A stretch of DNA of 64,000 bases from Leucothrix arctica. Lineage in GTDB: Bacteria; Pseudomonadota; Gammaproteobacteria; Thiotrichales; Thiotrichaceae. The notes below the pieces were generated by a model, which searched no databases, was not told where the DNA came from, and worked only from the letters and a program-made list of their open reading frames with translations. Shown in pieces: positions 1-64,000 of the stretch; the stretch's first letter is position 1, and every line of letters starts with the position of its first letter. Location: assembly GCF_003172895.1 (NCBI RefSeq), contig NZ_QGKL01000035.1, positions 62,001-126,000 on the forward strand, given 5' to 3'. Made by a program: the position numbers and the translations under genes.

Positions 1-1
1 A

Positions 2-289
2 GATGAAATAACAGTCAAAGTTATTGCTCTCAAAAACGAACGGTTTAGCATTTCTTTAAAACAAGTGATTGAAAGTCCTTGGAATAGTTCTCCCAAAATA
101 AACAATGAATATAACTCCCCTGTAATTATGGTGGCTGAGTATGGTTATTTCGTGAAAATAGAACAACATTGTAATGCCTTGCTTCAAATTGAAAACTCAA
201 AGCAGAAGCACTCTCTTCACGATAGAGTTAATGTAAAAGTAATTGGTGTAGATATCTCAAAGGAAAAGGTGTTAGTGGTTGAAATATGA
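2..289 (+). CDS. S1 RNA-binding domain protein, C-terminal part (5' end outside window)
   Basis: The reading frame is open from the window edge, so this is the last 95 residues of a longer protein. It begins DEITVKVIALKNERFSISLK, the usual end of an S1 (OB-fold) repeat, where a V.VKVI strand is followed by a basic .SLK strand. A second degenerate copy follows and ends with VNVKVIGVDISKEKVLVVEI. S1 repeats bind single-stranded RNA in ribosomal protein S1, RNase E/G, PNPase and many small proteins. The full length, and so the exact family, cannot be judged here. It converges on sbcC with a 29-nt gap. Confidence 0.6.
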   Translation, partial: DEITVKVIALKNERFSISLKQVIESPWNSSPKINNEYNSPVIMVAEYGYFVKIEQHCNALLQIENSKQKHSLHDRVNVKVIGVDISKEKVLVVEI

Positions 290-318
290 TGCGGATAGCA
301 GATAAATTCTTGAGAAAA

Positions 319-3300
319 CTACCCGCTGAGCAAAACCTTAAAACAATCTTCCAACTGACTAATCCCGAGCCCATTCATTTTCTGCACTTTAATCTGCACA
401 GGAATGCGCTCTTTCATTGCCTCAACATGACTGATCACGCCAATCATCTTGCCTGAGGCATTTAAGCTATCCAGCGTATTGAGTGCAGCATCCAGCGTTT
501 CACTGTCCAGTGTCCCAAAACCTTCATCTAAGAACAGCGAATCAATACTGTTTTTGTGACTCACTAGGTCAGACAGCGCAAGCGCTAAAGACAAACTCAC
601 CAAGAAGCTTTCACCACCAGACAATGTTTTGGTGTCTCGCTCAGAGTCGGCTTGCCATGTATCAACCACCTGCAACTCCAGCGCTTCATTATCTTTACGC
701 TTAAGTAAGTAACGACCATCTAAACGATTCAGCTGCACATTCGCCAAATGTACCAAGTGATCCAGCGTTAAACCCTGTGCAAACTTACGGAACTTGTCAC
801 CTTTTTGCGAACCGATCAGTGAGTGCAAATAAGCAATATCATCGTATTGTTGCTGACTCGTGTCGATCTCTGCAAAAAGTGAGGTTTGGTTGGCGCGACG
901 AGTTATATCATCTGTCAGGCTGCGTTTAATCTCACCTTGTTGTTGATTGATTTGCTTTAAGTGTTGGCTTGCATCGTTTAACGCTTCGGCAACCTCTGCT
1001 TGTGGAGTTGCCGCAAAGCCTTGTTGCTCAGTGGTTGCTTGTAAACTAGCAAGGTCTTTAGCCGCTTGATCTTGTAGCGCTTTGCTGCGTGCCAGCGCGT
1101 TACTTATGCTTTCCTTTAGCTCGGTCAGTTGTTGGCGTTCTGCCTCACTTAACAGCGACTGTTCAAACGTTGCTTGGTCGCTAAATGGACTACTGCTTAG
1201 TTGAGACTGCCATGTTGTTTGCTTGTCGCTGAGGTCTTGTTGTAGCTCTGACTGTTGTGCGGTTGCAGTGGTCAGTTGACCTTTTAAGACTTGCAGCGCA
1301 TCACTCGTTTGTTGACGTAATGTGTCTAAACGCTGCTTTTCTTGTTGTGCTGTTTGGCTACGTGCCTGTGCGGTTTCACGTTCCGTCGTTACCGACTTCT
1401 CCCCAAATAACTCAATACGTTTTTGTTGTTTCTCGTGAAGACTGTCGCTTATCGTTTTATGCTCGGTCATTTCTAGCGTTAGTTTCTTTTCGAGTTCGCT
1501 CTGCTTTTCTGTCAGTGTTTTGACTTCAACTTCAAGCCCTTTTAGCTGGTCATTACAACTTGATAATAGCGCTACAGACTCAGTCCATTTTTTCGCTGCC
1601 AGTTGCTTATCAGTTATCCATGAAGCCTGTTCTTCGGCAAGAGGAAGCGACATGCCCAGTGTTGATAATTGATCAGATAACTTGCTGTTTAGCGTTTGTT
1701 GTTCAGCATTTAACAGCTGAGTATCTTTAGTATTTTGCGTTAGTTTTTCAGTCCATTGCTTAGACTCTGTGTTTTGCAGGTCTAACTGATGTTGCTGGTC
1801 TTTAAGTTGCTGTTGAATAAGCGTGAGTGACTTCTCTGCCGCTTGCTTATTTGCTTCAAGCTGCTTGAGTTCGGTAAGCTTTTTAGTCAGTGTTGAGCGC
1901 TGGTTTTCTTCGTCGCTGAGGTAAGTGTCTAGTGCTTCACCGTCATTAATAGCAAGACTCAAACCTAAGGCTTTTGAGTGATGCGACCATTTAGTATTTA
2001 GCTCGTTTTGACTGGCTGTGATATTTGCCGAAGTTTCCTCAAGTGTCTCTATCTTTGCCTGTGCTTTGCTCAACAATGCTGATATTTTCCTAAGCTGCAA
2101 GTCTAGTTCATCTAGCTTTTGTTGTTGAGCATGTAAGCGTTGCTCAGTTTCTGACACGTCCAGTGCTTGATAATTGTCTATCAACGGATGTTCTTTAGAG
2201 CCACACAAAGGACATTCATCATCCGCTAGAAGCTTTGCACGCTCATCTGACAAACTACTAATCTGCCTTTCTTGAGCGATAAGCTTTTCGATATCTTTGT
2301 ACTGAGTCTTGCAGGCTTGCTGCTCTTGTTCTAATTTTTCTAGCTGTAACTTGGTATCAGAAACGTACTGATGACCTTTTTCTAAAGAAGCTAGCGTCTC
2401 GCTTTTCACCGTATTTTGCTTCAAGTACTCAGCAGATAAGTGCTTTAAATGACTGTGGTGGTCGCGCTTATCATCAAGCTGTTGTAATTGCTCTGCAAAC
2501 TGCTCAACGGTTTGCCCTTCAACCGCATTGGCGAGTAGGGAAGTGGCTTGATCGAATGCCTGCTGTTGCTGCTTAATCGCATCAGTAGTGACTTCTATTT
2601 CTTTGTTTTGCTCTGTCAGACTAGTTTGGATGCTTTGAAGGTTTTGCTGCTGCGTAGTGTGTTCTAAAGACAAGGTGTTCAGCTGAGTTGTTTGCTTAGC
2701 GAGTTCAGTAAACTGTGAATCCCATAAGCTTAAGTGCTCGGTTAGCTGACCATCAGTCGTATGTACTTTTTGATATTCAAGCTGTGCTGATTTTTGCTCT
2801 GTTTGTTGTTGTGTCAGCTGCTGCTTTTCCAGTAAATTGGCTTGGGTATTTTTCTGATTTTCCTGAGTCACATTGAGCTGGCTAGTTAACTTTTCTAACT
2901 GCTCAGATAGGTTTTTACGCTCACTATCTAACGGAATAACCGTGTCGATTAATAACGTTTCTAACTCGGCTCTAGTTTTTTCAGCTGCGTCGTATTGTTC
3001 TGAGGCACTTAAAAAGTATTGCTGTGACTGTTCGTTACTCTGCTGACTAGCCTCTAAAGACAGCGTCAATGCAGTCAACGCCGTACTCGACTTCGTCAAC
3101 TTGTCCTCAGCTGTTTGCTGCAAACTAAACGTCGCACGCAGCTTTTCCGCTGGCTCGCTATCTGCCAAACGTTGTAAGTCAGGCTTAGCATCATCCGCTT
3201 TTTGTTGGTCACGAGTCAGCGTTTCAGTTGCAAGGTCTAGCGCTTGCTGTGCCTTACTAAAGTGCGTCCACCAGTCTTGATGTTGCTGCCATTGTTTAAC

Positions 3301-4026
3301 TGTTTTTTCGGTGTCTTTTTCTTGTTGTTCTAGCTCCGTTTGTTGCGTGTTTAACGCCTCTAACGCCTCGCTATCTAGCAATTCCATGCCATCGGCTTTA
3401 GCTTTTAACTGCGCTAAGCTGTTCTTGCTTTCGGTAAAGCGCTCATGGACTTTTTCAGAGATCAGGCCATAAATCTCAGTGCCCGTCAGCTCTTCCAATA
3501 ACTCAGCACGATCATTCGCATCCGCATTCAAGAATGCCGCAAACTGACCCTGTGACAACATCATCGACTTCGTAAAACGTGCAAAGTCGAGACCTGTTAA
3601 CGACTGAATAAGCTGGCTTTTATCATTAATTTTAGAGGCAAGAATCTTGTCGTCTTCACCGTCAGCAGAAAGCTCTGCCAACTCAACCTGTGCCGCCTGC
3701 AAGTTTCCATCAATCTTGCCGCGAGAGCGTCGTTGACTCCAAAACGCACGATAAGCTTGGTTGTTTACCTGAAACTCAACTTCAGCCAAACACTCTGCGG
3801 TGCCGCGAGTCATCAGCTCGTTACTACTTGTTGAGATAGTTTTAAGGCGAGGCGTACAGTGATATAGGGCTAAACAAATAGCATCCAGAATCGTTGTCTT
3901 TCCAGCACCTGTAGGCCCAACAATCGCAAACAAACCATTCTCTGAGAAAGGCGACTGTGTGAAGTCGATCTTCCATTCACCTTTAAGCGAATTGATGTTT
4001 TTGAAGCGCAAACTAAGAATTTTCAT
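319..4026 (-). CDS. sbcC: SbcC, ATPase subunit of the SbcCD nuclease
   Basis: Large SMC/Rad50-type ATPase of 1235 residues that works with SbcD to cut hairpins, palindromes and blocked DNA ends. The N-terminal Walker A (GPTGAGKTT, about residues 37-45) and the C-terminal signature (LSGGESF, about residue 1140) plus Walker B (LFLDEGFGTLD) are both present. They are separated by long Gln/Glu/Leu-rich coiled coils. The zinc hook CPLCG lies near residue 605, at the coiled-coil apex as the family requires. Its start overlaps the sbcD stop by 4 nt (ATGA), so the two are translationally coupled. The length is at the upper end for the family because the coils are long. Confidence 0.96.
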   Translation of the reverse strand: MKILSLRFKNINSLKGEWKIDFTQSPFSENGLFAIVGPTGAGKTTILDAICLALYHCTPRLKTISTSSNELMTRGTAECLAEVEFQVNNQAYRAFWSQRRSRGKIDGNLQAAQVELAELSADGEDDKILASKINDKSQLIQSLTGLDFARFTKSMMLSQGQFAAFLNADANDRAELLEELTGTEIYGLISEKVHERFTESKNSLAQLKAKADGMELLDSEALEALNTQQTELEQQEKDTEKTVKQWQQHQDWWTHFSKAQQALDLATETLTRDQQKADDAKPDLQRLADSEPAEKLRATFSLQQTAEDKLTKSSTALTALTLSLEASQQSNEQSQQYFLSASEQYDAAEKTRAELETLLIDTVIPLDSERKNLSEQLEKLTSQLNVTQENQKNTQANLLEKQQLTQQQTEQKSAQLEYQKVHTTDGQLTEHLSLWDSQFTELAKQTTQLNTLSLEHTTQQQNLQSIQTSLTEQNKEIEVTTDAIKQQQQAFDQATSLLANAVEGQTVEQFAEQLQQLDDKRDHHSHLKHLSAEYLKQNTVKSETLASLEKGHQYVSDTKLQLEKLEQEQQACKTQYKDIEKLIAQERQISSLSDERAKLLADDECPLCGSKEHPLIDNYQALDVSETEQRLHAQQQKLDELDLQLRKISALLSKAQAKIETLEETSANITASQNELNTKWSHHSKALGLSLAINDGEALDTYLSDEENQRSTLTKKLTELKQLEANKQAAEKSLTLIQQQLKDQQHQLDLQNTESKQWTEKLTQNTKDTQLLNAEQQTLNSKLSDQLSTLGMSLPLAEEQASWITDKQLAAKKWTESVALLSSCNDQLKGLEVEVKTLTEKQSELEKKLTLEMTEHKTISDSLHEKQQKRIELFGEKSVTTERETAQARSQTAQQEKQRLDTLRQQTSDALQVLKGQLTTATAQQSELQQDLSDKQTTWQSQLSSSPFSDQATFEQSLLSEAERQQLTELKESISNALARSKALQDQAAKDLASLQATTEQQGFAATPQAEVAEALNDASQHLKQINQQQGEIKRSLTDDITRRANQTSLFAEIDTSQQQYDDIAYLHSLIGSQKGDKFRKFAQGLTLDHLVHLANVQLNRLDGRYLLKRKDNEALELQVVDTWQADSERDTKTLSGGESFLVSLSLALALSDLVSHKNSIDSLFLDEGFGTLDSETLDAALNTLDSLNASGKMIGVISHVEAMKERIPVQIKVQKMNGLGISQLEDCFKVLLSG

Positions 4027-5303
4027 GACGCGTCACCTGACTTAACCACTTCCACAATCTCACCGAATGTCTCTCGTATTCGCGCTAGGCGCTGCTGGTC
4101 TGACTTAGTTTCAAACGTTTCCAATGCAAGGCGACGTTCGAAAACATCTTCTACGCTCAGCTCATTTAGTGTTTCTTTTGCTTCTTGTGTGATCTGAGCC
4201 TGCCGTCCTGTGCGGGCGCGACGCAGCTGCAAAATCTCAACATTCATATCAGCAGTCATTGCTTGAACACGTTGCTGTAAGTCATCGAGATAATCTTGTG
4301 TTTCCACCTCAATACATAACCAAATGGGCAGGGCTGTCGGTTTTTCCTCGCTCGCTATTAGATCACCAAACATGTCGGCCTGCGCAGGCTCGGTTGGTAA
4401 TAGTAGGAGTTGTTTTTGAATACTCTCTAAGTCACCGCGAATCACTTGCATTGGTTGAAAGCGAGGAACCAATAACGGTTCAACGCTCGTTAACTTGCCA
4501 TCAGCAAACTCTGCGATTAGCACTTGTTTCTGCGTACCCAGCTCATCAAAACTCAATGGAATAGGTGAGCCGCAATAACGGATGTGCTCTGATTTTGCGA
4601 CGATTTGTGGACGGTGAATATGACCCAGCGCAATGTAGTCAGCGGGTGGAAATGCCTTTGCTGGAAAGGCTTCTAAGCTACCCACATAGATATCACGCAC
4701 CGAATCCGACGTTGTCACACCCATGGCCGTTAAGTGACCTGTTGCAATAATAGGTAAGGGCTGTTTAAAGTCAGCTCGCTTGGCATCTGCATAGTCATAC
4801 AATTTTTTATAGTGCGTAGCAATGGCTTCACCTAATGCCTGTTGTTTGTCTGAACTAGACGCACCTGCTTGACTGCCAATCACGTCGCGTGGACGTATAA
4901 AAGGAATCGCGCAGAGGATTGCACCTGCTTCACCTTTTACATCATTCAACACAAATACTTGTTGGTCTGTGATTTCTTGCACATTGGGTATGACGTGTGT
5001 GCCGAGGGATGCGAATAACTCTTTGGACTCATCTAGCATTGACACTGAGTCGTGGTTTCCACCCAGCACAACAAGTTGGCATTTGAGTTTGCTCATTTCT
5101 ACGATAAATGAGTTGTAGATTTTGCGTGCATAACTCGGTGGTGTGCCGGTATCAAATACGTCACCTGCCACGATAACCGCATCGACCTTTTGCGTTGTTA
5201 CTTGCTCCAATAACCAGCTTATAAATGCTTGGTGCTCAGCAGCTCGACTTTTACTAATGAAATGTTGGCCAATGTGCCAGTCGGAGGTATGTAAAATGCG
5301 CAT
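4023..5303 (-). CDS. sbcD: SbcD, nuclease subunit of SbcCD
   Basis: Mn-dependent calcineurin-like phosphoesterase that supplies exonuclease and endonuclease activity to SbcCD. The chosen start gives MRILHTSDWHIGQ, the canonical SbcD/Mre11 N-terminus with the first metal-binding D and H. GDVFD, GGNHDS and GHIHRPQ follow as motifs II-IV. An in-frame ATG 33 nt upstream (5336) would add an unrelated MPTHPPELLLV tail. Its AAGG is close to the ATG, so it cannot be fully excluded, but homologs start at MRIL. The C-terminal SbcC-binding region ends at the ATGA overlap with sbcC. First gene of the sbcDC operon. Confidence 0.95.
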   Translation of the reverse strand: MRILHTSDWHIGQHFISKSRAAEHQAFISWLLEQVTTQKVDAVIVAGDVFDTGTPPSYARKIYNSFIVEMSKLKCQLVVLGGNHDSVSMLDESKELFASLGTHVIPNVQEITDQQVFVLNDVKGEAGAILCAIPFIRPRDVIGSQAGASSSDKQQALGEAIATHYKKLYDYADAKRADFKQPLPIIATGHLTAMGVTTSDSVRDIYVGSLEAFPAKAFPPADYIALGHIHRPQIVAKSEHIRYCGSPIPLSFDELGTQKQVLIAEFADGKLTSVEPLLVPRFQPMQVIRGDLESIQKQLLLLPTEPAQADMFGDLIASEEKPTALPIWLCIEVETQDYLDDLQQRVQAMTADMNVEILQLRRARTGRQAQITQEAKETLNELSVEDVFERRLALETFETKSDQQRLARIRETFGEIVEVVKSGDAS

Positions 5304-5336
5304 AACAAGCAAGAGTTCTGGTGGGTGAGTCGGCAT

Positions 5337-5616
5337 TATACCTTAGACTTGATCAGGAAGTAGCCGCTTAGCAGAGTAATACTCTCCGTCGAATAACTGA
5401 TGTTGTAATGATTTAAACGATATGGAACCATATTAGTATGGATTATTGTACTTATAGAGTTAACTCAGTAGATATCTAGTATTAAAGATATTTGAATGAG
5501 TAAAAAACCGTTACAATGATGTCCTAAATTTAGGAGCAGCCACTAAGTCCAATTAGCCAAGCTTGGTGGCCGCTGTATTTGTGATAACTCACTCCAAAAG
5601 TTGAGGTTTTATAGTT
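5337..5616. other. Intergenic region between sbcD and fbaA
   Basis: No gene is seen. It must hold the divergent promoters of sbcDC and fbaA. It contains the palindrome CCTAAATTTAGG (5523-5534) and then a partly paired segment at about 5537-5577 (CAGCCAC against GTGGCCGCTG), which would sit in the fbaA leader. AT-rich hexamers are abundant, but no -35/-10 pair with good spacing stands out. Confidence 0.4.
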
Positions 5617-6687
5617 ATGAGTAAATTTCGGTCTGGCGTTTTATACGGTCAAGAATTGAAGGATTTATATGCGGATGCCAAGAAAGTTGGTTACGCAATG
5701 CCAGGTGTTAATGCGATTGGAACAAGTACTGTAAACGCTATTATTGAAGCGGCTGCAAAAGTACAGTCTCCGGTCATCGTGCAGTTGTCATTCGGTGGTG
5801 GTCATTTTTACGCGGGAAAAAGCTTAAATAATGATAACTTCCAAGCATCGGCAGCAGGTTGTATTTCTGCAGCTTTGCATGTTCACCAAGTTGCTGAAAT
5901 GTACGGCGTACCTGTAGTACTGCATACGGATCACTGTTCACTTGCAAATATTGAGTGGATTGACCGCTTACTAGACTTTCAAGAAGAGTATTATGCAAAG
6001 CATGGTAAGCCGTTATTTAGCTCACACATGTTGGATTTGTCGGAAGAGAGTCTTGAAGAAAATATCGAAATTTGTGAAAAGTATCTAGCGCGCATGGACA
6101 AGATCGATATTGGTCTAGAGATCGAGCTGGGTATAACAGGTGGTGAAGAAGACGGCGTTGATAACTCAAAGGTTGATGTTAGCAAGCTGTATACGGCACC
6201 ATCAGAAGTTTATTACTCTTATGAAAAGCTAAGCAAGATCAGTGATAACTTCACTATCGCTGCGGCGTTTGGAAACGTACACGGTGTTTATCGTCCGGGT
6301 AATGTGAAGCTGTCTGTTGAAATTTTAGAGAACTCACAGCACTTTGTTGAAGATAAAATTGGTGCATCAGGTTCTAAGCCAGTGAGCTTTGTATTCCACG
6401 GTGGTTCTGGTTCTTCGCCTGAAGATATCGCTCGCTCTATTGAATACGGTGTTATCAAAATGAACTTGGATACGGACATGCAGTGGGCGTTTAACGCGGG
6501 TGTGCGTGACTACTATGCTGAGTTTAAAGACTACGTTGCTGAGCAAATTGGTAACCCAGATGGCTCTGATATTCCTAACAAGAAATATTATGACCCACGT
6601 AAAGTATTGCGTAAGGGTGAAGAGTCGTTCGTTGAGCGTCTTGAGCAATCATTTGCTGACTTGAACTGTATTGGACGTAATAAGTAA
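5617..6687 (+). CDS. fbaA: Class II fructose-bisphosphate aldolase
   Basis: Zn-dependent cleavage of fructose-1,6-bisphosphate to dihydroxyacetone phosphate and glyceraldehyde-3-phosphate, and the reverse in gluconeogenesis. The 356 residues match the long FbaA type of E. coli rather than the short Bacillus/GatY type. Metal and catalytic motifs are visible: LHTDH near residue 105, ELGITGGEEDG, AAAFGNVHGVY and VFHGGSGS, plus NLDTDMQWAF for phosphate binding. It stands alone, followed by an intrinsic terminator, and is not in a pgk/gap operon here. Confidence 0.96.
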   Translation: MSKFRSGVLYGQELKDLYADAKKVGYAMPGVNAIGTSTVNAIIEAAAKVQSPVIVQLSFGGGHFYAGKSLNNDNFQASAAGCISAALHVHQVAEMYGVPVVLHTDHCSLANIEWIDRLLDFQEEYYAKHGKPLFSSHMLDLSEESLEENIEICEKYLARMDKIDIGLEIELGITGGEEDGVDNSKVDVSKLYTAPSEVYYSYEKLSKISDNFTIAAAFGNVHGVYRPGNVKLSVEILENSQHFVEDKIGASGSKPVSFVFHGGSGSSPEDIARSIEYGVIKMNLDTDMQWAFNAGVRDYYAEFKDYVAEQIGNPDGSDIPNKKYYDPRKVLRKGEESFVERLEQSFADLNCIGRNK

Positions 6688-6710
6688 AACGAGTTTTTGC
6701 TTAACGTTTA

Positions 6711-6747
6711 AAAGGCCCGCTGATTTGTTAGTCTGCGGGCTTTTTTG
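6711..6747 (+). terminator. Intrinsic terminator after fbaA
   Basis: GCCCGC (6715-6720) pairs with GCGGGC (6735-6740) around a 14-nt loop. The stem extends by A-T pairs and is followed by six T's. It lies 24 nt after the fbaA stop. Confidence 0.85.
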
Positions 6748-6841
6748 TGTTTGAGTGATTCTGGGTGATTAAGTAATCGCGTAGTGTCTACATTTAGAGT
6801 GTTTACGTATACTAATCATCAGATAGCAATTCACGAGACCT

Positions 6842-7309
6842 ATGATGGCAAAAGAAATAGAGCGTAAGTTTTTAATCGACTTAGATAAGCTTGGCCCACT
6901 AAATGACGGCACATTCATCAAGCAAGCCTATATCGCAACCCCAGATAAAACCACCGTGCGATTACGCTTAAAAGGCGAAGATGCTTACCTCACGCTCAAA
7001 GGTGCCAACAAGGGCATCTCACGCACAGAGTTTGAATATGCTATTCCTCCTGAAGACGCTAAAGCAATCATGGCAGAGTTATGCACGGGCCCTGCGATTG
7101 AAAAAACACGTTACCTCGTTGAGCATGTCGGTCACACGTGGGAAGTCGATATTTTTTACGGTGATAATGATGGCTTAGTGGTAGCAGAAATCGAGCTGTC
7201 TAGTGAAGACGAGTCTTTTGAAAAGCCAGACTGGGTCGTTAAAGAAGTAAGCGGTGACCCTAAGTATTATAATTCTAGTTTGTTAAACACCCCCTTCAAC
7301 CAATGGTGA
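6842..7309 (+). CDS. CYTH domain protein (triphosphatase/adenylate cyclase-like)
   Basis: 155-residue CYTH (triphosphate tunnel) domain. It opens with the family signature EIERKFL, whose acidic residues bind the metal. TTVRLRLKG and AYLTLKG follow, which are strands with the basic residues that grip the triphosphate, then the RTEFEY and EIELSSEDE acidic strands. Family members hydrolyse inorganic triphosphate or thiamine triphosphate, or make cAMP; the single short domain fits the triphosphatase-like (NlmA/YgiF N-terminal) group best. Two adjacent ATGs (6842, 6845) are possible starts. The DUF2007 gene follows 6 nt downstream, so they are probably cotranscribed. Confidence 0.85.
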   Translation: MMAKEIERKFLIDLDKLGPLNDGTFIKQAYIATPDKTTVRLRLKGEDAYLTLKGANKGISRTEFEYAIPPEDAKAIMAELCTGPAIEKTRYLVEHVGHTWEVDIFYGDNDGLVVAEIELSSEDESFEKPDWVVKEVSGDPKYYNSSLLNTPFNQW

Positions 7310-7315
7310 TCTGAT

Positions 7316-7624
7316 ATGGAACTTGTCTACACGCACGAAAATAAAATGTTGGTTGAGAATGCTAAAAACATGCTTGAGCTAGCGGGTATTGAGCCGCACA
7401 TGAAAAATGAATTTGCCCAAGGTGCCGCGGGTGATTTAGTCCCTAATGAGACATGGCCAGAGTTGTGGGTATTGAATGAGGACTTCGAAAAAGCACAGGC
7501 TGTCGTGAAAGTGCTAAACGAAAAAATGACAGGCGAAGACTGGACGTGCGCATCATGCCATGAAGCAAACGCGTCTACGTTCGAAATTTGTTGGAATTGC
7601 CAGACAGAACGTGTTATCAAGTGA
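7316..7624 (+). CDS. DUF2007 domain protein with C-terminal zinc ribbon
   Basis: 102 residues. Residues 1-70 (starting MELVYTHENKMLVENAKNML) have the small alpha/beta DUF2007 fold, called a putative signal-transducing domain; its role is unknown. The C-terminus has a RanBP2-type zinc knuckle, W-C-x2-C ... N ... F-x2-C-W-N-C, with four Cys that should bind one Zn. It is probably in one transcript with the CYTH gene. Confidence 0.8.
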   Translation: MELVYTHENKMLVENAKNMLELAGIEPHMKNEFAQGAAGDLVPNETWPELWVLNEDFEKAQAVVKVLNEKMTGEDWTCASCHEANASTFEICWNCQTERVIK

Positions 7625-7683
7625 TTCATACGCTGGTGTCGGATGATTGCTGGCTATTTTTTTGTAAAAAATACGGACTTTAA

Positions 7684-8379
7684 ATGCTTAAGCAATCATT
7701 GTTAGACACGTGGAACTTCTTTAAAAACCACGCTCATACGTTGTTTTTAATCGTTCTGCCAATTGTTATCCCGTTACAGATAGCATTGGCTATGATTTTC
7801 TCTGATCCACCGACATCACCAGCGGGTGCTGAAACGGTATCCCCTGAACAGTTTGCTTATATTTTCAAACGCATCTTTGTCGAATTCTTATTCGCACCGG
7901 TTTATCGTATCGCGGTGATTGTGTACTTGTCTTCAGTGATTGATGGCAATCCACTATCGCGCATGTCGTGCTGGAAGCTTGGGCTTAAGTACTGGGTACC
8001 TTACTTGGCGCTTAGCCTAATCGTTGGCTTCATTGTTTCAACGGGTATGATGTTCTTGATCCTTCCGGGTATCTTCTTCGCTGTGCGACTCGCGTTTGCA
8101 GAGTTTGATTTACTGTTTAACAACAGTTCACCATTGAAGGCAATGAAGACAAGTTTCGCTCAAACAGCGCCTCACTTTGGTGTGATTTTGCGTGGTTATT
8201 TGATCATCTTCTCTGTGCTATTCATGCCGTACTACTTGCTGTCTGGCCTTGTGCCACATGCAGTTGCGAGCGTGCTAAGTATCTTGTTTAGTGTGACGCT
8301 GTACATCGTCATGACGGTGTTTGCTTACCGAGTCTATGACTTAACGAAGTCAGGGCAAGAGTCAGAACCAAAAGTATAA
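7684..8379 (+). CDS. YciC/UPF0259-like integral membrane protein
   Basis: 231 residues with about six hydrophobic segments and short loops. The layout (MLKQSLLDTWNFFKNH amphipathic start, helices near 20-38, 75-95, 105-130, 165-185 and 195-220) matches the UPF0259/YciC family of inner-membrane proteins, whose function is unknown. GGA precedes the ATG by 7 nt. The TSUP gene follows 18 nt downstream and is probably cotranscribed. Confidence 0.7.
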   Translation: MLKQSLLDTWNFFKNHAHTLFLIVLPIVIPLQIALAMIFSDPPTSPAGAETVSPEQFAYIFKRIFVEFLFAPVYRIAVIVYLSSVIDGNPLSRMSCWKLGLKYWVPYLALSLIVGFIVSTGMMFLILPGIFFAVRLAFAEFDLLFNNSSPLKAMKTSFAQTAPHFGVILRGYLIIFSVLFMPYYLLSGLVPHAVASVLSILFSVTLYIVMTVFAYRVYDLTKSGQESEPKV

Positions 8380-8397
8380 AAGTAGAGTGGTTGCGTT

Positions 8398-9177
8398 GTG
8401 GAAAATCTAAGCTATCTTCAACTAGCGTTAATCGCTGCTGTATTTGTCTGGAGCGGCTTCGTTCGCTCCGGCTTAGGCTTTGGTGGTGCAGCACTTGCAC
8501 TGCCTTTGCTACTGCTAATCACAGACGACCCACTATTATTCTTACCCTTGCTGGCGGTTCAGTTACTGATTTTTTCAGCATTAATCGGTTATAACAGTCA
8601 CAAAGATAAAAAAGCGAAGCAAGAAGCCGGTGAAACTGTCACAGGTAGTATCGACTGGAAGTACTTAATCAGCTCGATGAAGGTCATGATTATCCCTAAG
8701 ATTATCGGTGTATTTGGCCTGCTAACACTGCCACCGACACTCATCAGCGGCATCATCTTTGCGATCATTCTTGTTTACTCACTGACCTATATTTTCAACA
8801 AGCCCTTCACCAGTAATCATCCTTTTTTAGATAAATTATTCTTAGTGATTGGTGGTTATGTGAGTGGTACTTCTTTGGTTGGTGCACCACTTATTATCGC
8901 GGTTTACACCAGTCATGTGGCGCGTCACCAATTGCGTGACACGCTGTTTATGCTGTGGTTTATCTTGGTGTCTATCAAGTTAGTGTCGTTCTTGGTAACG
9001 GGCGTAGATATGCAACTGGAGCATCAGCTTTGGTTGTTACCTTGCGTGGCGGTTGGACATTACGCAGGGCTGTTTTTTCATAAGAAACTACAACAGGCCG
9101 ACCCCGTACTGTTTTATCGGGTGTTGGGCATCGTCCTGCTGTTGATTACTAGTATCGGCTTATGGCGCTCGTTTTAA
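8398..9177 (+). CDS. TauE/SafE (TSUP) family permease
   Basis: 259-residue membrane protein with about eight hydrophobic segments and the TSUP pattern: a first helix ending GFVRSGLGFGGAALALPLLLL, then a repeat-like second half with GGYVSGTSLVGAPLIIAVYTS. The family exports sulfite, sulfoacetate or related anions, or moves them as small organosulfur transporters; the substrate here is unknown. The start is GTG, giving MENLSYLQLALIA. It converges on the MFS gene with a 4-bp overlap of stop codons. Confidence 0.85.
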   Translation: MENLSYLQLALIAAVFVWSGFVRSGLGFGGAALALPLLLLITDDPLLFLPLLAVQLLIFSALIGYNSHKDKKAKQEAGETVTGSIDWKYLISSMKVMIIPKIIGVFGLLTLPPTLISGIIFAIILVYSLTYIFNKPFTSNHPFLDKLFLVIGGYVSGTSLVGAPLIIAVYTSHVARHQLRDTLFMLWFILVSIKLVSFLVTGVDMQLEHQLWLLPCVAVGHYAGLFFHKKLQQADPVLFYRVLGIVLLLITSIGLWRSF

Positions 9178-10334
9178 GCGATTGCCGTAGCGTTTCTTGG
9201 GCGAACGGTTAAGTTCATCACAACCGCGGCAAGCAGTATCACCAATAAACCTTGGTTGATGCTCTGCCATTCAAACCAGTTAATAAGCACACCTCCAGTG
9301 ATGACCGCCGTGACGCCACCTAAGGCAACGGCTAGCTCTGCCATGCCTTGTGCTTTCCCTTTTTCGTCCTCATCAATCGACTGGGTGTAACTGGATGTAC
9401 CGCCCATGTACATGAAGTTCCAACCCAGACCGAGTAGGAATAAGCTGACATAGAAGTTCATCAATATCATGCCTGACATGGCGACAAGCGTGCTGCCAAT
9501 GAATATTGCTAACCCCGTTAGAATAATAACCCTTGGGCCGAAACGGTCTATCAATTTGCCACTGAAAAATGACGGTAAGAACATACCTATAATGTGCCAA
9601 CCGATCACCGATACACTTTGGTTCACTGAGTAATGATGTGCGTGCATTGCCAGTGGCGTGATAGACATCATGAGTAGCATCGAGAACTGAGCAAAGGCTG
9701 TATTAAACGCGCCTAGTAGGTAGTGGTGGTTACTCAGGAAGCGTTTGCTGTCAGTGTGGTTGGCCGATTTTATAACGGTCTTATTGGCAACGTTGCCTAG
9801 TAACATGATCGCACAGGCACTAAAAATAGCGACACAGAGATAAGCACCGAGGTACTGTGGCTCACTAATCCACTGATTCATTTTTGTATTGAGGGTTGGC
9901 CCAATAATCGCTGCGATTAAACTCCCTGAAAGTACCCACCCCATGACGCTACCTTTCTTGTCGGCAGGTGCTTCATCCATTGCGGCTAAGCGATAAAACA
10001 TGGCAGAGGCTTGATAAATACCCAGCAAGAAACAGGCAAAGCAGAATAGGTAAAAACTACTGAGGTACAAGGCTAGCATCGCTAGAATGGCTGACAGTGT
10101 TCCTGCTGCAGCACCAAGTATCAGGCCTGTGCGACGACCACGTTGTTGCATAATGACGGATAGCTTATAGGCAAACAGCAGTGCGCCTAAGTTGAGCAAA
10201 CCGAAGGGTAGCGTGGCCAATGACTCGTGCGGCGCAAGCTTGACGCCAATGATGGACGATAGGCTGATGGAAATAAGGCCTGCAAACATGAAGCAGCTTT
10301 GCGAGAGCATTAAGGCGATGATCTTGGTCGGCAT
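9174..10334 (-). CDS. MFS transporter
   Basis: 386 residues with twelve predicted hydrophobic helices. The cytoplasmic loop 2-3 has the MFS motif-A-like MQQRGRRTGLILGAAAG, repeated in the second half as GKLIDRFGPRVIILTGLAI. Resembles proton-driven drug or metabolite exporters; the substrate cannot be read from sequence. AAAGGA precedes the ATG by 6 nt, and the gene begins 11 nt after the GlxA-type regulator stop on the same strand, so that regulator probably controls it. Confidence 0.85.
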   Translation of the reverse strand: MPTKIIALMLSQSCFMFAGLISISLSSIIGVKLAPHESLATLPFGLLNLGALLFAYKLSVIMQQRGRRTGLILGAAAGTLSAILAMLALYLSSFYLFCFACFLLGIYQASAMFYRLAAMDEAPADKKGSVMGWVLSGSLIAAIIGPTLNTKMNQWISEPQYLGAYLCVAIFSACAIMLLGNVANKTVIKSANHTDSKRFLSNHHYLLGAFNTAFAQFSMLLMMSITPLAMHAHHYSVNQSVSVIGWHIIGMFLPSFFSGKLIDRFGPRVIILTGLAIFIGSTLVAMSGMILMNFYVSLFLLGLGWNFMYMGGTSSYTQSIDEDEKGKAQGMAELAVALGGVTAVITGGVLINWFEWQSINQGLLVILLAAVVMNLTVRPRNATAIA

Positions 10335-10345
10335 GAGTGTTCCTT

Positions 10346-11368
10346 TTAGGCGAAAGTTTGAAAGCGTTTACGGTATTCACTGGGTGATACATTGAGCTCG
10401 CGAATGAAGAGTCGTCGGAGTATTTCACTGCTGCTATAGCCGCATTGGTCAGCGATGCGGCTGATCGAGTGTGTGGTTTCTTCGAGTAATAATCTAGCTT
10501 TGTTGAGCCGAACTTGAGCAATGTAGCGAGAGGGTGCAATGCCCACTTCTTGGGTAAATTTACGCGAGAAGTTGCGTACGCTCATGGCTGCTTGTTCGGC
10601 TAATAATGAAACCTCGATAGGCTTGTTTAGGTTGTTCTGAACCCAGTGTTGCGCTTCGATTAAAGACTGGGTTTTGGCGGTGTCAGTGTTTTCAGTACTA
10701 GAGAACTGGTTTTGACCACCAGGTCGATGATAGAAAGCGACCATTTCTCGGGAAGCTGCAAGTGCAATGCGCCTGCCATAATCTTCCTGAACAAGGTGGA
10801 GTGCGAGATCAATACCAGATGTGACACCTGCCGAGCAGTAATATTTCCCATCCTGCGTAAATACGGCATCTATATCGAGTTTGACCTCGGGGTATTTTTT
10901 GGAGAACTCAGCGTGACGTGACCAATGTGTGGTGGCTTTACGCCCATTGAGTGCGCCTGTTGCAGCCAGTATTAATGCGCCGCTGCAGACGGATGCGACA
11001 CGTGCGGTTTGTTGAATAAACGGAGCAAGTTGCTTACCTAGATCAACTCGGTTGGCAATATCTGTAGCGACTTCACCGCCTGCGATCATTAATGTATCTG
11101 GCTGAAAACTGTTTAAGCCATTAAGTAAGCCATCGCTTAATACTTTGGTATGGGTCGCGAGTGTTATCTGTTCTTTATCGAGACTGATTAGTTGGGTTTG
11201 ATAGGCAGCTTGGCAGTCAGAATTTAGTCTGCGGTGAATGAGGTTGACGCTTTCAAACACTTGTAACGGCCCAAATACATCCACGGCATTGACACCGTCA
11301 TAGGCAATGATGGCAACCTTCTTGGGTGCGCTTGTGGGGGTAGGGTGTTTCATGAAATGAAATCTCAT
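10346..11368 (-). CDS. GlxA family transcriptional regulator (DJ-1/PfpI + AraC HTH)
   Basis: 340 residues. The N-terminal half is a DJ-1/PfpI-like domain (KVAIIAYDGVNAVDVFGP; VCSGALILAATGALNGRKATTHW, with the Cys at the nucleophile-elbow position). The C-terminal 100 residues are a double helix-turn-helix of AraC type (VRNFSRKFTQEVGIAPSRYI; ISRIADQCGYSSSEILRRLF). Such regulators sense small metabolites and usually control adjacent transport or catabolic genes. Two starts are possible, 11368 or 11353 (MKHPTPTS), and neither has a good ribosome site. First gene of a two-gene unit with the MFS exporter. Confidence 0.88.
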   Translation of the reverse strand: MRFHFMKHPTPTSAPKKVAIIAYDGVNAVDVFGPLQVFESVNLIHRRLNSDCQAAYQTQLISLDKEQITLATHTKVLSDGLLNGLNSFQPDTLMIAGGEVATDIANRVDLGKQLAPFIQQTARVASVCSGALILAATGALNGRKATTHWSRHAEFSKKYPEVKLDIDAVFTQDGKYYCSAGVTSGIDLALHLVQEDYGRRIALAASREMVAFYHRPGGQNQFSSTENTDTAKTQSLIEAQHWVQNNLNKPIEVSLLAEQAAMSVRNFSRKFTQEVGIAPSRYIAQVRLNKARLLLEETTHSISRIADQCGYSSSEILRRLFIRELNVSPSEYRKRFQTFA

Positions 11369-11446
11369 TCGTGAGTGATGAGATTATTATAGACTTAAAG
11401 TTATGTCCGATAGGACGTGATAGCCACTTTTTCGGACATTTTTTGG

Positions 11447-11650
11447 TTATAGGATAGGGTTATTTTTGTACTGTGCTTTTCGATAATGTTTCCAGTTGCG
11501 ATACTTCAAATCTCTTCGAATATAGTCATCATATTCAGTGATTAAATTTTTCGTGTTTCTACTTTTTCTAGGTATGAAATCCTGAGCAAGTGCGTCGAAG
11601 TATTTCTTATGCTCGCTATAAGTACGAGGGCTTCTATAGTAATCACCCAT
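11447..11650 (-). CDS. Small basic tyrosine-rich hypothetical protein
   Basis: 67 residues, rich in Tyr, Lys and Arg (MGDYYRSPRTYSEHKKYF...), with no signal or membrane segment. GGAG lies 7 nt before the ATG, which is the main argument that it is real. I recognise no family. It sits alone between the GlxA regulator and a divergent lipoprotein gene. The charge suggests nucleic-acid or surface binding, but that is a guess. Confidence 0.5.
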   Translation of the reverse strand: MGDYYRSPRTYSEHKKYFDALAQDFIPRKSRNTKNLITEYDDYIRRDLKYRNWKHYRKAQYKNNPIL

Positions 11651-11836
11651 GTGGGTCTCCGCTTCAGTTAAAAACTAACGAAAACCTTCATTTCTGTTAC
11701 TTAATATTTTTATCATGGCTTTATCCTATAATAATTTGCTGATGCCACAGTTTGTTGATTGCTTAATAATATGTGTTCAGTTATAGCTTAATGGCGTACG
11801 TTTAATTATTTTTGTAAAATTATAGTAGGGTGACGA

Positions 11837-12169
11837 ATGAAGAATCTATTAGTACAACGTATTTTAATGACTGTTGCAGCTGGCGTGCTGGTTGCTTGTG
11901 GCGCTTCAACAAAGCCAAATGTTGTAGAGAAACCTGTTGTTGATGTTGCACCTATAAAGGTAATGGCCTGTAGCGATCCAAGGCCTGAAATTTGTACTCA
12001 GCAATATGACCCTGTTTGTGGGACGAGGCATGTACCACGTCCGTGTGGCAAGGGAATGATATGTGCAGCGGTAATGACGACAGCTAAAAAGACTTATTCA
12101 AACAGCTGTTCTGCATGCAGTAACGACGATGTTCAGAGTTATACCAAAGGAGCATGTCCTGCTTCTTGA
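11837..12169 (+). CDS. Lipoprotein with Kazal-type inhibitor domain
   Basis: 110 residues. A lipoprotein signal ends in the lipobox LVAC (Cys about residue 21), followed by a short linker. The remainder has the Kazal cysteine pattern: C...EICTQQYDPVCGT, then TYSNSCSAC, and a final GAC. Kazal domains inhibit serine proteases; bacterial periplasmic or outer-membrane forms may guard against secreted proteases of predators or neighbours, which is inference here. It is a single gene with its own strong terminator. Confidence 0.82.
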   Translation: MKNLLVQRILMTVAAGVLVACGASTKPNVVEKPVVDVAPIKVMACSDPRPEICTQQYDPVCGTRHVPRPCGKGMICAAVMTTAKKTYSNSCSACSNDDVQSYTKGACPAS

Positions 12170-12184
12170 GTTCGATCTAAAGTA

Positions 12185-12225
12185 AAAAGCCTCTCTTAGA
12201 TGTCACTCTAAGAGGGGCTTTTTTT
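12185..12225. terminator. Bidirectional intrinsic terminator between lipoprotein and slipin genes
   Basis: A 16-bp stem (12185-12200 with 12207-12222, one G-U pair) has a 6-nt loop. It is flanked by A's on the left and T's on the right, so it can end transcripts from both convergent genes, including the long rtcB-slipin unit. Confidence 0.85.
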
Positions 12226-12238
12226 GATAGATGTAAAA

Positions 12239-13402
12239 TTAACGCTTACCCGCAGAATTCGGAATACGTACCATGTCATTCATCACCCCATCTAAACCAC
12301 CATACACATTCAAGGTATTGATTTGAGAGGTGATCTTCTCTAGTACTTCTAATTCCTTCAAGCGCAGTAACACAGGGTTGCCTTCCATCATTTTGGCCGT
12401 GTTATGTAACGATCTTGTCGCATTAGTTTCCTCTTTACGACGGATCAAGTTAGCTTCAGCTACTTTTTGAGCTTCAACTACCTGCGCTAAAATCGTTTTC
12501 ATTTCACCCGGCAAGACAATGTCTCTCGCGCCGACGTTTTTCAACTCAACACCGTACTCAGCTGTTTTAGCGACGACGATGTCTTTGATCTGAGTATTTA
12601 GCTTATTTTTATCCGCTAATAACTCATCCAACGTTTGCGTTGAAACAATGGCACGTAAGGCCAGTTGCAATTCTCTATACAGAAAATCAGCATGATCCGC
12701 TAACTCCTCAGAGACGCGCTTTGCATCACTGATTTGCCAAGTCGCTGATAGGTTTACACGTAAGCCAACGCGGTCTTTAGTCAAAATGTCCTGACCGTTG
12801 ACTTCCATGTTTTGCAATCTGCAATCCAGCTGTTTGATCTTTAGTGTACGGTTAAACTTCCACCATGCATGGATACCTGACGGTAACTGTGTTGCCTGCT
12901 CACCATCCACTTCCAAGAAGCCGACGTGACGATCCATCACTATGCTAGTAATCACCGCGTTTAATGCAGAGCTTCTCAGTAATGGCTCTTTCGCCGACAT
13001 CAGTACTCTCGCGAGGGTTTTATCCAATTTGAAATCTTCTGAGATATCAACTTTGCGGATTTCAATATCAGTAAAACCTAACCAGTACGCACCTTGTTGA
13101 GCGGGTGTCTTTATTTCTTTTAGCGATTTGTTGTGGTAAATCAGGCCGACTTCATGCTCAGCGGTTTCCCATGTTTGAACATGAGCGGCTAGCTTGTCTT
13201 TGTGAAGCGTTAATAGCTTCATGACTTCGTCAGATACGCCATGCGCTAAGGTGTCACTAATATCAATCAATGACACACGAATTTGGTTTTTCCAGTCTTT
13301 TAAGTTATGCACGCCTGGCATAAGCACATCGGTAAATTGTTCGTTTGTGAACAACAAAGCACGATGTGTCTCTGGAACGATGATTTTCTTCATAAAAAAC
13401 AT
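12239..13402 (-). CDS. Slipin / SPFH (band 7) protein of the RNA-repair operon
   Basis: 387-residue SPFH/band-7 protein. It starts MKKIIVPETHRALLF, and the SPFH domain spans about residues 120-300 (LTKDRVGLRVNLSATWQISD; LNTQIKDIVVAKTAEYGVELKNVGARDIVLP). A helical tail KVAEANLIRRKEETNATRSL follows, typical of slipins/stomatins that oligomerise at membranes. There is no clear N-terminal membrane anchor. It is the last gene on the strand of the sigma-54-driven rtcB unit; band-7 proteins are known companions of RtcR-controlled rtc operons, possibly placing repair or stress signalling at the membrane. GGGG lies 6 nt before the chosen ATG; an ATG 9 nt later is an alternative. Confidence 0.85.
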   Translation of the reverse strand: MFFMKKIIVPETHRALLFTNEQFTDVLMPGVHNLKDWKNQIRVSLIDISDTLAHGVSDEVMKLLTLHKDKLAAHVQTWETAEHEVGLIYHNKSLKEIKTPAQQGAYWLGFTDIEIRKVDISEDFKLDKTLARVLMSAKEPLLRSSALNAVITSIVMDRHVGFLEVDGEQATQLPSGIHAWWKFNRTLKIKQLDCRLQNMEVNGQDILTKDRVGLRVNLSATWQISDAKRVSEELADHADFLYRELQLALRAIVSTQTLDELLADKNKLNTQIKDIVVAKTAEYGVELKNVGARDIVLPGEMKTILAQVVEAQKVAEANLIRRKEETNATRSLHNTAKMMEGNPVLLRLKELEVLEKITSQINTLNVYGGLDGVMNDMVRIPNSAGKR

Positions 13403-13733
13403 GTTGTTCCCCTAAATAATTAAAAATGTAAACGCTCCACACTCAGACGCGCTCGTTAATTTATGCTTGAAAGGAAGGAGAGCAGGGCGGTGGAATAAAC
13501 ATCCAACGCCGAAGCAATCATTCGTGACAAACAAACCCATCAACAAGGGTGTGTGAATGCTAATTTCTCCGATTGATCTGACCCAGTGTTGCAGTGGTGC
13601 GCTTTGCTTTCCGAAGAAAATAAAGCGGTCATTGCTTCTCTGTTCAAATCGCTCATCCTTATCTGGAGCGTTTTACATAGGGCCCCGAAGGGCAGTTTTA
13701 AAGCACCGTGGAAGGGTGTTGTCTTTACGACAG

Positions 13734-13806
13734 GTTCACTAGCCAGAATCGAACTGGCTACCAATTGATTATGAGTCAACTGCTCTACCTAATGAGCTAT
13801 AGTGAT
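13734..13806 (-). tRNA. tRNA-Met(CAU)-like RNA lacking CCA
   Basis: Folds as a full cloverleaf: acceptor 6 of 7 pairs (A1-A72 mismatch), D-stem GCTC/GAGC with GG in the loop, anticodon stem GTTGA/TCAAT with loop CTCATAA (anticodon CAU, U33 present), 5-nt variable loop, and T-stem GCCAG/CTGGC with TTCGATT. The anticodon loop equals that of elongator tRNA-Met. The mismatch at the first pair, C at the discriminator position and no encoded CCA (CCT follows) argue against a normal translating tRNA. Its place inside the rtcB-slipin unit argues for a tRNA mimic of the RNA-repair system. Confidence 0.7.
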
Positions 13807-13860
13807 AATGGATTCGAACCATGCGCCCGAGGGCGTTCCATAAATTTGACCTCTAAAAAC
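13807..13860 (-). ncRNA. Partial tRNA-like 3' half
   Basis: The minus strand reads a hairpin CGCC-CTCG-GGCG, like the long variable arm of a class II tRNA. A T-arm GG-TTCGAAT-CC (stem 4 of 5 pairs) follows, which runs directly into the acceptor of the CAU tRNA-like RNA. No matching 5' acceptor or D-arm is found upstream, so it is a tRNA 3'-half mimic or a decayed tRNA. Confidence 0.45.
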
Positions 13861-13971
13861 CGATACACATACACTCAGAGAGCGATGTGTCAGGCTGGTA
13901 TGCAGAACCAGCACCGCAAGTTTTACGATAATCAAATGCTGTGTGGCCACCGCTTTTAGCGATGACCGAAA

Positions 13972-14280
13972 TTAAAAAGTAATGGTGACTAGGTTTTCTA
14001 GTACTTGCAGGCTATCGCTAATGACATTGATCGTGATTTCGAAGTTTTTGTCATTTAGGGCAACCTCGACAAGACGCTCTGCAGCGGCGTTTATTTTTTC
14101 GGACTCTTGACGGATCAAGTCATTTGCAGACTTCAGTTGTACAATTTCAAACGTCGTAAGATCCATGCTTAAACGGTGTAATGTATCTAAATACTGAGTC
14201 TTGCTATCGTCAGGAATATCCTGAATATCTAATGAAAGCAGGTGGTCGTGGGACTCTTTTAGTTCTTCTCGGATGCCCAT
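13972..14280 (-). CDS. Small helical hypothetical protein in the rtcB unit
   Basis: 102 residues, predicted almost wholly alpha-helical and acidic (MGIREELKESHDHLLSLD...), with no signal peptide, membrane segment or cysteine cluster. AAGG lies about 8 nt before the ATG. It lies between rtcB and the tRNA-like region on the same strand, so it should be induced with RtcB. I recognise no family. The heptad-like pattern in residues 45-75 suggests a helical bundle. Its context suggests an accessory of RNA repair, perhaps binding RtcB, the slipin or the tRNA-like RNA, but this is inference. Confidence 0.7.
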   Translation of the reverse strand: MGIREELKESHDHLLSLDIQDIPDDSKTQYLDTLHRLSMDLTTFEIVQLKSANDLIRQESEKINAAAERLVEVALNDKNFEITINVISDSLQVLENLVTITF

Positions 14281-14344
14281 GTTATTGCCTTATCCTTTTT
14301 ATCGCATTGAGCACCGTTTTAAGTGATGTGCTGCAATGTTGGTA

Positions 14345-14407
14345 TTACGGAAATCCACCGTTTTCACAGGCTTCAATTTCTTCTCTTATTTCTTTCGTGT
14401 TGGCCAT
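14345..14407 (-). CDS. 20-residue small ORF in the rtcB unit
   Basis: Reads MANTKEIREEIEACENGGFP then TAA. AAAAGG sits 7 nt before the ATG, an excellent ribosome site. It follows a hairpin downstream of rtcB and precedes the 102-aa gene. Its KEIREEIEA segment resembles the MGIREELKE start of that next gene, so it may be a decayed partial copy, a leader peptide or a real microprotein. Confidence 0.4.
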   Translation of the reverse strand: MANTKEIREEIEACENGGFP

Positions 14408-14435
14408 AAATTGCCTTTTAAATTGCTCGTGAGGC

Positions 14436-14459
14436 GGGTACTGGCTTATTCCAGCACCC
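14436..14459 (-). other. Hairpin downstream of rtcB
   Basis: GGGTRCTGG-type arms of 9 bp with one mismatch enclose a 6-nt loop, 31 nt past the rtcB stop. No T-run follows, so it is more likely an mRNA stabiliser or processing site than a terminator. A smaller ACGCG-CAA-CGCGT palindrome (14478-14490) abuts the stop codon. Confidence 0.5.
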
Positions 14460-14489
14460 TTGCTTTGACGGTTTAATACGCGCAACGCG

Positions 14490-15734
14490 TTATCCTTTTA
14501 CACACACCACTTGTTTCAATGTATGCATGATTTCTACCAAGTCATCTTGTGCTTCCATGACCTTTTCAATCGGCTTATAAGCAGAAGGTGTCTCATCCAA
14601 CACACCAATATCCTTTCTGCATTCAACGCCTTCAACTGCTTTCAAATGTTCTTCCATAGACACCTCTTTCTTCGCTTGAGTACGTGACATCACGCGTCCT
14701 GCACCATGGCTACAGCTACAAAAACTCTCTTCGTTACCCAGTCCACGAACGATGAAAGATTTCGCTCCCATACTTCCTGGAATAATTCCCATTTCACCTT
14801 TTTTCGCACTCACCGCACCTTTACGAGTGACCCACACGTTTTCGTCATAATGCTTCTCAGGGCTGATGTAGTTATGGTGACAATTCACCGCCTCAACATC
14901 CGCTTTAAACGGCATTGGCATCACCGCGCTAATCGCCTCCAACGTACGCTGCATCATCACTTCACGGTTAATGCGTGCAAAATCCTGCGCCCATGCAACC
15001 GCTGCCGTGTACTGTGCAAACTTATCGCTACCTTGCGGGATATAAGCCAGCTCTTTATCTGGTAAATGGATAAACCAACGCTCCATATCTTTCTTCGCTT
15101 CTTGGATAAAGTGCGTTCCAATCGCGTTACCGACACCACGTGATCCGCTATGCAGCATCACCCAAACATCATCGTTTTCATCCAAGCAAACCTCGACAAA
15201 GTGGTTACCCGTCCCCAGTGTTCCTAGGTGATGGATGTTGTTGGTTTTCTTCAAAAATGGATGCTTTTCAACCAGACGAGCAAAGCCATCAGCAAGAGGA
15301 GCCCATGCCGCAGACACATCAGCGGGAATCTCACTCCATGCACCTTTATCTCGGCTTCCTCTTAATTTTTTAGAACGACCATGTGGTACGACTCTTTCAA
15401 TCGCGCTACGCATCGCCGCTAAGTTGTCAGGCAAATCTGTTGCTCGTAACGTGGTTTTAGCCGCCATCATTCCGCATCCTAAATCCACGCCCACCGCAGC
15501 AGGTATCACCGCACCAATAGTTGGAATGACACTTCCAATCGTCGCACCTCTACCGAGATGAACATCTGGCATTGCCGCCACCCATTTATGAATGAAAGGC
15601 ATCTGCGCCAGATTTAACAATTGCTCACGTGCGTTATCATTAAATGGCACACCGCGAGTCCATGACTTAACCGGTACTTTTGACGTTTCTGGAAACATCA
15701 CTTCATATTTTGTTGTTGGTTTTGTAGTTGTCAT
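14490..15734 (-). CDS. rtcB: RtcB, RNA-splicing/repair ligase
   Basis: GTP- and Mn-dependent ligase that joins 2',3'-cyclic-phosphate or 3'-phosphate RNA ends to 5'-OH ends, repairing tRNA and rRNA cut by ribotoxins. The 414 residues carry VDLGCGM (D84, C87), GTGNHFVEV (N177, H178), LHSGSRG (H195), CHHNY (about 286-289) and CSHGAGRVMSR, where H343 corresponds to the guanylated histidine. All metal and GTP residues appear intact. AAGGAG stands 6 nt before the ATG. First gene after a perfect sigma-54 promoter. Unlike the common rtcBA order, rtcA is in a separate unit here. Confidence 0.97.
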   Translation of the reverse strand: MTTTKPTTKYEVMFPETSKVPVKSWTRGVPFNDNAREQLLNLAQMPFIHKWVAAMPDVHLGRGATIGSVIPTIGAVIPAAVGVDLGCGMMAAKTTLRATDLPDNLAAMRSAIERVVPHGRSKKLRGSRDKGAWSEIPADVSAAWAPLADGFARLVEKHPFLKKTNNIHHLGTLGTGNHFVEVCLDENDDVWVMLHSGSRGVGNAIGTHFIQEAKKDMERWFIHLPDKELAYIPQGSDKFAQYTAAVAWAQDFARINREVMMQRTLEAISAVMPMPFKADVEAVNCHHNYISPEKHYDENVWVTRKGAVSAKKGEMGIIPGSMGAKSFIVRGLGNEESFCSCSHGAGRVMSRTQAKKEVSMEEHLKAVEGVECRKDIGVLDETPSAYKPIEKVMEAQDDLVEIMHTLKQVVCVKG

Positions 15735-15817
15735 TGTATTGCTCCTTTCATTCTTGCTTTCGTCTGCATCAGCTGTCTGGTGCGCTATTCAATCGTTGTG
15801 TATTTATGGAAATAACA

Positions 15818-15836
15818 TTGCAATGGGTGTGCCAAC
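15818..15836 (-). promoter_or_regulatory. Sigma-54 (-24/-12) promoter of rtcB unit
   Basis: The minus strand reads TTGGCACACCCATTGCAAT, matching the -24 GG and -12 GC consensus (TGGCAC-N5-TTGCA) exactly. It lies about 85 nt before the rtcB start codon. The RtcR gene nearby encodes the expected activator. The next 150 bp upstream are very AT-rich, suited to bending, but no obvious activator dyad is visible. Confidence 0.92.
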
Positions 15837-16019
15837 TTTTGAAAAAATATGGAGATTGATATTAAGCCATTGTTTTTAATAGTTTTATTTTATTTTTGAT
15901 TGTTTTTAAAAAATTGTAATAACTCTATGTATTGAAATAAATTATCTTTTTAGATAGTTTATTATATAAATAGTTATGCTGTTTGTGGTTGGAGAGGAGG
16001 GGTAAAGAATAATTTTTCA

Positions 16020-16181
16020 CAGTACGAAGGCTGTATTGCCGAGCAATATGAATCGATTGAAGACGCTAAATCAGGTATCTTTGAGTATATTGAAGTATTT
16101 TATAACCGAATAAGACGACACTCAGCCAATGGATATGTGAGTCCCGCTGAGTTTGAACGAATGACAGCAATAGCTGCATAA
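16020..16181 (+). pseudogene. IS3-family transposase OrfB, C-terminal remnant
   Basis: The frame ends with YESIEDAKSGIFEYIEVFYN then RIRRHSANGYVSPAEFE, the conserved end of the DDE transposase of IS3-group elements. The last catalytic region and all N-terminal parts are missing. The following GGAGTGTCTAC (about 16184-16194) resembles the terminal repeat of IS3-group elements, so this is the right end of a decayed insertion sequence. It lies between the rtcB promoter and the 106-aa orphan, and probably marks the event that separated rtcB from rtcA. Confidence 0.8.
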
Positions 16182-16226
16182 GTGGAGTGTCTACTTTTTA
16201 TGGGTAACACCAGCGTATTATAAATA

Positions 16227-16547
16227 ATGAAAGCACTATTTTATAAAGATGGAAAACACTTAAAAGTAGAATTCGATGGCGATTGGAATGCGCTCTCAAT
16301 GTTCATCGAAACAGACGGTGAGTGGAGTGAAATTAGAAAGCATATTGAACTTAATAAGAAAGACGGCTGTGCTGGGAATACATCCTTAATAACACATATT
16401 TCCGGTAGTAAGTACTGTGTATTCTGTACTCTCGGCTTAGGGTTAAGTTCAGTGGAAATAGATCAAAAACAATTGTTGAAAATATTCGATGCTTGGGATG
16501 AATTTAATAGAGACAGGAAAAAGAAAAGTTTTATTATTGAGGTTTAA
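16227..16547 (+). CDS. Hypothetical protein (orphan, 106 aa)
   Basis: 106 residues, soluble, mixed alpha/beta (MKALFYKDGKHLKVEFDGDWNAL...), with no signal peptide. The ribosome site is weak. I recognise no family; the size, acidic character and terminal helix resemble immunity proteins that are often left alone after rearrangement, but there is no toxin next to it. It lies immediately downstream of the IS3 remnant, which suggests arrival with or beside the element. It converges on rtcA with a 28-nt gap. Confidence 0.55.
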   Translation: MKALFYKDGKHLKVEFDGDWNALSMFIETDGEWSEIRKHIELNKKDGCAGNTSLITHISGSKYCVFCTLGLGLSSVEIDQKQLLKIFDAWDEFNRDRKKKSFIIEV

Positions 16548-16575
16548 TAGCGCAACGACAGTGGTTCTATTATCA

Positions 16576-17586
16576 CTAACACCGCACCTCAAAACAATCC
16601 TCCCCAATTTCAGTAAACGTAATCTCACAATCCAAAAACGACTGAATCACGTCAATATTAGTTAGCGTGTGCAGGCTTGGTTTTAAGGTAGTAAACCGTC
16701 CACCACTACCTAACGCCATCGGCAACAATAACTGGTCACATAAGTACTCACCAACAACCGCTGTTGAGTCTAAATAACGTCGTGCATCTTTGATGGCTAT
16801 ATCAGCAACTCGTTCGGCTGATAAGCCCCTGCGACCGGTCGAATCAATTACTTCTGCAGTCCCATCGGTATGTTTAAATTGCACTGACAATACATTGCCG
16901 GGGCAGGCTGCTATTACCTCATTAATGTGTAAATCACTGGCTGAGATAGCTAACTTTTTCTGTACTTGTGCAAGTTCTCTTTCAGCGACATGACTCTTAA
17001 CTTTTGCCTGAGTAACGATGGCAGAGTGTTGCATTTCACCACGTTCCATAAGCATGATGGGCGTGGTTTCATCCAAAGGCTTTATGGTTGCTGACCACTC
17101 TCCACCACCGACGGGAAAGAAGCCGTAAGCGTGTAGCTCGGTGCTGATATCAATATTCATTAAACGAAGTGCAGGTATAAAACTGCGTTCGATGAAGTCA
17201 AAGCTCGGTGCCATCATGTTGTGAGTACCACCACTTAAACGAAGCGTTGATTCGCGCTTAGCCAGCAATAGCGCAGGAAGCACTGTCTGAAAAACTAAGC
17301 AAGAGCTGCCCGCTGTGCTAATAGGGAATGAGTAGTCACCCGCCTGAATTTCACCGGGTTCAAACGTGAGCGTCTGAGAGCCAATCTCTGCGCCTGATAC
17401 CTTGGCATTGCAGATCATTTGACTGGCTTGTACACACATCAAGTGTTGATGGCCTAAGCCTGATTTCTTGCGGCCAGCACGGATGTTTTCAATACGAATG
17501 GGCGTTTGTGTACACATGGATAGTGCCAGTGAGCTACGCAAAATTTGCCCGCCGCCTTCGCCTTGTGAGCCATCTATTATTTTCAT
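16576..17586 (-). CDS. rtcA: RtcA, RNA 3'-terminal phosphate cyclase
   Basis: Converts RNA 3'-phosphate to 2',3'-cyclic phosphate with ATP, through an enzyme-AMP intermediate, preparing ends for RtcB-type repair. The 336 residues begin IDGSQGEGGGQILRSSLALS, the family N-terminus, and contain SGGTHNMMAPSFDF and FFPVGGGE. The C-terminal LHTLTN places the adenylated histidine at about H306. It has its own sigma-54 promoter about 65 nt upstream and is divergent from rtcR. It is separated from rtcB by an IS remnant and an orphan gene, an uncommon arrangement. Confidence 0.96.
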   Translation of the reverse strand: MKIIDGSQGEGGGQILRSSLALSMCTQTPIRIENIRAGRKKSGLGHQHLMCVQASQMICNAKVSGAEIGSQTLTFEPGEIQAGDYSFPISTAGSSCLVFQTVLPALLLAKRESTLRLSGGTHNMMAPSFDFIERSFIPALRLMNIDISTELHAYGFFPVGGGEWSATIKPLDETTPIMLMERGEMQHSAIVTQAKVKSHVAERELAQVQKKLAISASDLHINEVIAACPGNVLSVQFKHTDGTAEVIDSTGRRGLSAERVADIAIKDARRYLDSTAVVGEYLCDQLLLPMALGSGGRFTTLKPSLHTLTNIDVIQSFLDCEITFTEIGEDCFEVRC

Positions 17587-17649
17587 GAGGTGTCCTTTTT
17601 GTTCAAACGCTTGTTGGGTGCTGTTTTTGCTTGTTACGCCACCAATAGT

Positions 17650-17668
17650 ATTGCAATGCTTGTGCCAA
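17650..17668 (-). promoter_or_regulatory. Sigma-54 (-24/-12) promoter of rtcA
   Basis: The minus strand reads TTGGCACAAGCATTGCAAT, a full match to the sigma-54 consensus and nearly the same as the rtcB promoter. It lies in the rtcA-rtcR divergent gap, so the RtcR protein is encoded next to one of its presumed targets. Confidence 0.92.
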
Positions 17669-17804
17669 TTCTTATAAATAGTAGAGATGTTTATTTAGGT
17701 TGTTGTTTTTATTTGTTTAAAACTTATAGCTGCATTTTCGGTGGTGGAGCTTATGAAAAGTGCTTACTATTGCTTTGTATCTATTTAAATAGAGAATTAT
17801 ACGA

Positions 17805-19391
17805 ATGAGTAATGTAGTAGTTAGTCTTCTTGGTCAGCGACTTGATAATGTGGGCTTTGGTGCGAAACGTTGGTTTCGCTGGCGTCCAACGTTATCGTTG
17901 CTGATGCATCATGACTTTCAGGTCGATGAGTTGGTGCTTCTTTATCAGGAAGAGGAAGAGGCGCTACTGCAAAAGACGATCAAAGATGCTGAGTCAATTT
18001 GTCTAAATATCAAAGTCACTACGCATAAAGTGACCTATAGCAACCCGTGGGATTTGGAGCAGGTATACGGCCAGTTGCATAACTTTGCGGAGAGTTATGA
18101 CTTTAATCCTGAGCATAATGATTACTACTTTCATATCACAACGGGTACGCACATTGCTCAAATCTGCATTTACCTATTGGCTGAAGCGAACTACTTCCCC
18201 GGCAGGCTTATTCAAAGCTCGCCAAGTCCTGAAGGGCCGCACGGAAAATATCAGACGATCAACTTAGATCTGTCACGTTACGATCAAATTGCTAGTCGTT
18301 TTCACAAGGAAGCTCAAGAAAGTATCAGCCACCTTAAAAGTGGTATAGAAACTAAGAACGAGCGCTATAACGAACTGATTAGAGAAATAGAAAATGTCGC
18401 TGTGCGCTCGACTGCGCCGATCTTGATTACTGGGCCAACGGGGGTGGGTAAGTCTCAACTCGCGAAAAAGATCTACGAGCTAAAGAGTCACAAAAAGAAG
18501 CTTGAAGGAAAGTTGGTTGAAGTGAACTGTGCGACTTTGCGTGGTGATAACGCGATGTCTACCTTATTCGGGCATGTCAAAGGCGCGTATACAGGTGCGG
18601 TAAGTGAGCGTGCAGGCTTGTTGATGGAGGCGAATAATGGTCTGTTGTTTTTAGATGAAATCGGAGAGCTAGGGCAGGACGAACAAGCAATGTTGCTGCG
18701 TGCGGTTGAGGACAAAGTCTTCACGCCATTTGGTTCGGATAAAGAAGTGAGTAGTGACTTCCAACTGATAGCAGGGACGAATCGCAACTTGTACGAACGC
18801 GTCGAAGAGGGTGCGTTTCGAGAGGATTTGCTGGCGCGTATCAACCTGTGGAGCTACCAGTTGCCATCACTGCGTGATCGTTATGAAGACATTGAGCCGA
18901 ACATTGAGTTTGAGTTAAACCGTTACGCGCAAAATACCAATCAGAAGGTGAGTTTTAATAGCACGGCTAAGTCGAAATACTTGTCGTTTTCGCTTAGCTC
19001 TTATGCTGACTGGAAGGCTAACTTTCGTGATTTGAACTCTAGCATTACACGTATGGCGACACTGTCTAATGGCGGACGAATTAATGAAGCGAACGTGGAT
19101 AAAGAGATCGAGCGACTGCAGTATGATTGGAGTGGCGGAGGAGAGGTGCAAGTTAGCGCTAGCGATGTGTTGTTGGAAGAAACGTTGAGTGCTGAGGTGT
19201 ATGAGAGTATTGATGCGTTTGAAAAAGCACAGTTGGCTGAGGTGATTCGTGTGTGTAAAGAGAGTAAAAGCATGGCGGATGCTGGGCGGAAATTGTTTGA
19301 TAAGAGTCGGTTGCAGAAGGCGGCTAGTAATGACTCGCAGCGGTTGAAGGTTTATTTGAAGAAGTATGGTTTGGAGTTTAAATATCTGTGA
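17805..19391 (+). CDS. rtcR: RtcR, sigma-54-dependent activator of RNA repair
   Basis: 528-residue enhancer-binding protein. Residues 1-165 form the RtcR CARF-like sensor (VVVSLLGQRLDNVGFGAKRW; YYFHITTGTHIAQICIYLL). In Salmonella this domain has been reported to respond to damaged tRNA fragments. The AAA+ domain has Walker A TGPTGVGKS (209-217), the sigma-54 loop as GAYTGA (260-265, Tyr for the usual Phe, seen in other RtcR) and Walker B LLFLDE (280-285). The C-terminus (about 470-528) ends in a Fis-like helix-turn-helix. Divergent from rtcA. Confidence 0.95.
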   Translation: MSNVVVSLLGQRLDNVGFGAKRWFRWRPTLSLLMHHDFQVDELVLLYQEEEEALLQKTIKDAESICLNIKVTTHKVTYSNPWDLEQVYGQLHNFAESYDFNPEHNDYYFHITTGTHIAQICIYLLAEANYFPGRLIQSSPSPEGPHGKYQTINLDLSRYDQIASRFHKEAQESISHLKSGIETKNERYNELIREIENVAVRSTAPILITGPTGVGKSQLAKKIYELKSHKKKLEGKLVEVNCATLRGDNAMSTLFGHVKGAYTGAVSERAGLLMEANNGLLFLDEIGELGQDEQAMLLRAVEDKVFTPFGSDKEVSSDFQLIAGTNRNLYERVEEGAFREDLLARINLWSYQLPSLRDRYEDIEPNIEFELNRYAQNTNQKVSFNSTAKSKYLSFSLSSYADWKANFRDLNSSITRMATLSNGGRINEANVDKEIERLQYDWSGGGEVQVSASDVLLEETLSAEVYESIDAFEKAQLAEVIRVCKESKSMADAGRKLFDKSRLQKAASNDSQRLKVYLKKYGLEFKYL

Positions 19392-19466
19392 CAAGACGGG
19401 TAGCTTTATAGTCATTAAGGTTGGTATTAGGTTTTTTTGAAAAAAGAACGGTGGAGATAAGTGATA

Positions 19467-19883
19467 ATGAATAGAGAGACAGAAGAATTAAAGGTCTACC
19501 TAAATAAAGTTGCAATGAAATCCTTAAATGGTGAAATACCATGGACTCAACTTAACTCCTCTGTATTTCAATGGATTCAGGGAGTTACTGGTGAGTCATT
19601 TAAAGTCACTGTACAGAGAACGGTTTCTTCAAGTTCAAGTTTGTCGCGAACTTTGGAGAAAACTCGTATGACGAACAACTCATTTTTAAAAGAGGAGGAC
19701 ATGGGTTTAGGATCTATATATTTGTTCCAAGTTCAAGATCGACGTACCAAAACTATATCGCTTTCTTTATCTAGCCTAGAAAGACCTGAGTTCTTTGAGC
19801 TTTTGGCTAAGATTTATCATGGAGCGGAGAAGGGTTTGGATGTTAGGGCTACAAGTATTTTAAAAAGGCTGCTAGGTCAGTAA
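19467..19883 (+). CDS. Hypothetical protein downstream of rtcR
   Basis: 138 residues from the chosen ATG, with GGAG 10 nt before it; a GTG six bases earlier (19461) is an alternative. The protein is soluble with no signal peptide. It has a Ser-rich stretch (TVSSSSSLSRTLEK, about 53-66) and a helical C-terminus ending LLGQ. I recognise no family. It lies 75 nt after rtcR on the same strand and may be cotranscribed, but nothing ties it to RNA repair beyond position. A small-RNA gene converges on its 3' end. Confidence 0.6.
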   Translation: MNRETEELKVYLNKVAMKSLNGEIPWTQLNSSVFQWIQGVTGESFKVTVQRTVSSSSSLSRTLEKTRMTNNSFLKEEDMGLGSIYLFQVQDRRTKTISLSLSSLERPEFFELLAKIYHGAEKGLDVRATSILKRLLGQ

Positions 19884-19938
19884 TGATGCTGGGGTATCAA
19901 CAGTAAATCGTCTCTCTACTGCAATTGTTTTTCGTAGA

Positions 19939-20084
19939 CAAAAAAATACGCCCTTTGTCGGGGGAAACAAAGGGCGCTGGGGTTGAGATTGCCGATGATC
20001 TTATTTTTATTATTAGTAGATCGATCTTCTCAGGGGCTTGCTGGTAAATCTTATTGTTATGTTGTTATTTTTATTCTGTTGTTG
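19939..20084 (-). ncRNA. Predicted sigma-54-dependent small RNA, copy 1
   Basis: Minus-strand transcript bounded by a sigma-54 promoter (20093-20111; start expected near 20084) and an intrinsic terminator (19940-19977). No ORF with a ribosome site is present. The 5' third is A-rich, with exact AAYAAYAA motifs at 20069-20062, 20058-20051 and 20014-20007, the type bound by Hfq/Crc in CrcZ RNAs. It also has the palindrome AGATCGATCT and a terminator loop TTCCCCCG exposed for pairing with GGGGGA-like ribosome sites. A second copy with identical sequence lies 2420 bp away. The start and end are inferred from the signals. Confidence 0.8.
19940..19977 (-). terminator. Intrinsic terminator of small RNA copy 1
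   Basis: Stem of 10 bp (CGCCCTTTGT with ACAAAGGGCG, plus a closing G-U) has the 8-nt loop TTCCCCCG. TA and seven T's follow in minus-strand sense. There is no T-run in plus sense, so it is directional and belongs to the minus-strand RNA. Confidence 0.88.
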
Positions 20085-20092
20085 ATTTGTAT

Positions 20093-20111
20093 ATTGCAGA
20101 TGTCGTGCCAA
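20093..20111 (-). promoter_or_regulatory. Sigma-54 promoter of small RNA copy 1
   Basis: The minus strand reads TTGGCACGACATCTGCAAT: -24 TGGCAC and -12 TGCA with the standard spacing and one deviation (C for T before TGC). The invariant GG and GC dinucleotides are kept. The same element precedes copy 2. Confidence 0.85.
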
Positions 20112-20178
20112 CTTTTCATTTAATTACTAAGTTGTTAATTAATAATGACTTTATTGCTTTTAAGTGGCATGGCTGTTT

Positions 20179-20234
20179 GTGACACAAGGTTTGGGTTTGT
20201 CAGTAATAGACGTAAATAATTGCAGTAATGTCAC
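20179..20234 (-). promoter_or_regulatory. Putative activator-binding region upstream of small RNA copy 1
   Basis: Contains TGACA (20180-20184) and TGTCA (20198-20202) as an inverted pair, GACGTAAATA (20209-20218), then TGTCAC (20229-20234). The same series occurs upstream of copy 2 at the same distance (about 68 bp) from the promoter, while the sequence between is not conserved. This fits an NtrC-type activator site. Confidence 0.6.
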
Positions 20235-20301
20235 TTACTGTCTTTGAGGTCGTGATATCTATCGCCAGTCGAATGTCACGGCTAACTAAGTAAAATACTG
20301 T

Positions 20302-20332
20302 CTTGTCCTAAGGGTGCTTTCTCTAGGACAAG
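20302..20332 (+). other. Perfect 9-bp hairpin in the lepB leader
   Basis: CTTGTCCTA (20302-20310) and TAGGACAAG (20324-20332) pair around a 13-nt loop, just upstream of the preferred lepB start. No T-run follows. It may stabilise or regulate the lepB mRNA. Confidence 0.5.
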
Positions 20333-20361
20333 CGGGATGCCATTTATTCAGCAGGTATAAT

Positions 20362-21249
20362 ATGCTTGATGGTTATTTTCTTGTAACCATTGACTCTAGA
20401 GGAAGCATCTTGGACAAAGCTTGGAAACCAAAGGCTTGGATCGCAATTTTTCTAGGCGTCGTACTACAGTCTTTTACTTTTCTTTATTTGAATAGAGGGA
20501 AGTGGTTTTGTTTTTACTTTGTTGTCAGTGTGCTACTGAGCCTAATAGACTTACGATATCAGGCTTTTTATGCTGGGGCGCTGTCTCTCATCTGCCCAAT
20601 CCATGCCTACTTAATAGTTAGGAAAGGCGACTTCGTCGGTAAGCGTTTTTGGTATTCCAAATGGTGGTGTATTCCAATTATTTTTATTTCTATCGCCATG
20701 TTTTCATTTACCGTTCGCTCATTCTTTTATGAACCGTTTTCTATTCCGCAAGGTTCGATGAAGCCGACGTTGGAAGTCGGCAGTCATATCTGGGTCAGTA
20801 AGCTCGGATATCGTACTTACGGGACGTATGGAATCACTCTTCTAAAGGAAGATATCGCATCACAAGATCTGATGGAGCGTGGACAAGTATACGTTTTTCG
20901 TTTTCCACAAGACGAGAGCAAATCTTTTGTCAAAAGGTTGATAGCCGTACCAGGTGACAGTATTGAGGTAAAGGGGAGCGACGTTATTGTAAATGGCATT
21001 TCTTTGCCAACTAGCTTAGTGAGTGAAACAGAACAACTTAAATACTATAAACAGCAAGTCGATGGTAATACTTTCCGTATTCAGCATATGAAAGACAGAG
21101 CCATAGGCTTTGGGCATATGTCCTCGCGTATTGTTCCTAAAAACAGCTATTTCTTCTTGGGTGACAACCGAGATAATTCAAATGACAGTCGATTTTGGGG
21201 CTTTGTTCCGAGTGACAATATAGTGGGCAAGGTGGTTTATAGTTTCTAA
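20362..21249 (+). CDS. lepB: Signal peptidase I
   Basis: Membrane serine protease that removes signal peptides. The catalytic Ser is in IPQGSMKPTL, the catalytic Lys in KSFVKRLIAVPGDS, and the box E sequence GDNRDNSNDSRFWGFV is intact. Several N-terminal hydrophobic segments precede the catalytic domain, more than in typical E. coli LepB, with a Trp/Phe-rich linker. The start at 20362 has AGG 6 nt before it; an upstream in-frame GTG (20314) would lie across the leader hairpin and is less likely. It is not beside lepA/rnc as the housekeeping gene usually is, so it is probably an additional copy. Confidence 0.88.
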   Translation: MLDGYFLVTIDSRGSILDKAWKPKAWIAIFLGVVLQSFTFLYLNRGKWFCFYFVVSVLLSLIDLRYQAFYAGALSLICPIHAYLIVRKGDFVGKRFWYSKWWCIPIIFISIAMFSFTVRSFFYEPFSIPQGSMKPTLEVGSHIWVSKLGYRTYGTYGITLLKEDIASQDLMERGQVYVFRFPQDESKSFVKRLIAVPGDSIEVKGSDVIVNGISLPTSLVSETEQLKYYKQQVDGNTFRIQHMKDRAIGFGHMSSRIVPKNSYFFLGDNRDNSNDSRFWGFVPSDNIVGKVVYSF

Positions 21250-21469
21250 GCGGGAAGTGGGCTTGATTCCTCTGGGTACTTTGTAATGGAAAGTAATGTT
21301 GATTGTGCCGAAGAACTAAGTCAGCACAAACATGTTTCAGCTAAAGAAGGCTATACTAAGCAAAGTTAAATACCCAAAAACCAAGCCGCTAAAGAAAACG
21401 TTATATCCTATGGGAAAACGGTGATCTTATGCGTCCTTAGAATGTTGATAAGTAAGCAGTTGACCCCAA

Positions 21470-22351
21470 ATGAATAGCAAAATAGTAAAAGCCACTGAGT
21501 CAGATGGTAAAGCCTTAGCAGAAATCCGCGCTGCCGCAATGGAGCCAAGCCTTCTCGCCGCTGGCCGCTTTGATGAAAATCGAGTACGTAGCCGATTTCT
21601 AGAGTCATTCGAGCCAGAAAATACCTACAAAATTTTGGTAAAAGGCGAACTGATGGGCTTCTATGCGCTTCTTAAAAAAGAAGATCATTACTACTTAGAT
21701 CACCTATACATAAAACCGCAGTCCCAAAGTGTAGGACTGGGAAGAGGTGTTATTTATAACCTCTTCGGACTTGCTAAATCAGAAGGTCTTCCGATTCGCC
21801 TAGGGGCATTGAAGGGAAGTCGTTCGAATGATTTCTACTTAAAAAATGGCTTTGTAAAAACGCATGAAGATGAGTTTGATATTTACTATGAGTACGCCAT
21901 TGATACTCAGCATGAAGTCGAGTTTGTCCCTTACTCAGAGCAGTACTTAAAGGCTTTGGTCAAACTGTGGCGTGATAGCTTTGAGGAAGCGGTCGGTATC
22001 GTTGACCCTAACCCTATCGATGAGCAGAGAAAGTATTTCATTGACGAAGTACTGCCAAAAAACCAAGTGTTGGTCGCATTAGATCGTTTGAAGGTCGTTG
22101 GTTTCATTGCTGCGACGAGTGATTCAATTGATGAGATTTACGTTCACACGGAATATCAAGGAAAAGGTATCGGGTCAAAGCTACTGACTTGGGCGCAAGA
22201 GCACTCTGAGGGGAGACTTGAGTTGTATACATTTGACCGTAACAAGAAGTCTCAACAGTTCTACGAACATAAAGGCTTCAAGGTGCTTGAAAGAAATAAA
22301 GCAGACGCTTGGATGTTGGATGATATTAAGTATGAGTGGGTTCGCACTTAA
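21470..22351 (+). CDS. Tandem GNAT family N-acetyltransferase
   Basis: 293 residues with two GNAT domains. Domain 1 (about 1-145) has YLDHLYIKPQSQSVGLGRGV and a terminal NDFYLKNGFV. Domain 2 (about 150-293) has the acetyl-CoA loop YVHTEYQGKGIGSKLL and SQQFYEHKGFKVLERN. Domain 1's pyrophosphate loop (VGLGRG) is close to the Q/RxxGxG/A consensus, so both may bind acetyl-CoA. The substrate is unknown. It is flanked by the two small-RNA genes together with lepB, and its stop lies 8 nt from the end of copy 2, which is transcribed toward it. Confidence 0.85.
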   Translation: MNSKIVKATESDGKALAEIRAAAMEPSLLAAGRFDENRVRSRFLESFEPENTYKILVKGELMGFYALLKKEDHYYLDHLYIKPQSQSVGLGRGVIYNLFGLAKSEGLPIRLGALKGSRSNDFYLKNGFVKTHEDEFDIYYEYAIDTQHEVEFVPYSEQYLKALVKLWRDSFEEAVGIVDPNPIDEQRKYFIDEVLPKNQVLVALDRLKVVGFIAATSDSIDEIYVHTEYQGKGIGSKLLTWAQEHSEGRLELYTFDRNKKSQQFYEHKGFKVLERNKADAWMLDDIKYEWVRT

Positions 22352-22358
22352 AGACAGG

Positions 22359-22504
22359 CAAAAAAATACGCCCTTTGTCGGGGGAAACAAAGGGCGCTGG
22401 GGTTGAGATTGCCGATGATCTTATTTTTATTATTAGTAGATCGATCTTCTCAGGGGCTTGCTGGTAAATCTTATTGTTATGTTGTTATTTTTATTCTGTT
22501 GTTG
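22359..22504 (-). ncRNA. Predicted sigma-54-dependent small RNA, copy 2
   Basis: The transcript region is identical in every base to copy 1: the direct repeat is 150 of 150 bases, 22359-22508 against 19939-20088. Promoter, expected start near 22504, three AAYAAYAA motifs and terminator are all preserved. Differences appear only around the promoter spacer (22509, 22521, 22523) and increase upstream. Perfect conservation of the RNA beside diverged flanks points to selection or recent gene conversion. Confidence 0.8.
22360..22397 (-). terminator. Intrinsic terminator of small RNA copy 2
   Basis: Same stem, TTCCCCCG loop and T-run as in copy 1. It lies directly after the stop of the convergent acetyltransferase gene. 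Confidence 0.88.
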
Positions 22505-22512
22505 ATTTATAT

Positions 22513-22531
22513 ATTGCAGAAGCCGTGCCAA
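22513..22531 (-). promoter_or_regulatory. Sigma-54 promoter of small RNA copy 2
   Basis: The minus strand reads TTGGCACGGCTTCTGCAAT. The -24 and -12 elements match copy 1, with two changes confined to the spacer. Confidence 0.85.
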
Positions 22532-22598
22532 CTTTTGCATTTGTTTTTAAGTGATTGATTTTGTTTATTTATATTTTTTTTGACTATGTGACCCTGTG

Positions 22599-22653
22599 TT
22601 GACACAAGTCTTAAGTTGTCAGCTATCGACGTAAATAGCTGCCGAAGTGTCAC
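22599..22653 (-). promoter_or_regulatory. Putative activator-binding region upstream of small RNA copy 2
   Basis: TGACA (22600-22604), TGTCA (22617-22621), GACGTAAATA (22628-22637) and TGTCAC (22648-22653) repeat the order seen upstream of copy 1. The TGACA half-site is again about 68 bp beyond the promoter. The 55 bp between promoter and box are unrelated in the two copies. Confidence 0.6.
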
Positions 22654-22712
22654 ATATAGCCTTCATTTTTTGAGTTTGCTAGTTGAGGGGCTGACTTTGG
22701 AGGTGGTAGCTC

Positions 22713-22772
22713 ATGAGTACTAATGAGGCTCGCCTTACCGTTTGGTCAATTAAACACACCACTTATCGGTAA
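22713..22772 (+). CDS. 19-residue small ORF with strong ribosome site
   Basis: Reads MSTNEARLTVWSIKHTTYR then TAA. GGAGGT ends 8 nt before the ATG, one of the best Shine-Dalgarno matches in the window. It lies between the small-RNA copy 2 control region and the Ig-like protein gene, on the same strand as the latter, so it may be a leader peptide or a microprotein. Confidence 0.4.
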   Translation: MSTNEARLTVWSIKHTTYR

Positions 22773-22860
22773 AAAGCCATTTTTAGTGAATAAAAACCAC
22801 ATTTACCACTCCTAAGTTAAGAAGGACTTTTTAACTCCCCATAAGGACGTGGTGAATACA

Positions 22861-23655
22861 ATGAAAAATAATATCCTAAGCAAGTCATCGCTGCTTGCGG
22901 CAACCTTGTTGCTTCCTCTATTTGCATCTGCCCAAGCGGGTGCGCTAACCGCCAAACCTGACCGACTTAATACGACAGTAGGCCAAGCAAAGACGGTCGA
23001 AGTTTTGTGGAATGACACGGGCGGACACTTCTGGGTATCAACAGTGAATAAACACTCCGCTAAAGGCGGTCGTGCTTATGTAGTTGGCGGCAGGAAAATC
23101 CATTACACCCCTAAACCCGGTTTTAGAGGCACTGACGAATTTTGGTATCAGATTACCGATTCATACGGCCGAACGAATAGCTCAAAGGTGACGGTGCATG
23201 TTTCGGGTGGTGGACATAAACGTGTACATCAGAATCCTGTACGACATAAAAAAACGCATCAAAAGCCAAGTTATAGCGTTGAGTGGTCAAAGCCTGGGTT
23301 TAATCTGAGTTATTCAAAGCCGGGCGGTTGGCAAGCAACAGTGAGTCAGCCTAAACGCCACAAAGCAGCCGGTAAAGCACCTGTTGGACATAGCGACGCA
23401 TACGTCACTTACACTGGTTCTGGGCAGATTGCGCTGGATGTTTTGACCAATGATAAAGGCGCGGGGTTGGCGGTGCATAATACTAACCCGTGGACTTCAC
23501 ATGGTGGGCAGGCGTGGGTTGTCAATGATCACCGCGGTTCTTACATTGCTTACACGCCGAAAGCAGGGTTTCGTGGCGTAGATGAGCTTTGGTATGTGCT
23601 AAGAGATCAGCATGGGCGCACAAATAGCACCAAGGTCAGTATCTCTGTTCACTAA
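22861..23655 (+). CDS. Secreted protein with two Ig-like domains
   Basis: 264 residues from the ATG giving MKNNILSKSS; GTG codons at 22849/22852 are alternatives closer to AAGGA. A signal peptide ends about ASAQA. Two related beta-sandwich domains follow, each ending with the pattern YTPKxGFRGxDExWYxxxDxxGRTNSxKVxxxV, typical of Ig-like/cadherin-like tails of secreted surface proteins. They are joined by a His/Lys-rich linker (about 124-180) with repeated SKPGx. The protein probably lies in the periplasm or on the cell surface and may bind polysaccharide or metal; no enzyme motif is seen. It ends at a long perfect inverted repeat. Confidence 0.75.
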   Translation: MKNNILSKSSLLAATLLLPLFASAQAGALTAKPDRLNTTVGQAKTVEVLWNDTGGHFWVSTVNKHSAKGGRAYVVGGRKIHYTPKPGFRGTDEFWYQITDSYGRTNSSKVTVHVSGGGHKRVHQNPVRHKKTHQKPSYSVEWSKPGFNLSYSKPGGWQATVSQPKRHKAAGKAPVGHSDAYVTYTGSGQIALDVLTNDKGAGLAVHNTNPWTSHGGQAWVVNDHRGSYIAYTPKAGFRGVDELWYVLRDQHGRTNSTKVSISVH

Positions 23656-23665
23656 TTAAACTTTG

Positions 23666-23706
23666 GCTCTAGGTATTAATGCTAATAGATGATTAATACC
23701 TAGAGC
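23666..23706. repeat. Perfect 15-bp inverted repeat between convergent genes
   Basis: GCTCTAGGTATTAAT and its exact complement are separated by 11 nt, lying between the Ig-like gene and queF. There is no T-run on either side, so it is not a classical terminator, but it would form a strong hairpin in both transcripts. Confidence 0.75.
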
Positions 23707-23718
23707 AGAGTGGGAGTT

Positions 23719-24183
23719 TTAGCCGCGCCCACGATACCCAGCAACACCTTGTTCAGGCAGCCAAACACCCTTAGGCACTTCACCAAACGCATAAAACACG
23801 TCAATTGGAATTCCACCACGCGGATACCAATACCCACCAATGCGTAGCCACTTAGGGTTGATCTCATCAATCAAACGACGAGCAATACTCACCGTGCAGT
23901 CTTCATGAAAAGCACCGTGGTTACGAAACGCACCCAAGAATAATTTCAGTGACTTACTCTCAACCAATAACTGATCAGGGATGTAGTCAATCACTAAGTG
24001 AGCGAAGTCAGGCTGAGCGGTCATCGGGCACAGTGACGTAAACTCAGGCGCTGTAAAACGTACTACATAATCCACATCAGCCTGTGGGTTTTGCACGCTC
24101 TCTAAAATAGCGGTTTTAGGGTCATCAGGCAGTACCGTTGCACCACCTAATTGCTCAAGATTTTGGTAAATATTATCACTCAT
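23719..24183 (-). CDS. queF: QueF, NADPH-dependent preQ0 reductase (short type)
   Basis: Reduces 7-cyano-7-deazaguanine (preQ0) to preQ1 in queuosine synthesis. The 154 residues match the unimodular QueF (YkvM-like) type rather than the longer E. coli form. The catalytic Cys is in FTSLCPMT (C52), the Asp follows in QPDF (D59), and the substrate Glu is in LLVESKSLK. Last gene of queC-queD-queE-queF, all on the minus strand; 42 nt after queE. Confidence 0.95.
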
Positions 24184-24225
24184 TGTGAGTTCCTTTAAAT
24201 GTGTTACTAGCGATACACCGCTGCG

Positions 24226-24924
24226 TTAAACGCCTCGCTGCGTACCCCAAAGAATATTGTGTAGTTGCGGAAGTACCGTCGCGTCATGCCAACCGACACT
24301 CACCACGCGATCAATCAATTCACGCGTAGACTGCAAGCCTTGCTCTAATGTCACTTCCTCAGCGTCAAGATTGCAGGGCTGCAAGTAGAAGGGATAACTT
24401 GGGTAACGTGCTTGTACCTCACGCGCCCAACTAAAGTCTTCATCATTAGCCACAACGATTTTGATGCTAACTGCTTCATGGTTACGAGCGACATCTAAGC
24501 ACTTATCAAAATTATCCCAGCGCGTTTCCATCTCAGATGAGGGTGGCTTTGGACTGAGTGTTAGATAGTCGACTTGATTAAACCAAGGCTTAGAAATACT
24601 ACCCTGAGTTTCCATCGCAAAGGTGTAACCCGCTTCATGACCAATGCGAATAAGCTCAGCAAAGTCTTGTAGTGCAGGGTTCCCGCCGGATAATGTAATC
24701 AATATCGGAGTAGGGCTTAAGGCTTGAATCTGCCCCCATACTTCCTCTGTTGACAGTGTATGCCATTCATTTTTGTACTTTTTATCAACCGCATATAATG
24801 TGTCGCACCAGCTGCAACGGTAGTCACAACCGCCACTCCGAACGAATACTGTAGGCTTGCCCACTAACGCGCCTTCACCTTGTACGGTAGGGCCAAACAC
24901 TTCACTAATAATCAGTGTGCTCAT
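24226..24924 (-). CDS. queE: QueE, 7-carboxy-7-deazaguanine synthase
   Basis: Radical SAM enzyme that turns 6-carboxytetrahydropterin into 7-carboxy-7-deazaguanine. The cluster motif is C33-x3-C37-x2-C40 (GGCDYRCSWCD), preceded by EVFGPTVQGEG and followed by the GGNPAL SAM-binding segment. The start chosen overlaps the queD stop (ATGA); an upstream ATG at 24942 would lie deeper in queD. Homologs with only two residues between the first Cys pair differ, but this spacing is standard for many QueE. Confidence 0.94.
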   Translation of the reverse strand: MSTLIISEVFGPTVQGEGALVGKPTVFVRSGGCDYRCSWCDTLYAVDKKYKNEWHTLSTEEVWGQIQALSPTPILITLSGGNPALQDFAELIRIGHEAGYTFAMETQGSISKPWFNQVDYLTLSPKPPSSEMETRWDNFDKCLDVARNHEAVSIKIVVANDEDFSWAREVQARYPSYPFYLQPCNLDAEEVTLEQGLQSTRELIDRVVSVGWHDATVLPQLHNILWGTQRGV

Positions 24925-25277
24925 GGTCGGTATTCCGCCCACGTCTTAGGTGTTTCGCTGACTTTAACTGCTGTCGTTTCAGGCCAGTGAGGTTTACACC
25001 AATCAAATAGGTGCTTTGCCAATAACTCTGCCGTCGCACAGTCATCACCTAACACGTCATTCAAGTGTCTATGATCTAGCACGTCGTCGATGTAGGTTTT
25101 CAGTAACTTAAGCTCGCTGTAATCACGTACAAAGCCGTATTGATCAAGCGTCTCTGAACTTAGCTCAACGACAACGACGTAGTTGTGACCATGCAAACGC
25201 GCACACTGATGATCATCAGGCATCTGCTTGAGCTGGTGAGAGGCTGAAAATTGGAATTCTTTACTAATACGGAACAT
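24921..25277 (-). CDS. queD: QueD, 6-carboxy-5,6,7,8-tetrahydropterin synthase
   Basis: 118-residue T-fold enzyme acting on dihydroneopterin triphosphate as the first committed step of queuosine synthesis. Zn ligands H14 (FSASHQL), H29 and H31 (RLHGHNY) are present, with catalytic C25 (HQCARLHG) and the DHRHLND segment. It starts 2 nt after queC and overlaps queE by 4 nt, so translation is coupled. Confidence 0.94.
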   Translation of the reverse strand: MFRISKEFQFSASHQLKQMPDDHQCARLHGHNYVVVVELSSETLDQYGFVRDYSELKLLKTYIDDVLDHRHLNDVLGDDCATAELLAKHLFDWCKPHWPETTAVKVSETPKTWAEYRP

Positions 25278-25279
25278 GT

Positions 25280-25987
25280 TTATGCCTCAGCTTCTGCGCG
25301 TTGCTTAACGGCATTTTGCCAAAAGTCGCTATCAGCATAGTCAGTCGGGTCAGTGACGCCAGCATCATAAAATGCTTCCGCACGTTCAACACAGGTGCCG
25401 CAACGGCCACAGTGTTTATCGCCGCCTTTATAGCAAGACCAAGTGTTTTTGTAAGGCACGTTTATTGCCGTACCTGCGGTAACGATATCGCCTTTAGTCC
25501 CGTGTAAAAACGGTGCGTATATTGATACGTCTGCGTATCCATCCATTGCCATTTTCTGCATTTTTGCAAACTGCTCAATGAAGTCAGGGCGACAGTCAGG
25601 GTAGATAAAGTGGTCACCACCGTGAACGGCTATCGCTACCGTATCCGCGTTTTGAGAAGCAGCCATGCCATAAGCAATGGTGAGCATAATCGCGTTGCGG
25701 TTAGGCACAACAGTCACTTTCATGCTGTCTTCTGCGTAGTGTCCGTCAGGTACGTCTATGTCGTCAGTCAGTGCAGAGCCGGTAAGCTGTGCGCCAACAT
25801 GGCTAATATCGACAACGTGGTGTGGGACGTTTAAATCTTTCGCGCATAGAGCGGCATAGTTGAGTTCTTTGTCATGGCGTTGGCCATAATTGAACGAGAC
25901 TAGTGAGGTAATTTCCGCTTCTACGGCAACTTTATAGGCGAGTGTGACGGAGTCGAGACCGCCTGAACAAACGATGATTGCTTTCAT
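25280..25987 (-). CDS. queC: QueC, 7-cyano-7-deazaguanine (preQ0) synthase
   Basis: ATP-dependent enzyme converting 7-carboxy-7-deazaguanine to preQ0. The PP-loop is CSGGLDS (7-13), and the four zinc cysteines are C185, C193, C196 and C199 (SCYKGGDKHCGRCGTC). Length of 235 is normal. First gene of the que operon; the 86-nt region upstream has two small hairpins (GGCTA-CTTG-TAGCC and CCTG/CAGG), but I do not see a preQ1 riboswitch. Confidence 0.95.
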   Translation of the reverse strand: MKAIIVCSGGLDSVTLAYKVAVEAEITSLVSFNYGQRHDKELNYAALCAKDLNVPHHVVDISHVGAQLTGSALTDDIDVPDGHYAEDSMKVTVVPNRNAIMLTIAYGMAASQNADTVAIAVHGGDHFIYPDCRPDFIEQFAKMQKMAMDGYADVSIYAPFLHGTKGDIVTAGTAINVPYKNTWSCYKGGDKHCGRCGTCVERAEAFYDAGVTDPTDYADSDFWQNAVKQRAEAEA

Positions 25988-26073
25988 AGTGTTTTGACCT
26001 GGTGCTACGACAGGGGCTACAAGTAGCCGTGTTAAAATGGTGGCGTTTTATATCATAGATTCAGTAAGATAGT

Positions 26074-26556
26074 CTATTTTTGCTTAGCTTCGTAAGCTTT
26101 AATCGATTTAGTCAAAGTCTCTAGCTCTTCACAGCTACCAGGGCATACTTCCGTCAGGCGAGTTAATAGTTTTTTTGCACCTGCTAGGTCATCTTGCTTA
26201 AGCTTTAACTCACCATAATATTCTAATGCGCCTTTGTGGTCAGCTTTAAGCTCAACGGCTTTGATGTAGTGGTACTCTGCGGCTTCAAGGTCTGGCATAT
26301 CTAACATGCGCATGGTGTAACCCATTAGGTTATTCCAGTCTGCGGAAGTGTCTGCGTTGTCTGTTTCTTCTTCGAGCAGGCGCTTGAAGGCGTTTTGATA
26401 GTATTTGCTGTCTAGCTCTGTGAGTACGTAGGTTTTCCAGTCAATTTTTTCTTCCGTCACTTCATCTTCACTGGTGCCAGCGGCAAATACAGTACTGTTT
26501 AATGCAGCCGCGATTAGCAATGTGAGTGAGTATTTTCCCAAGTTTCTAAGTGTCAT
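26074..26556 (-). CDS. Periplasmic TPR-repeat protein
   Basis: 160 residues from the ATG giving MTLRNLGKYS; AAGGA lies 11 nt before it, and a more distal ATG at 26577 lacks a site. The signal peptide ends at VFAA. Two tetratricopeptide-like units follow (DWNNLMGYTMRMLDMPDLEA, then ALEYYGELKLKQDDLAGAKK), with a Cys pair (CPGSC) near the end that may form a disulfide. TPR proteins mediate protein contacts; the partner is unknown. Divergent from the choice-of-anchor lipoprotein. Confidence 0.75.
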   Translation of the reverse strand: MTLRNLGKYSLTLLIAAALNSTVFAAGTSEDEVTEEKIDWKTYVLTELDSKYYQNAFKRLLEEETDNADTSADWNNLMGYTMRMLDMPDLEAAEYHYIKAVELKADHKGALEYYGELKLKQDDLAGAKKLLTRLTEVCPGSCEELETLTKSIKAYEAKQK

Positions 26557-26731
26557 TATAGTGATCGTCCTTGTCATGGTGAGAGATAATTAATCAAACA
26601 CTAGATTAAGTTTTGTTCCTGCATATATCAAGACAGCTAGCATGCTTAGTTGATTAATTTTTTCAATGACACACAACTGTAATATTGTTGCTGTAGCGTT
26701 CGCATCAAATTTAATAAACAGGGTGAGCGTT

Positions 26732-28297
26732 ATGAAAACGAAGTATATATTAACAATGGTTACACCAATTCTCTTGTCGTCGTTATTGGTTGCATGCAAC
26801 AGTTCAGATGATGATAAGGCAGTGACGACTATCGAGGGCAAAGTATCTGAAGTAATCACACTAGACTTCACGAGCTTCAATGCTAGCGAAGCAACACTAG
26901 AAACCGCAGGCTTCCGCGTATTTGGCCCAGCGGCTGATGGCGGTAGCGCAAGCTTAGGTCACGATGTGGAGCCTGAGTACGTAACTGTATCAGCTGATTC
27001 AAGCACTGCATGGGTGTCACTACAGGAAAATAACGGTATTGCGCGGGTAGATTTAACGACCAATACTATTACGAATATTTTCCCACTAGGTTTTAAAGAC
27101 CACGGTGCAGAAGGTAATGAACTAGATGCAAGCGATAAGGATGACGATGCAGTTATCTTGCGCTCATTCCCTAACCTGAAAGGCATGTACCAACCTGATG
27201 GTATTGCTAGCTTTGAAGAAGGTGGCGTGACCTACGTTGTTTCAGCGAATGAAGGTGATGGTCGTGAGTACGACACCTTTGAAGAAGAAGCACGAGTTGA
27301 AGACGATGAGATTGCGTTAGATGAAACAGTCTTTTTTGATGCAGACTCACTAAAAGATGAAACGATTTTAGGTCGCTTAAAAGTGACAAGAAATGTGGCT
27401 TCACCAACAGCGGCAACAAACTTCTCAGAGTTACATACCTTTGGTGCACGCTCGTTCAGTATCTGGAACGGTGCAACCGGTGAAATGGTGTTTGACAGTG
27501 GTAAACAACTTGCAGAGCAGGCCGTCATTGCAGGTGTTTATCCCGATGGTAGAAGTGACGCAAAAGGTACTGAGCCTGAAAATGTTGCAATCGGTATGGT
27601 CGATGGTAAGCGTCTTGCGTTTATCGGTTTAGAGCGTGCAAATGCTGTCGCGGTCTATGACTTGACTGACCTAGCGGACATCAAGTTTAGCGAAATGCTG
27701 GTAAATGGCGATGACGTTGGGCCTGAAGGTATCTTGTTTATTGCGGCTGATGAAAGCCCGAATGGCACTGCGTTATTGGTTGTTTCAAATGAAATCACCG
27801 GTAGCGTAACAATTTATCAAGCAGGTATAGATGGTTTGTTTGGTGACAATATTGGTCGTATAGCGCTGGAAGGTGGTGAAGCGGCTGCTGAGATTAGTGC
27901 TTATGATGCTGAGACAAAGCAACTATTTGTTTTAAATAATGGCGAAGATTTAGATGCATCACGTGTTGATATTGTTGACCTAAGCACACCTGCAACACCT
28001 ACGTTTGTTTCAAGCATTGATACAAGTGCATTAGGTGGCGGCATCAACTCAGTGGCGGTTGCTAATGGTTTGCTTGCGGTTGCGATTCAGGCAAATACTA
28101 AAACTGATGATGGTGTTGTTGCGATTTACAACACAACGAGCTTAGCGCTAATTGATACGGCTGATGTGGGTGCATTGCCTGACATGGTGACATTTACTAA
28201 AGATGGTACAGCATTGATTACTGCGGACGAAGGTGAGCCGAATGATGACTACTCGATTGACCCTAAAGGATCAGTATCGATTATTCGTTTGAAGTAA
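26732..28297 (+). CDS. Choice-of-anchor I family lipoprotein (beta-propeller/phytase-like)
   Basis: 521 residues. A lipoprotein signal ends LLVAC (Cys about residue 22), followed by an acidic stretch. The body has repeated short motifs of a beta-propeller (VEPEYVTVSADSSTAWVSLQ; GPEGILFIA; ADEGEPNDDYSIDPKGSVSI) characteristic of the choice-of-anchor I family, related to esterase/phosphatase-like secreted proteins. Many acidic residues suggest calcium binding. The upstream ATG at 26666 is not favoured because it would bury the signal peptide; 26732 is preceded by AGGGTGAG. Probably outer-membrane or surface anchored. Confidence 0.82.
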   Translation: MKTKYILTMVTPILLSSLLVACNSSDDDKAVTTIEGKVSEVITLDFTSFNASEATLETAGFRVFGPAADGGSASLGHDVEPEYVTVSADSSTAWVSLQENNGIARVDLTTNTITNIFPLGFKDHGAEGNELDASDKDDDAVILRSFPNLKGMYQPDGIASFEEGGVTYVVSANEGDGREYDTFEEEARVEDDEIALDETVFFDADSLKDETILGRLKVTRNVASPTAATNFSELHTFGARSFSIWNGATGEMVFDSGKQLAEQAVIAGVYPDGRSDAKGTEPENVAIGMVDGKRLAFIGLERANAVAVYDLTDLADIKFSEMLVNGDDVGPEGILFIAADESPNGTALLVVSNEITGSVTIYQAGIDGLFGDNIGRIALEGGEAAAEISAYDAETKQLFVLNNGEDLDASRVDIVDLSTPATPTFVSSIDTSALGGGINSVAVANGLLAVAIQANTKTDDGVVAIYNTTSLALIDTADVGALPDMVTFTKDGTALITADEGEPNDDYSIDPKGSVSIIRLK

Positions 28298-28306
28298 GCG
28301 ATCTCA

Positions 28307-28345
28307 AGAAAAGCCCTCTCTGCCTTAGGCCGTGAGGGCTTTTCT
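28307..28345. terminator. Bidirectional terminator between lipoprotein and GEVED genes
   Basis: A 12-bp perfect stem AGAAAAGCCCTC/GAGGGCTTTTCT encloses a 15-nt loop, with A/T-rich flanks in both senses. It lies between two convergent stop codons. Confidence 0.75.
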
Positions 28346-28361
28346 ATTTAGGTAGCCATTG

Positions 28362-31300
28362 CTACTTATCTATGAGTACTTGATAACTAACCGAGCTTCC
28401 AGAGCCACCTGTGAGCGTTCCTGTCAATGTCCATTTAAGGTCATCATCTAAGCCGAAAGCACTAGTAGTACAACCCATGTTTGCTAATGTAATCCCGCAA
28501 CTCGCACTTCCTTTCATGGTGGTGTAAAGAGGAACGGAGTCATTAATAACAAGGTCTGTTATTGGACCAGTGCCAGAGTTACTGTAATAGATGCGATATT
28601 CCAGTGTGTCGCCCGGAGCAGCTGAGTTAATCGTTGACGCTTCAGTGAAAGGTGCCTGACTGATATTTTTCACTGTTTTACGCAGTTCAAGCCTAGAAGG
28701 GCCGACTTCAGGCGTGACAGGTGTAGCAGCTACCGAGTCCTGAGCAGGTACTTCAGCTATCTCCGGAATATAAGGTGTGCTGGGAGTAGCAGGAACAGCG
28801 GGCTGCGCGGGTGTTACAGAAGTAGCAGGAACAGCTGGCTGTTCAGGTATGGTAGAAGTTGCAGGAACGGCAGGTTGTGCGGGTACCGCAGGAGCTGCTA
28901 CCACTTCCGGTGTCGCGGGGAGTGTCGGTGTTTGAATCTGTTGAGCAGTGGTTATATCTTGCACGGTTAGGTCCAGAGTACCTGCAAAGGTATTGCCATA
29001 ATCAAAGGCTGCCGTGATTTTTTGAATATAACGGTCATTCGCCGCGACGTTTGCGGGGGCGTACACTTTATTGATGACGCATACAGTGTCGACTGCGTTT
29101 ATTGTATCAGCTGCGGTGACTATGAGCGGGTTAGTAATCGGAGTCGCTGCTTCACTACCATTGAGTGTGCCATCACAATTTTCATCATGGTATAAAATGT
29201 CACTCCAACCTTGGCTTTTATGACCACTATTGGCACTAGTGATGGTAACGGTTCCATTAGCTGGAGTCGTAAACTTATGGCTATAGAACACCACATTGCC
29301 CGGCAAAATTTGCTTTGCATTGTTAGGGGAGAATGTGGGTGATTTCACATCGCCAAAGTCTTGTCCTGTTATAGCACTTGTACTGACCGTAAAAGATGCG
29401 CGTACATTACTGGTTGTTGAGCGATAACTCCCAGGGTCTTTAGCCTTGCTGATATCGCAGTTGAAGGGTGTTGGAACAGACTCGCGTGATGCTTCATAAA
29501 TCTGATACTTACCCGGAATAACGGGGAAGAATGTGAAGTTACCACTTCCATCAGTGCGTGTGCTGACGCAGGTATTATTGGCCGTGTTAGTTTCTATTTT
29601 TACTAAAACTACTGGTAGGGAAGTGACACCGACTTCACTGGGGTCGTTTTCGCCATCAGTATCAGTATCTCGGTAGACACGCCCACTGACTGGGAAACCA
29701 CCAACTTTAATGGTGAGTGGGTAATCTTCCACTTCTCCATCACTGGCAGCACTCGTTGCTGAGCTGCTTGCCGCATCACCTGTTGCAACCGAGGCGTCGG
29801 TTGTTAAACGAATACGTAAGAATATATCTCCAGCTTTGATATCAGTTGGGATAGACCAATTAAGCGTTACGTTGCCCGTCGTAGCTGAGGAAGTTGTTGC
29901 TTCATCGCTGTCAAAGGTGCCGTTACCATCGAAGTCAATCCAGCCGACAAGTTTGGCAGAGCTAGATACTTGATTAGTGACTTCAACACTCAAGCTATAG
30001 TTTGTGTCTAGGTCATCAAGTTCGGGGAAGGCTGTAATGCTGTCTTCATCATCGGTAGAGTCATCATCATCACCTGAGGCATTGTTGCTCGTTGTTTGGC
30101 TAGACAGCTCTTGGTCTGGCAGTTCATCGCCTAAATAGAGACCTGTGCGGATTTCATGAGAAGGGTCACCAAAGCTCGCAGCATCACCAAAGTCCTGACA
30201 AAGCGGGTAGCTTGTTTTCATGGTGCTATTAAAGTCAGTCGTCCATATATATATAAACAATAGTCCATCGGCGGGAACGGTTACAGATAAATCATAGCTA
30301 GCTGTTGATGAACTATGGTGCTCACCAGCGCTTGATGGACTTCGGGTAAGTATCGTTCCCGAGCTATCTTTAATTGCGACAATGTAGTGCTCTTCATCAC
30401 CAGAGTCTCTAATTGTGACAGTACGTGTTGTATTCGCAGTGCCAGTTAGGCGTGTAATAGCCAAGTGAGTTTCAGCGGCTAATCCACTAGCACTTGTGTT
30501 GAGTTCTGGAATTTCAGTATTGGTAGGAATATAAAGTGTTCCTACTTGGTTAGGTGTCGTGTCTGGACGTATCGGTAAGCTATTAGCATTGAAGCTCCAG
30601 CCTGAGTCGATCATCGCTGTACCTATATGGTCAGCATCGGTGGCTCCTGAGGCTGCCGTAATTGACCAACCAGCATAACTCATTTCACAGACGCCGCTTG
30701 GAATCGTGGGTGAATAGGGTTCTTTAATTGTTAGGTTATAGCCTTCTACCTCTCCATCTTTAGCATCAGTAGTGGCATTCAGCTCTGAGGTGCTTGACCA
30801 GCGGAAACGTGCATAAGTTAGGTTAGTTGTCGCATCGCTTGGAACCGTAAAGCTAAAGGAAATAGCGCCAGAAGTGCTGTCGATATCGTTAGTACCGCCG
30901 TCTTGGACATCGCTTGCGATTTGCTCGCCTGAGTCAAAACTTCCATTACCATTAAAGTCAACCCAGCCTTGCAAGTAACCATTTGCGCCGTTGCTGACGA
31001 CACTTATTGTTGCAGTGCCTCCTTGAATAAGGGCAGGAATAGTAACGCCATCATCATCGTTAGGCGTTTTTCCGGCAATGTCATCGCCATCTGCATTTAT
31101 ACCTGCATCACCGCCATCACGAGGGCCACTTTCAGCATCAGCAATGGCATCACCTAGGTAGTAAGTGGTGTCTAGAGGCTGGTCATGACTCGCTGAGCCG
31201 TAATTAATGACAGGCGCGTCTGAATAGTCCTGGCATAGTCCCATGCTTACATGGAAGTCATCCCAGTAAACACTATCAGGCGATGAGGCGCCATAGAAAA

Positions 31301-34300
31301 GAACACGGAATTGGTAGTCGGTGTTCGGTTTTAAGTACAGAGCTTCATCGGTAGCACTATCCATCCAAGCATAACCGCTAGAGGCGGGTTGTACTGTGTA
31401 GTTATTTAGAATGTTGGTTGCGGTTGTGAAGTTATCATCTGACAGTAAAATATCTACCTTGTAGTTTTGAGTGTAGTTATGTGAAGCAAAGGCAAAACCA
31501 TTAAACAACTGAGCAGGGTTCATCGCAGTATCAGTGGTAAATGAATATTCGATGAAATCGCCATAGGAAAAAGCGTTTTCAGCGGTTGATTGATCGACTC
31601 CAGATAAATGGTTAACGGTTTGTTTATCGCCATCAAATGTATGGGTTAAGCCATAACCAATGGTTTGGGCTGGTGCAGATGAAACAACGGTTTGATCGAA
31701 TTGCTTGTTAGGCCACGATTGATGATCGGGTAGTAAGGTGTTTTGTGGAACGTTATAGGTCCACGCAAGACGATAGTCAGTAAAGTTAGTATCTGTTGAT
31801 ACTGCTGAACAGTATGAGACATCAGTATCATCCGTAGGAAATGGTGGGATCGTAATAGTTAGTGGGTAATCTTCAACCTCTCCATAATCAGCTAATCCTG
31901 TTGGTTTACTCGTGCTCGCAGTACCTGTTGCAATGCTTGTATCTGTCGTCAAACGCAAACGCATATAACTAGTGCCTGCTTTTGTTCCCTGCGGGATAGG
32001 CGACCACGTTAAGGTAACTGTGTCTTCAGTTGCATCCTGTGGAACGACAATCGTAGCTGCTTCATCAGAATCAAATGTACCGTTTCCATCGAAATCAATC
32101 CAACCAACTAGGTTGGCTGTTGAAGTTGAAGGTGATGTAACCACCACATCAACGCTATAGGTAGTGGCGTCATTTCTAAGTGCGGAAATAACTGCTACAC
32201 CGTCATCATCATTATAATTGTGATTGGTCGCATCAAGGACATCATCACCCGTTCCATCAGCACCGCCATTTGCGGCATTTTGGCTTTTAGCTTCGTTGTC
32301 TATGATTTTTCCCATATAGGCATCGAGCTCGATAATATGAGAAGCATCGCCATAAGATGCTGGTGCATCACCATAGTCTGTACCGACGGCATTGACGCCA
32401 ATCGCAGTATCTTCAACCTCACCATTGATGGCGACACCAATAGGGTCTGGCGAATTGTTGCTTTTAAACTCTGGATCTGAGGTTAGGCGCATACGAATAA
32501 AGGTATTAAATGCGCCAGAAAGTTTATCTAAATTTTCCCAGTAAAGAACAATGTCTTCGTTTGAGGAGCCAGTAGGGACGTTACCTTGTGTAGCATCATT
32601 CGAGGTGCTTGCGTCTACATCAGCAACGGATCGTTCACTTGGGTCATCAAACACGCCGTTTTGGTTGAAGTCAATCCAAGCAACAAGTTGTGCTGCAATA
32701 TTGGTTGTATTGTTTGCTTTGACGGTTAGACAGTAACTTGTTTCGGACATGGTAATGGTGCCTTGCGTACCATCTGCAAGTAAGCCGGTACACTCTAAGT
32801 TATTTTCCCATGTAAAGGCGGATGCTGTAAGGCCGTTTTCCTCCTCTCCATCTCCAGTTACCTCTGGAACATCATCAAGACTACTACTGCCGGTTGCAGA
32901 ACCGTTATTGCCATTAGAGGAAGAGCTACTAGCGTTCGCTTTTTGAGATTGTTTTGGAGCATTTCGCTCGTCTCTGTTATCGGTGAACCATGACACATTG
33001 GATGCATTGCTCGTCCACTCAGATGTCCAGGTTGTAGCATCTTGTGACTCATCGATACCAACTTCGCCTTCTCCAATGACTAACGCATTGTTAACACTGT
33101 TCTCTGAGTTGACATGTTGTGCTACACCGTAGTTAAAGTTGACACCATCATCAGGCGCATCACCATAGTCATAATCAACAACAACTTCGATAGGGTAATC
33201 TTCGACCTCTCCATCGGCAGCGGCTGTGCTTGGTTCTGCTATATCTACTGCGTTAGTCGCAATACGGATACGTGCATAAGTAGTTCCTAGACTTAAGCCA
33301 CTAATCCCAGTCCATGAAAGTGTCGCGCTACCTGATTGACAGGTGCTTTCAGTTCGCTCGCTACTATCAAAAGTACCGCTATTATCAAAGTCTATCCATG
33401 ACGCAACGATTGCTCCATCACCCACACAGGTGGTATTTAAGCTATAAGTTGTTGCCGCTATAATTAACTCAGGCAGCGCAGAGAAAGCATCTTCATCCGA
33501 TGTGCCAACAACGTCATCCCCAGTGCCATCCAGAAGTGCTGGCATTTGTTGTTCTTTATCTGGTGCTATTGCGCCAAGATAAACGGTAGGGCTTTCTGGC
33601 ACTTTGTGTGCCGCAGCTCCATAACTTAAGGGAGCATCACCATAATCACCGATCATTAAAATAGTGGAGCTTTCATAGTCGCGATAAGCAAACCACCAAG
33701 TGTTAATGGTATTTACATTACCGAAGTCAAAGTTGCTCCATGGTTGTCGAGCAATGGAGCCCAGATCGGTATTTGTTTTGGTATTAGGAGATATTCCAGG
33801 ACTTTGACTGATTTTACTATCATCCCAAAATAGAACGTTTGGAGAGGTTAGGCCTGCGTCAGTTTGAGTGCGAACCACGAAACTTTCATCTAAGTACTCA
33901 ACATCATAGGCGGTGAAGTGCGTCTCACCCTGAGTATAAGAAATGGTAACTGGGATCGGAAAATCATGGGGTTGGATTTTAACCCCATTGCCATTTGTCC
34001 CATCCCAAGGAATGGTATTAACCCCAGAACTTAAGTCTGCAAACAATCGTTTATCAACACTTTCCAGGTAGTTCCCTTGCGTACCAAAGTCCAATACTAC
34101 TTCAACGCTACCCGGCTGAGAAACCTTAATGGTGATAACAGGATTTGCGGGGTCTTCGACTTTTAAAGGTAAGTCTTCAATATTACCATCTTTACCTAAA
34201 GGAAAAACATTTGGGTCAGGTTGATTGAGAAAGACTTTTTGTACAGGGTTACCTGATTGTGCGTTAGGAACTGACTGGCGGTCCGCGGCAACATTTCCTG

Positions 34301-35024
34301 TATGTCCGGTACCAGTATCGTTAAAGGAAAATTGACCAATGAAAGGCTTTATACCTGCTTCAGCAAAATTTACCTGTGTTACAAAACCTTTTTCATCTCT
34401 AGCATAAAACATTGCCTTAAGTGCAGCGGTGAAGCTACCGCAATTTACCTGCCACGCTTGGGACCATAAGCGGCCTGTTTTTTCTTGTGGTGTGGCGTCT
34501 TTTGTTGCAACTGTCACATCAAACCATGGCATCGAAATATTCGTTGAAAATTCTATAGAATAGTCACCAGAGGGTAGCCCAGAGGGGGCAAATTTAAATT
34601 TGCTATCAGTAGTAGCATAACCCGAAGAATTTAAAACATCGGGTCCGGAATAGGCTTTAGTGTATGTAGTCACATTAGGTGAACTAACATAATGAGGACC
34701 GTGTACTACATTTCCCGAAGGGCTAACTATTCTGAAGGAATAGCCTGAACCAGAAAAGCCTAGATATACCATTTCGTTGTCTGGATCATCAATATGTACG
34801 TACATTTTCATATTGTCTTGAGAATAATAACCTGCGAATGAACGCACACCTTGGGAGTTACTCGATGGCGAGGTTATATATAGATCTGATTTGACAAAGG
34901 AGTCTGGTTGCCAGGTTCTTGTTCCTTCGGCGAAAGCGGAGGAAAAACTAAGCACTAGAGCAAGTAAAATAAATGCGTAATAACGCAATAATATAGTGTA
35001 TAGATGGTTATTAAGTAATCTCAT
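28362..35024 (-). CDS. Giant secreted GEVED-repeat surface protein
   Basis: 2220 residues. A signal peptide ends SSAFAEG. An N-terminal beta-rich region (to about 440) is followed by five GEVED units with DYGDAP-type starts near residues 456, 618, 881, 1265 and 1610, each with Asp-rich turns and a GEVEDYP-type end. An SdrD-B-like domain (VSGRVYRDTDTDGEND) begins near 1776. A Pro/Ala region with 12-residue repeats (PAVPATxxxPxQ) lies at about 2030-2108, then a final DUF11-type domain. Such proteins are secreted, calcium-loving adhesins or matrix proteins. No LPxTG, PEP-CTERM or membrane anchor is visible at the C-terminus, so it may be released or held by other means. No good ribosome site precedes the ATG. 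Confidence 0.9.
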   Translation of the reverse strand: MRLLNNHLYTILLRYYAFILLALVLSFSSAFAEGTRTWQPDSFVKSDLYITSPSSNSQGVRSFAGYYSQDNMKMYVHIDDPDNEMVYLGFSGSGYSFRIVSPSGNVVHGPHYVSSPNVTTYTKAYSGPDVLNSSGYATTDSKFKFAPSGLPSGDYSIEFSTNISMPWFDVTVATKDATPQEKTGRLWSQAWQVNCGSFTAALKAMFYARDEKGFVTQVNFAEAGIKPFIGQFSFNDTGTGHTGNVAADRQSVPNAQSGNPVQKVFLNQPDPNVFPLGKDGNIEDLPLKVEDPANPVITIKVSQPGSVEVVLDFGTQGNYLESVDKRLFADLSSGVNTIPWDGTNGNGVKIQPHDFPIPVTISYTQGETHFTAYDVEYLDESFVVRTQTDAGLTSPNVLFWDDSKISQSPGISPNTKTNTDLGSIARQPWSNFDFGNVNTINTWWFAYRDYESSTILMIGDYGDAPLSYGAAAHKVPESPTVYLGAIAPDKEQQMPALLDGTGDDVVGTSDEDAFSALPELIIAATTYSLNTTCVGDGAIVASWIDFDNSGTFDSSERTESTCQSGSATLSWTGISGLSLGTTYARIRIATNAVDIAEPSTAAADGEVEDYPIEVVVDYDYGDAPDDGVNFNYGVAQHVNSENSVNNALVIGEGEVGIDESQDATTWTSEWTSNASNVSWFTDNRDERNAPKQSQKANASSSSSNGNNGSATGSSSLDDVPEVTGDGEEENGLTASAFTWENNLECTGLLADGTQGTITMSETSYCLTVKANNTTNIAAQLVAWIDFNQNGVFDDPSERSVADVDASTSNDATQGNVPTGSSNEDIVLYWENLDKLSGAFNTFIRMRLTSDPEFKSNNSPDPIGVAINGEVEDTAIGVNAVGTDYGDAPASYGDASHIIELDAYMGKIIDNEAKSQNAANGGADGTGDDVLDATNHNYNDDDGVAVISALRNDATTYSVDVVVTSPSTSTANLVGWIDFDGNGTFDSDEAATIVVPQDATEDTVTLTWSPIPQGTKAGTSYMRLRLTTDTSIATGTASTSKPTGLADYGEVEDYPLTITIPPFPTDDTDVSYCSAVSTDTNFTDYRLAWTYNVPQNTLLPDHQSWPNKQFDQTVVSSAPAQTIGYGLTHTFDGDKQTVNHLSGVDQSTAENAFSYGDFIEYSFTTDTAMNPAQLFNGFAFASHNYTQNYKVDILLSDDNFTTATNILNNYTVQPASSGYAWMDSATDEALYLKPNTDYQFRVLFYGASSPDSVYWDDFHVSMGLCQDYSDAPVINYGSASHDQPLDTTYYLGDAIADAESGPRDGGDAGINADGDDIAGKTPNDDDGVTIPALIQGGTATISVVSNGANGYLQGWVDFNGNGSFDSGEQIASDVQDGGTNDIDSTSGAISFSFTVPSDATTNLTYARFRWSSTSELNATTDAKDGEVEGYNLTIKEPYSPTIPSGVCEMSYAGWSITAASGATDADHIGTAMIDSGWSFNANSLPIRPDTTPNQVGTLYIPTNTEIPELNTSASGLAAETHLAITRLTGTANTTRTVTIRDSGDEEHYIVAIKDSSGTILTRSPSSAGEHHSSSTASYDLSVTVPADGLLFIYIWTTDFNSTMKTSYPLCQDFGDAASFGDPSHEIRTGLYLGDELPDQELSSQTTSNNASGDDDDSTDDEDSITAFPELDDLDTNYSLSVEVTNQVSSSAKLVGWIDFDGNGTFDSDEATTSSATTGNVTLNWSIPTDIKAGDIFLRIRLTTDASVATGDAASSSATSAASDGEVEDYPLTIKVGGFPVSGRVYRDTDTDGENDPSEVGVTSLPVVLVKIETNTANNTCVSTRTDGSGNFTFFPVIPGKYQIYEASRESVPTPFNCDISKAKDPGSYRSTTSNVRASFTVSTSAITGQDFGDVKSPTFSPNNAKQILPGNVVFYSHKFTTPANGTVTITSANSGHKSQGWSDILYHDENCDGTLNGSEAATPITNPLIVTAADTINAVDTVCVINKVYAPANVAANDRYIQKITAAFDYGNTFAGTLDLTVQDITTAQQIQTPTLPATPEVVAAPAVPAQPAVPATSTIPEQPAVPATSVTPAQPAVPATPSTPYIPEIAEVPAQDSVAATPVTPEVGPSRLELRKTVKNISQAPFTEASTINSAAPGDTLEYRIYYSNSGTGPITDLVINDSVPLYTTMKGSASCGITLANMGCTTSAFGLDDDLKWTLTGTLTGGSGSSVSYQVLIDK
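28770..28890 (-). repeat. In-frame 36-bp tandem repeat
   Basis: Three consecutive units encode PAVPATSTIPEQ, PAVPATSVTPAQ and PAVPATPSTPYI, with shorter PAxPA units before them. This is a coding repeat of a rigid Pro/Ala stalk, prone to length change between strains. Confidence 0.7.
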
Positions 35025-35524
35025 TTATTATGCTGCTTTTTTTATATGGAATAAATAATGGTTGGGTTTAGCTCTCCCCGGAGCATTCGCAGAACCTACT
35101 CCATACAGAGTGTACTTATGATGAACAAGTATTAATAAATAGACAAAAAAATATTAAAATAAGTATTTTAGCGGACAATTTGTCTTGTTATTGAGTGGTT
35201 TTCGTTGTTTTTTAATGAATTTTCTTGTGTTGATCATGGTCACGGGTGTCTGTATTTACAGTTGTAGTAACAACTAAATAAGCTTTAATCTTCACTTCTA
35301 TCAATGTATGAACTAGTGTGAAAGTCGGGTAATTTGTTTGCGTTGAATTGCAACTACATCGGCCGTTAGTGACGTTTATCGTGAGGCAGCACAAAACATC
35401 CGTTTTCAGGCGAAGCGATAGGCGAGGAGCTGGGATTAAAGCTTCCTTCTCGGAGTATTGAACGTTTCTATGGGTGCACTGCCGTGTGTTGAGAGTTCAC
35501 CTATTTGTGTCGTGCCCTATTAAC
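35025..35524. other. 500-bp gene-free region between GEVED gene and lacI-type gene
   Basis: No protein gene is convincing. The leader side (35060-35110) can form a small hairpin GCTC-TCCCCG-GAGC in the untranslated region of the giant gene. A plus-strand open segment (about 35407-35500) encoding EELGLKLPSRSIERFYG is open but lacks a start and may be a decayed gene fragment. Confidence 0.4.
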
Positions 35525-36559
35525 TTATTTGGGCGTAGTAATACGCTTACAGCTATTCCTTACAACTAACTCAACTTCAATTTTACATTCTTGATTACTG
35601 CCCGAAGTGATCTCATTCTTTATAAGCGCCAGCATACGCTCAGCCGCAGCAGTACCAATTCCATGGCGATTTTGACGAATCGTCGTTAGCGGTGGCACGT
35701 AAAACTCTGACAGTTCAATATCATCAAACCCCATAACAGAAATATCCTCAGGAACTCGAATACCCTCTATGTTAAATCGTGAAATGAGTCCGAATGCCAT
35801 TTGGTCTGAGTCACAAAATACGCAGGTAGGGCGGTTCTTCGCTGCTAAAATCTTTTCTGCTGCACGATAACCAGACTTTAAGCTGAAGTTTCCTTCGACG
35901 ACCCATTCAGGGTCCATAGTTAGTCCAAGCCTTGCTTGTTCTTCGGTCACTCCTTTTGATCTAGCAAGCGTAAGAATGTTCTCTTTAGGGCCAGTGACAT
36001 GGGCTATTTTTCGATGACCCAGTGAGTGTAAATAGCGAATCGCAGTGGCAGCACCTTGGGCGTTATTACTGCGAATAATCGGTTGCTCTAAGCCATCTAC
36101 CCACTCACAAGCGAAAATGACATTGTGCTTAGCGGCATGCTGGCTTAGCCATGAGTGAGCGCGGGGCGAAACTTGCCCGTCTAATATAATAATTCCATCA
36201 GCATGGTTGTTCTCTAAATGACCAGCGAGCAAGTCTTCTGACTCGTCATAGCCTAAGGAGTTAGCGATCAGGACATTGTAGTAAGTATTTTGAAATGTTT
36301 TTTCGATGCCAGAGAGTATCTCGGAGAAAAAAGGATTTCCCAAGTTTGGAACAAGCACCAATATTTCTCCAGACTGATGCATTCGCAGGTTACGGGCAGC
36401 ACGATTGATTTTGTAATTTGTTTTCTCTATTGCATCCATGACTAGAGAGCGAGTCTTCTCGGAGACCTGTTCTGGGTTGCTGAGTGTGCGGCTCACTGAC
36501 GCGATTGAAACGCCCGCAGCCTTTGCAACTTCTCGAATACTGTTACTACCTGACTTCAT
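35525..36559 (-). CDS. LacI family transcriptional regulator of the sugar locus
   Basis: 344 residues from the ATG giving MKSGSNSIREVAKAAGVSIAS; AAGG is 7 nt upstream, and the more distal ATG (36610) would add an unrelated tail. The N-terminal helix-turn-helix and hinge (VSRTLSNPEQVSEKTRSLV; AARNLR) are followed by a periplasmic-binding-protein-like sensor domain with the GYRAAEKIL and VMGFDDIELSEFYVPPLTT motifs. Divergent from the ABC transporter genes, with three 14-bp palindromic operators between; it likely represses both directions until its sugar binds. Confidence 0.93.
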   Translation of the reverse strand: MKSGSNSIREVAKAAGVSIASVSRTLSNPEQVSEKTRSLVMDAIEKTNYKINRAARNLRMHQSGEILVLVPNLGNPFFSEILSGIEKTFQNTYYNVLIANSLGYDESEDLLAGHLENNHADGIIILDGQVSPRAHSWLSQHAAKHNVIFACEWVDGLEQPIIRSNNAQGAATAIRYLHSLGHRKIAHVTGPKENILTLARSKGVTEEQARLGLTMDPEWVVEGNFSLKSGYRAAEKILAAKNRPTCVFCDSDQMAFGLISRFNIEGIRVPEDISVMGFDDIELSEFYVPPLTTIRQNRHGIGTAAAERMLALIKNEITSGSNQECKIEVELVVRNSCKRITTPK

Positions 36560-36610
36560 ACTGAGCCTTTTCTCAAAATAATTAGAGGAACACCTTATAC
36601 CAAAAAGCAA

Positions 36611-36624
36611 AGTAAACGTTTACT
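36611..36624. promoter_or_regulatory. LacI-type operator 1
   Basis: AGTAAACGTTTACT is a perfect 14-bp palindrome with the central CG typical of LacI-family sites. It lies 51 bp before the regulator start, suited to autoregulation. Confidence 0.85.
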
Positions 36625-36666
36625 AAAAAAGGTGTTGACTGCTTTGTTTGATTAGAACTATCATAA

Positions 36667-36680
36667 TGTAACCGTTTACA
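36667..36680. promoter_or_regulatory. LacI-type operator 2
   Basis: TGTAACCGTTTACA is a near-perfect 14-bp palindrome (one asymmetric position), 56 bp from operator 1 measured start to start. Confidence 0.85.
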
Positions 36681-36721
36681 TTTATATATTAATATTTTAT
36701 TTTTCCTCTTTTAAATATTGA

Positions 36722-36735
36722 TGTAAACGATTACT
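36722..36735. promoter_or_regulatory. LacI-type operator 3
   Basis: TGTAAACGATTACT shares the same core and lies 55 bp from operator 2, about five helical turns, favouring looping or cooperative binding. It lies 57 bp before the binding-protein start. Confidence 0.8.
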
Positions 36736-36792
36736 TATATGGTTGGTAGAGCTTTAAAAAACCATACAAATAAGTTTCTTGGAGGAAACGTT

Positions 36793-38025
36793 ATGAAAAT
36801 GATTAAGAAGTTACTAGCAGCAGCTGTACTCACAGGACTGAGCAGTTTATCTAGTGCAACTGAGCTGGAAGTTAGCCACTGGTGGACCTCAGGTGGTGAG
36901 GCAGCAGCCGTTACTGAGCTGGCTAAAGCATTTGATGCATCAGGCGATAAATGGAAAGATAGCGCGATTGCAGCAGGTGGCGGTGGAGCTGCTGCTATTA
37001 TTATCAGTCGTATTCTTGGTGGTGACCCAATGGGCGCTACTCAGCTAAACCATGGGCGTGATGCTGAAGAGTTAATTAAAGCGGGTTTATTGCAAGACCT
37101 GACTGATGTTGCTGAAAAAGAAAACTGGCGTGAAATCATCAGACCTTCTTCATTATTGGACTCCTGTACCTTTGAAGGGCGTATTTATTGCGCACCGGTG
37201 AATATCCATTCACCGCAGTGGTTGTGGTTGAGTCATAAAGCATTTAAGGATGCAGGTATTCCAGTCCCTAAAAACTGGAGTGAGTTTATTGCGGCAGCGC
37301 CTGCACTCGACAAGGCGGGTAAGTTACCTTTAGCGGTTGGCCAACAAGCATGGCAAAGTAACTTAACGTTTAATGCGATCACCATTGCGATTTCTGGTTT
37401 AGAGCCTTGGAAAAAAGTATACGTTGATAAAAACGCCGAAGTTGCAGGCGGAGAGGAGTTTAAGAAAGTATTTGAAGCGGCAGATCAAGCTAGAAAAATT
37501 TCAGCAAAAGGTAAAATGCAAGACTGGAATGCTGCTACCGCGATGGTGATCAAAGGTGATGCAGGTGGTCAAATTATGGGTGATTGGGCGCAAGGCGAGT
37601 TCCAGTTAGCAGGGCAAGTTGCGGGTGAAGATTACACCTGTTTACCTGGTTTAGGCGTGACAGAGATGATCTCAACAGGGGGTGATGCATTTTACTTCCC
37701 AGTGTTAAAAGACGCTGAGCAGACCGCTGCACAAAAGCGCTTAGCAGCACTGATTATTCAAAAAGATACACAAGTGGCTTTCAACCTTAAGAAAGGCTCG
37801 TTACCTATCCGTGGTGATGTTGACTTAGAGACAGCCAATGACTGCATGAAGAAAGGTATCAAGATCTTGGCCGGAAATAATGTACTGCCAGATCTCTCGC
37901 AGGTGATATCAGCTGACACGATGAGTGATCTAGAAGACTTGATGGTGGAGTTTTGGAATGATCCATCAATGACAACTGAAGAAGCACAAGAGCGCTTTGT
38001 AAAAGTGATTGCTAGAGCAGATTAA
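36793..38025 (+). CDS. Sugar ABC transporter substrate-binding protein
   Basis: 410 residues with signal peptide MKMIKKLLAAAVLTGLSSLS cut near SSA-TE. The mature part begins LEVSHWWTSGGEAAAVTEL, the start of family 1 (MalE/UgpB-like) extracellular binding proteins, and has the GGDAFYFPV and AFNLKKGSLPIR segments typical of glucose/oligosaccharide-binding members (GtsA/AglE-like). GGAGG lies 7 nt before the ATG; an earlier ATG (36739) overlaps no signal. First gene of the LacI-controlled operon. Confidence 0.93.
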   Translation: MKMIKKLLAAAVLTGLSSLSSATELEVSHWWTSGGEAAAVTELAKAFDASGDKWKDSAIAAGGGGAAAIIISRILGGDPMGATQLNHGRDAEELIKAGLLQDLTDVAEKENWREIIRPSSLLDSCTFEGRIYCAPVNIHSPQWLWLSHKAFKDAGIPVPKNWSEFIAAAPALDKAGKLPLAVGQQAWQSNLTFNAITIAISGLEPWKKVYVDKNAEVAGGEEFKKVFEAADQARKISAKGKMQDWNAATAMVIKGDAGGQIMGDWAQGEFQLAGQVAGEDYTCLPGLGVTEMISTGGDAFYFPVLKDAEQTAAQKRLAALIIQKDTQVAFNLKKGSLPIRGDVDLETANDCMKKGIKILAGNNVLPDLSQVISADTMSDLEDLMVEFWNDPSMTTEEAQERFVKVIARAD

Positions 38026-38105
38026 TTTACTTGCTTAAAGCAAGCTTCTGTTTGGTATGTTCAAGCAGAAGCTTATTTTTCAGATTGTTATCACATGGAT
38101 GAATT

Positions 38106-38969
38106 ATGAAAAATTTGAATGCGAAAATCGCGTCAATTCCCATGATATTCACTGCATTGGTTATTTTTGTTGGTTGTACTGCTTGGACGATTTATCACTC
38201 ATTTACCAACTCACGTTTATTACCTAATAATAATTGGGTTGGTTTCGACCAATATGAGCGTTTATGGGACACCAAGCGTTGGATAGTCTCGGTAGGTAAC
38301 TTAGCGATCTATGGTGTGTGTAGCTTAGTGATTAGCGTCATTATCGGTTTTGTATTAGCCGCGTTACTGGACCGTAAAATACGGTTTGAAGGTGTGTTTC
38401 GTAGCATCTTCCTATTCCCGTTTGCCTTGTCATTTATTGTAACGGGCTTGGTGTGGCAGTGGATTCTTAACCCTGAATTTGGCGTGCAGAAAGTCTTACA
38501 GAGCCTCGGTTGGGAAAACGTTACCTTTGACCCTCTTTATAACCCCGATCTTGTTATTTATGGAATATTAATCGCTGGCATTTGGCAAGGTTCGGGCTTG
38601 ATCATGTGTGTCATGTTGGCAGGCTTGCGTGGTATCGATGGTGATATATGGAAAGCGACACGTGTCGATGGTATTAAAACATGGAAGACCTACATTTTTG
38701 TAATCATACCGATGATGAAGCCCGTATTTGTAACCGCGTTGGTGTTGATCGCTAGTGGCATCATTAAGGTGTATGACCTCGTTCTTGCTCAAACATCGGG
38801 TGGGCCAGGTATCGCTTCGGAAGTGCCTGCAAAGTACGTTTACGACAAGATGTTCAATGCTCAAAACTTGGGTCAAGGCTTTGCAGCATCAACCATGATG
38901 CTTGTCTCAGTCGCGATTGTTTTGATTCCTTGGGCTTATCTACAGTTTGGAGGAAAGAAAAATGACTGA
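38106..38969 (+). CDS. Sugar ABC transporter permease (MalF-like)
   Basis: 287 residues, six transmembrane helices, with the EAA loop (DIWKATRVDGIKTWKTYIFVIIP) that docks on the ATPase. The N-terminus is short, unlike MalF, and like UgpA/GtsB. It overlaps the upstream edge of the next permease gene's ribosome site. Pairs with the next gene to form the channel. Confidence 0.92.
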   Translation: MKNLNAKIASIPMIFTALVIFVGCTAWTIYHSFTNSRLLPNNNWVGFDQYERLWDTKRWIVSVGNLAIYGVCSLVISVIIGFVLAALLDRKIRFEGVFRSIFLFPFALSFIVTGLVWQWILNPEFGVQKVLQSLGWENVTFDPLYNPDLVIYGILIAGIWQGSGLIMCVMLAGLRGIDGDIWKATRVDGIKTWKTYIFVIIPMMKPVFVTALVLIASGIIKVYDLVLAQTSGGPGIASEVPAKYVYDKMFNAQNLGQGFAASTMMLVSVAIVLIPWAYLQFGGKKND

Positions 38970-39864
38970 TGAAACTAATCTAGTTGACGGTCCTCGGGGT
39001 CCAAAGCCGAAACGTGCCTTTACACGCCGTAATATTTTTGTTTACGGCACATTGCTTTTGTTTGCAGTGTACTACTTGTTACCACTGTGGGTGATGGTGG
39101 TGACGTCGCTAAAAGGCATGCCAGAAATTCGTATGGGTAATATCTTTTCACCACCCGTTGAAGTCACCTTTCAACCATGGGTAAAAGCATGGTCAGAAGC
39201 CTGTACGGGTATCAACTGTGATGGTTTGAGTCGAGGCTTTTGGAACTCGATTAAGATCCTTATCCCTTCAACGATCGTGTCTATTCTTATTGCATCTATC
39301 AATGGCTATGCGCTGTCTAAATGGCGATTTAAAGGTTCTGAGACGTTCTTTGCAATCTTGGTACTTGGGGCATTTATCCCTTATCAAATTATGATCTACC
39401 CAATCGTGATTTTGCTAAGAGAGGCGGGGTTGTATGGGAGCCTCTGGGGGCTAGTGTTGGTTCATACCATCTTCGGTATGCCGATTATGACCTTATTGTT
39501 CCGCAATTACTTTACGGGAATACCAGACGAGTTATTTAAAGCTGCAAGAGTTGATGGTGCTGGGTTCTGGGGGATTTTCATTAAGATCATGTTGCCTATG
39601 TCACTACCGATCATTGTGGTTGCGATGATTTTACAAATCACCGGTATTTGGAATGACTTTTTATTCGGAGTTATTTACACAAAACCTGATCTTTATCCGA
39701 TGACAGTACAGCTTAACAATATTGTCAACTCGGTCCAGGGAGTGAAGGAATATAACGTCAATATGGCAGCGACCTTATTAACAGGTTTAGTGCCATTAGT
39801 GATCTATTTTATATCGGGCAAACTATTTGTTCGAGGCATTGCCGCTGGCGCGGTGAAGGGTTAG
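38962..39864 (+). CDS. Sugar ABC transporter permease (MalG-like)
   Basis: 300 residues, six transmembrane helices, with EAA loop DELFKAARVDGAGFWGIFIK. The preferred ATG (38962) has GGAGG 8 nt before it inside the preceding gene; the 8-bp overlap couples translation. An earlier ATG at 38947 is possible but lacks spacing. A large periplasmic loop contains two Cys (EACTGINCDG) that may form a disulfide. Confidence 0.92.
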   Translation: MTDETNLVDGPRGPKPKRAFTRRNIFVYGTLLLFAVYYLLPLWVMVVTSLKGMPEIRMGNIFSPPVEVTFQPWVKAWSEACTGINCDGLSRGFWNSIKILIPSTIVSILIASINGYALSKWRFKGSETFFAILVLGAFIPYQIMIYPIVILLREAGLYGSLWGLVLVHTIFGMPIMTLLFRNYFTGIPDELFKAARVDGAGFWGIFIKIMLPMSLPIIVVAMILQITGIWNDFLFGVIYTKPDLYPMTVQLNNIVNSVQGVKEYNVNMAATLLTGLVPLVIYFISGKLFVRGIAAGAVKG

Positions 39865-39866
39865 GA

Positions 39867-40964
39867 ATGAGTAATAATATGCAATCCAGTATTTCCATTC
39901 GAGACTTGAAACTAAGCTTTGGTAGTTTTGATGTCTTGAAAAACTTAAACCTAGAAATTGGTAAGGGTGAGTTTCTCGTGCTGCTTGGTTCATCAGGCTG
40001 TGGTAAGTCCACACTGTTGAACTGTATCGCAGGTTTGCTTGATGTCACTGACGGGCAAATATTTATTAATGGCAAAAATGTTACCTGGGAAGAGCCTAGT
40101 GATCGTGGCATTGGGATGGTATTTCAGTCTTATGCGCTGTACCCGCAAATGACGGTCAAAGGCAATTTAGCATTTGGTTTGAAAAATGCCAAAGTACCCA
40201 AAGCGGAGATCGAAAAGCGTATTGCAAGAACGGCGGAAGTGTTGCAGATTGAGTCGTTATTAACGCGTAAGCCTGCTGCGCTATCAGGTGGTCAGCGTCA
40301 GCGTGTAGCGATTGGTCGTGCCTTGGTTCGACATGTTGATGTGTTCTTGTTTGATGAGCCGCTATCTAACCTTGATGCCAAGCTACGTGCTGATCTGCGT
40401 GTTGAGATTAAACGTCTACATCACCAGTTGAAAAATACCATGATTTATGTGACTCATGATCAGGTGGAAGCAATGACGCTGGCAGATCGTATCGCCATTA
40501 TGAAAGGTGGTGTGGTGATGCAGCTTGATAGTCCGAGCATTATCTATAACCGTCCTGCTAATAAATACGTGGCTGATTTCATTGGCTCACCGGCGATGAA
40601 TTTCTATCAAGGCACATTAGATAAGGACAATAACTTCCGTGGTGATGGCTTGAGCCTTTCTGTGACAGGATACCCCTTTGAAGAGGGTCGCGTGGCACAA
40701 AATCAACAGGTTTGGTTGGGTATACGTCCAGAGCATATTAGAAGTGCTGATGCAGCTCAGCAGTGCGCGGTTCAGATGGGCGCTATTGTTGAACTGGTTG
40801 AACCAATGGGGTCCGACACTCAAATCTGGTCAGTCGTGGATAAGCAAAATTACCGTTTTCGTGTTGATGGACAAACCGAGATGACGGAAGGAGATTCTAT
40901 TCGGATAGGTTTTGACCCTGAAAACTTATCATTATTTGATCGTGATTCAGAACTACGTTTGTAA
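39867..40964 (+). CDS. Sugar ABC transporter ATP-binding protein (MsmK/UgpC type)
   Basis: 365 residues. Walker A is GSSGCGKST, signature LSGGQRQRVAIGRAL, Walker B FLFDEPLSNLDAKLR, and switch His in YVTHDQ. The C-terminal third is a TOBE/MalK-like regulatory domain (VWLGIRPEHI). It starts 2 nt after the permease gene. An ATG 12 nt downstream (39879) is an alternative. Energises uptake with the two permeases. Confidence 0.94.
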   Translation: MSNNMQSSISIRDLKLSFGSFDVLKNLNLEIGKGEFLVLLGSSGCGKSTLLNCIAGLLDVTDGQIFINGKNVTWEEPSDRGIGMVFQSYALYPQMTVKGNLAFGLKNAKVPKAEIEKRIARTAEVLQIESLLTRKPAALSGGQRQRVAIGRALVRHVDVFLFDEPLSNLDAKLRADLRVEIKRLHHQLKNTMIYVTHDQVEAMTLADRIAIMKGGVVMQLDSPSIIYNRPANKYVADFIGSPAMNFYQGTLDKDNNFRGDGLSLSVTGYPFEEGRVAQNQQVWLGIRPEHIRSADAAQQCAVQMGAIVELVEPMGSDTQIWSVVDKQNYRFRVDGQTEMTEGDSIRIGFDPENLSLFDRDSELRL

Positions 40965-40998
40965 CTAACTACATATTACTTTTAATAAGGAGAGTGAA

Positions 40999-41763
40999 AT
41001 GAGTATTTCATTTCAGCTATATAGCGCACGTAATTTCACACCATGGGATGGTGTTATTTCAACATTGGCACAAGTGGGTTATACCCAAGTTGAGGGCGCT
41101 GGTGATGTCTATAACGAGCCGCAAGCGTTTCGTCTGTTAATGGATACGCATGGCATCACAATGCCAAGTGGCCACTTTGGTATTGCTGACTTAGAGAAAG
41201 ATTTTTCTAAGGTTGTTGAAACGGCAACGATACTGGGTATTAAGAAAATAGTATGCCCGTACTTAGTTGAAGAGGATCGTCCAACGGACTCTGTGGGGTG
41301 GCAAGCCATTGCCGATCGTTTACAGGTGATTTCTGAAAAGGTTATCGCAGCAGGTTTTAGTTTCGCTTGGCACAATCACGACTTTGAGTTTTTTGCCTGT
41401 GAAGATAATGGCGCTATTCCGATGAGTATTTTACTCAACACAGTGAGTGAAATGGAGTGGGAAGCGGATATTGCTTGGGTAGTGAGAGGCGGTCAAAACC
41501 CGCTTAACTGGATTGAGAAATACGGTAGCCGCATCACTGTTGCTCACGCGAAAGACATTGCTGCAGCAGGTGAATGTGTCGATGAAGACGGCTGGGCTGA
41601 CTTCATGACAGGCACAATGGAGTGGCAGGAAATTGGTGCGGCGCTAAAGCAGGCTGGTACTAGTATGTTTGTCGTCGAGCATGATAATCCAAATGACCTG
41701 ATCCGCTTTACTAGTCGTTCTTATAAAAATCTTAGCAACATGCTGGAGAGCGCAGATGTCTAA
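40999..41763 (+). CDS. Sugar phosphate isomerase/epimerase family TIM-barrel protein (first copy)
   Basis: 254 residues of the AP-endonuclease-2-like/xylose-isomerase-like TIM-barrel superfamily. Likely metal ligands appear in FAWHNHDFEF, the VVEHDN end segment and the ADIAWV strand. Members act as isomerases, epimerases or lyases on sugars, including 3-keto-glycoside processing in loci of this type. GGAG precedes the ATG by 8 nt. It overlaps the following dehydrogenase gene by 8 bp, suggesting tight coupling of the pair. Confidence 0.88.
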   Translation: MSISFQLYSARNFTPWDGVISTLAQVGYTQVEGAGDVYNEPQAFRLLMDTHGITMPSGHFGIADLEKDFSKVVETATILGIKKIVCPYLVEEDRPTDSVGWQAIADRLQVISEKVIAAGFSFAWHNHDFEFFACEDNGAIPMSILLNTVSEMEWEADIAWVVRGGQNPLNWIEKYGSRITVAHAKDIAAAGECVDEDGWADFMTGTMEWQEIGAALKQAGTSMFVVEHDNPNDLIRFTSRSYKNLSNMLESADV

Positions 41764-42877
41764 TGTAATGGGCGTTGGCATTTTGGGTTGTGGAAATATC
41801 TCTACAGCCTATATGAAGCTATCTAAAATATTCAATGCAATCGAAGTACGCGCCTGCGCTGATCTCAACTTTAATACTGCGAAAAAAAAAGCGGATGAAT
41901 TTTTTCTGCGTGCTTGCACCATCGATGAGTTATTAGCAGCGGATGACATCGATATTATTGTTAATTTGACGATTCCAGCGGCTCACTTTGAAGTGTCCAA
42001 ATCTATATTGGAGGCAGGCAAACACGTTTACTCTGAAAAGCCGTTTGTGCTGTCTTTGGAAGAGGGGCAGATTTTAGCTGAGGTTGCTGAGAAAAATAAT
42101 GTGCGTGTTGCATCAGCACCCGATACTTTCTTGGGTGGCGCACACCAGTTGGCGCGTCATTTGGTGGATAACGGTGACGTTGGAAAAATCACTTCAGGCA
42201 CGTGTTTCGTACAGTCTCCAGGTATGGAAATGTGGCACCCCAATCCGGACTTTTTCTTTAAGCCGGGTGCTGGGCCAATGCTAGATTTAGGGCCTTATTA
42301 CATCTCAAATCTTGTGCAGTTACTGGGTCCAGTAAAGCGTGTTGGTTCTATGACGTCGAGTGCTCAAGAGTACCGAACCATTACTTCTGAGCCGCGGAAC
42401 GGTGAGAAAGTAAAAGTCGAAACACCGACTACGATACATGCTTTATTAGAGTTTCATTCAGGCGCTAGCATCATGTTTGGTGCAAGTTGGGATGTGTGGA
42501 GTCAGCAGCATAGCAATATGGAGTTGTATGGTACGGAAGGATCTATCTACCTACCTGATCCTAACTTCTTTGGTGGCGAAGTTCGCATGACCAATAAAGG
42601 TAGCTTTAGCAATGGCACACCTGCATGGCCACACCCATTTTCAGTTGCGAATGATGGCGAGAACGCAAACTATCGCGCTGCTGGTTTGGCAGACATGGCG
42701 CAAGCGATTATGGCTGATGAGCCACACCGCTGTTCATTGGAGTTTTCACTACACGTTGTTGATGTGATGACCACTATTCTGAAGTCAGGCGAGCAACAAC
42801 AATTCCTGACCTTAGAAACTAGCTGTGAACGCCCAAGTGCATTGGGAATCGAGGAAGCTCAAGCATTACTTGCTTGA
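41756..42877 (+). CDS. Gfo/Idh/MocA family oxidoreductase (first copy)
   Basis: 373 residues. The Rossmann motif is GVGILGCGNIS (about 6-16), and the EKPF motif (VYSEKPFVLS) holds the Lys used by the family near residue 98. The C-terminal alpha/beta domain has GPMLDLGPYYISNLVQLLG. Such enzymes oxidise or reduce sugar hydroxyls with NAD(P). Directly coupled to the preceding TIM-barrel gene. Confidence 0.92.
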   Translation: MSNVMGVGILGCGNISTAYMKLSKIFNAIEVRACADLNFNTAKKKADEFFLRACTIDELLAADDIDIIVNLTIPAAHFEVSKSILEAGKHVYSEKPFVLSLEEGQILAEVAEKNNVRVASAPDTFLGGAHQLARHLVDNGDVGKITSGTCFVQSPGMEMWHPNPDFFFKPGAGPMLDLGPYYISNLVQLLGPVKRVGSMTSSAQEYRTITSEPRNGEKVKVETPTTIHALLEFHSGASIMFGASWDVWSQQHSNMELYGTEGSIYLPDPNFFGGEVRMTNKGSFSNGTPAWPHPFSVANDGENANYRAAGLADMAQAIMADEPHRCSLEFSLHVVDVMTTILKSGEQQQFLTLETSCERPSALGIEEAQALLA

Positions 42878-42908
42878 GTTATTCCTTACACCTTATTAGG
42901 AGATTTTT

Positions 42909-43970
42909 ATGGCTGGAAGAATGAAAGGGCCGGGTATTTTCTTGGCTCAATTTTTAGGAAATGAAGCCCCGTTTAACTCGTTGCCTGCAATTGCACAATG
43001 GGCGGGAGACTTAGGTTACAAGGGCATTCAAGTACCTGTTGGCGCGCCAAATATTTTTGACTTAGACAAAGCCGCAACTTCTGATACTTACTGCGAAGAA
43101 GTAAAAGGCATTTGCGCTGAAGCAGGCGTGGTAATCACTGAGCTTTCAACACACTTGGAAGGTCAGCTGGTTGCGGTTAATCCAGTGTATGACACGCAGT
43201 TTGATAACTTTGCACCACAAGAGGTTCGTGGTAATCCAAAAGCGCGTCAAGAGTGGGCAGTTGGACAGTTGTATAAAGCAGCTGACGCATCACGTCGTTT
43301 AGGCTTAGATACTACGGTTTCTTTTACGGGTTCATTGGCGTTCCCGTATTTTTACCCATGGCCGCAACGCCCTGATGGTTTGATCGACGAAGCGTTTAGT
43401 GAGTTAGCAAAACGCTGGCGTCCGATTTTAGATCATTACGATGAGCTAGGGGTCAATGTTGCTTATGAGATTCATCCTGGCGAAGATGTTTTTGACGGCA
43501 TCACATTCGAGATGTTCTTGGAGAAGCTGGATAATCATGCTCGCTGCACGATCAACTATGACCCGAGTCATTTCTTGTTGCAGCAGATGGATTATTTAGA
43601 GTTTATCGACATCTACCATGAGCGTATTAAAGCAGTACATGTGAAAGATGCGGAGTTTAATCCGACTGGTCGCCAAGGTGTTTACTCGGGTTATCAGTCT
43701 TGGATGAATCGAGCAGGGCGTTTCCGTAGTTTGGGTGATGGTCAGGTTGACTTTAAGGGCATTTTCTCAAAATTAGCACAGCATGGTTATGATAGTTGGG
43801 CTGTGTTGGAGTGGGAGTGTTGTCTGAAAAGTCCAGAGCAAGGGGCTGCTGAAGGCGCACCGTTTATTCGCGACCATATTATTGAAGTGACTGATAAAGC
43901 CTTTGATGATTTTGCGGGTGGTGAAACGGATAGAGCAGCGTTACGAAAGATGATGGGTATTACAGGGTAA
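42909..43970 (+). CDS. Sugar phosphate isomerase/epimerase family TIM-barrel protein (second copy)
   Basis: 353 residues, longer than the first copy. It has FPYFYPWPQRP, the ligand segments YEIHPGEDVFDG and NYDPSHFLLQQ, then KAVHVKDAEFNPTGRQGVYSG and VLEWECC, which match a well-defined subgroup often seen in Gfo/Idh loci. GGAG lies 7 nt before the ATG. It lies 31 nt after the first dehydrogenase and 11 nt before the second. Confidence 0.9.
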   Translation: MAGRMKGPGIFLAQFLGNEAPFNSLPAIAQWAGDLGYKGIQVPVGAPNIFDLDKAATSDTYCEEVKGICAEAGVVITELSTHLEGQLVAVNPVYDTQFDNFAPQEVRGNPKARQEWAVGQLYKAADASRRLGLDTTVSFTGSLAFPYFYPWPQRPDGLIDEAFSELAKRWRPILDHYDELGVNVAYEIHPGEDVFDGITFEMFLEKLDNHARCTINYDPSHFLLQQMDYLEFIDIYHERIKAVHVKDAEFNPTGRQGVYSGYQSWMNRAGRFRSLGDGQVDFKGIFSKLAQHGYDSWAVLEWECCLKSPEQGAAEGAPFIRDHIIEVTDKAFDDFAGGETDRAALRKMMGITG

Positions 43971-43981
43971 AGGAGCAGGGC

Positions 43982-45136
43982 ATGAACGTTAGTAGTAACA
44001 CGGTCCCATTACGACTAGGAATGGTTGGCGGAGGCGAAGGTGCATTTATAGGTGGTGTACATCGCTTTGCCGCACGTTTAGATGGTCATTTTGATTTGGT
44101 AGCAGGTGCGCTCTCCTCAGATACACAGCGTAGTTTGTCATCAGGTTTGGCCTTAGGTTTAGCGGCAGACCGTTGTTATGCTAGCTTTTCGGAAATGGCG
44201 GTAGCGGAAGCAAAGCGGGATGATGGTATTCAGGTTGTTGCTATTGTCACGCCTAATCACTTACATTTTGCAGCAGCAAAGGCTTTTTTGGAGCAGGGCA
44301 TTCATGTCATTTGTGACAAGCCTCTTACCTCTAATCTTGAAGATGCTTATGCACTGGCTAAGGTCGCGCGCAACTCAGACAGTTTGTTTGTGTTGAGTCA
44401 TAACTACACGGCTTATCCGATGGTAAGACAAGCGCGTGAGATGGTGCAAAAAGGTGACTTAGGTTCCATCCGTTTAGTGCAGGTGGAGTATGCGCAGGAC
44501 TGGTTAACTGAAAAGGTTGAGGCGTCAGGTGCGAAGCAGGCTGTTTGGCGAACAGACCCTAAGCAGTCTGGAAAAGGTGGCGCGATTGGAGACATTGGAA
44601 CGCATGCCTTTAACCTAGCTAATTTCATTAGTGGCATGGTGCCAAAAGATTTATTGGCTGATCTAGACAGTTTTGTGGAAGGGCGTTTGGTCGATGACAA
44701 TGCACACATCTTGATGCGCTATGCCGAAGGTGCAAAGGGAATGATATGGGCATCGCAAGTGGCACCCGGTCATGAGAACGACTTGAAAATCCGCATTTAT
44801 GGTGACAAAGGCGGCTTGGAGTGGCAACAAACGGATCCTAATAAATTGTGGCATTCACCGCTCAATGAAAACCGTCAATTAATTACTCGTGGTGGCCATG
44901 GTCAGGGAGATGCTGCGGCGCGTGTTACTCGAACACCTGCGGGACACCCTGAGGGCTATTTAGAAGCTTTTGCGACGATCTATGTTGAAGCAGCACAAGC
45001 GATTCGTAGTAAGGAAGCGGGTGAGTCGGTTGATGATCTTTTATGTCCTACTGTGGGTGATGGTTTGCTGGGCATGCGCTTTATCGTTGCATGCATTGAG
45101 TCTTCTGGACAAGGGGCCGTTTGGACTAAAATCTGA
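43982..45136 (+). CDS. Gfo/Idh/MocA family oxidoreductase (second copy)
   Basis: 384 residues. The N-terminal Rossmann motif is LGMVGGGEGAFIGGVHRFAA, an extended glycine loop typical of a subgroup of these dehydrogenases. CDKPLTSN holds the family Lys. GAIGDIGTHAFNLANFISG and the C-terminal LLCPTVGDGLLGMRFI are also family features. Last gene of the locus. It likely works with the second TIM-barrel enzyme on a different oxidation state or sugar unit than the first pair. Confidence 0.92.
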   Translation: MNVSSNTVPLRLGMVGGGEGAFIGGVHRFAARLDGHFDLVAGALSSDTQRSLSSGLALGLAADRCYASFSEMAVAEAKRDDGIQVVAIVTPNHLHFAAAKAFLEQGIHVICDKPLTSNLEDAYALAKVARNSDSLFVLSHNYTAYPMVRQAREMVQKGDLGSIRLVQVEYAQDWLTEKVEASGAKQAVWRTDPKQSGKGGAIGDIGTHAFNLANFISGMVPKDLLADLDSFVEGRLVDDNAHILMRYAEGAKGMIWASQVAPGHENDLKIRIYGDKGGLEWQQTDPNKLWHSPLNENRQLITRGGHGQGDAAARVTRTPAGHPEGYLEAFATIYVEAAQAIRSKEAGESVDDLLCPTVGDGLLGMRFIVACIESSGQGAVWTKI

Positions 45137-45190
45137 TGAAGTGACAGCATAGGTGAATTGATTAGCAACACCTGTGTTGTATTGTAGAGT

Positions 45191-45232
45191 TATAAAAAAA
45201 GCCACCAACGAATCAACGTTAGTGGCTTTTTT
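45191..45232 (+). terminator. Intrinsic terminator of the sugar operon
   Basis: GCCACCAACG pairs with CGTTAGTGGC (one A-C mismatch) around a 6-nt loop, flanked by A's and followed by six T's. Confidence 0.85.
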
Positions 45233-45258
45233 GTGGCGCTATTCTTCAGAGCCTTTAC

Positions 45259-45363
45259 TCAATCGACGACGTCGCTAATATCTGCGGCGTACATTGCTTG
45301 GCTGAGTGCAAACAGGGTAGCTGCGGCGATGGTGAGTTTTACAATTTTGTTATAAGTTTTCAT
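45259..45363 (-). CDS. 34-residue secreted small peptide
   Basis: Reads MKTYNKIVKLTIAAATLFAL then SQAMYAADISDVVD. AAGG stands 7 nt before the ATG. Positive N-end, hydrophobic core and AMYA-A form a complete signal peptide, leaving a mature tail of only about eight acidic residues. It lies downstream of the GH26 gene on the same strand, after a 112-nt gap. It may be a true secreted microprotein or the remaining start of a lost exported protein. Confidence 0.5.
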   Translation of the reverse strand: MKTYNKIVKLTIAAATLFALSQAMYAADISDVVD

Positions 45364-45475
45364 GTCAGTACCTTGTTGGATTGCATGCGCTTAGTCTAAT
45401 TGTTATCAACACCATTTAGCAGGTCAAAGTTTCGATCACAACGGTAGCTTTAGTCTATTGAGTTAGTTACCTAGC

Positions 45476-46720
45476 CTACTGATCAAGTAAACGATTTAAA
45501 CGCCAGCTTTGCAGGTTTTCTTTAGACATTTGTCGAATACCTTCTGCCTCACGTGCTAGTAGTTTTTGACCGACGACAGCGGGTACTCTGCTAAGCGCAT
45601 TTTCGATACCTGTTAACTTAATGTCTAAGCTAGTTTTAGCGGTTGTTTTGCCTTTGTTTTTACGGCCTTTGGAAGTGTCTTCAACCACGACGGGTGCTTC
45701 AGGTGCTGCTGACTTTATGGCAAGTGGACCACCGAAGTAGTTGCCACTCACCGCGTTATTGTAAGCAGACAGACCCGTATTACCGTCAAGGTTTAATCCC
45801 CAACTCAACTCTTTATTGGTGTTAAACCAAACAATAGACTTGATCGCAGGGTAGTTGGACTCAATGCTTTGCATCATGTCAGTGACCCACGCTTCTTTGC
45901 TCTCAGCCATGTCGCTGTCATCGCCATCTTGGTTCCACGTTGCATCTGGCACGTCATGAGGCTCAGTTGAGCTCACTTCTGCCAGCATCACGGGTTTACT
46001 TGGAGCCAGCGTGACCATTTTTACATATTGCTGACTAAAGGTTTCGTCGAACGATTTCCAGCTAGTAAAGGAGTAGTTGCTTCCCCAGTTATAACCGTCT
46101 AAAGACAGCCAATCGACATAATCGTCGCCTGGATAGTATTGAGAAATGTCTGAGTAGTCGTCTACATCGACGTTGTTAGCACACCATACCCAACCCACTG
46201 CATCGTTGATGCCTGCTGCAACAAAACGGTCGTGTAAATAACGCCAAGCAGTTTTTAACTCCTCAGGTTTGTTACCCCAAGGGTACCAAGTGCCGTTAAA
46301 TTCGTGACCAAAGCGCAACATAATAGAAGGCTGAGCGTCAGCAGGGTAGCTATTACGCCAGCTGATAAAACCCTCTATCCAGTTATCGATATAGGCATCT
46401 CTTTCGCCTGATGATATTGCTAACAGCACGTCCGTAGAGGCTGAAGCACTTTCATAAGGCATCCACGTGATTAGTGGGACAGCGTCACGTGAGACGATAT
46501 TCGATGCAGGCTGTGACAGGTAATCCCAGTCAGAGCTAAAGGTAGAGAATATATTTACGTTAGCGGCATTACGTGCGGTGTCAGCATTAAACTGATCGAT
46601 TGTCGCAACACTCCAGCCGTCATTATTTACATAAGCACCGACGCTTGTATCGGCATGAACTAGGGGAGCGCTAAGCAGGCAAGACACGGCCATGCATAGG
46701 ATTTTTTTATTTAACTTCAT
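45476..46720 (-). CDS. Glycoside hydrolase family 26 enzyme
   Basis: 414 residues from the ATG giving MKLNKKILCMAV; GGAG lies 5 nt before it, and an earlier ATG (46789) would hide the signal peptide, which ends VHADT. The GH26 acid/base motif is GHEFNGTWYPWG, and the nucleophile region is MLAEVSSTEP. GH26 members are beta-mannanases, lichenases or beta-1,3-xylanases; the exact linkage cannot be told. A C-terminal tail (about 330-414) is charged and helical (SKGRKNKGKTTAKTS) with no known binding module. Probably periplasmic or secreted, and may feed the nearby ABC transporter. Confidence 0.85.
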   Translation of the reverse strand: MKLNKKILCMAVSCLLSAPLVHADTSVGAYVNNDGWSVATIDQFNADTARNAANVNIFSTFSSDWDYLSQPASNIVSRDAVPLITWMPYESASASTDVLLAISSGERDAYIDNWIEGFISWRNSYPADAQPSIMLRFGHEFNGTWYPWGNKPEELKTAWRYLHDRFVAAGINDAVGWVWCANNVDVDDYSDISQYYPGDDYVDWLSLDGYNWGSNYSFTSWKSFDETFSQQYVKMVTLAPSKPVMLAEVSSTEPHDVPDATWNQDGDDSDMAESKEAWVTDMMQSIESNYPAIKSIVWFNTNKELSWGLNLDGNTGLSAYNNAVSGNYFGGPLAIKSAAPEAPVVVEDTSKGRKNKGKTTAKTSLDIKLTGIENALSRVPAVVGQKLLAREAEGIRQMSKENLQSWRLNRLLDQ

Positions 46721-46892
46721 TTTGACTCCATGAAAGTCGTTAAGCTTCGTTGTCGAAGCCAAGGCTATATGAAGTGAACAGGCATGCACTATCGGGGGGA
46801 TAGCCAGCGGGAAACACCGTGCATTATCAGGCCTTGGATGCTTTATGGGGGCTGAATATGGTTATTTAATTGCGTGTTGGTGCTTTGCCGAT

Positions 46893-48095
46893 TTACGTTT
46901 GAGGGTTTAGCTTTGCGCTAACGCTGCTCCATAATTTACTGCGTAATACCACAGCAACCAATATAGCCAGACTCCCAACTTCTAACCACATAGGCATCAT
47001 TTCATGACCAGCAGTGATCTGTGTTTGAATATCAATTTTATAAATCCCAACCAGTGCATCAGTCACTAGTCCTGCAATAATCGCTGTCACAGAAACACCC
47101 AGCAGGTATAACCACATAGTGCGCTTACCGAGTTCTTTACTGATCACACCAAGTGTAGAAATATTGGTTGCCGGCCCAGTCAGTAGCAGTACCAAAGCAA
47201 CCCCTGGTGAAACGCCTGCCATCAACAAACCAGCGGCTACCGGTGTTGAAGCGGTGGCGCAAATATACATCGGAATCCCCGCTGCAATCATCACTAACAT
47301 TGCGGGTAGACCTTGTCCCCACTGCGCTAAAAACTCGGGTGGTAGGAACGTTTTACTCGCCGCTGCAAACAACATTCCGATCATTAACCAGAACACAATG
47401 TTGTCGAGTAGGGTGGTAAATGCATAGTTGATGCCTGACCAAGCTTTGTTGAAAAATGACGGCTCGACAGGTGGTGTTACTTCATTACTACAACAACTGC
47501 TTTCGGCTTTTGCTGGTTCTGAGTCACAACATGAGCTTGTTTCTGTAACAACGTCTTTAACCGCTTCTGTCGCGCAGCATGACTCTGTTTTTGCTTGAGG
47601 CTCAGTTGAGCAACAGCTATCCGTTTTAGTTGCAGTTGCGTGGTCATTAGCAGTCTTTTTAACAGGCTCATCGGGGTCAAAAATAGCCACTAAACTTCCC
47701 GATAAAAATGCCGAAATCAATGCGGAAATAGGGCGAACAATCGCCATAAATGGCCCCATTAACGCATACGTCACCGTAATCGAGTCAACACCCGTTTCTG
47801 GGGTTGAAACCAAGAAAGCGGCTGTTGCAGGTTTTGATGCACCTGCTTGACGTAAGCCAATTGCCGCAGGGATAACACCACACGAGCAGAGCGGCAAAGG
47901 CGCTCCAAGTAATGTCGCTTTACCAATTGAAGTAAAGCCTGATCCACTTAAATGCTTCTGCAAAAACTCAGTAGGTATCAGTGCCTTCATCAAGCCGCCT
48001 AGTGCCAACCCGACGATCAGCCACGGTGCCGCTTCTAGAGATAGATCGAGCAAGTTTTGAAAAAAACTTATAAACCAATTGTCTGGAATACTCAT
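46893..48095 (-). CDS. SO_0444-type Cu/Zn efflux permease
   Basis: 400 residues. Two four-helix permease halves of the YraQ/ArsP-like (DUF318) type carry LCSCGVIPAAIGLRQAGASK and ICATASTPVAAGLLMAGVSPG. Between them is a cytosolic insert (about 145-220) with five or more CC pairs (SCCSTE, SCCATE, SCCDSE, SCCSNE), an obvious metal-collecting tail. Such proteins pump Cu/Zn out of the cytoplasm. It overlaps the MerR-type gene by 4 bp, so both are induced together. Confidence 0.9.
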   Translation of the reverse strand: MSIPDNWFISFFQNLLDLSLEAAPWLIVGLALGGLMKALIPTEFLQKHLSGSGFTSIGKATLLGAPLPLCSCGVIPAAIGLRQAGASKPATAAFLVSTPETGVDSITVTYALMGPFMAIVRPISALISAFLSGSLVAIFDPDEPVKKTANDHATATKTDSCCSTEPQAKTESCCATEAVKDVVTETSSCCDSEPAKAESSCCSNEVTPPVEPSFFNKAWSGINYAFTTLLDNIVFWLMIGMLFAAASKTFLPPEFLAQWGQGLPAMLVMIAAGIPMYICATASTPVAAGLLMAGVSPGVALVLLLTGPATNISTLGVISKELGKRTMWLYLLGVSVTAIIAGLVTDALVGIYKIDIQTQITAGHEMMPMWLEVGSLAILVAVVLRSKLWSSVSAKLNPQT

Positions 48096-48496
48096 GTTTC
48101 ACTTCCTTCAAATTTATTTAGAATTGCGCAATTAGCCGCGGACTCATCACCACCACAACAGGCATCTGAAATCGCTTTTAGAGTTTGGTGCATATTGGCC
48201 AGTGCTTGCATTTGAGTTTGTAGATCTTCGAGCTTTTGCTCAGACAGATCCTTAACTTCGGCACAGGTATGTGCATCACGAGTCACAAAAATACTGAGTA
48301 AGTTGCGGCATTCTTTTAGTGAAAAACCAACGGCCTTAGCACTCTGTATAAAACTCAGAAACGACATGCTTGCCTTAGAATATTCACGGTAGCCACTCGC
48401 GCTTCGCGGTGGTGCAGGGATTAGGCCTTCCTTTTCGTAGTAACGAATGGTTTCTACGGGAATGCCACATTGTTTTGAGAGTTCGCCTATTCGCAT
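48092..48496 (-). CDS. MerR-family metal regulator (ZntR-like)
   Basis: 134 residues. The MerR helix-turn-helix is MRIGELSKQCGIPVETIRYYEKEGL, followed by the long dimer helix with a Cys in AHTCAEVKDL. The C-terminal CCGGDESAANCAIL resembles the ZntR/CadR metal loop, favouring Zn (or Cd/Pb) over Cu. It is the first gene of the operon with the SO_0444 permease and lies downstream of a 20-bp-spacer promoter typical of MerR control. Confidence 0.9.
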   Translation of the reverse strand: MRIGELSKQCGIPVETIRYYEKEGLIPAPPRSASGYREYSKASMSFLSFIQSAKAVGFSLKECRNLLSIFVTRDAHTCAEVKDLSEQKLEDLQTQMQALANMHQTLKAISDACCGGDESAANCAILNKFEGSET

Positions 48497-48527
48497 AGTG
48501 CTTACCTGTTTCAGAGAATATACATCG

Positions 48528-48559
48528 AGTATAAACCCTGAAGTTAGCTATAGGGTCAA
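48528..48559 (-). promoter_or_regulatory. MerR-type promoter and operator of the metal operon
   Basis: The minus strand has TTGACC and TATACT separated by 20 bp. A dyad ACCCT-N12-AGGGT sits between them, the stretched spacer that only a MerR-family activator can correct. Confidence 0.85.
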
Positions 48560-48563
48560 GCGC

Positions 48564-49775
48564 TTATGTGTACAAATGAGCAAACTTTTCTTGCCATGTA
48601 ATGCAGCGCTCTTCATCGCGCGCCTCATAGACACTGATAGCTGTGGGGAGGTCCATGTCGAAGGATTTCTCCTTATCTTCGCCCAAAGCTGTCAGTCGCA
48701 TGGTGTACCAAGCGGTTATTCCGCCAGGCGGGTTGGATGCGAACTTTGGAAACTCAGGGTCTCCACCTTCTTCTGTTAACCAAGTATTTGCAAGCTGAGG
48801 GTTAAGCGCCATCGCACGGCCTAATCCCACTACATCAACCGCGCCACTCGCGAGTGCATCAATGGCTTGTGAGCGTGTTTTAAATCCGCCAGTAACTGAC
48901 AGAGATATACTAGTGAGTTCTTTTGCACGTCGAGCAAAGTCTAAAAAGTAAGGCCCAGCGCTAGCATTATCGGAACTCGCTTTTGCGCCGGGGAAGTAAG
49001 TACCGCCACTAATATCGATAAGGTCGACGGAGGTTTGATCTAGTAGTCGTATAGCTTCCAAAGCATCAAGTTCGGTCAATCCACCCTCTAACTGATCGGT
49101 TGAATTGATTCTAATGCCGACGGGAAAAGACGGTCCCACTGCGTGTCTAACTTCATTGATAATCTCGATGATTATCTTGCAGCGTGAAGCGATAGATCCG
49201 CCGTAACTATCTGTTCGATGATTGAATAATGGAGAAAGAAACTGGCTTAGTAAAAAACCATGCCCTGCGTGAATTTGAACGCCACTAAACCCCATGAGCT
49301 GTGCTTGCAAAGCCGTTTTTGCAAACATGTCAGGCAGTTGTCGAACTTCATTAATAGACATGCCTTCACATTGAAGTCCTGCAAGGTGGAGGGCGGAAGG
49401 GCCTTTCGGTTGACTGATGGGCAAGTGCGATAGTGCGCCCGCGTGACCAAGCTGCGCCCATAAGTGAGCGTTATTAATTGTTGCTCGACGAGTGAGTGAC
49501 TGCAAGGCTTGTTGGTCGCTATCCTGCCCGAGAGTCAAGTTGCCCGGCTTTTCTGGATAGCGCGGATCACCTTGCACTTCACCAATATAGGACAGTGCAG
49601 TTCCACCTTCTGCCCATCTTTCGTAAAGACGAATTTGTGCTTCGGTGGCATCACCCATACCATTTGAAAGCGAGTCCGACATGGGTGACTTTGCCATTCT
49701 ATTTTTAAGCACTGCACCACAAGGAAGTTCGAGTGGGCTTTGAAGCAAATGAATTGATTTTGAATGGTTAGTCAT
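48564..49775 (-). CDS. NADH:flavin oxidoreductase, old yellow enzyme family
   Basis: 403 residues forming an FMN-binding TIM barrel. FMN/substrate motifs are present: LKNRMAKSPMSD at the N-end, LWAQLGHAGA, GVQIHAGHGFLLSQFLSP, NHRTDSYGGS and GLGRAMALNP. The family reduces activated double bonds (enones, nitroesters) using NAD(P)H; the physiological substrate is unknown. No iron-sulfur or second flavin domain is attached. It is not clearly in an operon. Confidence 0.9.
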   Translation of the reverse strand: MTNHSKSIHLLQSPLELPCGAVLKNRMAKSPMSDSLSNGMGDATEAQIRLYERWAEGGTALSYIGEVQGDPRYPEKPGNLTLGQDSDQQALQSLTRRATINNAHLWAQLGHAGALSHLPISQPKGPSALHLAGLQCEGMSINEVRQLPDMFAKTALQAQLMGFSGVQIHAGHGFLLSQFLSPLFNHRTDSYGGSIASRCKIIIEIINEVRHAVGPSFPVGIRINSTDQLEGGLTELDALEAIRLLDQTSVDLIDISGGTYFPGAKASSDNASAGPYFLDFARRAKELTSISLSVTGGFKTRSQAIDALASGAVDVVGLGRAMALNPQLANTWLTEEGGDPEFPKFASNPPGGITAWYTMRLTALGEDKEKSFDMDLPTAISVYEARDEERCITWQEKFAHLYT

Positions 49776-49892
49776 AGTTGCCTGTCAATCGCTAATGAGC
49801 GGTTATTATGGTTGTGACATAGTATGCGGCTGGGATTTACTTAATGTTGTAAGCAAGTAAAAGTAACCTCAATAGTATAGTGGTGGAAATAA

Positions 49893-51104
49893 TTATTTAT
49901 GGTTTAAAGATCCCGCCTCTCCCTCAGGCAAAAACCAAGACAATCCCCAAGCCGCCGCCACAAACGCGGCCGAAATCCACAAACACCCCTGTAACCCTAA
50001 CGTCTGATAGCCCAAGCCAGATAATACCGTCCCAGCCAATCTCCCACCAGCATTGGCCATATAATAAAAGCCAACGTTCATAGACACCTTATCGCCATCC
50101 GCATAAGCCAATATCAAGTAAGAATGCAGCGCAGAATTAATCGCAAACACGATGCCAAACAGCGTCAGTCCAATCAAAACCACCCATTGTGGATTCACAT
50201 CTTGAGACAGTGCTACCGCCATCGTTGCGGGTATGAAGAGTAGTATCAACGCCCAAAAACGAGCGGCATCACCCTTAGGTGCTTGGTCTTTGGTTCTGAG
50301 TAGAGCTGGCGCGCTGGCTTGTACGATGCCGTAGCCAATCACCCATAGCGCCATAAAGCCACCGACTTGGGTAAAGCTCCACGCCAATACTTCGTGCAAA
50401 AACACGGGTATGGCGACCACAAACCAAACGTCACGCGCACCAAACAAAAAGAAGCGTGCCGCTGACAGCCAGTTGATGGCAGCAGAGTTGGAAAATATTT
50501 GGGTAAATTTGGGTTTAACTTTGGCCGTACCAAGCTCGTTAGGGAGCAAAAACCACGTGATGGCGAGTACTACCAATAATCCACCTGCAAGCGCGAGTAG
50601 TGCGCCCCGAAAACCAAGTACTTCTAATAAGACTGCGCCTAAGAAAAAACCAACGCCTTTCAGTGCATTTTTTGAGCCTGTGAGTATCGCTACCCATTTG
50701 AATAAACGATCATTCGCATCTTCTGGCACGAGAGTTTTGACACTGGCCTTGGCTGACATTTTGTTGAGGTCTTTGGCGATGCCTGACATGGCTTGCGCGA
50801 CCATCACGTAGAGCACTGTTAGCATTTCAGGAGGCACGGTTAACATGCCTAGAGCGACGACTTGCATGGCCATCCCTATATGCATGGTCACATTTAAGCC
50901 GAGTCTTGCCGCAAGATAGCCACCAACAAGATTGGTGATGACACCGAATAGTTCGTAAAATAAGAATAGTGATGCAATGGTTAAAGCGGTGTAGCCGAGT
51001 TGATGAAAGTACAGCACTACTAACATGCGTATAGCGCCGTCTGTTAGGGTGAACGCCCAATAACCGCCTGTTACGGTTAAGTAATTTCTCAGGTCCAGAC
51101 TCAT
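49893..51104 (-). CDS. arsJ: ArsJ-like organoarsenical efflux MFS transporter
   Basis: 403 residues, twelve transmembrane helices. TGGYWAFTLTDGAIRMLVVL and MSGIAKDLNKMSAKASVKTLV are signature stretches of ArsJ, which exports 1-arseno-3-phosphoglycerate. ArsJ normally pairs with a glyceraldehyde-3-phosphate dehydrogenase gene; none lies beside it here, so the dehydrogenase must be elsewhere or the substrate differs. The ribosome site is weak. The assignment rests on recalled family sequence. Confidence 0.82.
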   Translation of the reverse strand: MSLDLRNYLTVTGGYWAFTLTDGAIRMLVVLYFHQLGYTALTIASLFLFYELFGVITNLVGGYLAARLGLNVTMHIGMAMQVVALGMLTVPPEMLTVLYVMVAQAMSGIAKDLNKMSAKASVKTLVPEDANDRLFKWVAILTGSKNALKGVGFFLGAVLLEVLGFRGALLALAGGLLVVLAITWFLLPNELGTAKVKPKFTQIFSNSAAINWLSAARFFLFGARDVWFVVAIPVFLHEVLAWSFTQVGGFMALWVIGYGIVQASAPALLRTKDQAPKGDAARFWALILLFIPATMAVALSQDVNPQWVVLIGLTLFGIVFAINSALHSYLILAYADGDKVSMNVGFYYMANAGGRLAGTVLSGLGYQTLGLQGCLWISAAFVAAAWGLSWFLPEGEAGSLNHK

Positions 51105-51368
51105 AGTGTTTCACTGCATTTAAGGATGATCGAAGTATACTAAAGTCATTGTAATTTGTTGATCTTATTGCACCTTATATTAGCGCTGATTTCATGATTA
51201 GGTGGCAATAGGTTCTGGAGAAAATACGATAAGCAATTGTTACGACAAGAGAATTTTTAACCGCTTAGGAATATTTCGCTAGATAGAATAGCGTGCGCGG
51301 TATACTAAAAAACGAATACGCTGTAAACTTCGCATCCTTAATTCTTATACCACTCGGATACTATTCCA

Positions 51369-52961
51369 TTGATCTCCACAGCAAACATCACCATGCAGTT
51401 CGGCTCAGAGCCTTTATTTGAAAACATCTCAGCTAAATTTGGCAATGGTAATCGATACGGCCTAATCGGCGCGAATGGCTGTGGCAAGTCAACATTAATG
51501 AAAATCATGAGTGGAGATCTAGAGCCTAGCGCAGGAAATATCTCTATTACACCCGGCGAAAAGCTAGGTACCTTGAGTCAGGATCAGTTCGCATTTGAAG
51601 AGTTCAGCGTTATTGATGCCGTAATAATGGGCGACAAAGAGCTTTGGGCGATCAAATGTGAGCGTGAACGTATTTACGCATTGCCTGAGATGTCTGAAGC
51701 TGACGGCATGAAAGTTGGTAACCTTGAGTCTGAGTTTGCTGAAATGGATGGTTACACTGCTGAAAGTCGTGCAGGTGACATCTTACTTAACGCAGGTATC
51801 GAAGAAGAATTACATTATGGCTTGATGAGCGAGGTTGCTCCGGGTCGTAAGTTACGTGTATTGCTAGCGCAAGCGTTGTTCTCTAATCCAGACATTTTGC
51901 TACTTGATGAACCTACCAACAACTTGGACATCGAGACGATTGGTTGGTTGAGTGACGAGCTTAACAAGCGAACTTGTACGATGGTTATCATCTCGCATGA
52001 CAGACATTTCTTGAACTCTGTGTGTACTCACATGGCTGACATCGACTACGGTGAGCTACGTGTTTACCCGGGTAACTACGAGTACTTCCTAGCGGCTTCT
52101 AGCCTTATTCGTGAGCAGTTGCTGTCGGGTAATAGTAAGAAGAGTGAAGAGATTGCAGAACTCCAAGACTTCGTTAATCGTTTCGGTGCGAATGCATCTA
52201 AAGCGAAACAGGCTGCTTCTCGTGCTAAAAAGCTAGATAAGATTAAGTTAGATGATGTGAAAAACTCTAGTCGAATGACACCATCGCTTAACTTTACACA
52301 GCACAAAAAATTACACCGTAATGCGTTGGTACTGGAAGAGTTGTCCCACGGTTTTGAAGGCGAGACTCTGTTTAAGAGTAATGACTTGATCCTTGAAGCG
52401 GGTACACGTTTAGCAGTTTTGGGTGATAACGGTTCTGGTAAGACGACATTCCTTCGCTGCCTTATGGACGAGTTAACGCCAAACAGTGGTACGTATAAGT
52501 GGTCTGAAAATGCGGCGGTTGGTTATTGCCCGCAGGATAATACGATTGACTTCGGTAACGACTTAACGATTTTCGATTGGATGTCTCAGTGGCGTACACC
52601 TAAGCACGATGACATGAAAGTCCGTGCGATGCTAGGCCGTTTGTTGTTTACGGAAGATGACTTCAACAAGAAAGCGAAGGTTTGCTCAGGTGGAGAGAAA
52701 AATCGTCTGTTGTTTGGTAAGCTTATGATGCAAGACACCAATGTCTTGGTAATGGATGAGCCGACTAACCACATGGATATGGAAGCGATCGAAGCGTTGA
52801 ACAACGCGCTTAAAGTGTATGAAGGTACGCTAATCTTTGTTAGCCATGACCGTGAGTTCGTTTCTACACTTGCTAACCGTGTCTTAGAAATTAAGGGTAA
52901 TAAGATGATTGATTTCGAAGGTACATACGACGAATACCGAGCAAGCCGAGGTAAAGCATGA
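51369..52961 (+). CDS. ybiT: ABC-F protein YbiT
   Basis: 530-residue soluble ABC-F ATPase with two nucleotide-binding domains: Walker [10 protein letters not shown] and [20 protein letters not shown] and [10 protein letters not shown]. The linker is short (about 240-320). The start is TTG, giving [21 protein letters not shown], aligned with the E. coli YbiT N-terminus; the next ATG would cut off the first strand. ABC-F proteins act on ribosomes, likely easing stalling. It overlaps the VF530 gene by 4 bp. Confidence 0.94.
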
Positions 52962-53824
52962 GCGAAGAAAACTTATACTTAAATAACCCGTTGCATGGCG
53001 TTGGTACAAAAACGGTTTTGAATGAGTTAGTGAGTCACTATGGTTTTGATGTGCTGTTTGCGCATTTGAATATCAATTGTTTTAGAGCGAACCCTAGTTT
53101 AGCGGCTAGTTATAAGTTCTTGAAAAAGACAGATTGGGCGCGTGAGAAGGTTGAAGTGTTTTACTTGTATAAGTATAAGAACTTGCCTGCTGTATCGTCT
53201 GAACAGTTTAAATTGCCGCCAAGAGAGCGCATCGTTCCAGAGCACCATGTGCCGGGCGAGCCTGCTGTATTAACCGTTGAAGACGGTCAGTATCAGCAAG
53301 AAAAGCGTGAAGAGCGAGCCGCTCAGAGAGATAGTTATTCTGGTGCTCGTAAAGGGTCGAGCAGAGACTATAACGAGCAGCGTAGCGCCGGTTACTTTAA
53401 GGATCGTGACAGTAAGCCTAGTTTTTATGGCTCTGATGATTCTGATAGTGATACGTCTAGCTTTTATAAAGGCGGCAGCTCAGCGAGTCGTAATCAAGGC
53501 AATAGTAAGCCTAGCTTTTATAAGTCAGACTCTGATAGTCGCGATAGCAAGCCAAGCCCTTATAAGGCAGATGTGCCAAGTCAGGACAGCAAGCCTAGTT
53601 TTTATAAAGCAGATGTACCTGCTGAAGACAGCAAGCCTAGTTTTTATAAGGCGAAGGTTGAGAGTCAGGATGCTAAGCCGAGCATCGATAAGTCTGGTGA
53701 GAGCTTGCCAAGTAAGTCGACTCATTATAAATCGGCAGCGGCAGATGACTCAGTAGCAGATACAAAGCCTACGCCAGCGAAAGACCCTTGGGGTAATTTC
53801 AAAGGTGGAGATGCAGACGAGTAA
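52958..53824 (+). CDS. VF530 (DUF2132) DNA-binding protein with repeat tail
   Basis: 288 residues. The first 75 are the VF530 double-stranded-DNA-binding domain ([38 protein letters not shown]), normally a whole protein of 70-80 residues. The remaining 210 form a low-complexity tail rich in Ser, Lys, Asp and Tyr, with repeated [18 protein letters not shown] units. The tail is likely disordered and may drive condensation or RNA/DNA binding. Coupled to ybiT by a 4-bp overlap and ending at its own terminator. Confidence 0.85.
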
Positions 53825-53851
53825 AGTTTAATTATCTACTTGTTTTAAAGG

Positions 53852-53883
53852 AAGCCACTAAGTTGTTTATTAGTGGCTTTTTT
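53852..53883 (+). terminator. Intrinsic terminator after VF530 gene
   Basis: A 10-bp perfect stem AAGCCACTAA/TTAGTGGCTT with an 8-nt loop is followed by six T's. Confidence 0.85.
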
Positions 53884-53898
53884 GTAGGTGCAGTTTAC

Positions 53899-54402
53899 CT
53901 AGGCGAGTCTACTAGTGACTGCTTCTTTGGGCTTTTTGAAGAGAGGGAGAACCTTGTTACAAAATAGCTTAATCAGTAGTACAAATATACCCACTGCGAG
54001 CGAGAGTAGTACTCCGTCAATGACGGTGATTAGGTAGATTTTGATAAACGAGTCAAGGCCAGTACTACTTAAGAAGTAACCAAATTGTTGTGCGAATTCC
54101 ACACCTATTTCAACAAGGCCAACAGCAGCCATTCCAGCGGCTATTTCAATGGCGGGGAGGAACTGGGTAAGTGCTTTGATAATGACACCAATCAGTAGCC
54201 ATTTTCTGAGTGTATCTTTACCTTGTTGAAGCAAGCGAAGGTCTAGCAAGTAGTACAAAACGACAAAGGTGAATACGCCACAAATCATGCCTGCAATTGC
54301 GGATTCTGTTCGAGCAGAATTTCCCAGTGCCATGAAAAAGCTAAATGCAGCGTTTAACCAAACGAGTATGGTCCATTTACAAAAGAGTTGTGGTTTTGTC
54401 AT
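53899..54402 (-). CDS. Hypothetical integral membrane protein
   Basis: 167 residues with four or five hydrophobic segments (about 10-30, 36-55, 65-85, 90-115, 128-150) and a basic C-terminal end (NKVLPLFKKPKEAVTSRLA). I recognise no family. No enzyme or transport motif is visible. It stands alone between the VF530 terminator and SelO, 102 nt from SelO on the same strand. Confidence 0.65.
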   Translation of the reverse strand: MTKPQLFCKWTILVWLNAAFSFFMALGNSARTESAIAGMICGVFTFVVLYYLLDLRLLQQGKDTLRKWLLIGVIIKALTQFLPAIEIAAGMAAVGLVEIGVEFAQQFGYFLSSTGLDSFIKIYLITVIDGVLLSLAVGIFVLLIKLFCNKVLPLFKKPKEAVTSRLA

Positions 54403-54504
54403 TGCAGCGGCCTGTTTGTTTTAATGGTTTGTATCTTAGAGACAGGCCTTGCAGATTATGTGCAGAAGCTTCTGATTAACTCATGAGCTTCTGCTTTAGC
54501 TGGT

Positions 54505-55992
54505 TTAAGTACCGCAAAAAGTCCGTAAGACCACTTCTTCTTTTTGAGGAGGTAAACCGTATTTATCCTTCCCCACTTGCTCAGTAAATGGCTGTTTCAA
54601 AACGTCCAGCATTTCATAAAACGGCGCATAGTCTGCATTATCTTCGGCTGCACGAACCACCGCTTCAACCAAGTGATTTCGCGCAATATACAAAGGGTTC
54701 ACCTTATGCATATTTATCTGTCGCTCTTCATCGGTAAGATACTCAGTCGCGAGACGATCACGCCATCGCTCAGCCCATGCTTCAAACGGCTTTGAGTTTT
54801 CAAATAAGTCACGAATCGCTTGGTCGTTGACCGTGCTATCCATTAACGCGCTAGAGAGATGGTAGAAGGTCAGTGTGAAGTCAGCCTCGTTAGCATCCAG
54901 GACATCAAGCAAGTCATTCACTAGTTCAAGGTCGCCTTCAATGACTTCGCTCAAGCCTAGTTTTTGACACATACCTGTCAGCCAATACTTTTCGTAATGC
55001 TTAGGGAAGTCGTTTATTGCTTCCTGTGCTAATTTGCCTGCTTCATCTTGGTCTTCGCTAAATAGCTGTGCCATTGACTCCGCTAGTCTACAGAGATCCC
55101 AATGTCCCGCAGCAGGTTGGTTTTGGTAAGCATAGCGACCACGACTATCAATCGAGCTAAAGACCGTTTCAGGATGATACTCATCCATAAAAGCACAGGG
55201 GCCATAGTCAATGGTATCGCCTGAGATAGACATATTGTCAGTGTTCATCACGCCATGAATAAATCCTAACTGCATCCAATGTGCAATCAACTTTGCTTGG
55301 CGCTCTATGACCGCATTAAGCAAGTCCAAATAGGGCGTGTCAGAGGTTTTAAGTTCAGGGTATGTGTGCTCAATGACATAATCAGCCATCGCTTTTAAAC
55401 CGTCATAATCACCACGAATAGCGAAGTGCTGAAACATACCTACACGCACAAAACTACGTGCGGTACGGGTAATAATTGCCCCGCGTAATTGGGTTTGTCG
55501 AACGATGTGTTCGCCCGTTGATACTGCCGCTAAAGCCCGCGTCGTTGGCACACCAAGTATGTGCATCGCTTCACTGAGTAAGTACTCACGAATCACCGGG
55601 CCAATCGCTGCGCGACCATCACCACGACGAGAGAAGGGCGTCCTTCCTGGACCTTTTAGTTGTATGCCGTAATGGTGTTGATCATTACCAACCACTTCAC
55701 CTAATAAGATCGCTCGGCCATCACCCATGTATTTATTAAGATTACCAAACTGATGACCAGAGTAAGCCATAGCAATAGGGTCTGAGCCTTCAGGCAGTTC
55801 ATTGCCCGAAAAGATAAGCGCAGGGTCAGCAGCTTCTAGTTGCTCAAGGTCGATGCCCAGCTCTTGAGCGAGTTCAGTATTAAACTGAATAAGTTTTGGG
55901 TCAGCGACGGGCGTAGGTGTCGCGTCAGCATGAAAAGTTTCTGGTAGCTCTACATACGTATTGTCGAAGGCGAAAGGCGTTACTTGAGTCAT
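54505..55992 (-). CDS. selO: SelO/YdiU protein adenylyltransferase (AMPylase)
   Basis: 495-residue pseudokinase-fold enzyme that transfers AMP from ATP to Ser/Thr/Tyr of redox proteins. Family motifs include YSGHQFGNLNKYMGDGRAILLGE, QLKGPGRTPFSRRGDGRA, VIREYLLSEAMHILGVPTTRAL and GVMNTDNMSISGDTIDYGPC. The C-terminus is TFCGT; the Cys lies near the position of selenocysteine in animal SelO. Length is typical. Confidence 0.94.
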   Translation of the reverse strand: MTQVTPFAFDNTYVELPETFHADATPTPVADPKLIQFNTELAQELGIDLEQLEAADPALIFSGNELPEGSDPIAMAYSGHQFGNLNKYMGDGRAILLGEVVGNDQHHYGIQLKGPGRTPFSRRGDGRAAIGPVIREYLLSEAMHILGVPTTRALAAVSTGEHIVRQTQLRGAIITRTARSFVRVGMFQHFAIRGDYDGLKAMADYVIEHTYPELKTSDTPYLDLLNAVIERQAKLIAHWMQLGFIHGVMNTDNMSISGDTIDYGPCAFMDEYHPETVFSSIDSRGRYAYQNQPAAGHWDLCRLAESMAQLFSEDQDEAGKLAQEAINDFPKHYEKYWLTGMCQKLGLSEVIEGDLELVNDLLDVLDANEADFTLTFYHLSSALMDSTVNDQAIRDLFENSKPFEAWAERWRDRLATEYLTDEERQINMHKVNPLYIARNHLVEAVVRAAEDNADYAPFYEMLDVLKQPFTEQVGKDKYGLPPQKEEVVLRTFCGT

Positions 55993-56202
55993 GGGGAGGC
56001 ATATCGGTAATAGTGTGAGTCTATGCTACAACACTCCATGGCTTGTCGCTAAAAAACCTTTCTAATGACAGTGACCTGTTTAAAGCCAAATGTAGTGTGC
56101 TTTTGGTGGAATGCCGCCGCTTAACCTGAAAAGCATTGTGCTGGTCAGTTATCGTTTATAGCATCAGGCAAGCCACAATAATTAATATAATAGGTCTCCC
56201 CA

Positions 56203-56919
56203 ATGAAACTTAGACAGAACCCACTCTTTAAATCCCTTATTTTTGCAGCAGCAGTACTCGTCAGCCCCCTCGCGAGCGCATTGCAAATGGAGCCGTTATC
56301 CTTGGTTTTAAAGCCTGCTGGCGCGGGTGCAAACCAAATATTTAGTGTTATAAATGAGAGTGATAAGCCGATCGCTGTTCAATTCAACATGACAACACGA
56401 CAGCAGAAAGGCGCTGAAGAAGTGCGTTTACCTGCGGATGATAAGTTTATGATTTATCCGCCACAGACAATCATCCCTGCAAAAACAGCGCAGAAGGTTC
56501 GTGTGCAGTGGTTGGGTGATAGCAGACTGCAAGATGAGCAAGCGTATCGTTTGATCGCAGAGCAAGTGCATGTGTCATTGGATAAAGAACCAACGGGCGT
56601 GACGATGCTAATGAAGCTAGTCGGTGCTCTTTATGTTCAGCCGAGCAAAACTCAAAGTAATGTGAGCGTCAGTGCAGTCCAGCCACAAGGCGACAAGTTG
56701 AGTGTGACAATTGCTAACTCAGGCACGCGTCATCAACTGTTGAATAAAGCTATTTTGAGCTTGAAGCACGGTAACCAAGTGATCACGTTAAAAGGTGACC
56801 AATTACTGGGTATGGAAGGAAAAAATGTACTGGCTAAGTCGACGCAGCGTTTCCTTATCAAGAAGCCAGCACAGTTTCAAAATGCCGCTTGGATTGCATC
56901 ATTGAGCGTACCAAAATAA
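56203..56919 (+). CDS. Periplasmic pilus chaperone (PapD-like)
   Basis: 238 residues with signal peptide ending LASALQ. The N-domain has LVLKPAGAGANQIFSVINES and VQWLGDS, and the edge-strand region ends with IIPAKTAQKVRVQW. The C-domain follows from about residue 150. Shape and length match chaperones of the alternate (CFA/I-like, alpha) chaperone-usher class, which donate a beta strand to pilin subunits. The usher gene follows 30 nt downstream. Confidence 0.85.
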   Translation: MKLRQNPLFKSLIFAAAVLVSPLASALQMEPLSLVLKPAGAGANQIFSVINESDKPIAVQFNMTTRQQKGAEEVRLPADDKFMIYPPQTIIPAKTAQKVRVQWLGDSRLQDEQAYRLIAEQVHVSLDKEPTGVTMLMKLVGALYVQPSKTQSNVSVSAVQPQGDKLSVTIANSGTRHQLLNKAILSLKHGNQVITLKGDQLLGMEGKNVLAKSTQRFLIKKPAQFQNAAWIASLSVPK

Positions 56920-56949
56920 TAAGAAAGTTATGCTCAGGGCCTTTTTATA

Positions 56950-59508
56950 GTGGCTCTGAGCAAGGTGGTTGTGGGGATTATGGGGTTAAAACTTGGTAGG
57001 AGTGGTAATAGCACTAATGGGCGTGTTCGTTCAGTGTTGCTCGCCAGTATTTGCCTGAGTTTATGCTTACTTGTGTCTCCCTCTATCGCTTTAGCAGATC
57101 AAGCAGCCGATATGCAGGCCTTATTTCTTAAGGCATTTGGTACCAAGAAAAAAGCAGTGCCTTCGCAGTTCACCGTTGATTTGATGATTGATGGTCAAAA
57201 ACATGATGCTGTCATGGTCTTTAACAGCAAGCAGCAAGTCGTTAATCGTGTTAAATCGGTTGATGTGATTCCCCAGTTAAAAACTATTCTAAAAGAAGAT
57301 GTTTTCATCGCACTAGAGAAAGCGCTGGGTGACACTAAAGAGGTGAGTTTTGAGTGGTTGGCTGAGCATGATATCAAAGCGGCTTATGACACTGCAGCGC
57401 TAAGCCTTAACCTAAAGCTAGACCCTGAACAGCGCGAACCGCTGATACTGTCATTACTACAAGATATCTCCTCATCCGTTAGGAAAGACAATAAACTAGA
57501 AGCCAGTAATGTCAGTGGCTATTTAAATTTATATACAAATACTGAACTCACGTTTCAAGACGGTGAGAATTACAGTGACCTCCAATTACAGCTTGATGGT
57601 AATTTGACGGTCAATAAAGTGACGCTAGAAAGCCAGTTAACGAAGTCCGATGATGATTGGTCGCTCTCTAATACATACCTTACTTACGACGAACCTCATA
57701 ACTTAATCCGTTACCGTTTAGGGGATGTGAGGGGTATTCAACGAAACTTTCAACAAGGTGTCACGCTGACGGGGTTGTCGATAAGTAAGGATTTCTCTCT
57801 GGATAGGTCTCAGGAAAGTCAGCCTGTGGCCAGTGAAAAGCTGATTTTAACGACTCGTTCGGATGTGATTGTACTCCTCAATAACTTTCAAATAGAGCGT
57901 TACACCCTTGCCGCGGGTACTTACCAGCTTGAGGATATCGGCCTGACTGATGGGCACAATGATATTACGCTTAAAATTATTGATTCCTTTGGTAAGGAGA
58001 CGATTAAAGAATCGTCACAGTTATTTGATAACCGATTATTAAAACCAAAGCTATCCAAGTACTCCGTCGCCACAGGTGCGTTGTCTAATGACTCGGATAA
58101 GTTTGTCGCGAGTGGTATTTATCAATACGGACTAACCGAGACCATCACTGTTGGAGCTGACGCTCAGTTAGTGGGTGACCAACTACTGTTGGGTGCGGAT
58201 GTCTTGAGCGCGAATGAATTAGGAAGTCTTCATGTGGGGACTGCGATAAGTCATACGAGCGCTGGTGGCATGGGCACAGCACTTAGCGCTACATTTAAGT
58301 CGAACGTCATGAGTAAACAAAAACAGGTTAGATGGGAGTTGGGTGGTGAACTACATTCAAAAGGTTTTTCTGCGGCATTAAGTTTAGATGATGTGACCCT
58401 TGAGGATAGTGATAGCCTCAGAACGAGCTTTTATTATAAAGCCAGCAAAGTGCTACAAAAAAAGTGGAACACGGCCTTAGGGCTTAACCACGCTAATTAT
58501 TATGATGGTAGTAATGACCTAACGTTGGACTTATCAACCTCGCGTCGTTTTGGGAAAGGTAATAGCGTTAGTTTCGGGCTTAATTATGCAGATGACACCG
58601 ATTGGAGCGTGAAAACGCAATTATCAATCGCTTTGGGTGGTAAGACATCTCGAAGAAAGCGGATTGGTGTATTGGCTAATAGTAAGGATAGCTCTCTAGA
58701 AACACGCTACGAAGTGAAGGCGCTTAATTCAATCGGTAAAGATAGTTTAGCGGGCAACCTAATTTATCGTAAAAAGGGCAGTAGTGTTGAGCAAAGGGTT
58801 GAAGGCTCGTTAAAGATGCAAAAGTTCGAGTCTCACTTTAGTGCTAGTCATGCCAGTACTAGCTCGACCGACCAGCAAAGTGTGCAAGTGGGTATTAATA
58901 CGAGCTTGGCATGTGCTGGGAGCGAGTGTGCGGTGACGTATCCGATCGATAATAGCTTTGCGCTGGTTGGTGGGCCTAGAAACCAGAAACAAGCGATAGC
59001 GCTCAATACAGGCAATCGTCGCTTTGTCTATGCAGATGATGAAGATAGTATTTTGCCAGTCACGTATTCTGCGTTAATTCCATCGGTAGGAAAAAAGGCT
59101 GTCATCCATTTAGATGATTATGAAAGGCAGCGTATTAGTGTCGATGAAATCTCGCTTCCTTTCGGTTATGACCCAGAAAAAACCGAGTTTGAAGCATTTT
59201 CAGGATTTCATCATGGGTTCAGTTTTAATGTTGGCGGAGAGCCTGGTACGGTCGTTGATGGTATCTTAGTTGATGTCACTGGAAAGCCCTTGGGATTCAA
59301 AGGAGGGCAATGGATTTCGACTAAAAATAAAGACAAGGCAATCGCATTTTTCTCAAACAAATCAGGACGTTTCCGCATTCCTTCGGTTGCTTCAGGTAGC
59401 TATATATTAGAGCTTCATGATTACCCTGATATGGGTGCAGTTGAGGTTAAAATAAGCATTCAAGAGGATGGTATCCAAGACCTTGGTAAAGTTACCATCC
59501 ATCTGTAA
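56950..59508 (+). CDS. Outer membrane pilus usher
   Basis: 852 residues from a GTG; an ATG at 56980 (MGLKLGRSGN) is an alternative, and both keep the signal peptide ending SIALA. An N-terminal periplasmic domain (to about 180) precedes a long beta-barrel region with alternating strands (NTALGLNHANYYDGSNDLTL). A C-terminal sandwich with GFKGGQWISTKNKDKAIAFF then GRFRIPSVASGSYILELHDY resembles the CfaC/TcfC-type usher end. Secretes and orders pilin subunits. Confidence 0.83.
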   Translation: MALSKVVVGIMGLKLGRSGNSTNGRVRSVLLASICLSLCLLVSPSIALADQAADMQALFLKAFGTKKKAVPSQFTVDLMIDGQKHDAVMVFNSKQQVVNRVKSVDVIPQLKTILKEDVFIALEKALGDTKEVSFEWLAEHDIKAAYDTAALSLNLKLDPEQREPLILSLLQDISSSVRKDNKLEASNVSGYLNLYTNTELTFQDGENYSDLQLQLDGNLTVNKVTLESQLTKSDDDWSLSNTYLTYDEPHNLIRYRLGDVRGIQRNFQQGVTLTGLSISKDFSLDRSQESQPVASEKLILTTRSDVIVLLNNFQIERYTLAAGTYQLEDIGLTDGHNDITLKIIDSFGKETIKESSQLFDNRLLKPKLSKYSVATGALSNDSDKFVASGIYQYGLTETITVGADAQLVGDQLLLGADVLSANELGSLHVGTAISHTSAGGMGTALSATFKSNVMSKQKQVRWELGGELHSKGFSAALSLDDVTLEDSDSLRTSFYYKASKVLQKKWNTALGLNHANYYDGSNDLTLDLSTSRRFGKGNSVSFGLNYADDTDWSVKTQLSIALGGKTSRRKRIGVLANSKDSSLETRYEVKALNSIGKDSLAGNLIYRKKGSSVEQRVEGSLKMQKFESHFSASHASTSSTDQQSVQVGINTSLACAGSECAVTYPIDNSFALVGGPRNQKQAIALNTGNRRFVYADDEDSILPVTYSALIPSVGKKAVIHLDDYERQRISVDEISLPFGYDPEKTEFEAFSGFHHGFSFNVGGEPGTVVDGILVDVTGKPLGFKGGQWISTKNKDKAIAFFSNKSGRFRIPSVASGSYILELHDYPDMGAVEVKISIQEDGIQDLGKVTIHL

Positions 59509-59519
59509 GTTATCGAAAC

Positions 59520-59555
59520 TGAACGAATATTAAGTTTCGTTCATAATCCGTTCAT
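59520..59555. promoter_or_regulatory. Inverted repeat upstream of pilin gene
   Basis: TGAACGAA (59520-59527) and TTCGTTCA (59536-59543) are exact complements 8 nt apart, with a third half-site CCGTTCA (59549-59555). Lies 95-130 nt before the first pilin start, suited to a regulator site or the leader hairpin. Confidence 0.45.
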
Positions 59556-59650
59556 GTAAAATTCAGTAAAGTAGCGACCAGATCTGAGGTATCTCCCCCG
59601 AGTTGCACAGATTAAAAATAATATAATTATAAAAATATAAGGTCTTAAAA

Positions 59651-60136
59651 ATGAACAAATTTTCCCCGATTTTTGCTTCTGCTGCGTTCGTTGTTTTAAC
59701 AGGTTCTGCTTTCGCTGCGACTGATACTAAGACAATCGATATCGAAGTAATTCAAGGTACTTATGCTGAGTTAACAGGTTCTGCTGTTGACGGTAATGTG
59801 AACAACATCAATATGGATGACATCACAGCAAGTAACAGCACTTCACTAGGTACATTGGGTGTAAATTCAAATGGTTCTAACTGTTCGATTGAGTTTTCAA
59901 CGTTGAATAACTACCGCTTCAACCACGAATCAAGCGGCGCGACACTAAAGACTTATTTCCTAAGCTACTTAGGGACTAATGTTTATTCAAATGTTGATGC
60001 TAACTCGAATATGGCACTAGATTCATGTGCTACTAATGCTTCAGCCTTAACAATTACACCTTCTGGCGATACATTAGCAACGATCGAAGCAGGTACGTAT
60101 AAAGATACAGTGACAATCACATTGACCGCTGAGTAA
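59651..60136 (+). CDS. Pilin subunit 1 (probable major)
   Basis: 161 residues. A signal peptide ends GSAFAA, and the mature start TDTKTIDIEVIQGTYAELTG is a donor-strand-like N-terminus. Two cysteines (NCSIEF and DSCATN) and a VTITLTAE end follow, typical of Ig-like pilins. AAGG is 8 nt before the ATG. It has 45-50% visible resemblance to the next pilin by eye and ends at a strong terminator, so it is probably made in excess. Confidence 0.83.
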   Translation: MNKFSPIFASAAFVVLTGSAFAATDTKTIDIEVIQGTYAELTGSAVDGNVNNINMDDITASNSTSLGTLGVNSNGSNCSIEFSTLNNYRFNHESSGATLKTYFLSYLGTNVYSNVDANSNMALDSCATNASALTITPSGDTLATIEAGTYKDTVTITLTAE

Positions 60137-60167
60137 GAAACACATACCTTTTTGTAAAAAAAAGTAG

Positions 60168-60208
60168 TAGGTTGGGACGATGAAATAAGCGTTCCAACCT
60201 ATTTTTTT
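60168..60208 (+). terminator. Intrinsic terminator between the two pilin genes
   Basis: A 12-bp stem TAGGTTGGGACG/CGTTCCAACCTA (one G-U) has a 10-nt loop and is followed by seven T's. It should reduce expression of pilin 2 relative to pilin 1. Confidence 0.88.
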
Positions 60209-60224
60209 ATGGAAAGGCCAGAGA

Positions 60225-60704
60225 ATGAATGCATCCCCCCAAGCTTTCTTATTCACCTCACTATTACTTTTAAGCACTGCAGCGTTTGCCGCTAGCGATG
60301 TTAAAACAATCAACGTTCAGGTTACCCAAGGCACATTTGCCGAGCTTACTGGCTCTGCTGTCGACGGGAATATCAATACAGTTTCCATGAATAACATAGA
60401 GTCCAACGCCGTTGTTTCGTTGGGTACTTTAGGTGTTAAGTCGAATGGTGACAGCTGTTACATCAAGTTCTCCACCATGAATGACTTTGCTTTGCTCCAT
60501 AATGCCAGTGGGTCGCTCTTGAAGCGCTACCAGCTAGGTTTTCTTGGTCATCAAGTCACTACAAATACTGATAAGACTATTGCCTTAGACTCTTGTTTAA
60601 TCGCTAATTCCGCACTTACTTTTGCTGCGCGAGATGGATTACCAGCAATTATTGAAGATGGCTGGTATCAAGATAGAGTCACTATTACCCTAACTGCTGA
60701 ATAA
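60225..60704 (+). CDS. Pilin subunit 2 (probable minor)
   Basis: 159 residues. A signal peptide ends AAFAA, and the mature start SDVKTINVQVTQGTFAELTG and the C-terminal VTITLTAE match pilin 1 closely. Both cysteines are kept. The tandem arrangement suggests duplication. With a GGAAAGG site before the ATG, it could be read from leak-through past the terminator and serve as a minor or variant subunit. No tip adhesin gene follows. Confidence 0.8.
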   Translation: MNASPQAFLFTSLLLLSTAAFAASDVKTINVQVTQGTFAELTGSAVDGNINTVSMNNIESNAVVSLGTLGVKSNGDSCYIKFSTMNDFALLHNASGSLLKRYQLGFLGHQVTTNTDKTIALDSCLIANSALTFAARDGLPAIIEDGWYQDRVTITLTAE

Positions 60705-60782
60705 TTTATTCCCCCTGTTTGTCTCAATCGCTGAATTCTGTATTACACTATTACCATTAGTTATTAAGGAATTATCACTGCC

Positions 60783-61064
60783 ATGGGTCTTTTATCAGGT
60801 TTTAAGTCACTATTTTCATCATCACCAGACGCTGAGCCAAAAATAGATACGTCTAAAATTGAAGAGTATGAGGGATTTCAAATTATCCCAATGCCTCAGA
60901 AAGAGGGCGGACAGTATCGTTTGAATGGCCTTATTCGTAAGGGTGATAAAGAGCATAGGTTAATTCGTGCAGATACTTTCGGTAGTGCTGACCAGTGTGC
61001 ATCAGAAGTGCTGCGTAAAGGCCGTTTACTGATCGATCAAATGGGAGATCAGTTGTTTGGCTAA
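60783..61064 (+). CDS. HlyU family protein
   Basis: 93 residues. IEEYEGFQIIPMPQKEGGQY followed by HRLIRADTF identifies the HlyU family, named for the Vibrio virulence regulator, although many members in this short form lack a classical helix-turn-helix and the role is uncertain. It overlaps the next gene by 8 bp. Confidence 0.85.
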   Translation: MGLLSGFKSLFSSSPDAEPKIDTSKIEEYEGFQIIPMPQKEGGQYRLNGLIRKGDKEHRLIRADTFGSADQCASEVLRKGRLLIDQMGDQLFG

Positions 61065-61512
61065 CAACAGTTGTTTAGACGCAGAGTCTTTGACTCAGCT
61101 AATACATGAGAGTATCCCGCTTTCTGAAGCCATGCACTTTAATATTGAGGTGCTAGCCGACCAGTCAATAACGGTTGTTGCTCCTTTGACGCCCAATATT
61201 AATGTTCATGGAACAGGGTTCGCCGGCAGTCTTTATTCGCTAGCTGCTTTATCTGCGTGGGCGTTGACGACACACTTGATAAATCAGGCAGGTCTCAAAG
61301 CAGATGTTGTGATGGCAAGTGCAGAGATACGTTATCGTCGGCCCATTCAGTCCGAAATCCGTTGTCAGTGTGAATGCATGCCTGTAGTCAGCTTGACGTT
61401 TATTAAACATTTAAAGCGCAAAGGTCGAGCGCGTTTGTCACTGATGGTTGAACTGGGTGATAACGCAGATGTAGTGTTTAGTGCAGCGATGGTGGCAAGC
61501 CATAAGGCTTAG
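61057..61512 (+). CDS. YiiD C-terminal-type thioesterase
   Basis: 151 residues with hot-dog fold features: VVAPLTPNINVHGTGFAGSLYSLAAL contains the HGxxFAGSL motif of the YiiD C-terminal/thioesterase domain, and VMASAEIRYRRPIQSEIRC is the following central strand. The start is TTG inside the HlyU end, with GGAG about 11 nt before it. Acyl-CoA or acyl-ACP substrate unknown. Stop overlaps the convergent phosphatase gene by 4 bp. Confidence 0.8.
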   Translation: MANNSCLDAESLTQLIHESIPLSEAMHFNIEVLADQSITVVAPLTPNINVHGTGFAGSLYSLAALSAWALTTHLINQAGLKADVVMASAEIRYRRPIQSEIRCQCECMPVVSLTFIKHLKRKGRARLSLMVELGDNADVVFSAAMVASHKA

Positions 61513-61994
61513 TGGGATAAGTTAGGGTTACTCTTCAATATGTGGTTGAGTAATCCCTGTGAAGCCACTTCAATCATGGTTAGTACATTTTCGAAGCCTC
61601 GATCACCACCATAGTAGGGGTCGGGTACTTCGCTTTCGTCACGCTCAGGCGCAAAGTCCATAAGTGAGAATACGCGGTCTTGTACAGGGCTTACTTTACT
61701 CAACGAGTATAGGTTTGCCTTGTCCATCGCGAGAATGTAGTCAAACGCCTCAAAGTCTTGTTTTGTTATCAGACGCGATTGCTGCGTTGATAAGTCATAA
61801 CCACGAGTCAGAGCAACAGCCTGTGAGCGCTCATCGGGTGCTTCACCAACATGGTAAGCATGAGTTCCCGCTGAGCCGACACTGATTTTATCGCTGAGAT
61901 TGTACTGCTCAACCAACGCCTCAAATACCCCATGAGCAGTTGGTGAGCGACAAATATTTCCCATACAGACAAACAAGACGTTTACTTTATTCAT
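61509..61994 (-). CDS. Low molecular weight protein tyrosine phosphatase
   Basis: 161 residues. The P-loop is VCMGNICRSP with nucleophile C10 and R16, and the general acid Asp is in VPDPYYGG. Eukaryote-like class of LMW-PTP (long substrate loop), not the capsule-linked Wzb type judging by context, as no polysaccharide operon adjoins. It lies 14 nt from darP and is probably cotranscribed after it. Confidence 0.93.
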   Translation of the reverse strand: MNKVNVLFVCMGNICRSPTAHGVFEALVEQYNLSDKISVGSAGTHAYHVGEAPDERSQAVALTRGYDLSTQQSRLITKQDFEAFDYILAMDKANLYSLSKVSPVQDRVFSLMDFAPERDESEVPDPYYGGDRGFENVLTMIEVASQGLLNHILKSNPNLSH

Positions 61995-62008
61995 AAGTGA
62001 TAAGTGGC

Positions 62009-62524
62009 TTATTCGCCTTCGTCTAGGTCGTGCAAGTACTTATATAAAAGTCGTGCAGACTTTGGTGGCTTACTCTTCTTCGCTTCAGCGTTAGCATTGC
62101 GAATAAGTTGGCGTAAATACTGTACGTCACAACCCGGAAGCAAGCCGACTAATTCAGTGATTAAATTGTTATCACCTGCAATTAGTTTATCGCGCCACTC
62201 TTCAGCTCGGTGCAGCTTTTCAGTTGCCATCACCGCAGGGTGAGCTAGACGATCCATTGTTAAGATCATCAAATCTAGGTCTTCATTTTCAGTACGGCCG
62301 CTCATATAACGAATATGACGCTGCAATGCTGCACGCTCTATACGTCGAGCAAGTACTAAGTTTTCACGAAGATCATCTGACATAGGTACTTGATCGAAGT
62401 AGCCCTGCGGTAGTGCAATCATTCGCTTTAAAACTGCCTGAATGTGATCTAACTCACGTTTGATCAGGGTTTTGTTTGGACGTTCAGCGTAAACGTAATC
62501 TTGTATCTCTTCATCCCAATGCAT
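62009..62524 (-). CDS. darP: DarP/YjgA, ribosome-associated factor for 50S assembly
   Basis: 171 residues, mainly helical. KTLIKRELDHIQAVLKRMIAL, RIERAALQRHIRYMSG and VQYLRQLIRNANAE are DarP (DUF615) motifs. The protein binds 50S precursors near the peptidyl transferase centre during assembly. Length is close to the E. coli protein. Confidence 0.93.
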   Translation of the reverse strand: MHWDEEIQDYVYAERPNKTLIKRELDHIQAVLKRMIALPQGYFDQVPMSDDLRENLVLARRIERAALQRHIRYMSGRTENEDLDLMILTMDRLAHPAVMATEKLHRAEEWRDKLIAGDNNLITELVGLLPGCDVQYLRQLIRNANAEAKKSKPPKSARLLYKYLHDLDEGE

Positions 62525-62598
62525 AACTGGACTTCATATTGACTTAACTAATTGGCGAGTTTAGCACTATTAAGAAGTGAAACCAGCTTTGCTAGGCA

Positions 62599-62633
62599 TA
62601 AAAAAAGGGCGAAGCCGTTAAGCTTCACCCTTT
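62599..62633 (-). terminator. Intrinsic terminator downstream of the edge gene
   Basis: The minus strand reads GGGTGAAGC-TTAACG-GCTTCGCCC (one G-U/mismatch position) followed by seven T's, 20 nt after the stop of the glycosidase-like gene. Confidence 0.82.
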
Positions 62634-62653
62634 ATTTCTATCTACGTTAGCGA

Positions 62654-64000
62654 TTAACGCTGACGAAGGTACTGCGTAAGTGCACGATATTTTGCAGAGT
62701 TAGGGTTTTCTGGACGCTCTAACATAGCAAAGTAGTTACGGTTATCAATGTTTGAAATACCATTGAAGTGCATCATGATGCCACCGCCACTGCGCTTCCA
62801 GGCTTGTAAGTACTGCTGGTATGACTGAATCATACGAGGGTCACGGTTAGCATTTGAGAACAGCTCAAAGATCTTCTCATCATGAATTCTGTGAGCGCCA
62901 TCTACACGTAGTAAATGCTGACCACCTTCATAAGCGACTAATTTAACACCGTGCTTTTTAGCAAGTGCAACGTTAGGTGTCATACGGTTTTTAACTGCAC
63001 GAGGAATCGCTCCACCAGGGATATTATCTTGGATCAAGTTACCCTGATTAATTTCCCTAAACAGATTGTTCATACCTGCTGCGCCTGAATGTGCCCACTG
63101 ACGTAAAAGGTTGCGGTTTTCAATACGAGCAATGTAATCACCGAAGTATGGTGCGATACCGTAAGCATCAACTTTTTGAGCACAGTTACCGCCTGCTAGA
63201 GGGCAAGTCAGAATCTCTTCACCCATTGCTGGAGCACCTGCGTAAGCAGACACGACACAAACAACACGGTTCTTTTGGTTACCAAATACTTGCTTCCAAA
63301 TATCACAAATCTGACCAGTACGTAGTGCGTTGTAGTTTAACGCCCACTTCAGGTTACGAGAACCTTGGTTGATTTTAGGGTAACCGTTAGGCCACATTTT
63401 CTTACCCATAAGCGTTGCGTGATGAGTTGCTGGGTACATGTAGTTCCAGATCTCATTTGAATACTCAACGTATACTTTAAGGTGAGGCTTAAGGTTTTGC
63501 TTAACAGACTGAGCAAAACGATACATAAACGTGTTATCACCTAGGTGAGGCATCGAGAACCAAGGGTCAACGTTTACTTGGTTAGACAGCTCAACCATTG
63601 TCTCAACAGGCATACCAGCATTCTTATTATAGAAAGCATCGTTTGGTGTTGTACGCTGTTCCCAACGAGTCAGTAGTGTGTCTTTGGTATTCTGCCAAGG
63701 CATGAAACGAATAGAGTTAAACGGTCTGACTGTGTTTAGGTAGTCAGGGTTAAACTTTTGACGACTTGCAACGGCTACAAATTTCTTTGGGATAACTTTG
63801 ACGTTACGAAGGTAGTTACCTGGGTTGATTCGAGTCACGTGTAAGCGAAGGTTACGCTTAGTTGACTTTAAGTTGAATTCGATTCTACCCGGAGCTTCAC
63901 TTGTGATTGTTAGATCACCATGAGGCTTGATATCAACATCACCTTGATAAGTAACAACATAGTCACCCAGTGTGAAGTATTCACCTAAATCCCAAATCGC
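62654..64000 (-). CDS. Glycoside-hydrolase-like secreted protein, 3' part (5' end outside window)
   Basis: The frame stays open from the GTG at 63838 through the window edge (upstream residues end NLRLHVTRINPGNYLRN), so at least 449 residues are present. The C-terminal 390 form a barrel-like region with VYVEYSNEIWNY and KLVAYEGGQHLL, the two glutamates expected of a clan A-type hydrolase, as in proteins often labelled cellulose-binding or GH5-like. Upstream LTITSEAPGRIEFNL looks like a beta-sandwich. Substrate unknown. Confidence 0.72.
   Translation of the reverse strand, partial: AIWDLGEYFTLGDYVVTYQGDVDIKPHGDLTITSEAPGRIEFNLKSTKRNLRLHVTRINPGNYLRNVKVIPKKFVAVASRQKFNPDYLNTVRPFNSIRFMPWQNTKDTLLTRWEQRTTPNDAFYNKNAGMPVETMVELSNQVNVDPWFSMPHLGDNTFMYRFAQSVKQNLKPHLKVYVEYSNEIWNYMYPATHHATLMGKKMWPNGYPKINQGSRNLKWALNYNALRTGQICDIWKQVFGNQKNRVVCVVSAYAGAPAMGEEILTCPLAGGNCAQKVDAYGIAPYFGDYIARIENRNLLRQWAHSGAAGMNNLFREINQGNLIQDNIPGGAIPRAVKNRMTPNVALAKKHGVKLVAYEGGQHLLRVDGAHRIHDEKIFELFSNANRDPRMIQSYQQYLQAWKRSGGGIMMHFNGISNIDNRNYFAMLERPENPNSAKYRALTQYLRQR

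Follow-up and report, generated by a model that had tools for sequence, protein, structure and literature searches.

The genome of Leucothrix arctica carries six units of a multicopy small RNA family of the Leucothrix-Thiothrix group that was previously uncatalogued. Two of them, copies A and B, lie in the window, the stretch of 64,000 nucleotides of L. arctica DNA analysed here. The gene anatomy, the family, a fold backed by covariation and upstream sites common to pilA were computed; transcription, binding by PilR and by Hfq, and pairing with mRNAs are what we infer. By a small margin of confidence, we favour the reading that copies A and B are two of six copies of a PilR-sigma-54-activated, Hfq-binding family of trans-acting small RNAs that act on mRNAs.

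Gene anatomy and distribution of the family

The initial annotation had described a mismatch-free 150-bp repeat with a sigma-54 promoter and an intrinsic terminator at each copy, a predicted RNA of about 146 nt and diverged surroundings, and sequence comparison bears out this description. The stretches 19939-20088 and 22359-22508 are identical at 150 of 150 positions and form the maximal identical block; both RNA genes lie on the minus strand, each complete with sigma-54 promoter, predicted RNA of about 145 nt and terminator. In copy A, the RNA (19940-20084; 108.2 bits to the covariance model R1) is preceded by the -24/-12 promoter TTGGCACGACATCTGCAA at 20094-20111 and ends in an intrinsic terminator at 19940-19977, recognized from sequence and folding as a hairpin (19977-19948) and a T-run (19946-19940). 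Copy B encodes an identical predicted RNA (22360-22504; again 108.2 bits) with the promoter TTGGCACGGCTTCTGCAA at 22514-22531 and a terminator at 22360-22397 (hairpin 22397-22368, T-run 22366-22360), the fold of which is taken from the identity with copy A. The 5' ends near 20084 and 22504 were placed from the promoter position. Further upstream on the same strand lie the putative activating regions, at 20180-20278 in copy A, with four TGACA/TGTCA sequences as predicted PilR sites (20180, 20198, 20229, and 20274), and at 22600-22652 in copy B, with three such sequences (22600, 22617, and 22648). Over 170 nt, the upstream regions of the two copies are 57% identical, within the range of 44-61% found for any two of 11 Leucothrix copies, compared to 99% for the RNA. 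Neither copy contains an ORF except for a 10-codon frame with a TTG start inside the terminator.

When the window was scanned with R1, only copies A and B scored, the next best places reaching 12.2 and 9.9 bits. The two copies initially annotated thus stand for the window but not for the genome with its six units, and among 63 genomes from the order, 55 have one to six units according to the covariance model; because of these six units and the homologues in the order, the repeat is more than chance. Among good-quality genomes, 43 of 46 carry the family, covering 8 of 8 genera, and the modelled members have an RNA length of 126-193 nt. Of 56 stretches fetched by pattern, 14 were dropped by eye as chance matches, without visible promoter or fold and mostly from other phyla. 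In a class-wide sample of 369 genomes, 3 matched, all from the bacterial family of the source organism, and no match was obtained outside it among the best 10 candidates scored per genome, a limit by which diverged relatives may be missed. A plasmid collection gave no match either. Searches of Rfam 15, including Qrr and CrcZ, returned nothing at curated thresholds, and around the copies, with E up to 10, only two weak hits, Pinc and STnc560, the latter with 22.4 bits against 55 and on the other strand. The covariance-model check thus leaves the RNA outside the known families, and the suggestion of an undescribed family holds.

Fold, conserved core and A-rich motifs

On the RNA strand, the predicted fold was matched by only 1 of 200 dinucleotide shuffles (z -4.28). 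For covariation, 52 units were aligned without fitting to the structure (alignment A1), after 7 of 59 units had been dropped as short or truncated. In the consensus structure, 87.9% of the cells pair, and double-change cells number 105, compared to 31.3 for shuffles and no more than 43 for slid controls. In the inner helix, pairing reaches 95.8%, and each of the 5 base pairs shows changes on both sides. Covariation by further pair types was not above shuffles in A1 (17 versus 18.5). RNAalifold alone detected only the inner helix, because MAFFT shifts the outer helix by one column in Thiothrix. The compensatory changes support the predicted fold, and together with the own promoter and terminator and the lack of an ORF they give the family the characteristics of a structured trans-acting small RNA.

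The family has a conserved core, TTTACCAGCAAGCCCC, with the minimal form AGCAAGCCC, located at 20033-20048 on the minus strand in copy A, where the predicted ensemble leaves it unpaired with a mean of 0.79. Among 37 RNAs, 7 have a core that is predicted to be mostly paired (at most 0.40 unpaired). Many units of A1 were fetched with a pattern that contains the core, so its conservation there is partly built in. A better check is provided by 30 loci fetched by promoter pattern only, of which 19 have the core and the same 19 score as members, though the membership model itself includes the core. The A-rich Hfq motif of CrcZ, AANAANAA, occurs on average 4.6 times per RNA compared to 0.68 in shuffled sequences (37 of the 42 promoter-bearing RNAs, five having been removed by script filters). 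These motifs sit in the leader and in an accessible loop, predicted to be 0.92 unpaired. Hfq itself is encoded in the L. arctica genome.

Upstream sites and the candidate activator

A sigma-54 promoter lies within 190 nt upstream in 42 of the 59 units, and 40 of these upstream regions were long enough to be counted, two being too short. GTGACA on either strand is present in 33 of the 40, where 4.5 would be expected, and 38 have at least three TGACA/TGTCA sequences, compared to 4.6% of 2100 random windows. In Thiothrix the sites take the form TGTC-N7-GACA. The pilA genes of L. arctica, L. pacifica, and five Thiothrix genomes have a sigma-54 promoter and the same kind of sites; in one further genome (G004) the pilin genes carry the sites and a sigma-54 promoter was not recognized, and in another (G013) the pilin start was not found with the motif used. 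A composite search for TGTC-N7-GACA plus a sigma-54 promoter in 34 chosen genomes, 16 of them Thiothrix, gave 66 matches in 28 genomes and none for the reversed control. These fall before the RNA family (48, assigned by comparison with part of the order-wide unit list), before pilA (12) and before other short RNAs (6), so that in these 34 genomes only RNAs and pilin genes are marked. In L. arctica, the strict composite site is absent at all six units, and thus misses the copies in the window, as well as at pilA, and marks only an RNA before ftsE; there the link to pilA rests on looser site clusters. Promoter and pilA-type upstream sites, as expected for a PilR-sigma-54 regulon, are both found in the family; in L. 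arctica the sites take only the loose form.

Since the upstream sites of the RNAs are of the pilA kind, PilR is the likely activator, as judged from sequence. In T. fructosivorans, 131 nt lie between the end of the pilR gene and the pilA promoter, and the product of this pilR is 65% identical over 390 amino acids to one L. arctica protein and at most 39% identical to five other L. arctica activators. RtcR, the sigma-54 activator of RNA repair whose gene adjoins copy A (17805-19391, plus strand; NF038308, 752 bits, cut-off 650), was considered for its proximity and set aside because the upstream sites match pilA. It is improbable that a different enhancer-binding protein (such as the L099 regulator, NtrC, NtrX, or RtcR after all) recognizes these sites: the genome has seven strong matches to sigma-54 activators and a motif common to pilA does not prove the identity of its binder, but the composite site marks only RNAs and pilin genes, pilR adjoins the pilA promoter in T. 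fructosivorans, and no TGACA/TGTCA sites accompany a sigma-54-like promoter that adjoins a DctP-type gene in L. arctica. Against PilR, one paper describes its sites as NifA-like TGT-N11-AGA plus GTCT elements, which is not exactly TGTC-N7-GACA.

Proposed function and relation to known systems

In the favoured reading, PilR and sigma-54 would switch on transcription of the family, and Hfq would be bound via A-rich (AAN)n stretches in the 5' leader and in the loop borne on the outer and inner helices, plus the U-tail of the terminator. The RNA would then act post-transcriptionally on mRNAs, most simply by pairing via the conserved core AGCAAGCCC(C), and the dose would increase with the number of copies and their tandem arrangement.

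Sibling small RNAs with sigma-54 promoters are familiar from Vibrio, where the multiple Qrr RNAs are activated by LuxO. The present family resembles them in this arrangement and differs in having no Rfam Qrr match, the initial annotation having noted that it lacks the Qrr core; among the seven activators scanned, none reaches the level of LuxO (best 371 bits, cut-off 800). GlmY and GlmZ are likewise sigma-54 small RNAs, and the site of their activator GlrR, TGTC-N10-GACA, resembles TGTC-N7-GACA but has a different spacing; Rfam gives no match, and none of the activators scanned is at GlrR level (best 349 bits, cut-off 763). CrcZ/CrcY/CrcX of the Pseudomonadaceae (RF01675) share with the family the sigma-54 promoter, more than one copy per genome and AANAANAA motifs in accessible loops; as published, a two-component enhancer-binding protein serves their promoter and the A-rich Hfq motifs lie in loops (PMC5429807; PMC4063720), CrcZ is 407 nt long (PMC4063720), CbrB recognizes TGTTAC subsites and CbrAB is called exclusive to pseudomonads (PMC6296734). 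The family is, as initially noted, shorter (about 145 nt), has the core, and carries TGACA/TGTCA sites of the pilA kind instead of TGTTAC subsites. The analogy to Qrr/LuxO and CrcZ/CbrB thus stands for the CrcZ-like A-rich content and fails for the activator, because the upstream sites resemble those of pilA. In the L. arctica genome, RF01675 reaches only 17.7 and 15.7 bits, at other places (cut-off 95), and no CbrA-CbrB pair was recognized by eye among the sigma-54 activators and their kinases.

Other readings of the RNA differ widely in probability. The exact 150-bp duplication and the tandem units might suggest untranscribed repeats or mobile copies, which is very improbable in view of the promoter, upstream sites, and terminator kept at both copies despite diverged flanks, the compensatory base changes and the conservation across the order. 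A role as cis-acting leader or attenuator for the gene that follows deserves just as little credence: three Leucothrix genomes have a related RNA in front of ftsE, but both window copies terminate facing the 3' ends of the plus-strand genes beyond them (19461-19883 and 21470-22351). A more serious rival, possible although rather doubtful, is an Hfq decoy under PilR that works by CrcZ-like titration via A-rich motifs, with or without a Crc-like partner. Such an RNA would not itself pair with mRNAs, and its core would bind another factor or shape the fold. Against the decoy, many Hfq-dependent base-pairing small RNAs also have A-rich stretches, and a strongly conserved core is needless for a decoy; a Crc-like partner was not identified, two of six Exo_endo_phos proteins having been scanned and both scoring as exodeoxyribonuclease III. 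In favour of the decoy are the roughly 7-fold excess of AANAANAA over shuffles, the position of this motif in an accessible loop, the RNAs upstream of ftsE, which have the same promoter type and 7-9 AANAANAA motifs, lack the core and keep AAUAAUAAAAAUAA, and the titration of Hfq by six A-rich stretches in CrcZ, as described in PMC4063720.

The PilS-PilR system, which controls type IV pili, is widespread. Besides pilA, the strict composite site marks only RNA genes, namely the multicopy family, the A-rich RNA without the core that lies upstream of ftsE, and a short RNA from a different genus, and the pilA-like switch suggests that the pilus control system may also act via small RNAs. We tentatively extend this, at somewhat less than even confidence, to a PilS-PilR system that in this order chiefly controls small RNAs, as a pilus- or surface-sensing counterpart of CbrAB-CrcZ that resets Hfq-dependent translation. 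If PilR does command a multicopy Hfq-binding family, the state of the pili would have a direct input into post-transcriptional regulation on a global scale in filamentous sulfur bacteria, on whose small RNAs a literature search found nothing relevant. The search likewise found no PilR-controlled trans-acting small RNA in the text available to it; a Synechocystis antisense RNA named PilR is an unrelated thing. The analysis adds an RNA family that Rfam 15 lacks, with a covariation-backed fold, and, beside Qrr and CrcZ, another natural, predicted case of sibling small RNAs under one sigma-54 activator, and the proposed regulator is directly testable.

Exact matches to the complement of the core, GGGGCTTGCT, occur at 36 places in three Leucothrix genomes, of which 14 are units of the family and 22 lie outside it, compared to 8 for the reversed pattern. 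Of these 22, the 18 with a locus were examined; no two of them place the match at the start of a common gene, and no consistent mRNA partner was found. Single matches lie in the early codons of two periplasmic binding proteins (L175 and L185), which are unsupported as targets. In the first 690 nt or so of 12 pilA transcripts, 7-mers of the core complement occur in 5, all of them at 506 nt or beyond.

A repeated small RNA gene and its relatives

The exact repeat in which two sigma-54-driven small RNA genes had been proposed is borne out, since copies A (19939-20088) and B (22359-22508) are identical over precisely 150 bp and no further. On the minus strand, each forms a complete RNA gene with a sigma-54 promoter, a predicted RNA of about 145 nt (about 146 nt in the initial annotation) and a terminator. 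A reading-frame check found no meaningful ORF in the predicted RNA. As extracted, with a few bases outside the block counted in, the RNA bodies are 99% identical, while the 170 nt upstream are only 57% identical, in agreement with the divergence reported outside the RNA. Pairwise comparison of 11 Leucothrix copies gives 44-61% identity for their upstream regions, a range that includes the A/B pair. This indicates that conservation covers the RNA, its promoter and the upstream sites but not the remainder. An RNA-repair cluster adjoins copy A (window 14490-19391) and consists of rtcA (above cut-off), a divergent rtcR and an RtcB-like gene, which scores 421 bits with an RtcB-related model and so stays under the cut-off of that model.

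Both database checks suggested initially were run. Rfam 15 gave no entry above threshold in the window and, at E up to 10, nothing convincing around the two copies. This genome has six units: two in the window, single ones on contigs 3 and 41, and two in tandem on contig 22. BLASTN over 57 relatives gave 14 positive genomes (own counted), all of one taxonomic family. The covariance model R1, scored on genomes that include those from which it was built, detects the sRNA family in 55 of 63 genomes of the order, in 43 of the 46 of good quality and in 8/8 genera, with one to six units per positive genome, often side by side. Shallow scoring of a class-wide sample of 369 genomes yielded three matches only, all in the same taxonomic family. 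Typical units also occur in two records titled Aquificaceae MAG (L037, L065); these recur at identical contig positions in G073, a genome of this order, and the titles are therefore probably wrong.

Predicted fold

The alignment of 52 units (A1) contains the core UUUAYCAGCAAGCCCC, two helices, one outer (GAG.../...CUC) and one inner, and a loop rich in A (e.g., AAUAAUAAAAAUAA), followed by the terminator. In A1, 87.9% of the pair cells are paired, compared to 70.3% in shuffled and at most 44.7% in slid alignments, and 105 cells are double changes, compared to 31.3 and at most 43, respectively; further pair types show no excess (17 vs. 18.5 shuffled). Compensatory changes affect 5/5 pairs of the inner helix. 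The outer helix counts as weaker in A1 (77.4% paired) because the alignment is shifted by one column, and unit by unit it can form (GAGGCA/UGCUUC, GAGAUA/UAUCUC, GAGGCG/CGCCUC, UGAGAUU/GAUCUCA, and others). A free helix search picks other helices in some units, mainly those of Leucothrix and of the L017-L020 type, and short variants (L027, L028, L049, L071, L058) have one simple hairpin instead of both helices.

A promoter type shared with pilin genes

A TTGGCA-type sigma-54 promoter lies within 190 nt upstream of 42 of 59 units. Several promoterless units are later tandem members (e.g., in L016, L049, and L065), and that of L155 sits behind another, diverged unit. Among 40 usable upstream regions, the most enriched 6-mers are GTGACA, CTGACA, and CTGTCA, with GTGACA present in 33 (4.5 expected); 113 of 154 TGACA/TGTCA sites fall 81-140 nt ahead of the -24 element. 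Pilin matches were obtained in the genome of the window and 8/11 others. In this genome and in five of Thiothrix, the pilin gene is preceded by a sigma-54 promoter with the same upstream sites as the sRNA; in Thiothrix these take the form TGTC-N7-GACA. By a looser check, the L. pacifica pilin gene has the promoter and three sites, and those of G004 have the sites with no promoter recognised; in G013 the motif used did not find the pilin start.

A composite pattern (TGTC-N7-GACA, 66-96 bases, TTGGCAY-N6-TGC) matched 66 times in 28 of 34 chosen genomes, and its reversed control not once. Forty-eight matches lie within 300 nt ahead of a unit of the sRNA family. Of the remaining 18, twelve lie ahead of genes whose products start like type IV pilins (all four profile-scanned are PF00114 Pilin). 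Three, all of them in Leucothrix, stand before an A-rich RNA that has a terminator of its own and lies upstream of ftsE, and three, in one other genus, before a short RNA ending in a terminator. At L237, L238, L241, and L113, two neighbouring, differing pilin-like genes follow one promoter of this type. The ftsE-side RNAs, L232 (G000 contig 22 from 226828), L233, and L234, from three Leucothrix genomes, carry AAUAAUAAAAAUAA and lack AGCAAGCCC; ftsE is named by TIGR02673 in L232 and by likeness in the other two. The L233 RNA has a weak full-length match to R1 (22.1 bits, E 0.0004), so these RNAs may be remote relatives of the family. A different RNA behind this promoter type, about 95 nt by eye and with a strong terminator, occurs in three genomes of one genus (L236, L239, L240); at L239 and L240 it contains GUCAGAACGGYG, which is similar to the 5' leader of Thiothrix RNAs.

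The proposed activator of the family is PilR, the sigma-54 activator of pilA. In Thiothrix fructosivorans (L121) a regulator gene ends 131 nt ahead of the pilA promoter; its product is 65% identical to L096 of the window's genome and at most 39% to five other activators, RtcR excluded. On these grounds L096 is named PilR, a putative identity resting on synteny in T. fructosivorans because no PilR model is among the NCBIfam matches listed. In L118 the promoter lies about 550 nt beyond the end of a regulator that shares this C-terminus; in L116 a different open frame intervenes. The composite pattern is absent from G033, G013, G024, G008, G015, and G020, yet R1 finds the sRNA there, and in the genome of the window it matches the ftsE-side RNA only, missing the six units and pilA, whose upstream sites are present in looser spacing. 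These missing matches count against activation by PilR. Searches of open-licence papers gave no result for Leucothrix small RNAs, nothing relevant on Thiothrix small regulatory RNA and, in titles and abstract starts, no PilR-driven trans-acting sRNA; with the Rfam 15 result, this agrees with the suggestion of an undescribed family. Sibling sigma-54 sRNAs are a known kind, here represented by a new family with a proposed new wiring.

Core, Hfq-type motifs and probable mode of action

Thirty loci were picked by the promoter pattern alone. AGCAAGCCC lies within 330 nt in 19, exactly the 19 that score as sRNA family; the other 11 are six pilin genes and five other RNAs. The core is predicted to be unpaired at 0.72 on average (at most 0.40 in seven of the 37 RNAs). 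A conserved, mostly unpaired C-rich stretch near Hfq sites is a typical pairing seed, and the sRNA would act by pairing through its core, beside the predicted A-rich Hfq sites. Hfq is encoded in the genome of the window, and AANAANAA occurs on average 4.6 times per predicted RNA (37 RNAs), compared to 0.68 in shuffles. According to excerpts of two reports, Hfq in pseudomonads acts through the AANAANAA motif with the help of Crc, and CrcZ titrates Hfq with six A-rich stretches (PMC5429807, PMC4063720). As far as these excerpts go, the richness in this motif likens the predicted RNAs to CrcZ, and by analogy a decoy that titrates Hfq is a serious rival. A decoy component is favoured by the ftsE-side RNAs, which lack the core but keep the A-rich loop. 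On balance, pairing through the core has the edge over the decoy as a model. A search for exact core complements in three Leucothrix genomes found no mRNA targets. Exact core complements lie in early codons of periplasmic-binding-protein-like genes (named by eye) at L185:1501 and L175:1501, in one genome each.
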